Below, piece by piece: positions 1-35,936 of a stretch of 35,936 bases of DNA (within the stretch, counting starts at the first letter, position 1; each line of letters begins with the position of its first letter). The DNA is from a virus. The DNA lies in the IMG/VR virus record IMGVR_UViG_3300025138_000137, positions 1 through 35,936 of that record; one strand, written 5' to 3'. A program made the translations under genes and the position numbers. The notes beneath the pieces were generated by a model, which had not been told where the DNA came from, did not search any database, and saw nothing but the letters and a program-made list of their open reading frames with translations.

Positions 1-824
1 ACACCTTCAAAAGGTTTACTGTATCTTGATTTCACTACTTTACAAGCGGCTCTTATACCTTGTACTGTAGAAACTTTATTACCATCCTCATCTTCTTTGA
101 GTTTAAGTTTTTTAATTGCTACTACAATACTTGACGCATATATAAAACCTTGTCCTCCACTGATTTTATCATCAGGGTCAAACATGTCTTGCGATGCGTA
201 TGTGTGGTTTGTTGCTACTATTCCAATTGGATATGGTGCTATTTGGTTTACGGTGTTTCTGACTAAAGACGCTAATGCCTTTGGCTTTCTACCCATATCA
301 CCTTTCATATCACCTTTTTCAAATTGTGCTACGTCTGTTGGTGTTAATAACATTCCTAAACTATCAATAACAAATAACAACTTGGGCATTTCATCATACT
401 CCATGTCGCCATAGTTTGCTTTGTAGTCTTTCATAAATTCACTAATTGCTTTAGCAACATCGTCAATCATTGAAACACTAACTTTTAATAGTTTTTCAGG
501 TGTTGTATCAACATCTAATGCTTGTAACCATTGTTCATCCAATGCATTTTCAGAGTCAAATAATACTACTTGACATCCTTTATCTTGTGCATTTTTTACA
601 ATGTTTCCAGAACATATAAATGATTTACCAGATCCTGACTCACCTGCAAACACAGTTACTTTGCCGAGGGGTACACCCCCTGCAAAGTCTCCACTAATTA
701 AATAGTCGAGTGTGTGGTTACCAGTGCTGATCCAATCTCTAGGGTCATGGAAGCCAGCACTAATACCGGATATGCTTTTAGTGATTCCAGTTCTGAACTT
801 TGTTAGGTCAAAAGGTTTCTGCAT
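1..824 (-). CDS. uvsX: UvsX-like RecA-family recombinase (3' end cut by window)
   Basis: RecA/UvsX strand-exchange ATPase that pairs ssDNA with homologous duplex during recombination-dependent phage replication. About 274 residues are visible and the C-terminus runs off the window. The Walker A motif GESGSGKS is at about residues 61-68 and the Walker B strand LLFVIDSLG at about 149-157. An NHTYASQDMF segment followed by SGGQG near 206-225 matches the L2/NHTY region of T4 UvsX. The start ATG at 824 has an AAGGAG site that overlaps the stop of the gp32 gene, 10 nt upstream, so the two genes are co-transcribed and probably coupled. UvsX and gp32 work together on ssDNA, which fits this arrangement. 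Family assignment is secure. Confidence 0.93.
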   Translation of the reverse strand, partial: MQKPFDLTKFRTGITKSISGISAGFHDPRDWISTGNHTLDYLISGDFAGGVPLGKVTVFAGESGSGKSFICSGNIVKNAQDKGCQVVLFDSENALDEQWLQALDVDTTPEKLLKVSVSMIDDVAKAISEFMKDYKANYGDMEYDEMPKLLFVIDSLGMLLTPTDVAQFEKGDMKGDMGRKPKALASLVRNTVNQIAPYPIGIVATNHTYASQDMFDPDDKISGGQGFIYASSIVVAIKKLKLKEDEDGNKVSTVQGIRAACKVVKSRYSKPFEG

Positions 825-834
825 AATTTACTCC

Positions 835-1878
835 TTAAGACGACTGTCTGTTTCTGATCATATTTAGAATATCATCAGCCGACTTCTTGCCAACGTCTTC
901 ACTAGCCTCTGCTGTTGCAGGTGCTGTTACAGGTGCTGTTACAGGTGCAGTTGCTACTGCTGGTGCAGTTGTTTCTGCTACTGCTGGTGCAGGTGCTGTT
1001 ACAGGTGCCACACTCTCTGTTGCAGGCTGTGGTACTGCTGGAGCAGTTTGAGCCGGTGCAACCGTTGATTGTGTTTGGGTTCCAGATACTTTAGGAACAT
1101 CAAGTCCATAGGGTTTGTAAAACTGACCCCATTTAGCAGGATCATATAACTCCCCATCTACTGATGCTTGGAACATTTCTGCAATAGCCTGTACGCCTTC
1201 TGCGGCTGGCTTAGCGGGTAAAAAATCATTAAGATTAAATAGTCCGTGAGTATCAATTGCGCCTAAGTTTTCCTCAGTAAGTGAACTTTCTTTCCTTGCC
1301 CATTTACTTGTAGAATAATCTGCGTATTGACCTTTAGTGGTTTTTGATAAACGGAAATCTGTTCCTGCTACATAATCAGTTGGAAGGTTTTCCATTTCTG
1401 GGTCCATCAATGCTGATTTAATAATGTTAAAGATTTGAGGCCCAATGACGAAACGTCTAATTGGATTCTCTGGTGAATCTTCGTTGAGGGGATTTTCGTT
1501 TACAAAGCCTTGGAAAATGTATGAACGTTTTTTCCAATACTTTCTACCCATATCTTCAAGACTTGCGTCTTTAAACCAAGGACGAACCTCAGTCAATACA
1601 GGGCATGTATCACCCCACATTTCCATGCAAGGAACTTGGACGGTAACAGGTTTCTGTTCTCCGCCAGCCACTCCTGGGAATGTAAGTCTGATCATTTGTC
1701 GTTCTACCCAAAAGAACGTGTTGTTTGGATCTGAGTCAGGTAAGAACCTAAGAACGGTGCTTGTTCCTTCGTCGATATTCCAAAAAGGGTATATTGCTTT
1801 GTCGCTTTGAGCGGGTGAACTACCAGGTTTTGATTCCATTGATTGTAGTTTTGCTCTGATTTCTGCTAAAGATGCCAT
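835..1878 (-). CDS. 32: gp32-like single-stranded DNA-binding protein
   Basis: T4 gp32-type ssDNA-binding protein, 347 aa, which coats ssDNA in replication, recombination and repair. The N-terminal MASLAEIRAKLQ is the cooperative self-assembly region, followed by the OB-fold core. A long Ala/Pro/Thr-rich linker (about residues 245-325) leads to a conserved-looking end, KKSADDILNMIRNRQSS. The ATG at 1878 is preferred over one 27 nt upstream because AGGAG lies 8 nt before it. In T4 the core zinc is held by one His and three Cys. Here the matching stretch reads C-x8-CPVL, so the third Cys position is Leu and the zinc site looks incomplete. A sigma70-like promoter lies upstream, and uvsX follows 10 nt downstream. 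Confidence 0.93.
   Translation of the reverse strand: MASLAEIRAKLQSMESKPGSSPAQSDKAIYPFWNIDEGTSTVLRFLPDSDPNNTFFWVERQMIRLTFPGVAGGEQKPVTVQVPCMEMWGDTCPVLTEVRPWFKDASLEDMGRKYWKKRSYIFQGFVNENPLNEDSPENPIRRFVIGPQIFNIIKSALMDPEMENLPTDYVAGTDFRLSKTTKGQYADYSTSKWARKESSLTEENLGAIDTHGLFNLNDFLPAKPAAEGVQAIAEMFQASVDGELYDPAKWGQFYKPYGLDVPKVSGTQTQSTVAPAQTAPAVPQPATESVAPVTAPAPAVAETTAPAVATAPVTAPVTAPATAEASEDVGKKSADDILNMIRNRQSS
905..1030 (-). repeat. Low-complexity Ala/Pro/Thr/Val coding repeat in gp32
   Basis: Short degenerate direct repeats of a 12-18 nt unit (gctgttacaggt and variants) encode runs such as APVTAPVTAPAT between the gp32 core and its acidic tail. They are probably a flexible linker that varies in length by slippage. 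There are no spacers, so this is not CRISPR-like. Confidence 0.75.
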
Positions 1879-1933
1879 GATGTTTTCTCCTATAATGTAT
1901 GCCATGTGCGTAATATTTTCATATTACTTTCTT

Positions 1934-1962
1934 ATATTAATGCCAAAATGTAATCTTGTCAA
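1934..1962 (-). promoter_or_regulatory. Sigma70-like promoter for gp32/uvsX
   Basis: On the minus strand a perfect -35 TTGACA (1957-1962) is followed by a 17-nt spacer and TAATAT (1934-1939, 4 of 6 match to TATAAT). The expected start would give a leader of about 50 nt carrying the AGGAG site of gp32. This suggests early expression by unmodified host RNA polymerase. Confidence 0.6.
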
Positions 1963-2009
1963 CCTATTTTTGTAAATAAATTACCAAAATTACAATAATG
2001 TAACTCTCT

Positions 2010-2027
2010 AATTGTCCTAGGACAATT
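2010..2027. repeat. Perfect 18-bp palindrome upstream of gp32 promoter
   Basis: AATTGTCCTAGGACAATT is its own reverse complement. It lies between the end of the unknown 421-aa gene and the gp32 promoter, about 50 bp upstream of the -35 box. On the plus strand it is followed by TTTTT, but no plus-strand gene ends here, and on the minus strand no T-run follows. It could be an operator for a dimeric regulator or an RNA hairpin at the 3' end of the upstream transcript. Confidence 0.6.
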
Positions 2028-2042
2028 TTTAAATTACAACTT

Positions 2043-2050
2043 TATTTATT
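2043..2050 (-). promoter_or_regulatory. Candidate T4-type late promoter box
   Basis: AATAAATA on the minus strand, about 165 nt upstream of the gp32 start. It could give late expression of gp32/uvsX. The spacing to the gene is long and the region is AT-rich, so a chance match is possible. Confidence 0.35.
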
Positions 2051-2058
2051 AAATACTT

Positions 2059-3324
2059 TTAAAAATCTACTGAAAAACGGTCCATATACTTCTCAAATGA
2101 TTCCATATGAGTTATTGGACTGCCTTGTACAGCAGGTGTATTGCCTGCACTTAATAATGAACTTTTGATTGCTGTGTAATCAAAATTGCTCATTCTGCCT
2201 CCACTGCTAAGACGTTTACCGCAGTCACGTAAGTAACCACCTAATCTTTCGTCTGTTGCACTGAAGCCTAATTGACTTACCTGATGCCCTAATTTGGCAT
2301 GAGGATTATCAAACTGTAATAATTCTGTTTCTTTAAGCATGTCAACTGCATTACTAAAGTTTTCACTTTGTATTGCTTTCATAATGTGTGATTCAAATGC
2401 TTTCTTTTTTAAATTTAGTGTTCGTAAGTTATCCATTACGTTTGCAACTTTGCTATCAAAATGTGTTTCTGTAAATAGAGATTGGATGTCGGAATCATCT
2501 TCCTCTAGATTAACTTTTTCTTGTGCTGAAATAGATTCAATTGCTGTTGCGTATGTTTTTGCACCTTGTAATTTTTTAAATGTTTCTCTAATGTTATTGA
2601 TGTTCTCTATTGCTAAGTCTACATACTCTGCGTTTGCTTCATTAACAATGTTGGATCTTCTAACATAAACAATAAACTCACGTAATCTAGTTAAATCTTG
2701 TGCCATGTTTATTATTGATTCGCCAATGCTATCATATACTTCTCCACCTTGTTGAACATGTCTTGCCATCGCTCTAGCCATTGCTAAGTTATTCTCAGGT
2801 AGTTTAAATCTTTCATCGCCACGTTGTATAAACACATTTTGTATATTTCTACTACGTGAACCTCTTACTTCTTCGTCTACTGCTTTTTTATGCTTTAAAA
2901 CTATCTTTACGTTCTCTAAAGGTTGATAACTTGTTTTAGTAGAACCTGACAGTTTGCCTAGACTAGCCTCCATTACGTCTGCCATATCTTTCTCCGAATT
3001 TTTTGTTGCGTCTTGCAACTCGCCTTTTGCTTTAAGTCTCTTACCAAAAATATTGTAATCAAAGTTCATTAAGTAATCTCTACTTAATTCTTTTAACATT
3101 GGTCTTATTTTGTGATCTGATAAATCTTCGCTAGTATTTAAAATAACTGAATTCTTATTAAGATCTATTCTAACTAGTATATTTGGTTCTTCAACAACAA
3201 ATCTTGTGCTTTCTTGTGGATTAACTGTACTAGTGCCTTCAGCATTAAATGTTTTAACTTCATAGCCAAAACCTTTTAATAAATTGAATACTTTTTCTGA
3301 AACTTGTTTTTTATTAGTTGCCAT
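2059..3324 (-). CDS. Conserved-looking unknown protein, 421 aa
   Basis: I do not recognise this protein. It is largely helical and hydrophilic with alternating charge. Its N-terminus (KVFNLLKGFGYEVKTF) is followed by a beta-rich stretch around RFVVEEPNILVRIDL. There is no signal peptide, membrane segment or obvious catalytic motif. It lies between the terminase gene and gp32 and shares their orientation. A GATAAATA late box sits exactly 5 nt before the ATG with no Shine-Dalgarno site, so it should be expressed late, which suggests a virion or packaging role. Function is not assigned. Confidence 0.8.
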   Translation of the reverse strand: MATNKKQVSEKVFNLLKGFGYEVKTFNAEGTSTVNPQESTRFVVEEPNILVRIDLNKNSVILNTSEDLSDHKIRPMLKELSRDYLMNFDYNIFGKRLKAKGELQDATKNSEKDMADVMEASLGKLSGSTKTSYQPLENVKIVLKHKKAVDEEVRGSRSRNIQNVFIQRGDERFKLPENNLAMARAMARHVQQGGEVYDSIGESIINMAQDLTRLREFIVYVRRSNIVNEANAEYVDLAIENINNIRETFKKLQGAKTYATAIESISAQEKVNLEEDDSDIQSLFTETHFDSKVANVMDNLRTLNLKKKAFESHIMKAIQSENFSNAVDMLKETELLQFDNPHAKLGHQVSQLGFSATDERLGGYLRDCGKRLSSGGRMSNFDYTAIKSSLLSAGNTPAVQGSPITHMESFEKYMDRFSVDF

Positions 3325-3329
3325 ACAAC

Positions 3330-3337
3330 TATTTATC
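3330..3337 (-). promoter_or_regulatory. T4-type late promoter, leaderless spacing
   Basis: GATAAATA followed by 5 nt (GTTGT) and then ATG of the 421-aa gene. In T4 late promoters transcription starts about 6 nt after the last A, so the predicted +1 is the start codon itself. Confidence 0.75.
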
Positions 3338-4923
3338 TAAATTATCCCAACAGGCATCGGCCCATCGGAATCGTCGTAGTCATCTTCGAATCCATCAGAT
3401 CCTAAACCACTGTTTATTTGATCATAAACTTGCTCTTCAAACGTGCCTATGTATTGAATCATTCTAACAGCAATAACTAAAGACATTACTAAGTCATCAA
3501 ATTCACCTGGTTTAGCGGCAAAACTATTTGCTCTTGATACAAAGTTTTTAAGTTCTGATACAAGCATTTTACTTTTAAGTTTAATTTTATCTTGTTCTAC
3601 TAATCGTTTAAGAAATAAACAGCCTTCAATTTTACTTTTATGTGTAGTATGGAAACCTTTCCTACCTTTCTTACCTTGTATTCTTTTAGGTTCATGTAAG
3701 AAATCACCCGGAAATGTTTCCTCACCGGTGTCTCTAATTACTACAAGTGCCGCTTCTCCAATACTATTGTTCTCTACAGACCAATACAACTGGTCGCATT
3801 TGCACTCTTTAAGGTACATGAGTATGTCCAGCATTGCTTTCATTTGGCCTTCTACAGGGGTCTTATTATGACACCATTCTGCTATTTGTGTCATACTCGA
3901 AAGTTCTAATACTTGTATTGCCGCATTATCTCCTCCAGTTCCTGAACTAGGATCTAGTGCTACAACAAACATTGAGTCTGGATCTGGTTGTTTATACCAA
4001 CGTGTTTGTCCCATTCTAAGACTGGGTTCTACACCTTTTATCTCTAATAGTTTTAGAGAATCTATAAGTGTTTCGTCATATATAACAAACTCACATTCGT
4101 GTTCACGTCTAAAACGTTCTTCTCCAATCCTTCCTCTTTCTTCTGTTGCCCATGCAGGATCTCTGTCTGGATGTTCTTCCCATTTAGCAATCATTGGTTT
4201 AAAACCGTTGACTCCTACTTCTTGTTCGTTACCATGTTCATCGAACATTTTATTTGCTTGATTCCAAATCATAGCAAAAGTATCATCATCACTGTTTGGT
4301 GTTGATGTAATAATACACTTACCACCTGTTGCTAATGTTGGTGATAGTGAAGTCCAAAACTCTTTGGCTATTCTGGGTGGTACGAACGCAAACTCATCTA
4401 AGTATACTAATGAAAGTGACATACCTCTACCAGTGTTCTCTGTAGTTGTAGCACTTATAATTCTACTACCATTGTCCATAGTCATAGAGCCCTTGTTATA
4501 TTCTGTAACACCTGCTCTAATATGATTAGGTACACTTTCATATGCATAACGTATACGTTGCATAATTTCACTTGCACCTGCTTGTTTATGAGCCGCTACT
4601 AGAATTGTACTGTCTGGCTTGAACATAGCATACCACAGCAAGTAACCTGCCGCTACAGTGGTTTTACCCATCTGTCTGCCCAGCATATTAATACTGTATC
4701 TATAATGATTGTAATTTTGAACTAACCCTTTTTGATAATCAAAAGGTTCAAATTTTATACCACCTTTTGTAGGATGTTGTATTTGCATGTGCTCTGTCAT
4801 AAAATGCATAGCACCTGTTTCTTCACTACAGCAGGCCTCAAAGTCCAATAACTGTTCTTTAGTCATAGGTACTTTTTTAAAGCCTTGCTTTATTAAACTG
4901 GTATCTGCTGTTCCTCTAGCCAT
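3337..4923 (-). CDS. 17: Terminase large subunit gp17
   Basis: ATPase-nuclease motor that cuts concatemeric DNA and pumps it into the prohead. The protein is 528 aa, shorter than T4 gp17 (610 aa). Walker A is GRQMGKT at residues 82-88, Walker B LVYLDEF at about 172-178, and the coupling motif TSTPN is at 206-210. The C-terminal RNase H-like nuclease begins with VALDPSSGTGGD (metal Asp324), continues with VENNSIGEA, and ends with the acidic DDLVMSLVIA. The start ATG has no Shine-Dalgarno site but has a late box 5 nt upstream. The downstream gene on the same strand begins 12 nt after the stop. Confidence 0.96.
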   Translation of the reverse strand: MARGTADTSLIKQGFKKVPMTKEQLLDFEACCSEETGAMHFMTEHMQIQHPTKGGIKFEPFDYQKGLVQNYNHYRYSINMLGRQMGKTTVAAGYLLWYAMFKPDSTILVAAHKQAGASEIMQRIRYAYESVPNHIRAGVTEYNKGSMTMDNGSRIISATTTENTGRGMSLSLVYLDEFAFVPPRIAKEFWTSLSPTLATGGKCIITSTPNSDDDTFAMIWNQANKMFDEHGNEQEVGVNGFKPMIAKWEEHPDRDPAWATEERGRIGEERFRREHECEFVIYDETLIDSLKLLEIKGVEPSLRMGQTRWYKQPDPDSMFVVALDPSSGTGGDNAAIQVLELSSMTQIAEWCHNKTPVEGQMKAMLDILMYLKECKCDQLYWSVENNSIGEAALVVIRDTGEETFPGDFLHEPKRIQGKKGRKGFHTTHKSKIEGCLFLKRLVEQDKIKLKSKMLVSELKNFVSRANSFAAKPGEFDDLVMSLVIAVRMIQYIGTFEEQVYDQINSGLGSDGFEDDYDDSDGPMPVGII

Positions 4924-4928
4924 ATAAG

Positions 4929-4936
4929 TATTTAGT
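4929..4936 (-). promoter_or_regulatory. T4-type late promoter, leaderless spacing
   Basis: ACTAAATA, then CTTAT (5 nt), then ATG of the terminase gene. The box overlaps the stop codon of the upstream SGNH-like gene. Confidence 0.65.
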
Positions 4937-5798
4937 TGCCTAACTGTATAATATCTGATGTTTTATGTAGATTATTCTTTACTACCCAATCAAAAAGATA
5001 GTCTGCTATACGTTTATGTCCTATTGCATCTGGGTGATTCATAAAAGGTTTTTCAGACCATTCGTTCGATGCTTTTGTTCCTGTATATGTAGTCATAGGT
5101 ATAAAACGTTTGTTATTATATAGTTTTTTATACTTCTGATCTACAAAACTTGTAAAGTCTTCTTTTGTGCCACCTATCCAATACATTAGATATTTAATAT
5201 TTCTTTGTTCAAGGTATCGTTGCGTTTTTTCTATCTCTGAATACGCATAACTTAAGAAAGGCATTATATTATTGTGCCTATCTTTTAACCATTCAGATAA
5301 GTTTATATCATGGCTTTTAATATCTTGTTCGCTAATATTATCTTTTTCTACAAACATAAAATTAGGTTCTTGTGGTGTTAGATACTCTCTATTTTTTCTA
5401 ACCCACATTGTTACATAGTTTGCTGTAGCAAAATTGTCTATACCGCTCCCACTCATAAATGACACAGGAATTACATATTCGCCTTTAAATTCTCCAGTTG
5501 TAATCTCAACAGGTTCAAATAGTTTGTATGTTGGTATTGTATATTCAACACAAATAAAAAGGTCTTTGAATGTTTTATATTTTTGATAGTATTCTTCACA
5601 GAACCCATAAGTATCTATAGTAGACATTCCGATTGGTTTACCAATAAGAGAGTGATTCCAAAGTTCTGATACTGATGACTTTTCTGCAAAATGGTCTACC
5701 CAACTTTGCATGCCTTTGTCTTTAGTAAGTGATAATTCGTGGCCTTTGCCCCAGCCACTGGCGTGACTACATCCATTTATGTATAAATGATTTATCAT
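4932..5798 (-). CDS. SGNH/GDSL hydrolase-like protein A
   Basis: Probable SGNH-fold esterase or lipase-like protein, 288 aa. Block I is NGCSHASG near the N-terminus (Ser at residue 11), in the place of the GDS nucleophile motif. A C-terminal NHPDAIGHKRIADYL resembles block V, where Asp and His complete the triad. There is no signal peptide, so action in the host cytoplasm or on the virion is expected. It lies between the terminase gene and a Cys-rich unknown gene. Its own late box stands 6 nt before ATG. Substrate is unknown; SGNH proteins often remove acyl or acetyl groups from glycans. A second, divergent SGNH-like gene lies at 8316-9131. Confidence 0.65.
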   Translation of the reverse strand: MINHLYINGCSHASGWGKGHELSLTKDKGMQSWVDHFAEKSSVSELWNHSLIGKPIGMSTIDTYGFCEEYYQKYKTFKDLFICVEYTIPTYKLFEPVEITTGEFKGEYVIPVSFMSGSGIDNFATANYVTMWVRKNREYLTPQEPNFMFVEKDNISEQDIKSHDINLSEWLKDRHNNIMPFLSYAYSEIEKTQRYLEQRNIKYLMYWIGGTKEDFTSFVDQKYKKLYNNKRFIPMTTYTGTKASNEWSEKPFMNHPDAIGHKRIADYLFDWVVKNNLHKTSDIIQLGN

Positions 5799-5804
5799 AA
5801 AAAG

Positions 5805-5812
5805 TATTTATT
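5805..5812 (-). promoter_or_regulatory. T4-type late promoter, leaderless spacing
   Basis: AATAAATA, then CTTTTT (6 nt), then ATG of SGNH-like protein A. No Shine-Dalgarno site is visible. Confidence 0.7.
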
Positions 5813-5814
5813 TG

Positions 5815-7104
5815 TTACGAGGAAAGTTTGTCTTGTAATTTTGCTTTGAGGCTGTTAAAGATTGCATTCTTATCCATATCCGGAGTAACCATTATCATCT
5901 TTGGTGTGCTTCGTGGCATATCATCACCGCATGGTGCGTCATCTTCTTCTTCATCATGATCATGTCCTGGGCATTCACAGTCGTCTGCATCTTCGCCGCA
6001 GGTATCACATTTTTCTTCTTCTTGTGGAAGTAAAAGTTCTTCTTGCTCTGGTTCTTCGTCATCTGCTGATGCCTGCATAGTAGGAAGTTCTAATCCTGCT
6101 AATTTCATAACTCTAGCAAGTTCTTCCATATCATCTGCACTTGCTTCAACACTTACTGAACCTTTGTCAGTGCTCTTGTGTTGTTTGAATTCTACTGAAC
6201 CGTCTGTTTCTTGTGACTCTGGTTGCATGTAGCCTAAGTCTTCACTCATTTCTATTTTTTCTTTTTGCTTTAATGCATCTTTACAGTCTTTGCACATTTC
6301 TTTTAGTTTATCCTGATCACAATCTGGATATTTTTTACAAATTTCTGCAACACTCATATCGTCTTTACAGCATTTCATTACTTCTGATTTTGAAGGCATT
6401 TTGCCTTTTGCTTCTTCGTAAAGTCCTGCTAACTTTAAAAGTTCGCTTAGATCAACTGATTCTTTTTCCATCTCTGGTTCCATCTCTGGCTCTGGTTGAG
6501 CATCTTTACCAATGTCTTTACCTAAGAATGATTTAGCAGTTGACTTTAATTTAGCCAGGCCTGCTCCGCCCATTGCTAAGAAATCATTAACAACGGCCAT
6601 ATATTTTTCTAATGCACCAGTAAGGTTGGAAGGAATACCTTCTCCTGCTTTCATACGGTTTAGTGCTTGTTGAACTAAACTTGCATCTTTAGGTTCTAAA
6701 TATTGACCTAATATTGCCATGCTGATTGGATTCTCAGTCATAAACATTTGAACTGCTTCGTCTTCTCTTAATGCATTAAGATCTACTGCCTCAACTTGAT
6801 TATACATTCCTGTATCTTGTGCTGGTGCTTGTTGTTGTTTCTGAGATGTTACTGCTCTTTTTGTTAGTTGGATAAGTTGTTGGATCATTCCTGCTTCTAT
6901 AATAGGATTAACTAATTTTAGAAAAAGACCTAACTGTTGAGATTTATTACCTGCTAGTTGTTCGCCTTGTGCCGCAGACTGTAATGCCTGCATTAAGATA
7001 GGAAGATTAATGCCGCCTAGGCTATCATCTGCTACTCTACCTTGTGACTTAACTTTCTGTAAGTCTCCCATTGCTGGGTTTTCAGTTATCTCGTTATTTG
7101 ACAT
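5815..7104 (-). CDS. Acidic Cys-rich unknown protein, 429 aa
   Basis: I do not recognise this protein. Residues 1-200 are helical, with Gln-rich stretches and NPISMAILGQYLEP. The second half is strongly acidic and holds eleven Cys in two clusters. Cluster 1 (about 245-274) has CC, C, C and CKDC. Cluster 2 (366-392) is CDTCGEDADDCECPGH, a CxxC/CxC/H pattern like a small metal knuckle. A short motif, LLKLAGL or VMKLAGL, occurs twice (about 222-228 and 332-338). The start overlaps the stop of the 234-aa gene by one base (TAATG) and has AGGAGAG upstream, so it is translationally coupled. The packaging neighbourhood suggests a structural or assembly role, which is inference. Confidence 0.8.
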   Translation of the reverse strand: MSNNEITENPAMGDLQKVKSQGRVADDSLGGINLPILMQALQSAAQGEQLAGNKSQQLGLFLKLVNPIIEAGMIQQLIQLTKRAVTSQKQQQAPAQDTGMYNQVEAVDLNALREDEAVQMFMTENPISMAILGQYLEPKDASLVQQALNRMKAGEGIPSNLTGALEKYMAVVNDFLAMGGAGLAKLKSTAKSFLGKDIGKDAQPEPEMEPEMEKESVDLSELLKLAGLYEEAKGKMPSKSEVMKCCKDDMSVAEICKKYPDCDQDKLKEMCKDCKDALKQKEKIEMSEDLGYMQPESQETDGSVEFKQHKSTDKGSVSVEASADDMEELARVMKLAGLELPTMQASADDEEPEQEELLLPQEEEKCDTCGEDADDCECPGHDHDEEEDDAPCGDDMPRSTPKMIMVTPDMDKNAIFNSLKAKLQDKLSS

Positions 7105-7808
7105 TATCCTGCTCTCCTGGCACCTGCACTTTGAGTTACAGTTGAAACTGTTTTAGAATTCTCTGTGCCTTTACCCATATTTGGTGTGCCTACTATGTTA
7201 TCGTATGTAGGTCTTAGTGCATCTCCCATTAACTCGTCCTTGCTAGGATAGTTACGGAAATAGTCTGCACCTTTTTCATCTTTAATTTTTTGTAGTTCTT
7301 CTAAGAATTTTTTATTGTGCTCTTCGCCAAATAATGCAACATTAAAGTCTACGTCTTGGTTTTCGTTTTCATAATGTGCTTGTTCTTCTTTATTAAGTTC
7401 TGCATCTTCCATTGAAACTTGTCTATCTTTATCTGCTTCATGTCTTGCTTCAGCCATATCGCTTTCAATTCTTCTTGGATCGTTTACACCGTAGCATAAT
7501 ACTTTTTCGTGATCTAAGCCTAAATTTACTGCTAGCCAAACTTCTAAAATTCTATCTTGTACAGGATACTTTAATACAATATCTGTGCTACTAACTTCTG
7601 AAACCATTTGAACACCTTTGGCTTTTAAAAACTCCATTGGATTCTCTTCTATTGGTTTTCTTTTGAAATCTGAGATGCTTACAACATTGTATTTTGCAAG
7701 ACAAGCCTCTATGATATCCATGTGTTCGTTAGTACAATTACAAGCCAACTTGACTCTGTAACCGTATTCTTTGTTAAATGATTCTGTTAAATAATCTTTA
7801 AATTCCAT
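7104..7808 (-). CDS. Unknown protein, 234 aa, in packaging cluster
   Basis: I do not recognise a family. The N-terminal half (residues 1-105) looks globular, with alternating strands and helices, including VKLACNCTNEHMDIIEACLAKYNV. The second half is charged and helical (QKIKDEKGADYFRNYPSKDELM), followed by a disordered Gly/Ser/Thr tail. Unlike several neighbours it has a true leader: the late box lies 21 nt before ATG and an AAGGAG site falls between. It is coupled to the Cys-rich gene through TAATG. A virion or assembly role is likely from position only. Confidence 0.8.
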   Translation of the reverse strand: MEFKDYLTESFNKEYGYRVKLACNCTNEHMDIIEACLAKYNVVSISDFKRKPIEENPMEFLKAKGVQMVSEVSSTDIVLKYPVQDRILEVWLAVNLGLDHEKVLCYGVNDPRRIESDMAEARHEADKDRQVSMEDAELNKEEQAHYENENQDVDFNVALFGEEHNKKFLEELQKIKDEKGADYFRNYPSKDELMGDALRPTYDNIVGTPNMGKGTENSKTVSTVTQSAGARRAG

Positions 7809-7828
7809 TGTATAACTCCTTTACACAC

Positions 7829-8311
7829 TTATTTATCATTTTTATTAATAATTTTCAAAAGTTCGTTTCGGTCATATAGAATATTACCAGCGGCATCATT
7901 ATTTTTTCCATTTCCAGTATTGCTGTCTAATCTTGCTTTCTTGATCATTAAATCTATTTGTTGTAACTTTGCTTTTGTTTTAGTGTCACTAGCATCTAAG
8001 GCTATTCTTAACATGGTACTTGCTTCTGCAAATACTTTACCAGCCGCCATATCACTAACATTCATGCCTAGGCTCATTAGTTGCTTATAACTACTTAATG
8101 CCTCTTTGGCGATGTCATTCATTTCGAGTTCGTGTTCTTCTAAACCCTGTACGTCTTTGAACGCCATATTAATTTTTTCGCTAACACTTAATGCATCTGC
8201 TATCTCAACAATCTCATTTTGTGTTTCTTCTATAGTAGGCGCCTGTTCTTCTTTATCGAGAGCCTCTTGTAACGGCGGTAGGTTAAATTCTTCTTCTAAT
8301 TTCTTAGTCAT
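7829..8311 (-). CDS. Probable terminase small subunit (gp16-like)
   Basis: The 160-aa protein matches the size of T4 gp16 (164 aa), the ring-forming regulator that loads gp17 on DNA. It has an acidic N-terminus, then a long helical core. The core includes AKEALSSYKQLMSLG and TMLRIALDASDTKTKAKLQQIDLMIKKAR, the antiparallel coiled-coil hairpin pattern seen in phage small terminases, followed by an Asn/Gly-rich tail. The packaging context (gp17 and head genes on the same strand) supports this. Sequence identity to T4 is too weak to be certain. A late box sits 5 nt before ATG, with no Shine-Dalgarno site. Confidence 0.6.
   Translation of the reverse strand: MTKKLEEEFNLPPLQEALDKEEQAPTIEETQNEIVEIADALSVSEKINMAFKDVQGLEEHELEMNDIAKEALSSYKQLMSLGMNVSDMAAGKVFAEASTMLRIALDASDTKTKAKLQQIDLMIKKARLDSNTGNGKNNDAAGNILYDRNELLKIINKNDK
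7830..7837 (-). promoter_or_regulatory. T4-type late promoter with leader
   Basis: GATAAATA, then 21 nt including AAGGAG, then ATG of the 234-aa gene. Expected leader is about 15 nt. Confidence 0.7.
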
Positions 8312-8315
8312 GCTA

Positions 8316-9131
8316 CTATTTATTTAACCATTCTTTATATTCTCTCCTGAAGCGGTGTGCAATATCCTTATGTTCTTCTTCTGAGTGATGTGAACGTGCC
8401 CATTTAAAAAATTCTGAGGTAAAGTCTTGATGTTCATAATGATAATGGACTGTAGTTGAGTCACAAGGTATATAATCTATTATGCCTTGTGCAGATGATA
8501 TTGGCCAAAATGGCAAAACAAGGCATAAATTTATATTATGATCATCACAGTATTTTTTTAAAAACATTAAATTGGATAAACGATCATGTATATATTTGAA
8601 GTCAGCATGATACCTTAAATATTGCATTACGCCCTGTTTATGCTTTCCTATTATCTCATCAGTATCATACCAAATACTACTTCTTATCTTTTTATAGACT
8701 TTTTCATCAGTATCATCTGCTAGATCGTCTGATTGGCTTGACCACGTTATATTTTTTATATATTCTGTATTTTTATATAATGCATCAAAGTCTGTATTTT
8801 GTGCAAAGTGTGCCGAGTCTATTGGTTGTTTTTTATTGATTTCTACTACGTCTCTGTAAAAGTCTGTAACAAAAAATATACAATGTGTATAGTTGCCGGC
8901 CATTAATTCTTGTAATGTTACAAATGTGGTAATACTAGTGTCAGCACCACCTATGCCTACTGATACAGCATCATTGTCAAAATGTTGGCACCAGTGTTTA
9001 TAATTAAGATATTGTCTAAATCCTGTTCCTTTACCAGATGATGGCCAATCTATAAACTCACGTTCATCAACATAACCATAAGATTGTTTAGGAAATTCTG
9101 CAAAACTGTCGCCACCTACTAATAACTTCAT
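8316..9131 (-). CDS. SGNH/GDSL hydrolase-like protein B
   Basis: Second SGNH-type protein, 271 aa. The N-terminus MKLLVGGDSFAEFP is a clear block I with GDSF (Ser at residue 9). A Gly-containing block II-like VGIGGADTS follows near residue 60. FFVTDFYRD lies where the Asn block is expected. The block V His is ambiguous (HHSEEEHKDIAHRF near the C-terminus). It is not closely similar to SGNH-like protein A, so the two look like separate acquisitions or an old duplication. A late box stands 5 nt before ATG. There is no signal peptide, and the substrate is unknown. Confidence 0.62.
   Translation of the reverse strand: MKLLVGGDSFAEFPKQSYGYVDEREFIDWPSSGKGTGFRQYLNYKHWCQHFDNDAVSVGIGGADTSITTFVTLQELMAGNYTHCIFFVTDFYRDVVEINKKQPIDSAHFAQNTDFDALYKNTEYIKNITWSSQSDDLADDTDEKVYKKIRSSIWYDTDEIIGKHKQGVMQYLRYHADFKYIHDRLSNLMFLKKYCDDHNINLCLVLPFWPISSAQGIIDYIPCDSTTVHYHYEHQDFTSEFFKWARSHHSEEEHKDIAHRFRREYKEWLNK
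8317..8324 (-). promoter_or_regulatory. T4-type late promoter, leaderless spacing
   Basis: AATAAATA, then GTAGC (5 nt), then ATG of the gp16-like gene. Confidence 0.72.
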
Positions 9132-9136
9132 ATCAG

Positions 9137-9144
9137 TATTTATT
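9137..9144 (-). promoter_or_regulatory. T4-type late promoter, leaderless spacing
   Basis: AATAAATA, then CTGAT (5 nt), then ATG of SGNH-like protein B. It overlaps the end of the gp4-like gene. Confidence 0.72.
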
Positions 9145-9601
9145 TACGTTTAGCAATTCTTTTTGGCTTTCGAGGTTTATTATTTTGGAATATTTGGTCT
9201 TCGTTAATGACTTTAAAACGTATTCCTTTACGTTTGCACCATTCTTGTGCCGCAGTCCACTTAGCGGCGTTTATATGCGTTTGTATGGCTTGTCCTCTGC
9301 TACGAGCATTCTCTAATGTAGTTTGATTAGCAGGTTTAATTTCGATAAGTTCTACATTATGATTACCGTTTTTATCAGTATACTGAATCATAAAGTCTGG
9401 AACATAGTTTGAATATTTGCCAGTTGCTGGATTAAGATATGGAATTTTTACATTCTCACTTGCCCATTTAGTAATATTAGGATGAGCATCGCACATTCTC
9501 ATGAATGCTAACTCCCAACTACTTCTGTAGAAAGGATTTTTATTCCCTGCATACTTTTGGCGATTCTCAACGGTATAGTTACCTTGTGCAAACTTTGGCA
9601 T
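9140..9601 (-). CDS. 4: Head completion nuclease-like protein (T4 gp4 family)
   Basis: 153-aa basic protein of the T4 gp4 head-completion family, which joins filled heads to tails and has a TnsA-like endonuclease fold. Visible motif residues are FYRSSWELAFMRMCD (Glu30), VPDFMIQY (Asp69) and ELIEIKP (Glu87-x-Lys89), the usual E...D...ExK nuclease pattern. The C-terminus is Lys/Arg-rich (PRKPKRIAKRK). It sits between tail and packaging genes. A late box stands 5 nt before ATG and there is no Shine-Dalgarno site. Confidence 0.87.
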   Translation of the reverse strand: MPKFAQGNYTVENRQKYAGNKNPFYRSSWELAFMRMCDAHPNITKWASENVKIPYLNPATGKYSNYVPDFMIQYTDKNGNHNVELIEIKPANQTTLENARSRGQAIQTHINAAKWTAAQEWCKRKGIRFKVINEDQIFQNNKPRKPKRIAKRK

Positions 9602-9606
9602 AATAG

Positions 9607-9614
9607 TATTTATT
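9607..9614 (-). promoter_or_regulatory. T4-type late promoter, leaderless spacing
   Basis: AATAAATACTATT directly before ATG. This matches the extended T4 late consensus TATAAATACTATT at 12 of 13 positions and gives a predicted +1 at the A of the start codon. Confidence 0.8.
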
Positions 9615-9617
9615 AAT

Positions 9618-10049
9618 TTAAGGTTGTATTAAAGCGGATGCTTTGCTTCTGGAATTAACAGTTGGTGTTGATATACTTACTCTGCTACCTGCAGGCCTTT
9701 GTAAATTAATGGCGTTATAGGCGTCTGTTGTTAATTGTAATGAAGCATCTGAGTCTTTAAAAAATTCTAATACGTCTGTATTAAGTTCTATAGCAACTGT
9801 AATTAGCACTGGTGCTAATGCTTTTGCATTTGATTTTTTAAAACCAATCTTTTCTAATTTACTTTTTATCATATCCAAATGCTGTTGATTCATTGTGTCA
9901 ACTGGGTTTGAATACTTTTCTAGTAATTCTGCTGAGGCTTGTGGTAAAGGAAATTCAATAGTAGAATTATCTATGTATGCTGTTAAAATACCTCTTTTAA
10001 CTTGATAAGATATTTCATTTCCAAAAGTATCGTATAGTGAAGCACTCAT
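9618..10049 (-). CDS. Unknown small structural-region protein, 143 aa
   Basis: I do not recognise a family. The N-terminus is beta-rich (SLYDTFGNEISYQVKRGILTAYI), the middle helical (LDMIKSKLEKIGFKKSNAKALAPVLITVAIEL), and the Ser/Thr-rich tail probably flexible. Its start overlaps the stop of the tube-fold gene by one base (TAATG), with AGGAAGAG upstream, so it should be made together with that protein. Partnership with the tail tube or baseplate is inferred from this coupling. Confidence 0.75.
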   Translation of the reverse strand: MSASLYDTFGNEISYQVKRGILTAYIDNSTIEFPLPQASAELLEKYSNPVDTMNQQHLDMIKSKLEKIGFKKSNAKALAPVLITVAIELNTDVLEFFKDSDASLQLTTDAYNAINLQRPAGSRVSISTPTVNSRSKASALIQP

Positions 10050-11008
10050 TATATCTCTCTTCCTATCCTATCTCGTTGCTTAGGCGTTTCTGTAGGATCT
10101 TCATCTTTCTTTTCTTTTGGTGGTTGAGGTTGAGGTTGGCTTCTTCTTTCTGCATCTAATAGATCAGCGGCTCTCATAGGTTGGCCTGCTACTTGTCTAA
10201 ATGGTGCTCGGTCATTTTGAGAATCAACAAATGAATTTTTAGCAAGATTATCTGTAGCATTTCCTGTTCCGTATATACTAAACTTCTCGATATCTATTTC
10301 ATCTAGGGGCTCTTCTATTACTTTACCTACTGTGAAGTTTTCATAATCAAATTCTACTGAGAAAGTGTTTACTTCGTTTGCACTATGATCCATCTCACCA
10401 AAGTCCATTGAAACAATAGTAGGTCTGTGCAAAGTAATTTCTCTGCCTTGTTGACCGTTTACAACGACCATTCTAATAGCATCAAAAAGATGAGGCGTAT
10501 CGTTTGCATCAAAGCCTGATGCTCCGCTTGGGAATGTGTCAGCCATAAATTTTGAGTTTCTTGTCCATGTATCTGAAGAAGTAGGTATTGCTTTCTCATC
10601 TAAAATAGTACCAGTCTTACCAGTCTGTCTAGGATTCATGTAGTTGTATGCATAATAAGTCATTAACATTTCATACCAGTCATTTGTAACTGTATCATAC
10701 ATCTGCATTGTTACAGGTTGTAATTCTACGCCAGTTTGAACAACACGTTTAATGTTATATTGATTCATTACTTCTGTTTTAAATGCTAATTTAGGCATTG
10801 TGGCTTCTCGAGTGAAACCTGCTAAATCGTTACGCATATTAGGTATGCCGATATTAATTGCTTCGGCCTTTAATGCAGGATTAATATAAAATTCTGCAAA
10901 GCCATTAAATTTTAATCTAGGAGGAAAGTACCCTATTGAAAGGTGCTTTGCGTTGAACACATCACTAAAATATAGTCCAGTGCCTTTTTCTCCAAAATTC
11001 TTTCTCAT
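10049..11008 (-). CDS. Tail tube-fold protein, possibly gp54/gp48-like tube initiator
   Basis: 319 aa. The central part (about residues 90-235) has the beta pattern of the phage tube fold. LAFKTEVMNQYNIKRVVQTGVELQPVTM is followed by a helix, then ITLHRPTIVSMDFGEMDHSANEVNTFSVEFDYENFTV, as in gp19 and its baseplate relatives gp48 and gp54. T4 gp54 is 320 aa and gp48 364 aa, so length also fits. The last 50 residues are polar, with Pro/Gln/Lys repeats, and probably disordered. It lies directly downstream of gp19 behind a strong hairpin, and AGGAC is the only ribosome site. Which of the two T4 proteins it equals cannot be decided here. Confidence 0.6.
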   Translation of the reverse strand: MRKNFGEKGTGLYFSDVFNAKHLSIGYFPPRLKFNGFAEFYINPALKAEAINIGIPNMRNDLAGFTREATMPKLAFKTEVMNQYNIKRVVQTGVELQPVTMQMYDTVTNDWYEMLMTYYAYNYMNPRQTGKTGTILDEKAIPTSSDTWTRNSKFMADTFPSGASGFDANDTPHLFDAIRMVVVNGQQGREITLHRPTIVSMDFGEMDHSANEVNTFSVEFDYENFTVGKVIEEPLDEIDIEKFSIYGTGNATDNLAKNSFVDSQNDRAPFRQVAGQPMRAADLLDAERRSQPQPQPPKEKKDEDPTETPKQRDRIGREI

Positions 11009-11030
11009 GCTTTAATGTCCTGTATGATAA

Positions 11031-11056
11031 GAACAGGAGTAAAAAAACTCCTGTTC
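11031..11056 (-). terminator. Strong hairpin after gp19 (partial terminator or processing site)
   Basis: A perfect 10-bp stem, GAACAGGAGT/ACTCCTGTTC, with a T6 loop on the minus strand, 31 nt after the gp19 stop. The sequence after the stem (TTATCATAC) is only modestly T-rich, so read-through into the tube-fold gene is likely. It may set the ratio of abundant gp19 to the downstream protein. Confidence 0.6.
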
Positions 11057-11087
11057 AGATTCTTTTCAGACGAACTACTGTTAGTTA

Positions 11088-11729
11088 TTAACCCTGGGTA
11101 GGATCATTTGTATTTCTTGACGGTGCTGTCGATGGGAACGGATCACCGCCCTCTTTTCTTGCGTCAACAGTAGATGCATCATCAACGTGCAATGCGTTAT
11201 CGTAACGTAATGTCATTGAAATTGTAACTGGGTCGTTAGCAGTATAATCAGTATCGCTGTAATCAACGTTCTGAATAAATGCGCCTTCTAACTTCCAACT
11301 TTCTGTTGCGTCAGCACTCTTACCATCTAGTATCTCTATGTAGCAATCGAATTTGTAGTCTCCGCCTGCTGAGAATGATGTCTGGTCGAAATGGTTAAGT
11401 TGTCTTTGAAGTTGTTCACCAACTTTCTTAGTAACTTTGTTAGTAATGTCGTCTCTAATAATGATTGTTACTGGATCCCACACATGTTTGCCTGCCACAT
11501 ATACTTTAGAATTATATGAGTCAATTACTACTTCCTCATGTGTTAATTTAGGTCTTGTAACATTCTGAACATTTTGCGTGAGAGAGAATAAATCTTGTCC
11601 GCCACCAAAGTTATTATCAAAGGTTATCCTAAATCTAAATTTTAATTTAGGTTGTAAGATACCCAAAGGTGTTGAACCATCTATCGGAACACCAAACTTT
11701 GATTTTGTTGGGGGTACTTGTGTTGCCAT
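11088..11729 (-). CDS. 19: Tail tube protein gp19
   Basis: Major subunit of the inner tail tube, 213 aa (T4 gp19 is 163 aa). Typical features are FRFRITFDNNF near residue 30, the VTRPKLTHEEVVIDSYNSKVYVAGKHVWDPVTIIIRDD region, and a conserved end of the fold, DPVTISMTLRYDNAL. A C-terminal extension of about 35 residues is polar. It has its own late promoter with a leader of about 30 nt and a good AGGAGAG site, consistent with high expression. A rho-independent terminator separates it from the sheath gene upstream. Confidence 0.92.
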   Translation of the reverse strand: MATQVPPTKSKFGVPIDGSTPLGILQPKLKFRFRITFDNNFGGGQDLFSLTQNVQNVTRPKLTHEEVVIDSYNSKVYVAGKHVWDPVTIIIRDDITNKVTKKVGEQLQRQLNHFDQTSFSAGGDYKFDCYIEILDGKSADATESWKLEGAFIQNVDYSDTDYTANDPVTISMTLRYDNALHVDDASTVDARKEGGDPFPSTAPSRNTNDPTQG

Positions 11730-11758
11730 ATTTGCTCTCCTATGCTATAATATACTTT

Positions 11759-11766
11759 TATTTATC
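11759..11766 (-). promoter_or_regulatory. T4-type late promoter with leader (gp19)
   Basis: GATAAATA lies 29 nt before the gp19 ATG. The leader contains AGGAGAG close to ATG. Confidence 0.72.
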
Positions 11767-11806
11767 ACATTCAGCATAAAAACATTAACTCTAGTTTTAA
11801 TATCAC

Positions 11807-11835
11807 AAAAAAAAGGGGCCTAAAAAGACCCCTTT
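11807..11835 (-). terminator. Rho-independent terminator after sheath gene
   Basis: On the minus strand AAAGGGG and CCCCTTT form a 7-bp stem around a 10-nt loop, followed by a run of T. It lies 16 nt after the sheath stop. It is one-directional, because no T-run follows the hairpin on the plus strand. Confidence 0.88.
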
Positions 11836-11851
11836 AAAGTTTAGTTTAAAC

Positions 11852-14656
11852 TTAACTATTACCTGAAGTTCCCAAAGTGTTTTGGATTCTAATTGGTATG
11901 TAGATAAATTCTACTGCTTTTATTGGTTGAACTGCTACATCTATGTGTAACTCATTACGATCAATTCTTGCAGGTGTGTTGTTAGTATCATCACACACTA
12001 CTAGGAAGTCAAAAAGACCTCTTTGACTTATAAGACCGTCAAGTAATCTTGACACAACACTAAATGCATTGTTTCTTGTAATTTTATCGTTTTGTTCAAA
12101 CAAGAAAGGCTTAACAGCATCATCAAGTTGCTCTCTTAGATATATAACTAAACGTGAAACGTTTACTCTATCTAAAGCACTTGCACTTGCATTAAGTGTT
12201 TTCTGTCCAAAGATTGAAATTCCTCTTCCTGGGAAGTTTGAAATTGGATTTACTTTATTCAAGTAATAACTATCTCTTTGTCCTTCATTCAATGCTACTG
12301 GTGTAAATTCGCCTTCTTTTGCTTTCAAGTAACCAACTGAGGATGCGTTATTAACAACACCTCTTTGGAATCCTGCTGGAGCAAACCATGGGAATGATAC
12401 CTGATCATTAAATGCAAAAGTTCTTAATGCCATATGTGATCCTGGAACCATTACATTCGTGCCATCTAGGTTTGTTGTTAAACCATGTGGGTAGTAAACA
12501 GCCATTTCTGATGATTTTGTTAGCATACCATCTTCGCCATTCTCTACTGCATTTCCTGTATTGTTAATCCAGTTTTTAACACTTGTAGAATCATCTGCTA
12601 ATCTAAATGGAGCATCTGCAATACTGAATACAGTATTCTTTCTGTCTACACCTAAAGTTAATAGTTCATCTGATAGTTCAGGATAACCTGGAACTGCCGC
12701 AATGTTAAATCTATTTGTTTCATTTCTTATTTCTTGGTTGCTAGTTACTGCTGACTGTAAAGCCTTAGTAACTGCTTTTCTCTGTGCTTTTCTTAGTAAG
12801 TGTGGTGAACCGTCTGACTTGTTACCTGACTCACTAACCCAAACATTTGTTAATGGAGAAGCGCCACCATAATCATATGATGCCATATACTTCTTAACAT
12901 TACCACCACTTGCTCTATAGTTCCATCCTAAGATGCCACTTGGATAAAGTGCTGAACTCGGCGCATCTGCATCTAATGATCCAGTTGCTGAACCTCTAAA
13001 GTCTGCAAATAGTACACCGTCTGCTGAACTTTGATCTGTAAGATCAATCAATACCCACTTGCTTGAAGTTGTGTTGTATCTGTAAAGTTTAAGGTTTTCT
13101 GTATCACCTGAGTTTAACCAAATATCTCCAGTAACCAATGCCGTTGCGTCGCTTTGGACAGTTGGCTCAGTTGCTTTAGTTTGGAAATCTTTTGTTAGTG
13201 TTACCCAAGTAGATCCATTATGCTCTAGTAAATCAACATTAGTAGTGCTGATATCAGCATCATACCATAGTTGACCATTAGCAGTAGTACCCACTGGTGC
13301 AGTTGCACTTGCAGTATAGGCTATTGCCTTAAAGTTACTTGCTGTTGTCGCCGTAAAGTTAATGTCAGTTAGTGAAAAACTGGAAGGTCCTTCTGCTACT
13401 CTGATATCTTTACCATTTGAGTTTACTAATTGTACTTTACCTGCATTATTACTTGCAGTAACTTCATTTGCATACGTTGTAGTAACGTTAGCACCTGATA
13501 ATGCCGCTTGAATATCAGTAACAATATTGTCTATTGATAGTTTTCCTGCTGTTTCACTAGTTAAGAAAACTGGAATAGCAGTAGTTGATGCGTTTGCGTA
13601 AATGTTAAATGCAATGTCCGAAGAACTTGCTTTAGTATTTGCAATAGCAGTATCTGTAATTGCCGCACTTGATACCATAGTAACTGTAGTGCCACCATTG
13701 TGTGCTTTCAGAATAATTTCTGCTTCGCCATTCTCACCATCGTGATCACCCCAAACACTACCTTTTACAAGGCTTGTTCCGTAAACTGCGTATGCTGTTC
13801 TAGAAAACTGTCTTAGAAGTACACTTTCTGTTACAAATTGTGAGGTTGTAGTGCTGTATTCTTTTAAAGAAACAGTTGAACCACTATTTGGTGTTGTTGT
13901 TTGCATGTAAAAATCACCTGACTGTAATGCTGATGCATCACTTCTGGTTGAAGGAACACCTAAATGGCTTGCAAATTGAAAGTCTTTCGAACTTGCTGAT
14001 TGCCATGCTGTTGCTCCTAGTAGTTGCCACACATTAGATAATTTCTGATAAAAAGAAATGTTATCTGATTGTGTGCCATCTGCGTCTAGATATCTTACAC
14101 ATATTTCGTTGTTTTTTCCGAAGGCCGCTTTTGGAACGCCTCCTGATTGTAAATCACTTGCTGAAGAAACTTTTACATTACTTGATTCGGAAATCCAGTT
14201 TGTACCATCATACTTTTTAAGTCCCCATACTGTAGATGCTGAGTCTAACCAGTATGTGCCGTCTGCTGGTGAAGAACTAGGAGCAGTTGCACTACTTCCT
14301 AATTCTGCTAGATCAACATCGGCTCTTAGGACGTATGCTCTATTGGCAATTCCTAAGAAACTGTATGCGGCCATTAATCCATATTCATTTGTTTCGTCAC
14401 CGTGGACGGGTGAACCGCCTGATGTTTTGAAACTTGGATTACCGTAAGTTTGTAATAATTCTCTTTGTGAAGTGATTTGATATAGTTTGTTTGCTGTTGC
14501 TGATGTTGTATAACTAGCAGTTGTACTTCCGTCTGGACCTTTTTTATCTTGAGCCGTTGCAATAACGATCAAAGGAACAGTTCCGGAACCTGCTGGTGAG
14601 TAAAAACTTTCGTCTGAAACACTTATACTTACACCAGGACTGACTAAAGTTGCCAT
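11852..14656 (-). CDS. 18: Tail sheath protein gp18, enlarged
   Basis: Contractile tail sheath subunit, 934 aa against 659 in T4. The N-terminus (LVSPGVSISVSDES) and the C-terminal domain (FPWFAPAGFQRGVV, FPGRGISIFGQKTL, the ending AVEFIYIPIRI) are typical. The extra length lies between residues 120 and 560. There a module of about 35 residues with pattern G-D-x-W-L...L-x-x-Y-d-G-x-x-W occurs four times (about 124-156, 240-278, 453-487, 503-538), with a weaker fifth near 181-212. Related modules occur in gp14 and gp15 here. They probably decorate the outer sheath surface. The gene has its own late promoter, a leader with hairpin and an AGGAG site, and a terminator. Confidence 0.95.
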   Translation of the reverse strand: MATLVSPGVSISVSDESFYSPAGSGTVPLIVIATAQDKKGPDGSTTASYTTSATANKLYQITSQRELLQTYGNPSFKTSGGSPVHGDETNEYGLMAAYSFLGIANRAYVLRADVDLAELGSSATAPSSSPADGTYWLDSASTVWGLKKYDGTNWISESSNVKVSSASDLQSGGVPKAAFGKNNEICVRYLDADGTQSDNISFYQKLSNVWQLLGATAWQSASSKDFQFASHLGVPSTRSDASALQSGDFYMQTTTPNSGSTVSLKEYSTTTSQFVTESVLLRQFSRTAYAVYGTSLVKGSVWGDHDGENGEAEIILKAHNGGTTVTMVSSAAITDTAIANTKASSSDIAFNIYANASTTAIPVFLTSETAGKLSIDNIVTDIQAALSGANVTTTYANEVTASNNAGKVQLVNSNGKDIRVAEGPSSFSLTDINFTATTASNFKAIAYTASATAPVGTTANGQLWYDADISTTNVDLLEHNGSTWVTLTKDFQTKATEPTVQSDATALVTGDIWLNSGDTENLKLYRYNTTSSKWVLIDLTDQSSADGVLFADFRGSATGSLDADAPSSALYPSGILGWNYRASGGNVKKYMASYDYGGASPLTNVWVSESGNKSDGSPHLLRKAQRKAVTKALQSAVTSNQEIRNETNRFNIAAVPGYPELSDELLTLGVDRKNTVFSIADAPFRLADDSTSVKNWINNTGNAVENGEDGMLTKSSEMAVYYPHGLTTNLDGTNVMVPGSHMALRTFAFNDQVSFPWFAPAGFQRGVVNNASSVGYLKAKEGEFTPVALNEGQRDSYYLNKVNPISNFPGRGISIFGQKTLNASASALDRVNVSRLVIYLREQLDDAVKPFLFEQNDKITRNNAFSVVSRLLDGLISQRGLFDFLVVCDDTNNTPARIDRNELHIDVAVQPIKAVEFIYIPIRIQNTLGTSGNS

Positions 14657-14679
14657 ATTAAATCTCCTAATATTAATTA

Positions 14680-14693
14680 ATACGTTCGCGTAT
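14680..14693 (-). promoter_or_regulatory. Leader hairpin of sheath mRNA
   Basis: ATACG and CGTAT form a 5-bp stem around CGAA on the minus strand, between the late promoter and the AGGAG site. Positioned about 15 nt from the predicted 5' end, it could protect the abundant sheath mRNA from decay. Confidence 0.45.
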
Positions 14694-14698
14694 GTACT

Positions 14699-14706
14699 TA
14701 TTTATC
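14699..14706 (-). promoter_or_regulatory. T4-type late promoter with leader (gp18)
   Basis: GATAAATA about 42 nt before the sheath ATG. The AGGAG site lies 7 nt before ATG. Confidence 0.72.
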
Positions 14707-14757
14707 TATTTAGTGATATTTAGGTGTATTAGAGAAATTGCCCGATATTAGGCGATA

Positions 14758-15411
14758 TTATACTAGTTTTAATGCTGATTTAAAGATATCTTGCTGGATT
14801 TGAAGTACATCTTTATACAGGTCTTCCAGTGTTCCGACGTTTTTAATGACGTAATCCACGTCGTATCCTGCCCAATTCCACTCACTTTCATGAACATCTT
14901 TGTACTTTGTTTCCATAATCTTGCGTGAAATTGCGTTGCTATGTGCTGTTTTGGCGGTTTCGTACCATTCTGGAAGTTCTTCTCGTTGCACCCATATGAT
15001 TTTTCCATCTAAGTTCTTAATAAGATCTAATTCATTTCTAAATCTAGCATCACTTATTACTACGCATTTGGCGTTACCTTTACGTCTTAGTCTATATTCT
15101 AAACTATCTATCCAAATATCTTGATGAAAATGATTACGCATTACATCAGTTCCAAGCAATTGAAGTGCTAGTCTAGGTGTAAAGTTGGGTATACCTGTTT
15201 TGCGAGTCCAAAATATATCAGGTGTTTCACGAAACTCTCTGCTTTCAGTTGAATCGCCTTCAAGCAAGTTTCTATCCCAACCAAATGTTGATGCACATAC
15301 GTCTTTTAATGGGTTTGCAAAACTATCATGAACGCAACCGGCTTCTACAAATTTGTTAGCAACTGTGTCTTTGCCTGATCCTATAAATCCTACTATGCCT
15401 ATTAAATTCAT
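14758..15411 (-). CDS. 1: Deoxynucleoside monophosphate kinase (gp1-like)
   Basis: Phage dNMP kinase, 217 aa, which phosphorylates dNMPs to dNDPs for phage DNA synthesis. The P-loop GFIGSGKDT lies at residues 8-16. DSFANPLKDVCASTFGW and the LID-region TPRLALQLLGTDVMRNHF, then VVISDARFRNELDLI, match the T4 gp1 family (T4 gp1 is 241 aa). ATG follows the gp13-like stop directly, with no gap, so the two are coupled. A metabolic gene lying between neck and sheath genes implies late or continued expression. Substrate range cannot be read from sequence. Confidence 0.9.
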   Translation of the reverse strand: MNLIGIVGFIGSGKDTVANKFVEAGCVHDSFANPLKDVCASTFGWDRNLLEGDSTESREFRETPDIFWTRKTGIPNFTPRLALQLLGTDVMRNHFHQDIWIDSLEYRLRRKGNAKCVVISDARFRNELDLIKNLDGKIIWVQREELPEWYETAKTAHSNAISRKIMETKYKDVHESEWNWAGYDVDYVIKNVGTLEDLYKDVLQIQQDIFKSALKLV

Positions 15412-16173
15412 TTAGCCTATTACAAATCCTAATGGTTGATTGCCTTCTTCATAATTATGAACTGCTTCTTGCAATTTATCAAGTTCAACCTGTGCTTCTC
15501 CTTTAAGTGCGTCACCATTTAACTGGATAGCACCTCCGGCTCCTGGTAGTCCTGATGTGTACTTACTTCTTGCTTCACCTAACATCATTTTAGATAATGA
15601 AAGTGTATATTGTGAGAGCCAATTACTTGCATAAACGTCGACTAACAATATGCTTTCTGGAATATAGTTATATACGCCTACTGCAACTTCTTCTTCGTGT
15701 CTAACGTTTCTTAAAATTTTAAGTTTTTTAGTATTTCTATTCCATAAAAAGTTGTATTCGCTACCAAATACACGACCAATAGTTTCTTTGTATTGTGCAA
15801 ATGCATCAAATACTGCAAGTCCACCTATTTGTCCTGCTTGTAGCATATACATATTATTGAATGCAACGTCAAATGGATCAAAGTTTGTTCCACCTCCGCT
15901 GTTAGTACCTATACCTCTACGGTATAAACGTCTAACTTCCATTACCTCATCGGGCAATTGGTACTCTGTTTGGTTTTCTACTGTTTGAATAAAGATAATA
16001 CTTTCTTCAACACTACCTGCACTTAACTGTCTGTACCTAGCAAGTGATTTATCTATTGCAACGTCATAGTGTTCTCTGTCTAATTCGACATCCACTATGC
16101 CATCAGCAAGACGTAGTTGTGTCTCAGTGATTAATTGTTCTCTACTTTTATATCCTATTTGATCTTTTGGCAT
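15412..16173 (-). CDS. 13: Neck protein, gp13-like
   Basis: 253-aa neck protein of the T4 gp13 type found in marine T4-like phages; it joins the head portal to the tail. It begins with a helical ITETQLRLADGIVDVELDREHYDVAIDKSLARY. A beta region follows (TEYQLPDEVMEVRRLYRRG, then YNFLWNRNTKKLKILRN). The end carries the family-like LNGDALKGEAQVELDKLQEAVHNYE and FVIG. A late box sits 5 nt before ATG. Its usual partners gp14 and gp15 are about 9 kb away on the opposite strand. Identification rests on remembered family pattern, so moderate. Confidence 0.72.
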   Translation of the reverse strand: MPKDQIGYKSREQLITETQLRLADGIVDVELDREHYDVAIDKSLARYRQLSAGSVEESIIFIQTVENQTEYQLPDEVMEVRRLYRRGIGTNSGGGTNFDPFDVAFNNMYMLQAGQIGGLAVFDAFAQYKETIGRVFGSEYNFLWNRNTKKLKILRNVRHEEEVAVGVYNYIPESILLVDVYASNWLSQYTLSLSKMMLGEARSKYTSGLPGAGGAIQLNGDALKGEAQVELDKLQEAVHNYEEGNQPLGFVIG

Positions 16174-16178
16174 ACTAG

Positions 16179-16186
16179 TATTTATC
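16179..16186 (-). promoter_or_regulatory. T4-type late promoter, leaderless spacing
   Basis: GATAAATA, then CTAGT (5 nt), then ATG of the gp13-like gene. It overlaps the stop of the 388-aa gene. Confidence 0.75.
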
Positions 16187-17351
16187 AGAAAACTTGGAGT
16201 ATAATTGTGTTGTCATTGATTCTACCATTCATTTTGATTCCTGATGTTGTTAATTCATCAAACGACTTAGCAAACTTTGTTTTTGCTGAGCCAGTCCAGT
16301 TATTAATTTGTTCTTTAGGCTTTCTAAGTGTTTTTTGTGTACTTGTTTTTTCACAGTAGTCTTGTATTGTTGTTCCTTTAATCATTAAGCCGGCACCGGG
16401 TCTAGCCATATTACGTGGATCTTTGTTTGATGCATGGTACACACCAATCTTTCTAGTTTTAGTATTATACACCCAAAGTTCATTAGCATATACAATTTCT
16501 GTTGCTGGTATACTTGCTATGCCTAAGTCACTACAATTAACTTGGAACTTCATTCTCTTCACTATAACGTCTTTAGACCGTGCCTTAGGCTTACGAGCAC
16601 GTCGTGTATTGGCTTTTGTGGCAATAATTGTATCACATGCTGTATTAATCTTTTCAAATAGTTCTACGAAGTCCTTACGCATTTTAGGAGTAAAGTGTCC
16701 ATACCCTTCTTTTATATCAGGATCGTCCCATGCTTTTACTTCTAATGCTTCGTTATAGTTTGGTTCAAAGTCGTCTTTAATAAGTTTAGCATGTGGGCCT
16801 TTAATCTCAGGACTATAAATTATCATTTCGTGATACGGGTCAAAAGATTTAATATCAAAATCACCGTCTACTAATTTGTCCATATTGTGTTCCCAATTAG
16901 CACACAACTCCTCTACCTGCATTTTCATTCTTTCTTGGATACTAATAACAGGCTTTAAACTCTTTTCTGCTATTGCTTCTTTTTTCTCTGATAGAATTTT
17001 CTTACCACGTGATATCCACTCTTCTTTTCTTTTTTCATAATGCTTCATTACACCTTCAGGCATATAACCTAATTTATGATGTATGTAGATTGAAATAGAT
17101 GAACCGCTAAATGCCCAGTCTGGATTTGCTAAAATTATTTTTGCATCTTCCTTGCTCCAGCCTGATTGCTCTTTAACCCATTTTTTAACAACGGGCATAT
17201 ATTTTGCTTTATTAATTTCTGTGCGGACAAAGTATTCGCAACTCTTAAATGCTTTTTCTTGTTCCGCTTGATCGGTCAGTAGTTTTAACTCTTTCCATTT
17301 GGGTTCTGTTGTTATGTATAGTGAACGTGTTTTTGTTTTTCTCTTAGCCAT
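16185..17351 (-). CDS. Unknown basic protein, 388 aa
   Basis: I do not recognise this protein. It is rich in Lys, with helices (HYEKRKEEWISRGKKILSEKKE), an Arg/Lys patch (ANTRRARKPKARSKD) near residue 255, and a beta-rich C-terminal part around TEIVYANELWVYNTKTRKIGVYHA. There is no membrane segment. The overall basic charge suggests nucleic-acid contact, which is inference. AGAGAG stands before ATG. It follows the small membrane gene by 9 nt, and both may be transcribed from the sigma70-like promoter at about 17.6 kb, so early expression is possible. Confidence 0.78.
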   Translation of the reverse strand: MAKRKTKTRSLYITTEPKWKELKLLTDQAEQEKAFKSCEYFVRTEINKAKYMPVVKKWVKEQSGWSKEDAKIILANPDWAFSGSSISIYIHHKLGYMPEGVMKHYEKRKEEWISRGKKILSEKKEAIAEKSLKPVISIQERMKMQVEELCANWEHNMDKLVDGDFDIKSFDPYHEMIIYSPEIKGPHAKLIKDDFEPNYNEALEVKAWDDPDIKEGYGHFTPKMRKDFVELFEKINTACDTIIATKANTRRARKPKARSKDVIVKRMKFQVNCSDLGIASIPATEIVYANELWVYNTKTRKIGVYHASNKDPRNMARPGAGLMIKGTTIQDYCEKTSTQKTLRKPKEQINNWTGSAKTKFAKSFDELTTSGIKMNGRINDNTIILQVF

Positions 17352-17360
17352 AAATTCTCT

Positions 17361-17591
17361 CTAATCGTCAAAGTGTTTAACATCAGGATCATTATATAAA
17401 ACCTGAATTGCTACAGGCCATTTTTTAAACCTGTTTATATTCGACTTATCAATAAGAGCGTGTTCATCATGGTAAAAGCGGGTAATTTGAATCATTCCGG
17501 CGAATTTGCCTTCTCGTTCGCCTGCTTTAAACATAAAGTAAGAATTAGCAACTATGAATAGCAAAAACGAAATTATAAATTCAAAACTCAT
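17361..17591 (-). CDS. Small single-pass membrane protein, 76 aa
   Basis: MSFEFIISFLLFIVANSYFMF forms one N-terminal membrane segment (residues 3-22), followed by a charged cytoplasmic-type domain ending DPDVKHFDD. The ATG at 17591 is chosen over an upstream TTG because GGAG lies 10 nt before it. A sigma70-like promoter stands directly upstream, pointing to early expression. Early small membrane proteins in phages often act in superinfection exclusion or membrane takeover, but nothing in the sequence shows which. Confidence 0.7.
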   Translation of the reverse strand: MSFEFIISFLLFIVANSYFMFKAGEREGKFAGMIQITRFYHDEHALIDKSNINRFKKWPVAIQVLYNDPDVKHFDD

Positions 17592-17616
17592 AAGACTACA
17601 CTCCAATAAAAATATT

Positions 17617-17644
17617 AGTATAGCAGGTAATCTTAGATTGTCAA
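17617..17644 (-). promoter_or_regulatory. Sigma70-like promoter with extended -10
   Basis: TTGACA (17639-17644), 16-nt spacer, then TATACT (17617-17622) preceded by TGC, an extended -10. The predicted leader of about 20 nt carries GGAG for the 76-aa gene. The same CTGCTATA core occurs in the promoter at 35.6 kb. Confidence 0.7.
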
Positions 17645-17647
17645 GAA

Positions 17648-18604
17648 CTATTTTCCTTTAGAAAATTTACGGTCCTGATTATAAGGGAGTTCTTTTTCGA
17701 ATATTTCTTTCCACGTTGCAATAGTTCGATCTAGGCCTTCGCTTAGTTCTACTTTAGGAGTCCAACCTAAACGTGTTGTGATTTTATGATTGGTACTGTT
17801 AAGCAAATAAATTTCACCTGGTCTTGCTGGTTTAGTGTTCCAATTTACATGCCCGTTCCAACCTAACTTGTCTGCAATCATTGTAACATAGTCTTTAATT
17901 TTAATTGCATTGTCAGGTCCTATGCAAAAGATTTCTCCTTGGCATTTGTCTGGATTTGTTATCACTGTTTCCCATGCATCAAGTAAATCATCGATGTGGA
18001 TAAAGTTTCTGTATGGCTCGCCATAGCCTAAATTAATCTCATTTGGATTTTTAAGCATTTGTGTTATAATTTGTTCTGTTACAAAGAAGTCGTTATCCTT
18101 TCTACCGTATGCATTAGTTTGCCTGATTGCAGTAAATGGTAATCCATAACTTCTGTGTGCATATTCTAAATACTTTTCACAACCATATTTTGCAACGGCG
18201 TATGGGGCATTTGGATTAGGCGGAGTGCTTTCATTGAATGCAATGATGCCTTCCTCTTTGCCGTCTCTAATTAGATCACTAATAGGTTGCCAGCCATATA
18301 CTTCCATTGTACTTGCAAACACAAAGTTTTTTAAGTTAGGTAATTTAGCCGCTGTTTCGATTAAGTTTACAGTTCCTACATAGTTTATTTCACTGAATGT
18401 AATTTGTTCGTAAAAACTATCCTCTACTTCTGTTCTTGCCGCTAAATGCACAATAATTTCAGGATCAAATGTTGATATTTGCATAGCAACTTTGGCATGA
18501 TCTCTTAAATCTTCTGTTAGAAATTCTAATTCATGTTTGTCTTTTAGCCTTTCGACCATATGCTGACCTATAAAACCGTCTGCTCCTGTTATAAATATTC
18601 TCAT
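17648..18604 (-). CDS. NAD-dependent epimerase/dehydratase (extended SDR)
   Basis: Nucleotide-sugar epimerase or dehydratase, 318 aa, a normal length for extended SDRs. The NAD-binding GADGFIG is at residues 7-13 and HLAA at 53-56. The catalytic set comprises Ser/Thr in FASTMEVYG (98-99), Tyr135 and Lys139 in PYAVAK. NFIHIDDLLDAW and RPGEIYLLNST follow, the latter typical of UDP-glucose 4-epimerase or GDP-mannose dehydratase relatives. It is last in an operon with two oxygenase-like genes and the amidinotransferase, starting inside the previous stop (ATGA). Exact sugar substrate unknown. Confidence 0.87.
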   Translation of the reverse strand: MRIFITGADGFIGQHMVERLKDKHELEFLTEDLRDHAKVAMQISTFDPEIIVHLAARTEVEDSFYEQITFSEINYVGTVNLIETAAKLPNLKNFVFASTMEVYGWQPISDLIRDGKEEGIIAFNESTPPNPNAPYAVAKYGCEKYLEYAHRSYGLPFTAIRQTNAYGRKDNDFFVTEQIITQMLKNPNEINLGYGEPYRNFIHIDDLLDAWETVITNPDKCQGEIFCIGPDNAIKIKDYVTMIADKLGWNGHVNWNTKPARPGEIYLLNSTNHKITTRLGWTPKVELSEGLDRTIATWKEIFEKELPYNQDRKFSKGK

Positions 18605-19143
18605 TTTATATCCTCTGTTTTTGCAAAGCCTGTAATTTGCATTGTGAATCTTGGCTGATACCCTAAGTTAGCAACCAGATGCGTTGTGTTTTGTTTGATT
18701 ACTGTGTAATCGCCTTTGACATAATCTACCCATGCACTATCTTCCATTTCAAAATAATGTCCCATTAATCTATCTTGTAAAAATAAATTTATTCTCTGAG
18801 GCTCCATGCCTTCTATATCTAATCCGTCTTGTTCTACTTTTTTTCTTAGTTTGTAAAGTGTATCTTGGTGAGGAGCAATAAATCTCCCTGGCATAAGTTT
18901 ATTAACAGTTACTAATCCATGGTTTAACCATGGAAAAAGTGTCTTGGTATGTTTAACCCATGGTGGGCAATCATCTTCAAAAACTTGCCAAACCCAAGGA
19001 GCATCATAAGGATAGTCAGGAACCGGAACTCCCATTCTATCCCAAAAGCCTCCACTGTATACTGTATGTGTATGTTCTGTAAATTTTAATCGATACAGCA
19101 TTTCGCCTGTAACATGACTTAAATCTACGCGGCCTTTATGCAT
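18601..19143 (-). CDS. 2OG-Fe(II) oxygenase-like protein A (intact motif)
   Basis: Probable 2-oxoglutarate/Fe(II)-dependent hydroxylase of the double-stranded beta-helix fold, 180 aa. Iron ligands appear as His92-x-Asp94 (APHQDTLYKLRKK) and His155 (NTTHLVANLG). Arg165 (QPRFTMQITG), 10 residues later, is the usual binder of the 2OG carboxylate. The neighbouring 164-aa gene is a paralog lacking that Arg. Genes overlap by 4 and 8 nt, so this is a tight operon. Substrate unknown; the context of sugar enzymes points to a glycan or small-molecule target. Confidence 0.72.
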   Translation of the reverse strand: MHKGRVDLSHVTGEMLYRLKFTEHTHTVYSGGFWDRMGVPVPDYPYDAPWVWQVFEDDCPPWVKHTKTLFPWLNHGLVTVNKLMPGRFIAPHQDTLYKLRKKVEQDGLDIEGMEPQRINLFLQDRLMGHYFEMEDSAWVDYVKGDYTVIKQNTTHLVANLGYQPRFTMQITGFAKTEDIK

Positions 19144-19630
19144 TTGTTAATACCGTTACCTGTGCTGAGTAAAATGGTTGTTCTCCCATATTACCTGCTA
19201 TGTGCCAATCATCTATTCCAAACTTTACCCAATCACCTGCTTTCCATTTTGTAAAAGGTTGATCGTGTACTTCATAATAGTGTCCACGTTTCCAATCTTC
19301 TAAAAATATTAAGTAACGATAACTTTCGCCTTCGCCATGTTCTTGTTTAAGTTTAAAATGTTTATCTACATGATGTGGTATTGTTTGCCCTGGTGGGATA
19401 TTAATAACACTTACAACATGATGATCATGACCTTGCGGTATTTTTAATGCTAAGTCATGCACCCATTGTGGAGATGTTTCAAACATTTGCCATATGCTAC
19501 TATTATGTTCTGTATAGTATTGTTCTATTGCAGGTGTTTGTTGATAACATTGGAAATAGTCGTCAAAGTTTAATTGACTCATTTGATCATGAGTAACACC
19601 AAAGTTATCTATATGACCATATTTAATCAC
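19136..19630 (-). CDS. 2OG-Fe(II) oxygenase-like protein B (Arg missing)
   Basis: 164-aa paralog of protein A, recognised by the same order of motifs: HHVDKHFKLKQE (His87-x-Asp89), GHYYEVHD, then WHIAGNMGEQPFYSAQVTV (His143). The iron triad is therefore kept, but the position of the co-substrate Arg is Phe153. Either another residue binds 2OG, a different co-substrate is used, or the protein is a non-catalytic partner of protein A. It overlaps both neighbours by 8 nt, which favours equal co-expression and a complex. Confidence 0.65.
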   Translation of the reverse strand: MIKYGHIDNFGVTHDQMSQLNFDDYFQCYQQTPAIEQYYTEHNSSIWQMFETSPQWVHDLALKIPQGHDHHVVSVINIPPGQTIPHHVDKHFKLKQEHGEGESYRYLIFLEDWKRGHYYEVHDQPFTKWKAGDWVKFGIDDWHIAGNMGEQPFYSAQVTVLTNA

Positions 19631-20684
19631 AGTAACTCTCTAATGTGCCTTTACGTCTAAGATCTAAAGTAGCACAATGTATACCGCCTGAGAGCGTCAT
19701 AGAGTGTCTAAACTGCACAGGTACACTATTGATACCATACTTGTCTAGTTCACGCATTAGAGGCTCTTGTGCTGAGTCTAAGACTACTGTATTCTCATCT
19801 ACACTGAGTAAGTTCATACCAATGTAAGGTGAACAGGGTGGTATGTAGCCTTGCTCTGCTAATTTACTTCCTTGCACTACGCAATCATCAAACCATATCT
19901 TATCCCACTTCTTAAACATCTCAGGACAGTTATCAGGTGTTACCCTGCTACTGTTCATTAATACTAGTCCTGGTCTTAGTGGAACAATAGTGCTATCAAA
20001 ATGTGCAAAACTATATAGTTCGCTGTAATGCATTTTGTAACCCATAGGTTCAACTAATCTTTTTAACCACTGGTATCCTTTCATGTTTCCTGAATTAGAA
20101 ACTTGATATAATAAATCTTTTCCAACTCTTACTATGTTTGGTGCATCAAAACAAATTTCATGATTAAGTAGTGTCGGTTTGTCTTCTATGTCTTTAAATG
20201 TATACATGTCATCATGTAAATTAGGTTTAGGTGCTGATAACCATAATGCACCATCTTCAAATGCTTCATACATTATGTCTTCGTATAATTTTGTTTCAAA
20301 GTACCTTGCTCTTACAGGAGTAGGTGTTTCAATAAGCATATCGCCTAATGGCAAAATTAAATCCCTTGGACACCAACTATACCAGCCTTTACTTTTCCAT
20401 CCTTGTCCAATGTCGTATTCTTTTTGGTCCCAGTCTATTATTTTAGGCCGGTGTACTTTTACACCCATTTTTGTAAGTGCATCTGCAAGTCCATCTGCAT
20501 CTTCATTGGCTTCATCAATTACCCATTGTGGGTAAGTGCCTTCTAATTTTACTACGTCTTCTTTTGGAAAGTTTGCATAACTAAAACTTCTTGCTGAAAT
20601 GTCAGTTGCTATTCTGCTGTGGTGGGCATGACCAACGATTATCTCCTCCAATGGATCCCAATCGTTGTGGGAATTTACTATCAT
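19623..20684 (-). CDS. Glycine/inosamine-type amidinotransferase
   Basis: Amidinotransferase of the GATM/StrB type, 353 aa, which moves an amidino group from arginine to an amine acceptor through a Cys-linked intermediate. The N-terminus (NSHNDWDPLEEIIVG) is typical. FDAPNIVRVG, SFAHFDSTIVPLRPG (His/Asp pair) and the catalytic SGGIHCATLDLRR with Cys337 near the C-terminus are all present, so an active enzyme is expected. The acceptor could be glycine or an amino sugar; the neighbouring aminotransferase-like and sugar genes make the latter attractive. It has its own late promoter and a CAGGAG site. Confidence 0.88.
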   Translation of the reverse strand: MIVNSHNDWDPLEEIIVGHAHHSRIATDISARSFSYANFPKEDVVKLEGTYPQWVIDEANEDADGLADALTKMGVKVHRPKIIDWDQKEYDIGQGWKSKGWYSWCPRDLILPLGDMLIETPTPVRARYFETKLYEDIMYEAFEDGALWLSAPKPNLHDDMYTFKDIEDKPTLLNHEICFDAPNIVRVGKDLLYQVSNSGNMKGYQWLKRLVEPMGYKMHYSELYSFAHFDSTIVPLRPGLVLMNSSRVTPDNCPEMFKKWDKIWFDDCVVQGSKLAEQGYIPPCSPYIGMNLLSVDENTVVLDSAQEPLMRELDKYGINSVPVQFRHSMTLSGGIHCATLDLRRKGTLESYCD

Positions 20685-20708
20685 AATGTCTCCTGTGTGA
20701 TATTGTTA

Positions 20709-21812
20709 TTACCTACTATTTATTGGATTATGAAATAACTTCCCTACATTATTCGGATTAGTTAAAATCTCATAATTATGTTCTACAATATCATTAACAC
20801 TTTTTATTAAATCTTGTTTTTTTGCTTGTTCTAAATTACAAAAATTACTAATCTCTTTTGCAATAAGCATTGCTTTGTCTTCTCTATTTCCTAACTCATC
20901 ATAAGACTCATCAAATATTGTATCAAACGTCTTATAGCCTAAGTCTTTTAAAAGTTGCAAGTAACCTTTTTTGCCATGCACAATAAAAGGCATTTTATTA
21001 TACATTGCTCTATAGATCTTTTCTGATGCGTATAACGGAACATTTGATTCTGTATCTTCTATTACTAATTCAAAGTGTACTGCTTTAGTCCAAGGTGTAA
21101 TATTCATAAAGTTAGGGTGTTTTTCATATTCATCTGTCATACTTCTTATGTTATATCTACCTTTTGAATCATCTAAATTATCTATAATATTATCACTATC
21201 AGTAATATATCCTTTATTGTATAGTCCGTTTTCTTTAAGGGCGTCTAGCATTATTTTTTTGCCAGGTCTAACAGTAAATGCTAATGCTAAAAAATCTTTA
21301 GAATCTTTTTTGTAGTTTACTTGACTAGTCCAATGTATGTTTCCTGTTACTGACCATACAGAAAAGTAATCTATGTAATGCAGTTTCATATCAAAATTAC
21401 TGTAATTAAATATATTAGGATTGCAGTTAGCATAATGTATTTTGTTTCTTACATTATTTCTCAGATATTTACTACATGCTCTAAGATCTTGTTTAGTAAA
21501 AGGTTCAGTGGGAGTATAAAGTAGCACTTCATGGCCTTGTAAAACTGTTCTTTCTATAATTTGCAATATGTCTGAATTAAAAATTGTTTCTAGATTTACT
21601 GGAGCAAAGCAATTATCAAATCTTATTGCTATATCATTATTAGGAATATGTCGATATAAATTTTCTATACCTTTATGATGTGTAACTTTGTTGTATTCTT
21701 TTTCAAAGCATTCTTTTGCAACTTGTTCAAAATAATTATGCCCTAACTGAAGATTGATATATCTATCCCAATCCCATTGCTCGCCGATTGAAAATAAATC
21801 TAAGTCAGGCAT
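20709..21812 (-). CDS. Glycosyltransferase-like protein A
   Basis: 367 aa, weakly recognised. Residues 263-296 (SEKIYRAMYNKMPFIVHGKKG, then LKDLGYKTF) resemble the C-terminal nucleotide-sugar-binding segment of exostosin- or fucosyltransferase-like enzymes. It is a distant paralog of the 432-aa gene two positions upstream. Both have YTxTEPF at residues 99-105, a conserved R-P segment, and the K-x-P-F-I...G-x-K-x-F block. It overlaps the aminotransferase-like gene by 8 nt. A transferase acting on a phage or host surface sugar is inferred. Confidence 0.5.
   Translation of the reverse strand: MPDLDLFSIGEQWDWDRYINLQLGHNYFEQVAKECFEKEYNKVTHHKGIENLYRHIPNNDIAIRFDNCFAPVNLETIFNSDILQIIERTVLQGHEVLLYTPTEPFTKQDLRACSKYLRNNVRNKIHYANCNPNIFNYSNFDMKLHYIDYFSVWSVTGNIHWTSQVNYKKDSKDFLALAFTVRPGKKIMLDALKENGLYNKGYITDSDNIIDNLDDSKGRYNIRSMTDEYEKHPNFMNITPWTKAVHFELVIEDTESNVPLYASEKIYRAMYNKMPFIVHGKKGYLQLLKDLGYKTFDTIFDESYDELGNREDKAMLIAKEISNFCNLEQAKKQDLIKSVNDIVEHNYEILTNPNNVGKLFHNPINSR
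20717..20724 (-). promoter_or_regulatory. T4-type late promoter with leader
   Basis: AATAAATAGTAGG, 32 nt before the amidinotransferase ATG, inside the 3' end of the upstream gene. CAGGAG lies in the leader. Confidence 0.65.
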
Positions 21813-22677
21813 CGGCTAGCCACTCACTTATACATACTCTATAATTACCGTGGACACCCCTATTGAATTCGCTATGTCTAACATCATCGCCTAAAGCAAA
21901 TATCACAGTATCACTCCAAACAAGATCTTCTTTATCACATACATCCCCATAATCTTGTGCATACTTACTCCAATTATAGTCAGGACTAAAATGTCTCATG
22001 TACTCAACACCTAATGCCATGCTGTGTTTATTTTGCATTTCTACTTCATTTAACATGCTCACGCCATCGTCTGCATACTCTTTTGTCCAACGTATTCCTA
22101 CCCTATGATTTTCTAATGTAAAAAATGGCTTACTCAAACTGCAAGTTACTTCTTTAATTGCAGGATAGTCATTTAAATTTAAATGGCAGTTTTTGCTTAT
22201 TCCCCAATATGCTAAATCTAAACATACAGGTATATCCATAACATTACATATTTTCATTAATTGCTCAAACTCTGGATGCATACAGCCAAAGTCACTAAAA
22301 GGTGCACTAATTAGCAAAGCATGTAATCCTGGACCTCTTAATATACCTTCTAGGTGATGTGGAGAATCTACATACTTAAATTCTACATGTTTGCCTAAAC
22401 ATGCATGATATTGAAAATCTCCTTTCAGCACAATTATTTCTCTATCTTTGCTGTGTCTTAAAATAAACTGATCAAACGTTTGACTTGTTCCTTGTGTGTA
22501 ATCAGCGAATCTAAAATGGTGCAATCCTTCTATGCTGTTTAATGAACCGTAGTTCATCCACTCTTTCCATACAGATGCATAATGTTCTAAACTAACTGAT
22601 TCTAGTTTTGTAATATTATTATGAAATTCTAACACCTCACTATTTCTAATAGGTCTTGCTCCTCTAACTGCAGGCAT
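21805..22677 (-). CDS. Short PLP-dependent aminotransferase-like protein
   Basis: 290 aa, shorter than the usual 370-400 aa of fold-type I aminotransferases. Key residues fit: Asp154 and Tyr157 in CLDLAYWG (pyridine N and O contacts), Lys183 in CSLSKPFF (Schiff base), and Arg192/Arg196 in HRVGIRW. TQGTSQTF near residue 61 could hold the phosphate. The C-terminal small domain is mostly absent, so activity is uncertain. It overlaps the genes on both sides (8 and 14 nt). It may make an amino sugar that serves the downstream amidinotransferase, which is inference. Confidence 0.65.
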   Translation of the reverse strand: MPAVRGARPIRNSEVLEFHNNITKLESVSLEHYASVWKEWMNYGSLNSIEGLHHFRFADYTQGTSQTFDQFILRHSKDREIIVLKGDFQYHACLGKHVEFKYVDSPHHLEGILRGPGLHALLISAPFSDFGCMHPEFEQLMKICNVMDIPVCLDLAYWGISKNCHLNLNDYPAIKEVTCSLSKPFFTLENHRVGIRWTKEYADDGVSMLNEVEMQNKHSMALGVEYMRHFSPDYNWSKYAQDYGDVCDKEDLVWSDTVIFALGDDVRHSEFNRGVHGNYRVCISEWLADA

Positions 22678-23962
22678 CTTCTAGGCTCCCTAAAAAGTTT
22701 TCATTACTTTGCACTCTAAATATACCTTTTGTTATATGATAATAATTTGAGTTTATTTGTTCTTGTGTGTTTGTTAATACTTGAAGCAAGTCATCATCCG
22801 ACATTGCTTGTAAATCTTTTATAAGTTCATGACATCCATTTACTCTTTCCCATAGGGTATCTGCATTACTCCAACTTAGGTCCCAGCAATCTCTAAAAAC
22901 TTTAAATCCAATTGTTTCCATTTCTTCGTTTATGCCTTTGCAACCAAAACTTATAAATGGCTTTCTGTAGTACATAGGTATCATTTGCTTTTCATCTGCA
23001 TACCCGTATCCTTCTCCTTCGCCTCCGGCTATAATTGCAATATTAATATCATCGTATAACCATTTTGCAGGAACACCTCTTTCATGGACACTTGGCATAT
23101 CTAAAATATGTGAATGACCAAATGCAGTATCTATAATGCTTCTGTACTGTGATTCTCCAACCTGTTTTCTTAATACATCTAAACTATGTAATATTAAATG
23201 TGTCTGGTATATTGATTCTTCTGAACCTATGTTTTGGTCTTGTAACATGCCTTCTATATGCAATGCTTTTAAAGACCAATTCCTGCTATATCTAATTGAA
23301 TCTAATGTTTTACTGTTTTCTACTAATGACGACATAATAAGTCTATGTGGTCTGGGATTCCTCATTGTGAGCATAAACTTATTAGGACATGTAACATAGT
23401 CTTGTATATGGTCGGGTGCTTCTGCTAAGTCATCTCTAAAATGCCATTGACTCATTTTCCTAATAGTTTTATTATAATGCACTCTATCAAAGTACCAAAG
23501 TTTTGTAACAAACTTTACATTAGGCATATTCATTATTGCTTCTGCTGTAGGCGTAATATGTGTATGTCCGGAACCGCTTAGTACAAATGTTAAGTTTTTA
23601 AATTTTGTTACTAAGCCTAAAAGTGCTTCATCATTTTGACTAAAGAAAAAAGGCTCAGTTGTTGTATATATTAAAATTATTTTTTTATTGTCTGGATAAT
23701 AAGTTTCAGCATCACCACAGATTTTTTCAATTGGATACAGTATAGCATCTATAGGTGTACTTTGAAAATCAATTGGAAATACACATATTTCGTTTTCACC
23801 TACAGGTTCATATTGCTTACTAACCATAACAGATTTATATTTTTCTGAAAGGTGGTCTCGCCATTCAAATAATTGTGTTATTTCTTCCAGCGGATAATGA
23901 TCTTGTGACAGAGGGATCTCTGGTGTATTCGTGTTGTTGTATTTGTATATAAACCTAAACAT
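22664..23962 (-). CDS. Glycosyltransferase-like protein B
   Basis: 432 aa, paralog of the 367-aa protein: shared YTTTEPF at 99-105, FMLTMRNPRPHR near 197-206, and DEKQMIPMYYRKPFISFG with IGFKVF at 323-356. Length and layout fit a retaining-type transferase, but no DxD motif is clear. The ATG lies only 10 nt from the CCA end of the tRNA-Ser gene. The apparent ribosome site (AGGAT) is made partly from the tRNA's terminal CCA. It is probably co-transcribed with the tRNA from the late box upstream. Confidence 0.5.
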   Translation of the reverse strand: MFRFIYKYNNTNTPEIPLSQDHYPLEEITQLFEWRDHLSEKYKSVMVSKQYEPVGENEICVFPIDFQSTPIDAILYPIEKICGDAETYYPDNKKIILIYTTTEPFFFSQNDEALLGLVTKFKNLTFVLSGSGHTHITPTAEAIMNMPNVKFVTKLWYFDRVHYNKTIRKMSQWHFRDDLAEAPDHIQDYVTCPNKFMLTMRNPRPHRLIMSSLVENSKTLDSIRYSRNWSLKALHIEGMLQDQNIGSEESIYQTHLILHSLDVLRKQVGESQYRSIIDTAFGHSHILDMPSVHERGVPAKWLYDDINIAIIAGGEGEGYGYADEKQMIPMYYRKPFISFGCKGINEEMETIGFKVFRDCWDLSWSNADTLWERVNGCHELIKDLQAMSDDDLLQVLTNTQEQINSNYYHITKGIFRVQSNENFLGSLEDACS

Positions 23963-23972
23963 ATTTTTATCC

Positions 23973-24062
23973 TGGCGGAGAGTGAGAGATTCGAACTCTC
24001 GGTACAGTTACCCGTACTCTTCCTTAGCAGGGAAGTGCTTTAAGCCACTCAGCCAACTCTCC
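23973..24062 (-). tRNA. tRNA-Ser(GCU) with encoded CCA
   Basis: A complete class II tRNA. The acceptor stem GGAGAGT/ACTCTCC is followed by discriminator G and an encoded CCA. The D arm carries TGGCTGAGTGG, and the anticodon loop CTGCTAA (anticodon GCT) sits in a 5-bp stem CTTCC/GGAAG. There is a long variable arm, and the T arm is GAGAG-TTCGAAT-CTCTC. It reads AGC/AGU serine codons. A late box (GATAAATA) ends 8 nt before the 5' end, so transcription should begin 2-3 nt upstream. The protein gene starting 10 nt downstream shares the transcript. Confidence 0.95.
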
Positions 24063-24070
24063 TGTTTTGA

Positions 24071-24078
24071 TATTTATC
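24071..24078 (-). promoter_or_regulatory. T4-type late promoter for tRNA-Ser
   Basis: GATAAATA on the minus strand, 8 nt before the tRNA 5' end, in the divergent gap facing the radical SAM gene. Confidence 0.7.
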
Positions 24079-24107
24079 GGTAAAAAAGTTTAATTATCAA
24101 AATTAAT

Positions 24108-24115
24108 GATAAGTA
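24108..24115 (+). promoter_or_regulatory. Variant late promoter, leaderless spacing
   Basis: GATAAGTA (one G for A against the common box), then TGTAAT (6 nt), then ATG of the radical SAM gene. Confidence 0.5.
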
Positions 24116-24121
24116 TGTAAT

Positions 24122-25261
24122 ATGTATAATCATCACATTACGGCAGTACATGTTGAAGCAACAGATAGATGTAATGCACAATGCCCTGTGTGTATACGTT
24201 CGTACCAAGGTGGTCCTGTAAATAATGTTGTTACTGATAGTGAATTAGGCTTAGCACATTTTAAAGAGTACCTAGGAGAGGACTTTTGTTCTAAAGTTGC
24301 TACTTGGAACTTTTGTGGTAATAAAGGCGACCCTGCTAGTGCTTTAGAACTTGTTGAGATATTTGAATATATTTTAAAATGTAATCCTGAAACAAAAATA
24401 GATATGAGAACTAACGGTGGTGCAAGAAGTGAAAAGTTTTGGGCAAGTATAGGAAAACTTTTTAAAGATACAAAATGTAGTGTAGTTTTTGCAGTAGATG
24501 GTTTAGAAGATACCAATCACATTTATAGAAAAAATGTTAAATGGTCTAACCTGTATAGAAATATAAAAGCATATTGTAAGAATGGTGGCTATAGGCAAGG
24601 GTGGTTCGACACACTAAAATTTGGTCACAATGAACATCAGTGGGAAGAAATAGAAGCACTTTCAAAAAGATTTGGCTTTTGGACTAATTTTAAAGAACCA
24701 TATGGCTTTGCTAAACTGCCAAACGGAAAAGTTAAAACTATACCGGTATACGATAGAAATCCAGACTGGCAAGGAAAGTATAATCCGTTATACACTATTA
24801 AGCCACATGGTGATGTAGAGTATGAAGACCCTGCATATATGCCTATGGCCGAAGAAGATGTTAATCAAAAAGAAGTATTCTATGATTACAACTATGATGA
24901 ATTATTTAAATACAGCGACACCGCTATTAGTTGTGTTGCTAATCAACCAGATAACGACCATTACGAAATATTTTTAGACTGCGACGGTAGTGTTTATCCT
25001 TGTTGTTTTATAGGATCAAGATTGAACTATGGTGAAGATCAACTAGAGGCTATGTTAAAAGACGAGAATATTGTTCTATCACCAAATAACACAATACACG
25101 ACATACTAAAATCTAGATACTTTATAAAAACTGTACCAGATGGCATATCAGGTAAGTTTACTGATGCTAACCTAACTATACAAGGAAAAACAAATCATTG
25201 TTTAACATGTGTAGACTGCTGTGGCATGAAGATGGAACTTTCTCATATGAAAGAATCGTAA
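24122..25261 (+). CDS. Radical SAM/SPASM-domain enzyme
   Basis: 379-aa radical S-adenosylmethionine enzyme. The 4Fe-4S motif CNAQCPVC (Cys17, 21, 24) lies at the N-terminus after EATDRC. The TIM-barrel pattern follows: NFCGNKGDP (the GGEP-like position), DMRTNGG, and VFAVDGLEDTNHIYR. The C-terminus has a SPASM-type set of Cys: 271, then DCDGSVYPCC (287, 294, 295), then CLTCVDCC (360, 363, 366, 367), for auxiliary clusters. SPASM enzymes modify peptides or sugars. There is no small precursor peptide beside it, and sugar enzymes lie on both sides, so a sugar or protein substrate is more likely than a RiPP. It is the first gene of the plus-strand island. Confidence 0.87.
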   Translation: MYNHHITAVHVEATDRCNAQCPVCIRSYQGGPVNNVVTDSELGLAHFKEYLGEDFCSKVATWNFCGNKGDPASALELVEIFEYILKCNPETKIDMRTNGGARSEKFWASIGKLFKDTKCSVVFAVDGLEDTNHIYRKNVKWSNLYRNIKAYCKNGGYRQGWFDTLKFGHNEHQWEEIEALSKRFGFWTNFKEPYGFAKLPNGKVKTIPVYDRNPDWQGKYNPLYTIKPHGDVEYEDPAYMPMAEEDVNQKEVFYDYNYDELFKYSDTAISCVANQPDNDHYEIFLDCDGSVYPCCFIGSRLNYGEDQLEAMLKDENIVLSPNNTIHDILKSRYFIKTVPDGISGKFTDANLTIQGKTNHCLTCVDCCGMKMELSHMKES

Positions 25262-25264
25262 ACC

Positions 25265-25272
25265 GATAAATA
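25265..25272 (+). promoter_or_regulatory. T4-type late promoter, leaderless spacing
   Basis: GATAAATA, then GTAGT (5 nt), then ATG of gp14. It follows the radical SAM stop by 3 nt. Confidence 0.77.
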
Positions 25273-25277
25273 GTAGT

Positions 25278-26327
25278 ATGCCTAGATTAAGTTTATGGAA
25301 TCCAACGAAAACCAAAGACTTCGAATTCATTGATAGAATAGTCGGAGAGCATATCCATGCGGGTGGAACAGGAGTTCACATCCACAAATACTTAGGAGTA
25401 CAAGATTCACCTGCATCAGGTGATCCTACTAGACCAGGAGGATCCGGCAATAATTCAGAAGTTTTTATACAAGATTTATTATTTTTAGAAAATAGAGATA
25501 GAAAATACAGCAAAGATATTTTTGAACTAAGAGCACAATATAACTTAGGCGATAATGATTCGTTTGATTTAACACAATTTGGTATGTTCTTAGCCAATGA
25601 TACGTTATACTTTAATTTCCATACAGAAAGTATGGTAGAAGCAATAGGCAGAAGATTAATGCCAGGTGATGTATTAGAAATACCTCATCTCAGAGACGAC
25701 TTATTACTTGGTAGTGATGATGCTATAAACAGATATTTTGTAATAACTGATGCAACTAGGCCTGCAGAAGGCTATGATGCTAGATGGTGGTCACATTTAT
25801 GGAGATGTAAAGTTGGTCCTATAACAGATTCACAAGAGTACAGAGATATACTTGGTACTGGTGAAGAAGAAAGTGATCTTAGAAATCTTATCAGTAAGTA
25901 TAAAGATGAAATTATTATCAATGATAAAATACTAGAACAAGCAGAAAAAGATATACCTAATGCATTTAAACTTAATTCAGATCATTTATATATTGAGGAG
26001 TCCACAGGTAAGCCTGGTGTAGGTTTTAGTTCAGGTCAAGTACCCAACGGCGTTAGTGTTGTTGGTAGTGGAACATCTTTTCCTGCAAGTGGCGTTAGCA
26101 ATGGCGACTATTTCTTAAGAACAGATTTTTCACCAAACAGATTATTTAAAAAAGACGGAACACGTTGGCTAAATGTAGGCTCAGACTATTCAGGCAGTTG
26201 GTCAGCGGCTAATAGGCTGTTAGAAACATTTGTTAATAATGATACATTTGTAACATATAGTGATGGTGAAAGAGCGGCAGAAAAAACAAATTTAAGCAAG
26301 GCTGTAAAGCCTAAAACGGATAACTAA
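25278..26327 (+). CDS. 14: Neck protein gp14, with extra C-terminal module
   Basis: Neck protein that, with gp13, closes the filled head and docks the tail. 349 aa against 256 in T4. The diagnostic N-terminus is SLWNPTKTKDFEFIDRIVGE. IFELRAQYNLGDNDSFDL and RRLMPGDVLEIP follow the usual family order. The extra C-terminal part has a module at residues 263-300 (SNGDYFLRTD...LFKKDGTRWLNVG) like those repeated in the sheath here. The stop overlaps the gp15 start by one base (TAATG), so gp14 and gp15 are coupled. Confidence 0.9.
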   Translation: MPRLSLWNPTKTKDFEFIDRIVGEHIHAGGTGVHIHKYLGVQDSPASGDPTRPGGSGNNSEVFIQDLLFLENRDRKYSKDIFELRAQYNLGDNDSFDLTQFGMFLANDTLYFNFHTESMVEAIGRRLMPGDVLEIPHLRDDLLLGSDDAINRYFVITDATRPAEGYDARWWSHLWRCKVGPITDSQEYRDILGTGEEESDLRNLISKYKDEIIINDKILEQAEKDIPNAFKLNSDHLYIEESTGKPGVGFSSGQVPNGVSVVGSGTSFPASGVSNGDYFLRTDFSPNRLFKKDGTRWLNVGSDYSGSWSAANRLLETFVNNDTFVTYSDGERAAEKTNLSKAVKPKTDN

Positions 26328-27676
26328 TGGCTGGCAAGAATTTAGATTGGTGGTATGATGAGCAGTTGAAAAGATATTTGATTCAACTTATTAGAGTATT
26401 CTCTAATTTTAAAGTAGAAGAAAACACGGAAAAAGGCAAACACTATAATAGAGTTCCTGCACGTTACGGTGACATGAGCAGAATGGTTGCTAGTATTTTG
26501 CGTAACAATTCAGAAAATGTTATTAATAGTGCACCTTTTATAACTGTAACAATTGGCAGTTTGCAAATTGCTAGGGACAGAACATTTGATCCTTACTTAG
26601 TTCAAACAGATCAAGTTGCAGAACGTGAGTTCAAGCAAGACGAAAATGCATATGGTACAGTTCAAGGCAACTTGTATACAACACAAAAGTATATGCCTGT
26701 TCCTTATAATCTAACTATTAATGTTGATATATGGACTACTAACACTGATACAAAAATGCAGATAATGGAACAAATATTAATACTGTTTAATCCATCACTA
26801 CAGTTATCACAAAATGACAATCCGTTGGATTGGACTAATATATTTGAATTAGAACTTTTAGACATAAATTGGACTAACAGATCTATACCTGCAGGAGTAG
26901 ATGAGCAGTTAGATATTGCAACATTAAGTTTTGCAGTTCCTATTTGGCTAAGTCCTCCAGCAAAAGTAAAACGTCAAAGTATTATACAACAAGTTACTGC
27001 TGATATACATTCAGTTGACAATCTAGAAGAACTAGGATTTAACGAAGGATATTATGACTTCTTTAAAGACATTGCCGATACAGCAGAAGTTGTTGTTACA
27101 CCAAACGATTTTTATGTTCAAATAACAGGCGCAACTGCTATACTAATAGATAATGCAAGTGTAACAAAGAAATGGTTGGACCTAATTGAAATGCAAGGCG
27201 AACTTTCATCGACTAGTAAATTAAAACTTAACATATCAAACGATACAGATTCCACGTTAAACATGATAACTGGAACTATTGCGGCATTACCTGGCAACGA
27301 CACAACATTAGTGTTTACATTAGACACTGATACTTTGCCATCTAGTACATTAACTAATGTAGACAAAATTATAGATGCTAGAGGAAACTATCCAGGCGAT
27401 GGCACATTGATTGCCGCGGCAACTGGGCAACGATATCTTATTACAGAAGATATAGATGATGTAGCATATCCTAATTGGGGCGTCGATGCAAGTGCAAATG
27501 ATATTATACAATATGACGGAACCAACTGGACTGTTGTATTTGATGCTTCAACAATAAGCGATGTTGCTTATGTAACCAATACAAATACTACCAAACAATA
27601 CAAGTGGCATAATAACTCCTGGATAAGTAGTTATGAAGGAATTTATAACCCAGGTTATTGGAGTTTAGTATTATAA
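26327..27676 (+). CDS. 15: Tail sheath stabiliser gp15, with extra C-terminal modules
   Basis: gp15-type hexameric tail terminator that caps the sheath and binds the neck. 449 aa against 272 in T4. The start LDWWYDEQLKRYLIQLIRVFSNF, the RVPARYGD segment, YMPVPYNLTINVDIWTTNTD and QIMEQILILFNPSLQL fit the family. DIATLSFAVPIWLSPPAKV ends the core near residue 222. Residues 357-449 contain two copies of the aromatic module (IIQYDGTNWTVV; KQYKWHNNSWISS) also seen in gp14 and gp18. It is followed immediately by the Nudix gene (TAA then ATG). Confidence 0.9.
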   Translation: MAGKNLDWWYDEQLKRYLIQLIRVFSNFKVEENTEKGKHYNRVPARYGDMSRMVASILRNNSENVINSAPFITVTIGSLQIARDRTFDPYLVQTDQVAEREFKQDENAYGTVQGNLYTTQKYMPVPYNLTINVDIWTTNTDTKMQIMEQILILFNPSLQLSQNDNPLDWTNIFELELLDINWTNRSIPAGVDEQLDIATLSFAVPIWLSPPAKVKRQSIIQQVTADIHSVDNLEELGFNEGYYDFFKDIADTAEVVVTPNDFYVQITGATAILIDNASVTKKWLDLIEMQGELSSTSKLKLNISNDTDSTLNMITGTIAALPGNDTTLVFTLDTDTLPSSTLTNVDKIIDARGNYPGDGTLIAAATGQRYLITEDIDDVAYPNWGVDASANDIIQYDGTNWTVVFDASTISDVAYVTNTNTTKQYKWHNNSWISSYEGIYNPGYWSLVL

Positions 27677-28108
27677 ATGAAAACTACAGCGGCAGGCGTC
27701 GTATTTCTTGCTAAGGACACCGGTAGGTGTTTATTACAGTTAAGAAACTCAGACAAACGATTTAAACATACATGGGGTTTTTGGGGTGGCATTATAGAAG
27801 GCACCGAAACACCGTATGAATGCATTCAACGAGAATTAGAAGAAGAGATAGGTTTTATTCCAGAGCCACTTAAACTTAATCCAATAGACGTATTCCAAAG
27901 CAAAGATAAAAAATTCTATTACTATAGTTTTGTATATCTTGTAGAAGAAGAATTTTTACCACCTAAACTTAATGGTGAAAGTTGCGGCTATGCATGGGTT
28001 AATATAGGTAATTGGCCACAGCCATTGCACAATGGTGCAAAAGTAACGTTACTTAAAAATGGTGGAACTGACAAACTACATACTATTCTAGATATCCATA
28101 CTACATAA
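27677..28108 (+). CDS. Nudix hydrolase
   Basis: 143-aa Nudix-fold pyrophosphohydrolase. The Nudix box is perfect: Gly38, Glu44, then RELEEEIGF (52-60), matching GX5EX7REUXEEXGU, so metal binding and catalysis should be intact. Possible substrates are damaged dNTPs, NDP-sugars, dinucleotide alarmones or mRNA caps; the sequence does not decide. Its ATG directly follows the gp15 stop, giving coupled translation. T4 has nudE with a different context. Here, between structural genes, NDP-sugar control is a reasonable guess. Confidence 0.92.
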   Translation: MKTTAAGVVFLAKDTGRCLLQLRNSDKRFKHTWGFWGGIIEGTETPYECIQRELEEEIGFIPEPLKLNPIDVFQSKDKKFYYYSFVYLVEEEFLPPKLNGESCGYAWVNIGNWPQPLHNGAKVTLLKNGGTDKLHTILDIHTT

Positions 28109-28111
28109 ATA
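28104..28111 (+). promoter_or_regulatory. T4-type late promoter, leaderless spacing
   Basis: CATAAATA, then TACAT (5 nt), then ATG of the 214-aa gene. The box overlaps the Nudix stop codon. Confidence 0.68.
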
Positions 28112-28116
28112 TACAT

Positions 28117-28761
28117 ATGAGCAACGGAGAAATCATTGATTTTAATGTTTTGCGAATACAGAGCGAACTAGACAGATACGAGCGAACTAAGACTTTGCCA
28201 CATTCACTACTCGAAGGGACATACAGTATATCAGAAATTAGTGAATTATACTTAGACAAATTGGCACCAGAATATAGGGATATAGCCAAAAGGCTGTATA
28301 CAGAATACTACGGTCATTTGAAAAGTAACATACAAAGTCTAAGGAGTGCCTTATCTAAAGATTACACATCCATTATGAAGAACCTTGCAACTGCACATGA
28401 TAGTTTTTGGTTTAAAGAAATAATGAATTTGTATCGACCGGGTATGAATCCAGTTCGTGCTTTGTATTATCAAACACGAGAAGTTACCAGGAGTTATAAT
28501 CCTGAGGACCCGCATCACTATTGGCTTAAAGATCTTATAACAGATAAAGAGTTTAATAATATTTTATTAGACTCGTTACATAGAGATGTTAAGAAATTAG
28601 AACGTATTATAAAAAGATATTACTTTCCTATTACAGAAGTTAGTGCTGATGTACCTTTAGAACTGTTTCATGCTAAACAACAACTAAGAGATTTTAGAGC
28701 ATATTATTTGTTCTTTCGTTCTACTAAAGATTGGGATAAAGAATTTTACGATGCTCACTGA
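28117..28761 (+). CDS. Unknown helical protein, 214 aa
   Basis: I do not recognise this protein. It is almost entirely helical and charged, with many Tyr, Arg and Leu, for example YRDIAKRLYTEYYGHLKSNI and RDVKKLERIIKRYYF. No membrane segment or catalytic motif is visible. It ends the plus-strand island, and its last 7 nt overlap the stop of the convergent oxygenase gene. With its late box it may be a minor virion or assembly protein. Confidence 0.75.
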   Translation: MSNGEIIDFNVLRIQSELDRYERTKTLPHSLLEGTYSISEISELYLDKLAPEYRDIAKRLYTEYYGHLKSNIQSLRSALSKDYTSIMKNLATAHDSFWFKEIMNLYRPGMNPVRALYYQTREVTRSYNPEDPHHYWLKDLITDKEFNNILLDSLHRDVKKLERIIKRYYFPITEVSADVPLELFHAKQQLRDFRAYYLFFRSTKDWDKEFYDAH

Positions 28762-29309
28762 TGAGGCGAACCTTCTCTATTTAGAAGCCAGTTAATTGTA
28801 ATTCTAAAATCAGACTTAATGTCTACTCCTGCACTATGCCAACTATTTTCAGTAACTTTAAATAAAAGTAATTGTCCAGGCATTCCGCCTATTTCTTTTC
28901 CAGGACCGCGTTCATCTTCATGCACATTTGTTCCAAATACTTTTTCATCATTTAAGTATATTATACCTCTTGCAGGTATATAAAAGTCCCCATCGTAATT
29001 GTAATCGTTGTGTACATCAAGTTTTGAAGTTCTATCAAACATAGACGTGCCCATTGTAACTGTAACAATATCTAAATCCCATAACTCATTTACTTTTCTA
29101 ACAATTTCGTCTCGATGTTCATCTAGTAGATCTTGTGCAGGATGCGGAAACATGTTGTTGAACTCGTCGAATTTTGTTAATACTGTGCTTGATTCTTTAT
29201 ATTCTTTGTATGCTGATTTAACAAAGTCAGCATCTATAAAATCTATAAGTAGATGTTCAAAAGGCTCGTATTTTATATTATCTTTATGTATTGCATCTAA
29301 GTTTATCAT
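28755..29309 (-). CDS. 2OG-Fe(II) oxygenase C (prolyl-4-hydroxylase-like)
   Basis: 184-aa 2-oxoglutarate/Fe(II) oxygenase. His100-x-Asp102 (LDVHNDYNYDG), GIIYLND in the core strand, His158 (NSWHSAG) and Arg169 (DFRITINW) form the complete iron and 2OG set, in the style of prolyl-4-hydroxylases. It is distinct from the A/B pair at 18.6-19.6 kb. Its start overlaps the adenylate cyclase stop (ATGA), so it is made together with the cyclase. The target is unknown. Its 3' end overlaps a convergent gene by 7 nt, and no terminator is visible. Confidence 0.83.
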   Translation of the reverse strand: MINLDAIHKDNIKYEPFEHLLIDFIDADFVKSAYKEYKESSTVLTKFDEFNNMFPHPAQDLLDEHRDEIVRKVNELWDLDIVTVTMGTSMFDRTSKLDVHNDYNYDGDFYIPARGIIYLNDEKVFGTNVHEDERGPGKEIGGMPGQLLLFKVTENSWHSAGVDIKSDFRITINWLLNREGSPHQ

Positions 29310-31375
29310 TTTGATGTTTTTCTTTCAACTCCGTCCCAATCACCTATAGGCATTGGTTTTTTAATTCTTTCTGCATATAACTCTGCTAGTGTATTATTCC
29401 AGTTATGTTCTTTTATAATTTCTATCTGGTGTGAACAAGTTGCCCATTCTCTATTTTGATATGCATCTATCATTCTATTTACTACTCTTGCATATTTATG
29501 ATCATTTAGTATAGTATATATTGTTACAGGTGCTGTTTGGCCTTTAACTGCAATTTTATCTAAGATAGTTAAATTTTCCGGAGTGTTAATTTGTTTTAGT
29601 GTATGCTCAGTAAACATAAAGAACACACCATACTCTTTGGTTTGTGCTTCTAAACGTGCCGCTAAGTTTACACTATCACCTAAAACAGTATAATCGAAAC
29701 GTTGATTAGAGCCCATATTACCTACTACTGCGTCACCTGTGTTTATTCCTATGCCAACACCTAACTCCATAAGTCCGTCTGCTTTAAGTTCTTTATTAAG
29801 ATCTTTAAGTTCAACTTCCATTTCCTGTGCTGTCTCTATTGCCAACTGAGCATGATTATCAACATCTAGTGGAGCATTCCATATTGCCATTAAGGCATCG
29901 CCTATATACTTGTCTATTGTTCCTTCTTTACGCATAACTAAATCAGTCATTGGTGTCATGTACCTGTTTATAAGTTTGCCTAAACCTTGTGGGTCTGTTT
30001 TAAACTGTTCTGATATAGGAGTAAAGCCACGTATGTCTGAAAACAAATAAGTCATTGTTCTTGTATCTCCACCTAAACGTAATAGGCTTGGATCTTTCTG
30101 TAACTTCTTAACCATTGCTGGAGCAAGATAGTGTTCAAATTGCTTCTTGATTTGTTCACGTAATTTAAATTGTTTATAGAAGTTGTTAAATGCCGCCTGT
30201 GTAAACACTAGGAACCCACTAATTACAGGGAATGTAGCATCTAATAATACTAATCCATTTGTGTATTTGTAAACACTAAAGTATGCTATTCCGCCTAATA
30301 TAGTTAAACTAATAGGTGCTGTAAGTAGCAAAGGTAATCTATATACTGCTAGTGCCACTAATAACATAGTCACAGACGCAATAAGAACCTCTATAAGCGA
30401 CGATAACTGACTCCGCTGTATATTTGATCCACTTATAAAGTTTTGTAGCATGTGTGCTTGTATATGCTGTGGATAGAGGTTGCCTCTTGGAGTAGGAACT
30501 GGATTAGCAATACCTTCTGCTGTAACACCTACTATCACATACTTGCCTGCAAGGTCTGGTATGCTTTCTGCACCCTCGTATTCTATCTCTGTAAACTTGT
30601 TATTAAAACGTATATATGCCGTACCGTTTGGTTGTGTTACAATAGGCTGGTACCCTTTGACAGCAATTTCTTGTATGCCTATTTCATTTGTTTTAACTAT
30701 ATAACTTTTATTACCTGTTTTAACTCTCAACATCTCTACAGCAAAAGAGGGATAAATTTTCTCACCTACTGTAATTGCTAATGGGTATGTTCTTGTTTGG
30801 TTGTCTGGTTGTGGTGCTGATGCATTAACACCTTTACCGTTACTTGCTGATTCTAAAGTGTCTATATTGGTAACTAAATTAGGCCACTTTAACAAATAAT
30901 CTTTTGCTGGAACAGGCCCTATTGTGCCTGTGCCTATATGTGGTCCTGATGACTTTATACCTTTAACACTTGGTGTTTGACTTATAACATTATAGTTTAC
31001 AGGATTACGTCTAGCACCCGGAACATTCATTACGTTCTGAGTCATCATACCTGCAAAACTATCATCTCCTCCAAATCTATCTGCTTCAGGAAACATAATA
31101 GTCCATCCAAGTACGCCACCATTTTTCATAGCAACGTCTACAACCATTTGTGCATAGTATTGTCTAGGGAAAGGATATTGGCCGTATTTTGCTAAACTTT
31201 TTTCGCCAATGTTTATTAGTACAATATCTTCACTTTGTACTATTTCATCTAATTGTTGATAACTGTCAAATACTTGACCACGTAAGGATTGTAATGGAGT
31301 AGGGTCAAATACCCTAAGTGCGAGTAATAGAAGAATCGATACTGCTACTGCGTACCCGCTATATAACCATTTCAT
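29306..31375 (-). CDS. CHASE2-domain membrane adenylate cyclase (class III)
   Basis: 689-aa sensor-cyclase that would make cAMP from ATP. One N-terminal membrane helix (about 5-22) leads to an extracytoplasmic CHASE2-type sensor (about 25-325). Three membrane helices follow (about 327-345, 349-368, 373-392), the standard CHASE2 layout, and then a cytoplasmic cyclase domain (about 437-625). Catalytic residues look intact: metal Asp447 (FSDIRGFT) and Asp493 (IGDALMA), substrate Lys489 and Thr563 (DYTVLGD), transition-state Asn570 and Arg574 (SVNLAARLE). The Lys/Thr pair is the class IIIb type, some members of which respond to bicarbonate. A late box sits 5 nt before ATG, and an oxygenase is coupled downstream. 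This gene type is usual in bacteria and unexpected in a T4-like phage. Confidence 0.93.
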   Translation of the reverse strand: MKWLYSGYAVAVSILLLLALRVFDPTPLQSLRGQVFDSYQQLDEIVQSEDIVLINIGEKSLAKYGQYPFPRQYYAQMVVDVAMKNGGVLGWTIMFPEADRFGGDDSFAGMMTQNVMNVPGARRNPVNYNVISQTPSVKGIKSSGPHIGTGTIGPVPAKDYLLKWPNLVTNIDTLESASNGKGVNASAPQPDNQTRTYPLAITVGEKIYPSFAVEMLRVKTGNKSYIVKTNEIGIQEIAVKGYQPIVTQPNGTAYIRFNNKFTEIEYEGAESIPDLAGKYVIVGVTAEGIANPVPTPRGNLYPQHIQAHMLQNFISGSNIQRSQLSSLIEVLIASVTMLLVALAVYRLPLLLTAPISLTILGGIAYFSVYKYTNGLVLLDATFPVISGFLVFTQAAFNNFYKQFKLREQIKKQFEHYLAPAMVKKLQKDPSLLRLGGDTRTMTYLFSDIRGFTPISEQFKTDPQGLGKLINRYMTPMTDLVMRKEGTIDKYIGDALMAIWNAPLDVDNHAQLAIETAQEMEVELKDLNKELKADGLMELGVGIGINTGDAVVGNMGSNQRFDYTVLGDSVNLAARLEAQTKEYGVFFMFTEHTLKQINTPENLTILDKIAVKGQTAPVTIYTILNDHKYARVVNRMIDAYQNREWATCSHQIEIIKEHNWNNTLAELYAERIKKPMPIGDWDGVERKTSK

Positions 31376-31380
31376 AGTTA

Positions 31381-31388
31381 TATTTATC
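31381..31388 (-). promoter_or_regulatory. T4-type late promoter, leaderless spacing
   Basis: GATAAATA, then TAACT (5 nt), then ATG of the cyclase gene. The phage late box ties the cyclase to the phage transcription programme. Confidence 0.75.
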
Positions 31389-31395
31389 GGAAAAA

Positions 31396-32295
31396 CTACC
31401 CTTTTACTAGTTCTCTAAAGTGATCAATAGTCAGTTGCATACCTTCTTCTAGAGGCATAAGTGTTTCATCTGACATATCGACATGCTTTAAAGATTCAAC
31501 ATTTGCACTAACTGTAGCACCTGCAATTTCGCCTGGTCTCATTGGTAAGTTAATTACTTTGCTACTGCTACCACTTAATTTTATTATAAGTTCTGCAATT
31601 TCTTGGACTGTTTTATTATCCTTAGGGCCAACTTCTACTGCTTCTGGAAATACGTTTCCTACGAATGCTTTTTCTGTAGCAATAACTAATGCATGTGCTA
31701 CATCGCCGACCCAACACATATCACTAACTTGTGAACCATCACCATATACTTCTATATCCATGTTATCTAATGCTCTGCAGGCAAACGAAGGTGTAATTTT
31801 TCTCACTTTAGAATCACCCCATGGCGGTACTGCTCTTTGTCTAGGGCCATATGCATTCATGGCTCTAACAATATTAACCTGTGTGCCTCTATCATTATTA
31901 TACATATCAATAAAACGTTCAATCATTGTTTTTGTTATAGAATAAGGATTATTCATCCAGTGATTACCTACGCCAATATAAGTGCCGGGCAAGTTGTATT
32001 GTGACGCGGCTTCTAGCATATTAAGTCCACCCATTAAATTACTTAACGCGGCTGGTCTTGGATTTGCGATTGTTTCTTGTGTGCCTAATACTGCGGCTAA
32101 ATGTATCCAACTGTCTACATGTGCCATTGCTTCAGTAACAGCAACTTCATCTCTTACATCTCCTAGTATTACTGGGCAAGAATAATTTCCTCTGTCATAA
32201 TGATCAAAGATTACAGGTTCGTGTCCTCTTTCTTTTAATTTTTCTACTACATAGGAACCGATAAATCCTGCTCCGCCTGTTACTAATACTTTCAT
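31396..32295 (-). CDS. NAD-dependent sugar epimerase/dehydratase (second SDR)
   Basis: 299-aa extended SDR. NAD motif GGAGFIG at residues 7-13, HLAA at 65-68, Tyr118 and Lys122 in PYSITK, then NAYGPRQR and a PMRPGEIAGATVSAN segment near the end. The place of the catalytic Ser/Thr reads IGVGNHWMN and has no clear Ser, so activity may be altered. AGGAG stands before ATG. It is last in the operon with the sulfotransferase and glycosyltransferase, and probably supplies or alters the sugar they use. Confidence 0.86.
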   Translation of the reverse strand: MKVLVTGGAGFIGSYVVEKLKERGHEPVIFDHYDRGNYSCPVILGDVRDEVAVTEAMAHVDSWIHLAAVLGTQETIANPRPAALSNLMGGLNMLEAASQYNLPGTYIGVGNHWMNNPYSITKTMIERFIDMYNNDRGTQVNIVRAMNAYGPRQRAVPPWGDSKVRKITPSFACRALDNMDIEVYGDGSQVSDMCWVGDVAHALVIATEKAFVGNVFPEAVEVGPKDNKTVQEIAELIIKLSGSSSKVINLPMRPGEIAGATVSANVESLKHVDMSDETLMPLEEGMQLTIDHFRELVKG

Positions 32296-32304
32296 TCTAT
32301 TCTC

Positions 32305-32961
32305 CTAAATTGAATCTGGCCAATATTCTTTTATTATATCACTAAAAACAGCATGACCTTTCTGTAACTGTATTGTGTTTAATTTTTCCTTATAATAGTA
32401 TTTCTTTGCTTTAAAAAAGAAACTATGTCCGGGGTTTGTTCTTCTTGTTAATGTATTTACTGCATCATGTTCTCGTGCTTTACAATTTTGTAATGTATAT
32501 TTTTCTACTGCTGAATTTATATTTTTTAATTCTGCTTTTGGATTATAACTTACTATCTTTATTAATTCTCTAGCAGGATTGTCAAGCATATCTTCATATC
32601 CTATTTGTATTGGTGCTTGTAATCCATATACAAATGAATCCTCATACTGTATCTTAGGTATAAAATTAAATAATGCTCCTTCCTCTAAAAAATGATCGTA
32701 GTATTCTGATTCTGTTAATTCGCATTCTTCGTCTTGGACTAACTGCGTATAGTTCCATGCACTACATACGACATCTAATGGATGCCTAAAAACATGTATA
32801 TCTGGACGAATACTAATTGGATATTCTATCTTTAGAACAAGTTCATCTAAAATTGTTTTATCTGTTAAGTCGCAGAAATAGTCTGGCTTATGTAGTAATT
32901 CAATTGCCATCCATACTAACCAACTGCCTCCACTTTTAGTATAACTTGCTACTAGCACCAA
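32305..32961 (-). CDS. Sulfotransferase-like protein
   Basis: 218-aa protein of the PAPS-dependent sulfotransferase superfamily. Residues 8-15 (TKSGGSWL) match the 5'-phosphosulfate loop (PKSGTTWL in the family). HVFRHPLDVVCSAW (Arg59, Ser67) matches the 3'-phosphate motif RxPxDxxxS. IGYEDMLDNPA is also typical. It would move sulfate to a hydroxyl or amine, most likely on a glycan given the glycosyltransferase that overlaps it by 10 nt. It is shorter than most family members (250-300 aa). Confidence 0.8.
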   Translation of the reverse strand: MVLVASYTKSGGSWLVWMAIELLHKPDYFCDLTDKTILDELVLKIEYPISIRPDIHVFRHPLDVVCSAWNYTQLVQDEECELTESEYYDHFLEEGALFNFIPKIQYEDSFVYGLQAPIQIGYEDMLDNPARELIKIVSYNPKAELKNINSAVEKYTLQNCKAREHDAVNTLTRRTNPGHSFFFKAKKYYYKEKLNTIQLQKGHAVFSDIIKEYWPDSI

Positions 32962-33674
32962 TGCTCCTTTATCCAGTTATCTGCAGGCCATGTATGATCA
33001 ACTTCGTGTGGTTGTGGCTTGCCGTGAAAAAATACCATATTAACTGTATCTGGTAGTGTGCGTACAGTTGCTAATGATTGTGCTTTATAACTTACGCACT
33101 CATTAGGAAATTCATCTTGTAATCTAATAACCTCAGGAGGTTCTATAAAATCTGTTAATGCAGGTCTTGGGTTTTTATTAATTCTAACAACACCCATGCA
33201 CTCTTCTAAAAATTGATTTGTTCCGCCCCATTGTGTATAATCGCAATCTAAGTTGGGATAGTCCTTAGGTTCATATTTAGATGTAAAGTATTTCCATACT
33301 GCATCTCTAATTTCTTTATTCCACATAATATATGCAGTTTGCAATCCTGATAGCCAACCAAAGTCACTAATAGTTGCAAACGGTTTATCTAAACCTATAA
33401 TATGATCTATGTTTCCTGTAATAATAGTATCTAAATCCATATATACCAATTTATCATTATGTTCATGCTCTGGATTAGTAAGTCCTATAATATACCACCA
33501 TACTGGTAAGTCTACTAAAAACTCTCTGGTCTCACATTCAACATCGGTAGGATCGTCTGTATAACAGATAAATCTATGCGGAACAGTTACATATTTTTGT
33601 ATTGCATGATATAAGTTATTTACATACTCAGGACCAAATTTAGGACCCCATTTAAAACATACTATGTCTATCAT
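32952..33674 (-). CDS. Glycosyltransferase, GT-A fold (GT8-like)
   Basis: 240-aa transferase with the metal-binding DxD in LVYMDLDTIITGNID (Asp80, Asp82), preceded by HRFICYTDD. A later YIMWNKE and a C-terminal VFFHGKPQPHEV (His-Gly-x-x-Lys-Pro) fit GT8-like enzymes. It should transfer a sugar from a nucleotide sugar with a divalent metal. It overlaps the sulfotransferase by 10 nt and the 60-aa gene by 4 nt, which implies a shared pathway. Acceptor unknown. Confidence 0.82.
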   Translation of the reverse strand: MIDIVCFKWGPKFGPEYVNNLYHAIQKYVTVPHRFICYTDDPTDVECETREFLVDLPVWWYIIGLTNPEHEHNDKLVYMDLDTIITGNIDHIIGLDKPFATISDFGWLSGLQTAYIMWNKEIRDAVWKYFTSKYEPKDYPNLDCDYTQWGGTNQFLEECMGVVRINKNPRPALTDFIEPPEVIRLQDEFPNECVSYKAQSLATVRTLPDTVNMVFFHGKPQPHEVDHTWPADNWIKEHWC

Positions 33675-33853
33675 AAGTTTGCCTTAACTTGTTTAAGTGA
33701 TTTGAAATAGTGTGTAGTGTGTTTAACATCATACCACACTCCTTGCTTTTGAACAGCATTACTAGTGTTTTCTAAAACATAGTACGGAATAAGACCTAAT
33801 ATCTTATCTTTAAATATTCTATAATTGTCGCCTGTTTCTACTAATGTCATCAT
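33671..33853 (-). CDS. Small unknown protein, 60 aa
   Basis: MMTLVETGDNYRIFKDKILG begins a basic, aromatic-rich small protein with no membrane segment. The evidence that it is real is position: it fills the gap between two genes and overlaps each by 4 nt, as the other genes of this operon do. Function unknown. Confidence 0.6.
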   Translation of the reverse strand: MMTLVETGDNYRIFKDKILGLIPYYVLENTSNAVQKQGVWYDVKHTTHYFKSLKQVKANL

Positions 33854-34485
33854 TTAAAATATGTCCTTTGGTGTTCCTGATTACTAGCACTACAAATATG
33901 ATTCATTACTAAATTAGGTTCTTCTCTGCCTTTATCTTTAATTGTATTCCATATAGCATTAAGTTGCTTGTCTTGTTTAATAACATTATCTAATCGGTTC
34001 ATCATATTATGTATCATATCACCATTAGGTATATCTGCTGTTATCATTCCGCCCCATGTAGGCACTTTTAATTCGTGTCTTAATTTGTTGCCATCTATAT
34101 CTCCGTTAACAACATTAACTAATATAGAATGATGTATATTTGTACCATTAATACATTGAACCATGTTCATTGCTATAGCACTTTGTACATTATTGCCTAT
34201 ATCAACTATTGTGTCGCAAATAGATAATATCCAACGAATATCATAATGTTCTAGTATAACATCTAAATAATCATTTAGCAAGACCCAAAATGCATCTCTT
34301 GATTGTTGATCATCAGAGTCTCTTCTCAATTTGATTATTTCTGCAACAAGCATATGACATACTTCTGGCTTTCCTATAAATTCTGCTCTAACAGCCTCTA
34401 TATTCTTATTCATATCTTGTATGCGATTTAGATTTTTAGCAGGTTCACTGCCATGGATAATTTCTAAATTTGGATCGTTATTCAT
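33850..34485 (-). CDS. Unknown protein, 211 aa, first in glycan operon
   Basis: I do not recognise a family. It is mainly helical, for example LVAEIIKLRRDSDDQQSRDAFWVLL, with LDVILEHYDIRWILSICDTIVDIGN resembling a small alpha-helical enzyme domain. Acidic residues recur in the helices (YLDVILEHYD, CDTIVDIGNN), but a metal-binding pattern is not clear. It begins the operon of the 60-aa gene, glycosyltransferase, sulfotransferase and SDR. A TATAAATA box lies 6 nt before ATG with no Shine-Dalgarno site. Confidence 0.78.
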   Translation of the reverse strand: MNNDPNLEIIHGSEPAKNLNRIQDMNKNIEAVRAEFIGKPEVCHMLVAEIIKLRRDSDDQQSRDAFWVLLNDYLDVILEHYDIRWILSICDTIVDIGNNVQSAIAMNMVQCINGTNIHHSILVNVVNGDIDGNKLRHELKVPTWGGMITADIPNGDMIHNMMNRLDNVIKQDKQLNAIWNTIKDKGREEPNLVMNHICSASNQEHQRTYFK

Positions 34486-34491
34486 ATTACA

Positions 34492-34499
34492 TATTTATA
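34492..34499 (-). promoter_or_regulatory. T4-type late promoter (exact consensus), leaderless spacing
   Basis: TATAAATA is the exact T4 late box. It is followed by TGTAAT (6 nt), then ATG of the 211-aa gene. Confidence 0.78.
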
Positions 34500-34554
34500 A
34501 TATGCTTTTTTTAGATAATACGTTTATCGGATCTTATTGGATTGGGATTAAATA

Positions 34555-34591
34555 AACACGTTCCTCTGCCTTTTAAAACAGAGGAAGTGTT
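34555..34591 (-). terminator. Terminator of the lipoprotein transcript
   Basis: On the minus strand TTCCTCTG/CAGAGGAA form an 8-bp stem around a 10-nt loop. It is lengthened by AACAC/GTGTT across a one-base bulge and followed by TATTT. It sits 18 nt after the stop codon of the -1 frame extension, and nearly 200 nt after the zero-frame lipoprotein stop. Confidence 0.8.
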
Positions 34592-34608
34592 AGAATAAGT
34601 AAAAAATA

Positions 34609-34788
34609 TTACTCGCACTCTTTAGGATTCTTAGAGCAGTATTCCATTAGTTTCTGATACATCTTAAGTTGACGTATAAACTCTCGGACCTCCTCGTCAG
34701 TCACCTGCTCATCCTCTTTCGAGGGTTTTGCTTGTACCTTATCGTTTTTTTCCAAAAACGTAAAAGGTTTAAAGAATGAGCGTGTTAC
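34609..34788 (-). CDS. -1 frame extension of the lipoprotein (possible frameshift product)
   Basis: An open frame of 59 codons without an ATG near its beginning continues from the end of the lipoprotein gene in the -1 frame. It reads VTRSFFKPFTFLEKNDK, then a charged helical part (VTDEEVREFIRQLKMYQKLM) and ends with two Cys (CSKNPKECE). The composition is protein-like. It could be made by -1 frameshifting at A_AAA_AAG (34788-34794), which would give a 155-aa fusion, or from an internal GTG (codon 29, about 31 aa, GAGG upstream). The position of the terminator right after this frame's stop supports a coding role. Confidence 0.5.
   Translation of the reverse strand, partial: VTRSFFKPFTFLEKNDKVQAKPSKEDEQVTDEEVREFIRQLKMYQKLMEYCSKNPKECE
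34737..34767 (-). promoter_or_regulatory. Hairpin downstream of slip site
   Basis: On the minus strand CGTTTTT and AAAAACG pair around a GGAA tetraloop. An outer CCTT/AAGG stem extends it across an internal mismatch and a bulge. It starts 20 nt after the A_AAA_AAG heptamer, longer than the usual 5-8 nt for a frameshift stimulator, so its role is uncertain. No T-run follows, so it is not a terminator. Confidence 0.4.
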
Positions 34789-35075
34789 TTTTTTGGCTCT
34801 TCTTTTGGCTCTTCTTCTTGTAGTTCGTCAGTTTGCTTATCAATTTCATCTGAAACTGTTTCAACAATACCTGCACCAACTTCTAGAGCAGTTGTAGAAA
34901 TATCTGAAACATCTGATGCAACGGCTATCGCTACTCCTGATGCTGTCCCTACTACTGTGTCAACTGTGTTGACTACTAGTTCTTTGCCGCCGTCGATTAC
35001 TGTACCTACAGACGCACAACCTTGAGCAAAGATTACAAAAAAGATTCCTAGAAATGCATTCTTAAAATTATTCAT
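34785..35075 (-). CDS. Small lipoprotein
   Basis: 96-aa protein with a lipoprotein signal: a basic start, a hydrophobic run (AFLGIFFVIFAQGC) and lipidation Cys20, followed by Ala, which would favour the outer membrane. The mature part is rich in Val, Ala, Thr and Asp, with repeats resembling VDTVVGTASG and SDVSDIS. The tail is Glu/Pro/Lys-rich. The last codons CCA AAA AAG precede TAA and form a dnaX-type slip site. AAGGAG stands 7 nt before ATG, and the late box lies 54 nt upstream. Possible roles are in lysis (an Rz1-like role) or envelope change; neither is shown. Confidence 0.85.
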   Translation of the reverse strand: MNNFKNAFLGIFFVIFAQGCASVGTVIDGGKELVVNTVDTVVGTASGVAIAVASDVSDISTTALEVGAGIVETVSDEIDKQTDELQEEEPKEEPKK

Positions 35076-35129
35076 AGTTTTCTCCTTATATATAAGTGTT
35101 ATAAAACCATCTGTTATTATAACAATATA

Positions 35130-35137
35130 TATTTATC
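35130..35137 (-). promoter_or_regulatory. Late promoter box with leader (lipoprotein)
   Basis: GATAAATATA, 54 nt before the lipoprotein ATG. A TATAAT-like element follows in the leader, so an additional host-type promoter is possible. Confidence 0.55.
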
Positions 35138-35146
35138 TAATTTTTA

Positions 35147-35449
35147 TCATCCATATAACTGATATGGGTCACCAAACACACTATTTTTATCATGTAAAAA
35201 AAGTTGATGAGCAAGAATAATCCTGGTTTGGTCGCTAGTACATGTATCTAGTAGGTTTAATATTTCTTGTCTGTTTGCTTGTTCTATATGGTGAACTAAA
35301 TCACACCACATCCAAGAAACTACAAATATAACAAATATAAAGACAGTACAAAATACAAAGTACGGAAAGAAACATGTAAATATTATGAAGTGTGCAAAAG
35401 CAATGGATAAACAATAAGTTCTATATGATGCTAACCAATTAGTCATCAT
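35147..35449 (-). CDS. Small two-helix membrane protein, 100 aa
   Basis: Residues 14-49 are strongly hydrophobic and long enough for two membrane helices with a tight turn at Pro (FFPYFVF). A soluble C-terminal half follows (HHIEQANRQEILNLLDTCTSDQTRIIL). The ATGATG start lies inside the end of the 53-aa gene, so translation is coupled. The promoter of the pair is sigma70-like, suggesting early expression. A holin-like or superinfection-exclusion role is possible, but early timing argues against a holin. Confidence 0.72.
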   Translation of the reverse strand: MMTNWLASYRTYCLSIAFAHFIIFTCFFPYFVFCTVFIFVIFVVSWMWCDLVHHIEQANRQEILNLLDTCTSDQTRIILAHQLFLHDKNSVFGDPYQLYG

Positions 35450-35600
35450 TGCTTTTAAATTGTTCTAAATAGGCATTGCTATGCCAATATGTGTCTAACA
35501 CAATATCTGCCACAAGAGCAATTAGGACTAGTGTCATAATTACAGAAAGGTATAAATTTATTCCGGCTGTTATCTTCAACCACTTGATCATATGTTTCAT
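35439..35600 (-). CDS. Small single-pass membrane protein, 53 aa
   Basis: MKHMIKWLKITAG is followed by a hydrophobic helix (INLYLSVIMTLVLIALVADI) and a polar tail ending QFKSNDD. The evidence that it is real: a near-consensus promoter directly in front, a basic-then-hydrophobic N-terminus, and a stop that overlaps the start of the 100-aa membrane gene by 11 nt. No Shine-Dalgarno site is visible. The predicted transcription start is 1-2 nt before ATG, so the mRNA may be leaderless. Confidence 0.68.
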   Translation of the reverse strand: MKHMIKWLKITAGINLYLSVIMTLVLIALVADIVLDTYWHSNAYLEQFKSNDD

Positions 35601-35608
35601 TACTAGTA

Positions 35609-35637
35609 ATTATAGCAGAAAAAAAATTATTTGTCAA
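35609..35637 (-). promoter_or_regulatory. Near-perfect sigma70 promoter
   Basis: TTGACA (35632-35637), exactly 17 nt spacer, TATAAT (35609-35614) with an extended -10 TGC. This is the strongest host-type promoter in the window. It begins just after the stop codon of the curlin-like gene and drives the two small membrane genes. Confidence 0.88.
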
Positions 35638-35640
35638 GTC

Positions 35641-35936
35641 CTATTGGGTGCCTTGTGTGACTGTTACTGAACAGCCTCCTGATGTTACACATGTTTGACT
35701 AAGTGTGTAACTTTGATTTGTGGAGCCTTGCTGTAATAGTGTTACTGCGGAAGGCTGACTTCCGGATAAATTAATTGTGGCTGTATGGGCGCCGTCTCCT
35801 TTTTGCTCTCCATTTACATTTATTGGCTGACCTGTATTGGCATTTAGGTAAACATTTTTTACACCATTACCACGTTGTCTCCAAAATACATCACTATAGT
35901 CTGCATTATATAAACGTACATCCATTGTATGGTTTG
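35641..35936 (-). CDS. Curlin-like repeat protein (5' end may lie beyond window)
   Basis: At least 94 aa are visible from an ATG at 35925. The frame stays open to the window edge, so the true start may be further upstream. Residues near SAVTLLQQGSTNQSYTLSQ match the curlin repeat spacing S-x5-Q-x-G-x2-N, and the preceding TINLSGSQ fits a beta strand of the same kind. The C-terminus has a CVTSGGC pair that could form a disulfide, and VTVTQGTQ. The protein is rich in Gly, Ser, Thr, Asn and Gln and was probably exported or displayed. Curli-type genes are, as I recall, present in some marine myoviruses; only one clear repeat is seen here. Confidence 0.55.
   Translation of the reverse strand, partial: NHTMDVRLYNADYSDVFWRQRGNGVKNVYLNANTGQPINVNGEQKGDGAHTATINLSGSQPSAVTLLQQGSTNQSYTLSQTCVTSGGCSVTVTQGTQ

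Follow-up and report, generated by a model that had tools for sequence, protein, structure and literature searches.

A predicted CHASE2 adenylate cyclase with exchanged catalytic domains in curli-associated phages of a PA5oct-like jumbo lineage

The window analyzed here, a stretch of viral DNA of 35,936 nucleotides (IMG/VR record IMGVR_UViG_3300025138_000137, positions 1 to 35,936), carries on its minus strand a gene joining a CHASE2 sensor domain to a class III adenylate cyclase. The gene and its surroundings contain the following features:

28755..29309, minus strand: gene downstream of the cyclase, overlapping its stop; resembles a 2OG-Fe(II) oxygenase by eye only, with no Pfam or PHROG hit
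29306..31375, minus strand: CHASE2–class III adenylate cyclase; 689 aa, ATG start, no internal stop
31381..31388, minus strand: T4-type late box GATAAATA, 13 nt before the cyclase ATG, with 5 nt between box and ATG
31396..32295, minus strand: nucleotide-sugar epimerase, cargo gene; Pfam Epimerase, E 1.6e-36; in the same place in loci L003 and L006
32305..32961, minus strand: sulfotransferase-like protein, cargo gene; Pfam Sulfotransfer_1, E 3e-8
32952..33674, minus strand: cargo protein, glycosyltransferase-like by eye only, with no Pfam hit; in the same place in L003 and L006
35641..35934, minus strand: second curlin-repeat gene of a curli (T8SS) cluster, C-terminal part; 97 aa kept, the 5' end being cut by the window end

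By synteny, the gene overlapping the cyclase stop has a counterpart downstream in some relatives and is missing in others. The curlin-repeat fragment had no Pfam hit by itself; in a tblastn comparison, positions 35653–35877 matched AGE60352 of phage HTVC008M at 48% identity, and that protein bears a Curlin_rpt domain. Elsewhere in the window, positions 24122–25261 gave a weak radical SAM match below the Pfam cut-off, and a protein with a TnsA-like endonuclease N-terminal domain (9140–9601, E 1.9e-20) lies amid structural genes.

The predicted cyclase consists of a transmembrane helix (residues ~6–23), the CHASE2 domain (15–336), three further transmembrane helices (~325–346, 349–374, and 381–413), the cyclase domain (437–622), and a helical C-terminal tail (626–689) ending in DWDGVERKTSK. 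Pfam profiles for CHASE2 (residues 15–336, E 3e-31) and Guanylate_cyc (residues 440–622, E 7e-20) matched the 689-aa product well over their cut-offs, and PHROG 35576 matched the entire protein (E 1e-166). The AlphaFold model (mean pLDDT 75.8) contains the N-terminal helix, a periplasmic domain, the same three helices, and the cyclase domain. Profiles and model thus agree with the full membrane sensor-cyclase of the original prediction, and the position of CHASE2 between the first helix and the three-helix hub is that of a CHASE2 receptor. In PDB fold searches, which mainly took in the cyclase domain, the modeled domain resembled CyaC of Spirulina (1wc1; Z 25.8, rmsd 1.9 Å, 187 residues aligned) and CyaB of P. 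aeruginosa (3r5g; Z 25.5).

The active site is intact, as had been claimed: the two metal-binding residues D447 and D493, the K489/T563 pair, and the N570/R574 transition-state pair are all in place, and with the Guanylate_cyc domain they assign the protein to class III type IIIb, the class deduced earlier from the Lys/Thr pair. Across 61 full-length phage homologues, D447, D493, K489, and R574 are invariant (61/61), position 563 is T in 45, S in 13, and D in 3, and position 570 is N in 58 and S in 3. The gene is under strong purifying selection with dN/dS around 0.1, the values for the whole protein ranging from 0.08 to 0.16 among close relatives and those for the catalytic domain being mostly 0.03–0.10. 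We regard the window protein as an apparently intact class IIIb (Lys/Thr) membrane cyclase that is expected to make cAMP, and its sequence allows a strong inference of catalytic activity. That it might be a receptor without catalysis, retained for a role in the membrane or in structure, appears improbable. Relatives of one catalytic type, T3, carry D at position 563 (a K/D pair) and N570S, and activity may thus be reduced in some members; the window protein, however, has the full catalytic set, the catalytic domain is the better conserved half in many pairs of its own type, T1, and every catalytic domain brought in by exchange is again an apparently intact cyclase.

A pattern search of IMG/VR gave 177 matches, 175 of which encode a relative of the cyclase, and 80 independent viral loci were kept out of these 175; the cyclase is thus encoded at no fewer than 175 viral loci. 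Among cultured phages, annotated homologues are found in HTVC008M (37% identical) and Melnitz (34.5%), in both at the ends of curli clusters. A chimeric assembly, raised earlier as a way in which the finding could fail, is rejected on these numbers: we found nothing in favor of a fusion of phage and bacterial DNA, while dozens of independent contigs, one of them 250 kb long, have this gene at the same position and cultured phages carry homologues, and we give this explanation practically no weight. The gene is already known from ocean phages as the pelagiphage curli-cluster adenylate cyclase, described together with FecR (Wittmers et al. 2022, PMC9599517), and AGE60353 of HTVC008M is annotated as "adenylate/guanylyl cyclase"; with these and the Melnitz homologue, the view that T4-like phages were not known to carry it is not supported. 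To call the protein host-derived was likewise too specific, as the CHASE2 halves of the phage proteins form one clade apart from all sampled bacterial ones in our tree and the closest bacterial proteins are only ~35% identical to the window cyclase. The cyclase tree gives no evidence for or against separate origins of the three catalytic types from bacteria.

The genome had been described as T4-like, which holds only broadly; its closest relatives by terminase (57%) and sheath (41% to PA5oct) are PA5oct-type jumbo phages. An HTVC008M-like pelagimyophage lineage was considered for the window phage and set aside, its terminase being only 33% identical to that of HTVC008M, and 32% to that of Melnitz. 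Locus L036, which lies in the 250-kb contig, has a terminase 75% identical to the window's, and L054 and L062 share the same terminase lineage (66–67%). These similarities and the size of the L036 contig indicate that the window is a fragment of a marine jumbo lineage; judged by these proteins, a PA5oct-like jumbo lineage is added here to the known HTVC008M-like carriers.

The original prediction was right that the cyclase carries the phage's own late box: GATAAATA sits exactly 13 nt before the ATG. NNTAAATA is found at the same place in 54 of the 61 homologues (hand count), 47 times as NATAAATA and 7 times as NCTAAATA; among the homologues compared, the box is absent at the cyclase start in L074–L080. 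A TATAAATA-type box at a fixed distance from the cyclase start marks the gene as a T4-like late gene. The motif TAAATA-N5-ATG occurs 9 times in the window, 227 times in related loci, and 7 times in HTVC008M, compared with ~1, ~25, and <1, respectively, at other spacings, so that the N5 spacing is strongly overrepresented. Other window ATGs with a late box are located at 3324, 4923, 5798, 8311, 9131, 9601, 16173, and 34485 on the minus strand and at 25278 and 28117 on the plus strand, and T4-type boxes exactly 5 (sometimes 6) nt before an ATG are also seen in L002–L067 and L082. Late transcripts of T4 start ~6 nt past the late box, and box-bearing late mRNAs would thus be leaderless here, with the start codon at their 5' end.

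The window itself shows the curli cluster only as the cut second curlin gene, and because it ends inside the cluster, the FecR and curli genes were missed in the first reading. In relatives reaching far enough, the upstream order is CsgF–CsgG–curlin repeat–FecR–curlin repeat, followed by zero to six cargo genes and the cyclase. CsgG was detected in nine of the 22 records searched, and FecR in the same nine. L003, with a cyclase at 95% identity to that of the window, carries the same cargo genes, the epimerase and sulfotransferase among them. Homology to the HTVC008M protein and the position at the 3' end of a cluster that is seen in relatives including L003 identify the window gene as a phage T8SS-associated cyclase. 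A histidine kinase is reported upstream of CsgF in podoviruses (Wittmers et al. 2022, PMC9599517); none was found in L067 or L031, which have tail-fiber-like genes there. Also upstream of the curli cluster, L067 encodes a protein (57–821) with a Peptidase_G2 and a weak NADAR-DarT1 match. Phage curli genes have been described earlier (PMC7029224, PMC9004378), and one report places them in an environmental T4-like virus attributed to Bacteroidetes (PMC7198788). Curli and FecR proteins of viruses occurred at each of the 65 GOV2.0 stations, metatranscriptomes providing evidence that they are expressed, and Pelagibacter is reported to be without T8SS genes (Wittmers et al. 2022, PMC9599517). No late box was found at CsgG and FecR of the jumbo relatives, and CsgF of HTVC008M has one. 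As there is a late box at the cyclase and none at CsgG and FecR, and up to six cargo genes lie between, co-transcription of the cyclase with the curli genes is not required.

We compared the divergence of the two halves of the cyclase with that of its candidate partner, the FecR-domain protein. Across 17 phage loci, FecR identity correlated with that of CHASE2 at r 0.92 and with that of the cyclase domain at 0.74, and the partial correlations were 0.85 (p 0.0002) and 0.40, respectively. The identities of CsgG and CsgF behave much like that of FecR, and the co-divergence of FecR and CHASE2 may come from linkage alone, through one recombination breakpoint and without contact between the proteins. 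Among bacterial CHASE2-cyclases, a FecR gene lies within ~8 kb at 40 of 80 loci (L084–L163) and directly upstream on the same strand at ~20 of them (hand count); in L157, an Ensifer locus, the upstream neighbor is a 1233-aa protein with FecR and TPR domains. The background is 127 FecR genes in 158 Mb from 28 of these genomes (summed by hand), or ~0.015 expected per 18 kb, the 40/80 count having used a profile built from phage FecR and the genome count that of Pfam. Bacterial CHASE2-cyclases thus adjoin FecR genes far above chance, which lends independent support to the pairing and resembles NsrA–CyaK of Sinorhizobium. Curli genes, searched with a profile built from phage CsgG, were found beside none of the 80, and bacteria in this sample share the FecR–CHASE2 pairing and not the curli linkage. 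This genetic evidence gives us moderate confidence that the cyclase is coupled to FecR as a putative upstream partner. The signals of CHASE2 were described as unknown in 2016 (PMC5192318); the FecR–CHASE2 pairing provides a testable partner and could help to explain the role of the phage curli clusters.

The separate late box and the cargo genes between curli genes and cyclase would fit a free-standing physiology switch, in which late cAMP, independent of curli and FecR and set by another periplasmic cue, reprograms catabolism or lysis timing via CRP. We consider this rather unlikely, as curli and FecR genes are present in those nine records and lie upstream wherever the contig extends far enough, FecR adjacency recurs in bacteria, and FecR tracks the sensor half of the protein.

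The two halves of the cyclase have different histories in the phages. For CHASE2 and cyclase, respectively, identities to the window protein are 92 and 49% in L054, 88 and 46% in L067, 77 and 45% in L058, 78 and 39% in L061, and 76 and 40% in L062, the drop occurring in all five at residues 400–410, just past the third helix. L061 and L062 have cyclase halves at 83% identity to that of Melnitz, and between HTVC008M and Melnitz the identity is 57% for CHASE2 and 36% for the cyclase. There is one sensor family, over whose tree the three catalytic types (T1, T2, and T3) are scattered. On the sensor tree, forcing T2 or T3 into one clade was rejected (p-AU 1e-72 and 1e-129), as was forcing the carriers of the window-type sensor together on the cyclase tree (p-AU 1e-52), where the AU p-values presume groups named in advance. 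In L067, the genes flanking the exchanged domain on both sides are still window-like. L054 and L055, like L061 and L062, stem from different samples, so that assembly error is not the cause. The catalytic domain has been swapped and the CHASE2 sensor kept, with the three catalytic types present inside one jumbo lineage. As judged from alignments and trees, the sensor and catalytic halves assort independently, with a breakpoint near residues 400–410. Separable sensor and enzyme halves swapped by phages seem to be undescribed so far. By such exchange, the phages would change the enzyme module and yet hold on to a cAMP-type output, an argument for the importance of this output. It is possible, at somewhat less than even chances, that the catalytic domain is an exchangeable cassette, of which at least three types were gained by recombination at the TM3/linker boundary while the sensor stayed matched to FecR, in a modular relay from the curli pore and fiber via FecR to CHASE2.

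The reading that we prefer, by a little over even chances, is that of a late-made inner-membrane receptor cyclase that reads the state of the envelope or of curli and FecR and raises cytosolic cAMP. CHASE2 in the periplasm would read the state of the phage-encoded outer-envelope module, made up of the FecR-domain protein, the CsgG/CsgF pore, and curlin-repeat proteins, and the signal would pass through the three-helix hub and the linker (residues ~400–436) to a homodimeric class IIIb catalytic domain, which would make cAMP from ATP late in infection. The phages would swap the catalytic domain and keep the sensor that fits their FecR. No match to a cAMP-binding PF00027 gene was found in the 14 viral records searched, so that the effector must be a host protein; cAMP would then act on host cAMP-binding proteins, probably of CRP type, and could in this way affect curli or lysis. 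A literature search for a cAMP receptor of SAR11 hosts gave nothing usable. If active, the cyclase of a lytic phage would give the host a second-messenger receptor pathway late in infection; if the relay is true, infection would install a pathway from the outer membrane to cAMP and, at least in SAR11, would do so together with a curli system absent from the host.

A role in countering or triggering nucleotide-based defense had also been suggested. The PADLOC PycC models match the catalytic domain (E 2e-29), as could be expected for a Pycsar-like immune cyclase or for a decoy or trigger of such defense. However, the PycC models are themselves class III cyclases and the match is at superfamily level only, and the membrane CHASE2 architecture, the purine-type K/T pair, and the consistent curli context speak against such a role, which we hold to be very improbable. 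Membership in Pycsar was rejected, with a PycC model match only and no Pycsar effector match among seven neighboring proteins scanned. The only other PADLOC match in that scan was that of a Nudix hydrolase (window 27677–28108) to the candidate family PDC-S07.

Among known systems, the pelagiphage T8SS cyclase (HTVC008M AGE60353; PMC9599517) shares with the window protein the overall architecture, with CHASE2 and cyclase combined, and the location at the 3' end of a CsgF–CsgG–curlin–FecR–curlin cluster. It differs in its sequence (37% identical) and in its catalytic type, T2 in place of T1, whereas the window belongs to a jumbo PA5oct-like lineage and has cargo genes inserted before the cyclase. 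The protein of Methylophilales phage Melnitz (QZI94833) has the same cluster order and the same type of C-terminal tail, ending DWNGV...TK, but is 34.5% identical and has a T3 catalytic domain with the K/D and N-to-S changes; the Melnitz paper (PMC9004378) treats the curli genes with no mention of the cyclase. An experimental precedent exists in Sinorhizobium meliloti, where the outer-membrane receptor NsrA signals to the CHASE2 cyclase CyaK and raises cAMP (PMC7529298; PMC13001267). The NsrA–CyaK/CyaD system resembles the window in pairing a CHASE2 adenylate cyclase with an outer-envelope receptor, NsrA being compared by description only; unlike the window, it is cellular, answers a plant or ribosomal protein signal, and is without curli genes. 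The BiofilmReg operon of Burkholderia (PMC5192318) is cellular, too, and its output is a histidine kinase instead of a cyclase, but it is linked to biofilms and, like the phage clusters, places a FecR(-LysM) protein next to a CHASE2 receptor.

Follow-up and report, generated by a model that had tools for sequence, protein, structure and literature searches.

In dnaX genes of the reversed kind, tau is the frameshift product, and the stop codon of the zero frame follows the shift site (PMC5009743). The same source describes gpG/gpGT of phage lambda and others, where ribosomes that shift by -1 late in the first ORF make a minor product with an added C-terminal domain, and also -2 frameshifting in phage Mu. 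As far as such accounts go, phage cases are mostly tail chaperones; for example, the SEA-PHAGES set of PRFect comprises 2397 chaperones and 79 hypothetical proteins (PMC10885494). Curli (type VIII secretion) islands are described for Pelagibacter phage HTVC008M and Methylophilales phage Melnitz (PMC7029224, PMC9004378, PMC9599517). No published frameshift in a phage lipoprotein was found in open-access PMC.

The DNA analysed here (the window) is a virus record of 35,936 bases. Its terminase shows a 57% match to jumbo phages such as PA5oct and a 75% match to a 250-kb contig which also carries the lipoprotein family in question. On the minus strand, a unit of three genes lies between a promoter match and a terminator-like hairpin (Table 1) and encodes two small membrane proteins, TM53 and TM100, followed by the lipoprotein. 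Among the 48 distinct loci for which 700 nt or more of upstream sequence is available, relatives of TM53 are found upstream of the lipoprotein in 32, relatives of TM100 in 31, and both together in 31. The zero-frame lipoprotein has a signal peptide and lipobox (assigned by eye) and an amphipathic sequence in which indels of 11 residues occur among relatives.

The original prediction had this gene ending CCA AAA AAG TAA with A_AAA_AAG in phase, followed by a -1 frame open for 59 codons from 34788 to 34609, with predicted products of 96 and 155 aa; coordinates, phase, stop and lengths are all as it gave them. It also placed no ATG near the start of the -1 frame, and the first 42 codons indeed lack one. 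Where it put a terminator after the -1 stop, there is a terminator-like hairpin, at a distance of 22 nt; the claimed 18 nt is obtained only if the flanking ACAC is included.

Table 1. Positions of features at the frameshift locus (window numbering) and in related loci (prefixed by locus).
Feature	Position	Strand	Basis or remark
Sigma-70-like promoter, TTGACA-17-TATAAT, TG before -10	35609..35637	-	12/12 consensus match; consensus match only
TM53, 53-aa single-TM protein	35439..35600	-	ORF
TM100, 100-aa membrane protein, directly 5' of lipoprotein gene	35147..35449	-	ORF
Shine-Dalgarno AAGGAG, 6 nt 5' of lipoprotein ATG	35082..35087	-	sequence
Zero-frame lipoprotein, 96 aa, lipobox ..FAQGC, stop TAA 34787-34785	34785..35075	-	ORF
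Slippery heptamer A_AAA_AAG, in phase, immediately before stop	34788..34794	-	sequence
Stem 5' arm GCTCATTCTTT, 6 nt 3' of heptamer	34771..34781	-	pairing + covariation
Inner hairpin inside loop of stem, includes GGAA loop	34736..34768	-	predicted fold
Stem 3' arm AGAGGATGAGC	34707..34717	-	pairing + covariation
-1 frame extension, 59 codons + stop TAA 34611-34609, C-terminus YCSKNPKECE (C-x6-C)	34609..34788	-	ORF; pN/pS 0.33
Terminator-like hairpin 3' of extension stop	34561..34586	-	overlaps remnant of signal-peptide region of relatives' next gene
Extension in +1 (or -2) frame	L018:377-556		
Extension in +1 (or -2) frame	L035:496-672		
Extension in +1 (or -2) frame	L036:2886-3062		
Extension in +1 (or -2) frame	L046:2087-2266		
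Next gene of relatives (also in others)	L108:11468-11980	-	
Next gene of relatives (also in others)	L120:4338-4817		

On the strength of sequence comparison, we hold with high confidence that -1 programmed ribosomal frameshifting lets a single gene of these marine phages give rise to two lipoproteins. The majority of ribosomes would read ..KK and then stop, yielding a short lipoprotein (96 aa before processing). Some would slip back one base on A_AAA_AAG, or on G_GGA_AAG in other lineages, just before the stop; with slippage helped by the stem 6 nt downstream, they would continue in the -1 frame to give the 155-aa form, whose extension would add a flexible linker and a helix, with a C-x6-C loop at the C-terminus. 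We infer the slippage itself and its rate. Both forms would be lipidated and carried to the outer membrane, and the C-x6-C tip may act as a disulfide-closed knob docking a periplasmic or inner-membrane partner. A set frameshift rate would then fix what fraction of the lipoprotein is able to dock, in an envelope module shared with the two upstream TM proteins.

An initial search returned 16 relatives; each has AAAAAAG and a -1 frame like that of the window. When the search was widened with the zero-frame protein, 45 viral loci came up, and also L084. This family member lies on a contig assigned to an Ilumatobacteraceae (actinobacterial) genome bin, into which a phage contig was probably sorted. 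Further loci came from searches with the gene next to the lipoprotein in relatives and with a second lipoprotein subgroup; for one of the relatives searches, the best 80 of 149 relatives were taken in. The 128 loci tabulated represent 69 distinct ones by slip type and 90 nt downstream, the cut loci L083, L178, L200 and L205 being left out of the counts. All members of the table were found through the zero-frame protein except L053 and L082, whose heptamers are not independent of ascertainment because both were found through the extension.

The original prediction turned on whether homologs keep the heptamer. A canonical heptamer stands in phase with the upstream ORF at 123 of the 128 loci: A_AAA_AAG at 103 and G_GGA_AAG at 20, with none at five. 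In the 64 distinct heptamer cases, it is separated from the stop by 0 codons (48 cases) or 1 codon (16 cases). One or the other heptamer is also present in all 13 further loci from an extension search. If this were chance, the heptamer would be no more than a pair of lysine codons and the open reading in the -1 frame a relic, as the K- and E-rich tail of the lipoprotein might allow. However, 72 of 77 lipoprotein ORFs have one of the heptamers 0-1 codon upstream of the stop, versus 2 of the 1431 remaining ORFs with 80 aa or more on the same contigs; of these two, only L345 has a -1 frame open for 30 codons or more, and it is itself a family member. The AAA AAG pair has been replaced repeatedly by GGA AAG, and purifying selection acts in the -1 frame only, so that chance is contradicted by the comparative data and retains a negligible probability. 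Within the window, A_AAA_AAG occurs 19 times on both strands; besides the lipoprotein site, only one lies in an ORF with at least 30 codons upstream, and the -1 frame there closes after 3 codons. The lipoprotein gene, judged from these patterns, very probably undergoes real -1 programmed frameshifting.

The switching between heptamer types can be followed on a tree of 69 rows, built on 109 columns and with many forks open. On supported branches, the A_AAA_AAG label must change at least 7 times and the G_GGA_AAG label at least 4 times; the type has switched at least 4-7 times there, with position and phase constant. Transcriptional realignment, in which RNA polymerase slips on the A run to produce mRNAs with a changed frame, could draw on the six-A run of the window site. 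Six A is nevertheless short, n > 7 being quoted for such runs in the cited account (PMC3711429), and GGGAAAG, which has no long run, is used in the same phase at 20 of 128 loci. Very little credence is given to slippage by the polymerase.

The extension evolves as a protein in the shifted frame only. In the first group, to which the window belongs, its pN/pS over 16 independent pairs is 0.33, versus 1.14 and 2.14 in the other frames, and third positions hold 144 of 276 differences. The second group gives 0.30 over 18 pairs, versus 0.86 and 1.67. Extensions range from 31 to 74 aa, and in all 64 distinct examples from heptamer loci a C-x6-C motif is found 0-7 residues from the C-terminus, e.g., YCSKNPKEC in the window, YCSEFPQKC in L278 and CIEEKDIC in L309. 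This constant tip suggests, from its sequence, a docking knob. An AF2 model of the extension has a disordered linker and then a helix at 31-53, the block reaching pLDDT 88-92; the model of the lipoprotein is of low confidence (mean pLDDT 46).

Conserved protein sequence would also be expected of a separate small gene with its own start or with reinitiation after the lipoprotein stop. The window does offer two candidate starts, TTG as codon 12 and GTG as codon 29, the latter preceded by GAGG, but the TTG is not conserved among relatives, and 22 of 32 distinct sequences lack ATG, GTG and TTG in the first 24 extension codons. No SD-like element was found at any early start in these 32 sequences. 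Conservation begins directly after the heptamer, and a separate gene would have no need for an in-phase heptamer, which is kept all the same at 123 of 128 loci. A downstream gene of its own in homologs would have spoken against the original prediction; no conserved start codon serves that frame, and a second gene is considered highly improbable.

Frameshifting could also be real and serve the act or timing of translation, e.g., coupling to the next gene, instead of a long protein. The next gene of relatives encodes a secreted DUF5658-like protein (5/5 members, best E 0.0012); its GTG start lies within GAATGTGAATAA in L108 and L120, as coupling would have it, and overlaps the extension stop in several relatives. 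Against this, the extension is under selection at the protein level and always ends in C-x6-C, and it has been retained in the window, where the next gene is missing or decayed. Such a role in translation is regarded as unlikely. Of all explanations, -1 frameshifting alone fits the phase, the position, the two heptamer types, the stem, the selection and the missing start together.

In -1 frameshifting, a downstream RNA structure is typically found at about 5-9 nt. The stem described here begins 6 nt downstream of the heptamer in 27 of the 28 distinct first-group sequences that have a heptamer, and 5 nt downstream in L002. It has 10-12 contiguous pairs in these 28 and 10-13 in all 32 first-group sequences, with loops of 16-68 nt. 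Pairs 1-10 form in 32/32, five of them varying, and compensated changes on both sides occur at pairs 2, 6, 8 and 11. The 3' arm was selected for best pairing, and a codon alignment places it at the same codons throughout, L002 included; RNAalifold on that alignment recovers the stem. The hairpin with a GGAA loop in the original prediction is present but proves to be the inner arm of this larger structure, whose conserved part is the 11-bp stem.

The protein sequence accounts for some of the pairing, since recoding with synonymous codons reaches the stem length of the window by chance in 6% of trials, a figure that ranges over 0.5-13.5% among the 32 sequences. The mean energy z score is -3.75, with 31/32 below -2, against -1.34 and 8/32 for the rest of the ORF; this comparison is biased because the stem itself set the limits of the regions. 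The 3' arm can also pair within a competing local hairpin, CCTC-N4-GAGG, and at least six stem pairs form in 25/32 minimum-energy folds. Second-group stems occupy the same place with unrelated sequence, e.g., AGCCTTTTCT/GGAAAAGGCT and CCTTCTTA/TAAGAAGG. These have at least 7 bp in 34/39, and by the contiguous-helix measure only 13/39 beat dinucleotide shuffles at p<=0.05. An upstream SD-like stimulator, frequent in bacterial -1 frameshifting and not required, is lacking in 49 of 64 distinct loci, the window included. A search of Rfam at the slip site gave no match.

Five loci lack the heptamer. The only one that has also lost the C-x6-C extension is L319, which ends GAA GAA AAA TAG and has a GGGAGC..GCTCCC hairpin with a T run 3' of the stop. 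The other four (L018, L035, L036 and L046) end GAA AAG AAG TAA/TAG and carry the same extension in the +1 (equally -2) frame, with the stem retained. They occupy three places on the tree, a scatter that perhaps reflects exchange of a 3' module. A tRNA-Lys bound to AAG in the P site could pair anew with AAA two bases upstream; a convincing slippery site for a +1 or -2 shift was not found in these four loci. DNA-pattern scans for contigs of this type yielded no new one, the 12 contigs checked as new being judged chance matches, L153 excepted.

The lipoprotein family often sits in phage curli (T8SS) islands. In the first group, the gene order is csgG, curlin, FecR, curlin, TM proteins, lipoprotein, DUF5658-like secreted protein and CHASE2 cyclase, all on one strand wherever the sequence covers them, and the CHASE2 cyclase is found near 43/45 loci. 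This context is not universal because at 38/92 second-group loci csgG, curlin repeat, FecR and CHASE2 cyclase are all absent within 3 kb. Elsewhere in that group the neighbours are DNA polymerase (by eye), nuclease and UvsX genes; in other cases the lipoprotein lies behind gp32, or with an endolysin and spanins.

Several other genes were noted in the window. A 689-aa protein with CHASE2 and adenylate/guanylate cyclase domains (Pfam) is encoded at 29306..31375 (-), with 34-37% identity to its counterparts in HTVC008M and Melnitz. A fragment with curlin-repeat-like sequence by eye and no Pfam match (35641..35925, -) runs off the contig end. The stretch 31396..33674 (-) encodes epimerase and sulfotransferase domains (Pfam) and also a 240-aa glycosyltransferase-like protein, recognized by eye and without a Pfam match. 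A radical SAM protein, below the Pfam cut-off, lies at 24122..25261 (+), and a deoxynucleotide monophosphate kinase at 14758..15411 (-).

The protein of the next gene contains a YCxxNPxxC motif, with C, N, P and C invariant in 5/5, which resembles the extension tail; from this likeness the two may share a partner. A wider reading, tentative and rather doubtful, is that of an undescribed phage envelope device, in which a lipoprotein would be made in two forms at a set ratio and the disulfide knob of the long form, on its linker, would join an outer-membrane lipoprotein to a partner (TM53/TM100, or the next gene's YCxxNPxxC motif). The ratio would have been selected strongly enough for several replacements of the slip site, and in four phages the shift itself would have turned to the +1 or -2 direction without loss of the product.

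Database searches place the lipoprotein in no described family. Matches in Pfam, PHROGs and NCBIfam are only sub-threshold, and tblastn of three lipoprotein members against a collection of isolate phages gave no match, nor did the next gene. An entericidin-like or other known lipoprotein has no database support. O-spanins are outer-membrane lipoproteins that pair with an i-spanin within a lysis cassette, and a lipoprotein beside small TM proteins suggested a spanin or lysis protein; database searches returned no spanin match for the lipoprotein itself, and the spanins that L311 has of its own make this role less likely. There, an endolysin and two Rz-like spanin genes lie near the frameshift lipoprotein (L311:1054-2431). 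Tail assembly chaperones (G/GT) are cytosolic proteins encoded by a gene adjoining the tape measure gene, and this identity is ruled out by the signal peptide with lipobox and by the neighbouring genes. The likeness to lysis or tail-chaperone pairs that had been drawn for the window holds as analogy only, because no tail genes adjoin and one phage has a separate Rz/Rz1-like pair.

Gene callers would probably miss the extension and its conserved C-x6-C tip. As far as the literature cited goes, the lipoproteins are a second, apparently widespread, phage family with probable frameshifting. With two heptamer types, unrelated stems, a variant in shift direction and one natural loss, they offer a comparative set for the evolution of frameshift signals, and they open a way into the curli islands of marine phages, so far unexplained. 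The csgG, curlin-repeat, FecR and CHASE2-cyclase genes of the HTVC008M and Melnitz islands, as these are described, recur at loci of the family; in contrast, the curli cluster of both phages has no such lipoprotein between curlin and cyclase. The -2 shift of phage Mu, from what is reported of it, opens the +1 frame, as the four heptamer-less loci with an extension would need, in a different gene. As with gpG/gpGT in the same account, the gene belongs to a phage, and a -1 shift late in the first ORF would append a C-terminal domain; unlike gpG/gpGT, the lipoprotein is secreted and lies beside membrane, curli or replication genes with no adjoining tape measure. The family is without database relatives, and its heptamer and layout are already known from dnaX of the reversed kind, so far as that account extends. 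The protein is unrelated to dnaX, the window has no SD-like stimulator, and G_GGA_AAG is in use as well; common to dnaX tau/gamma and the lipoprotein gene are A_AAA_AAG, a downstream stem and a shared N-terminus, and, as in the reversed kind, the longer product would arise via a -1 shift with the stop directly after the site (PMC5009743).
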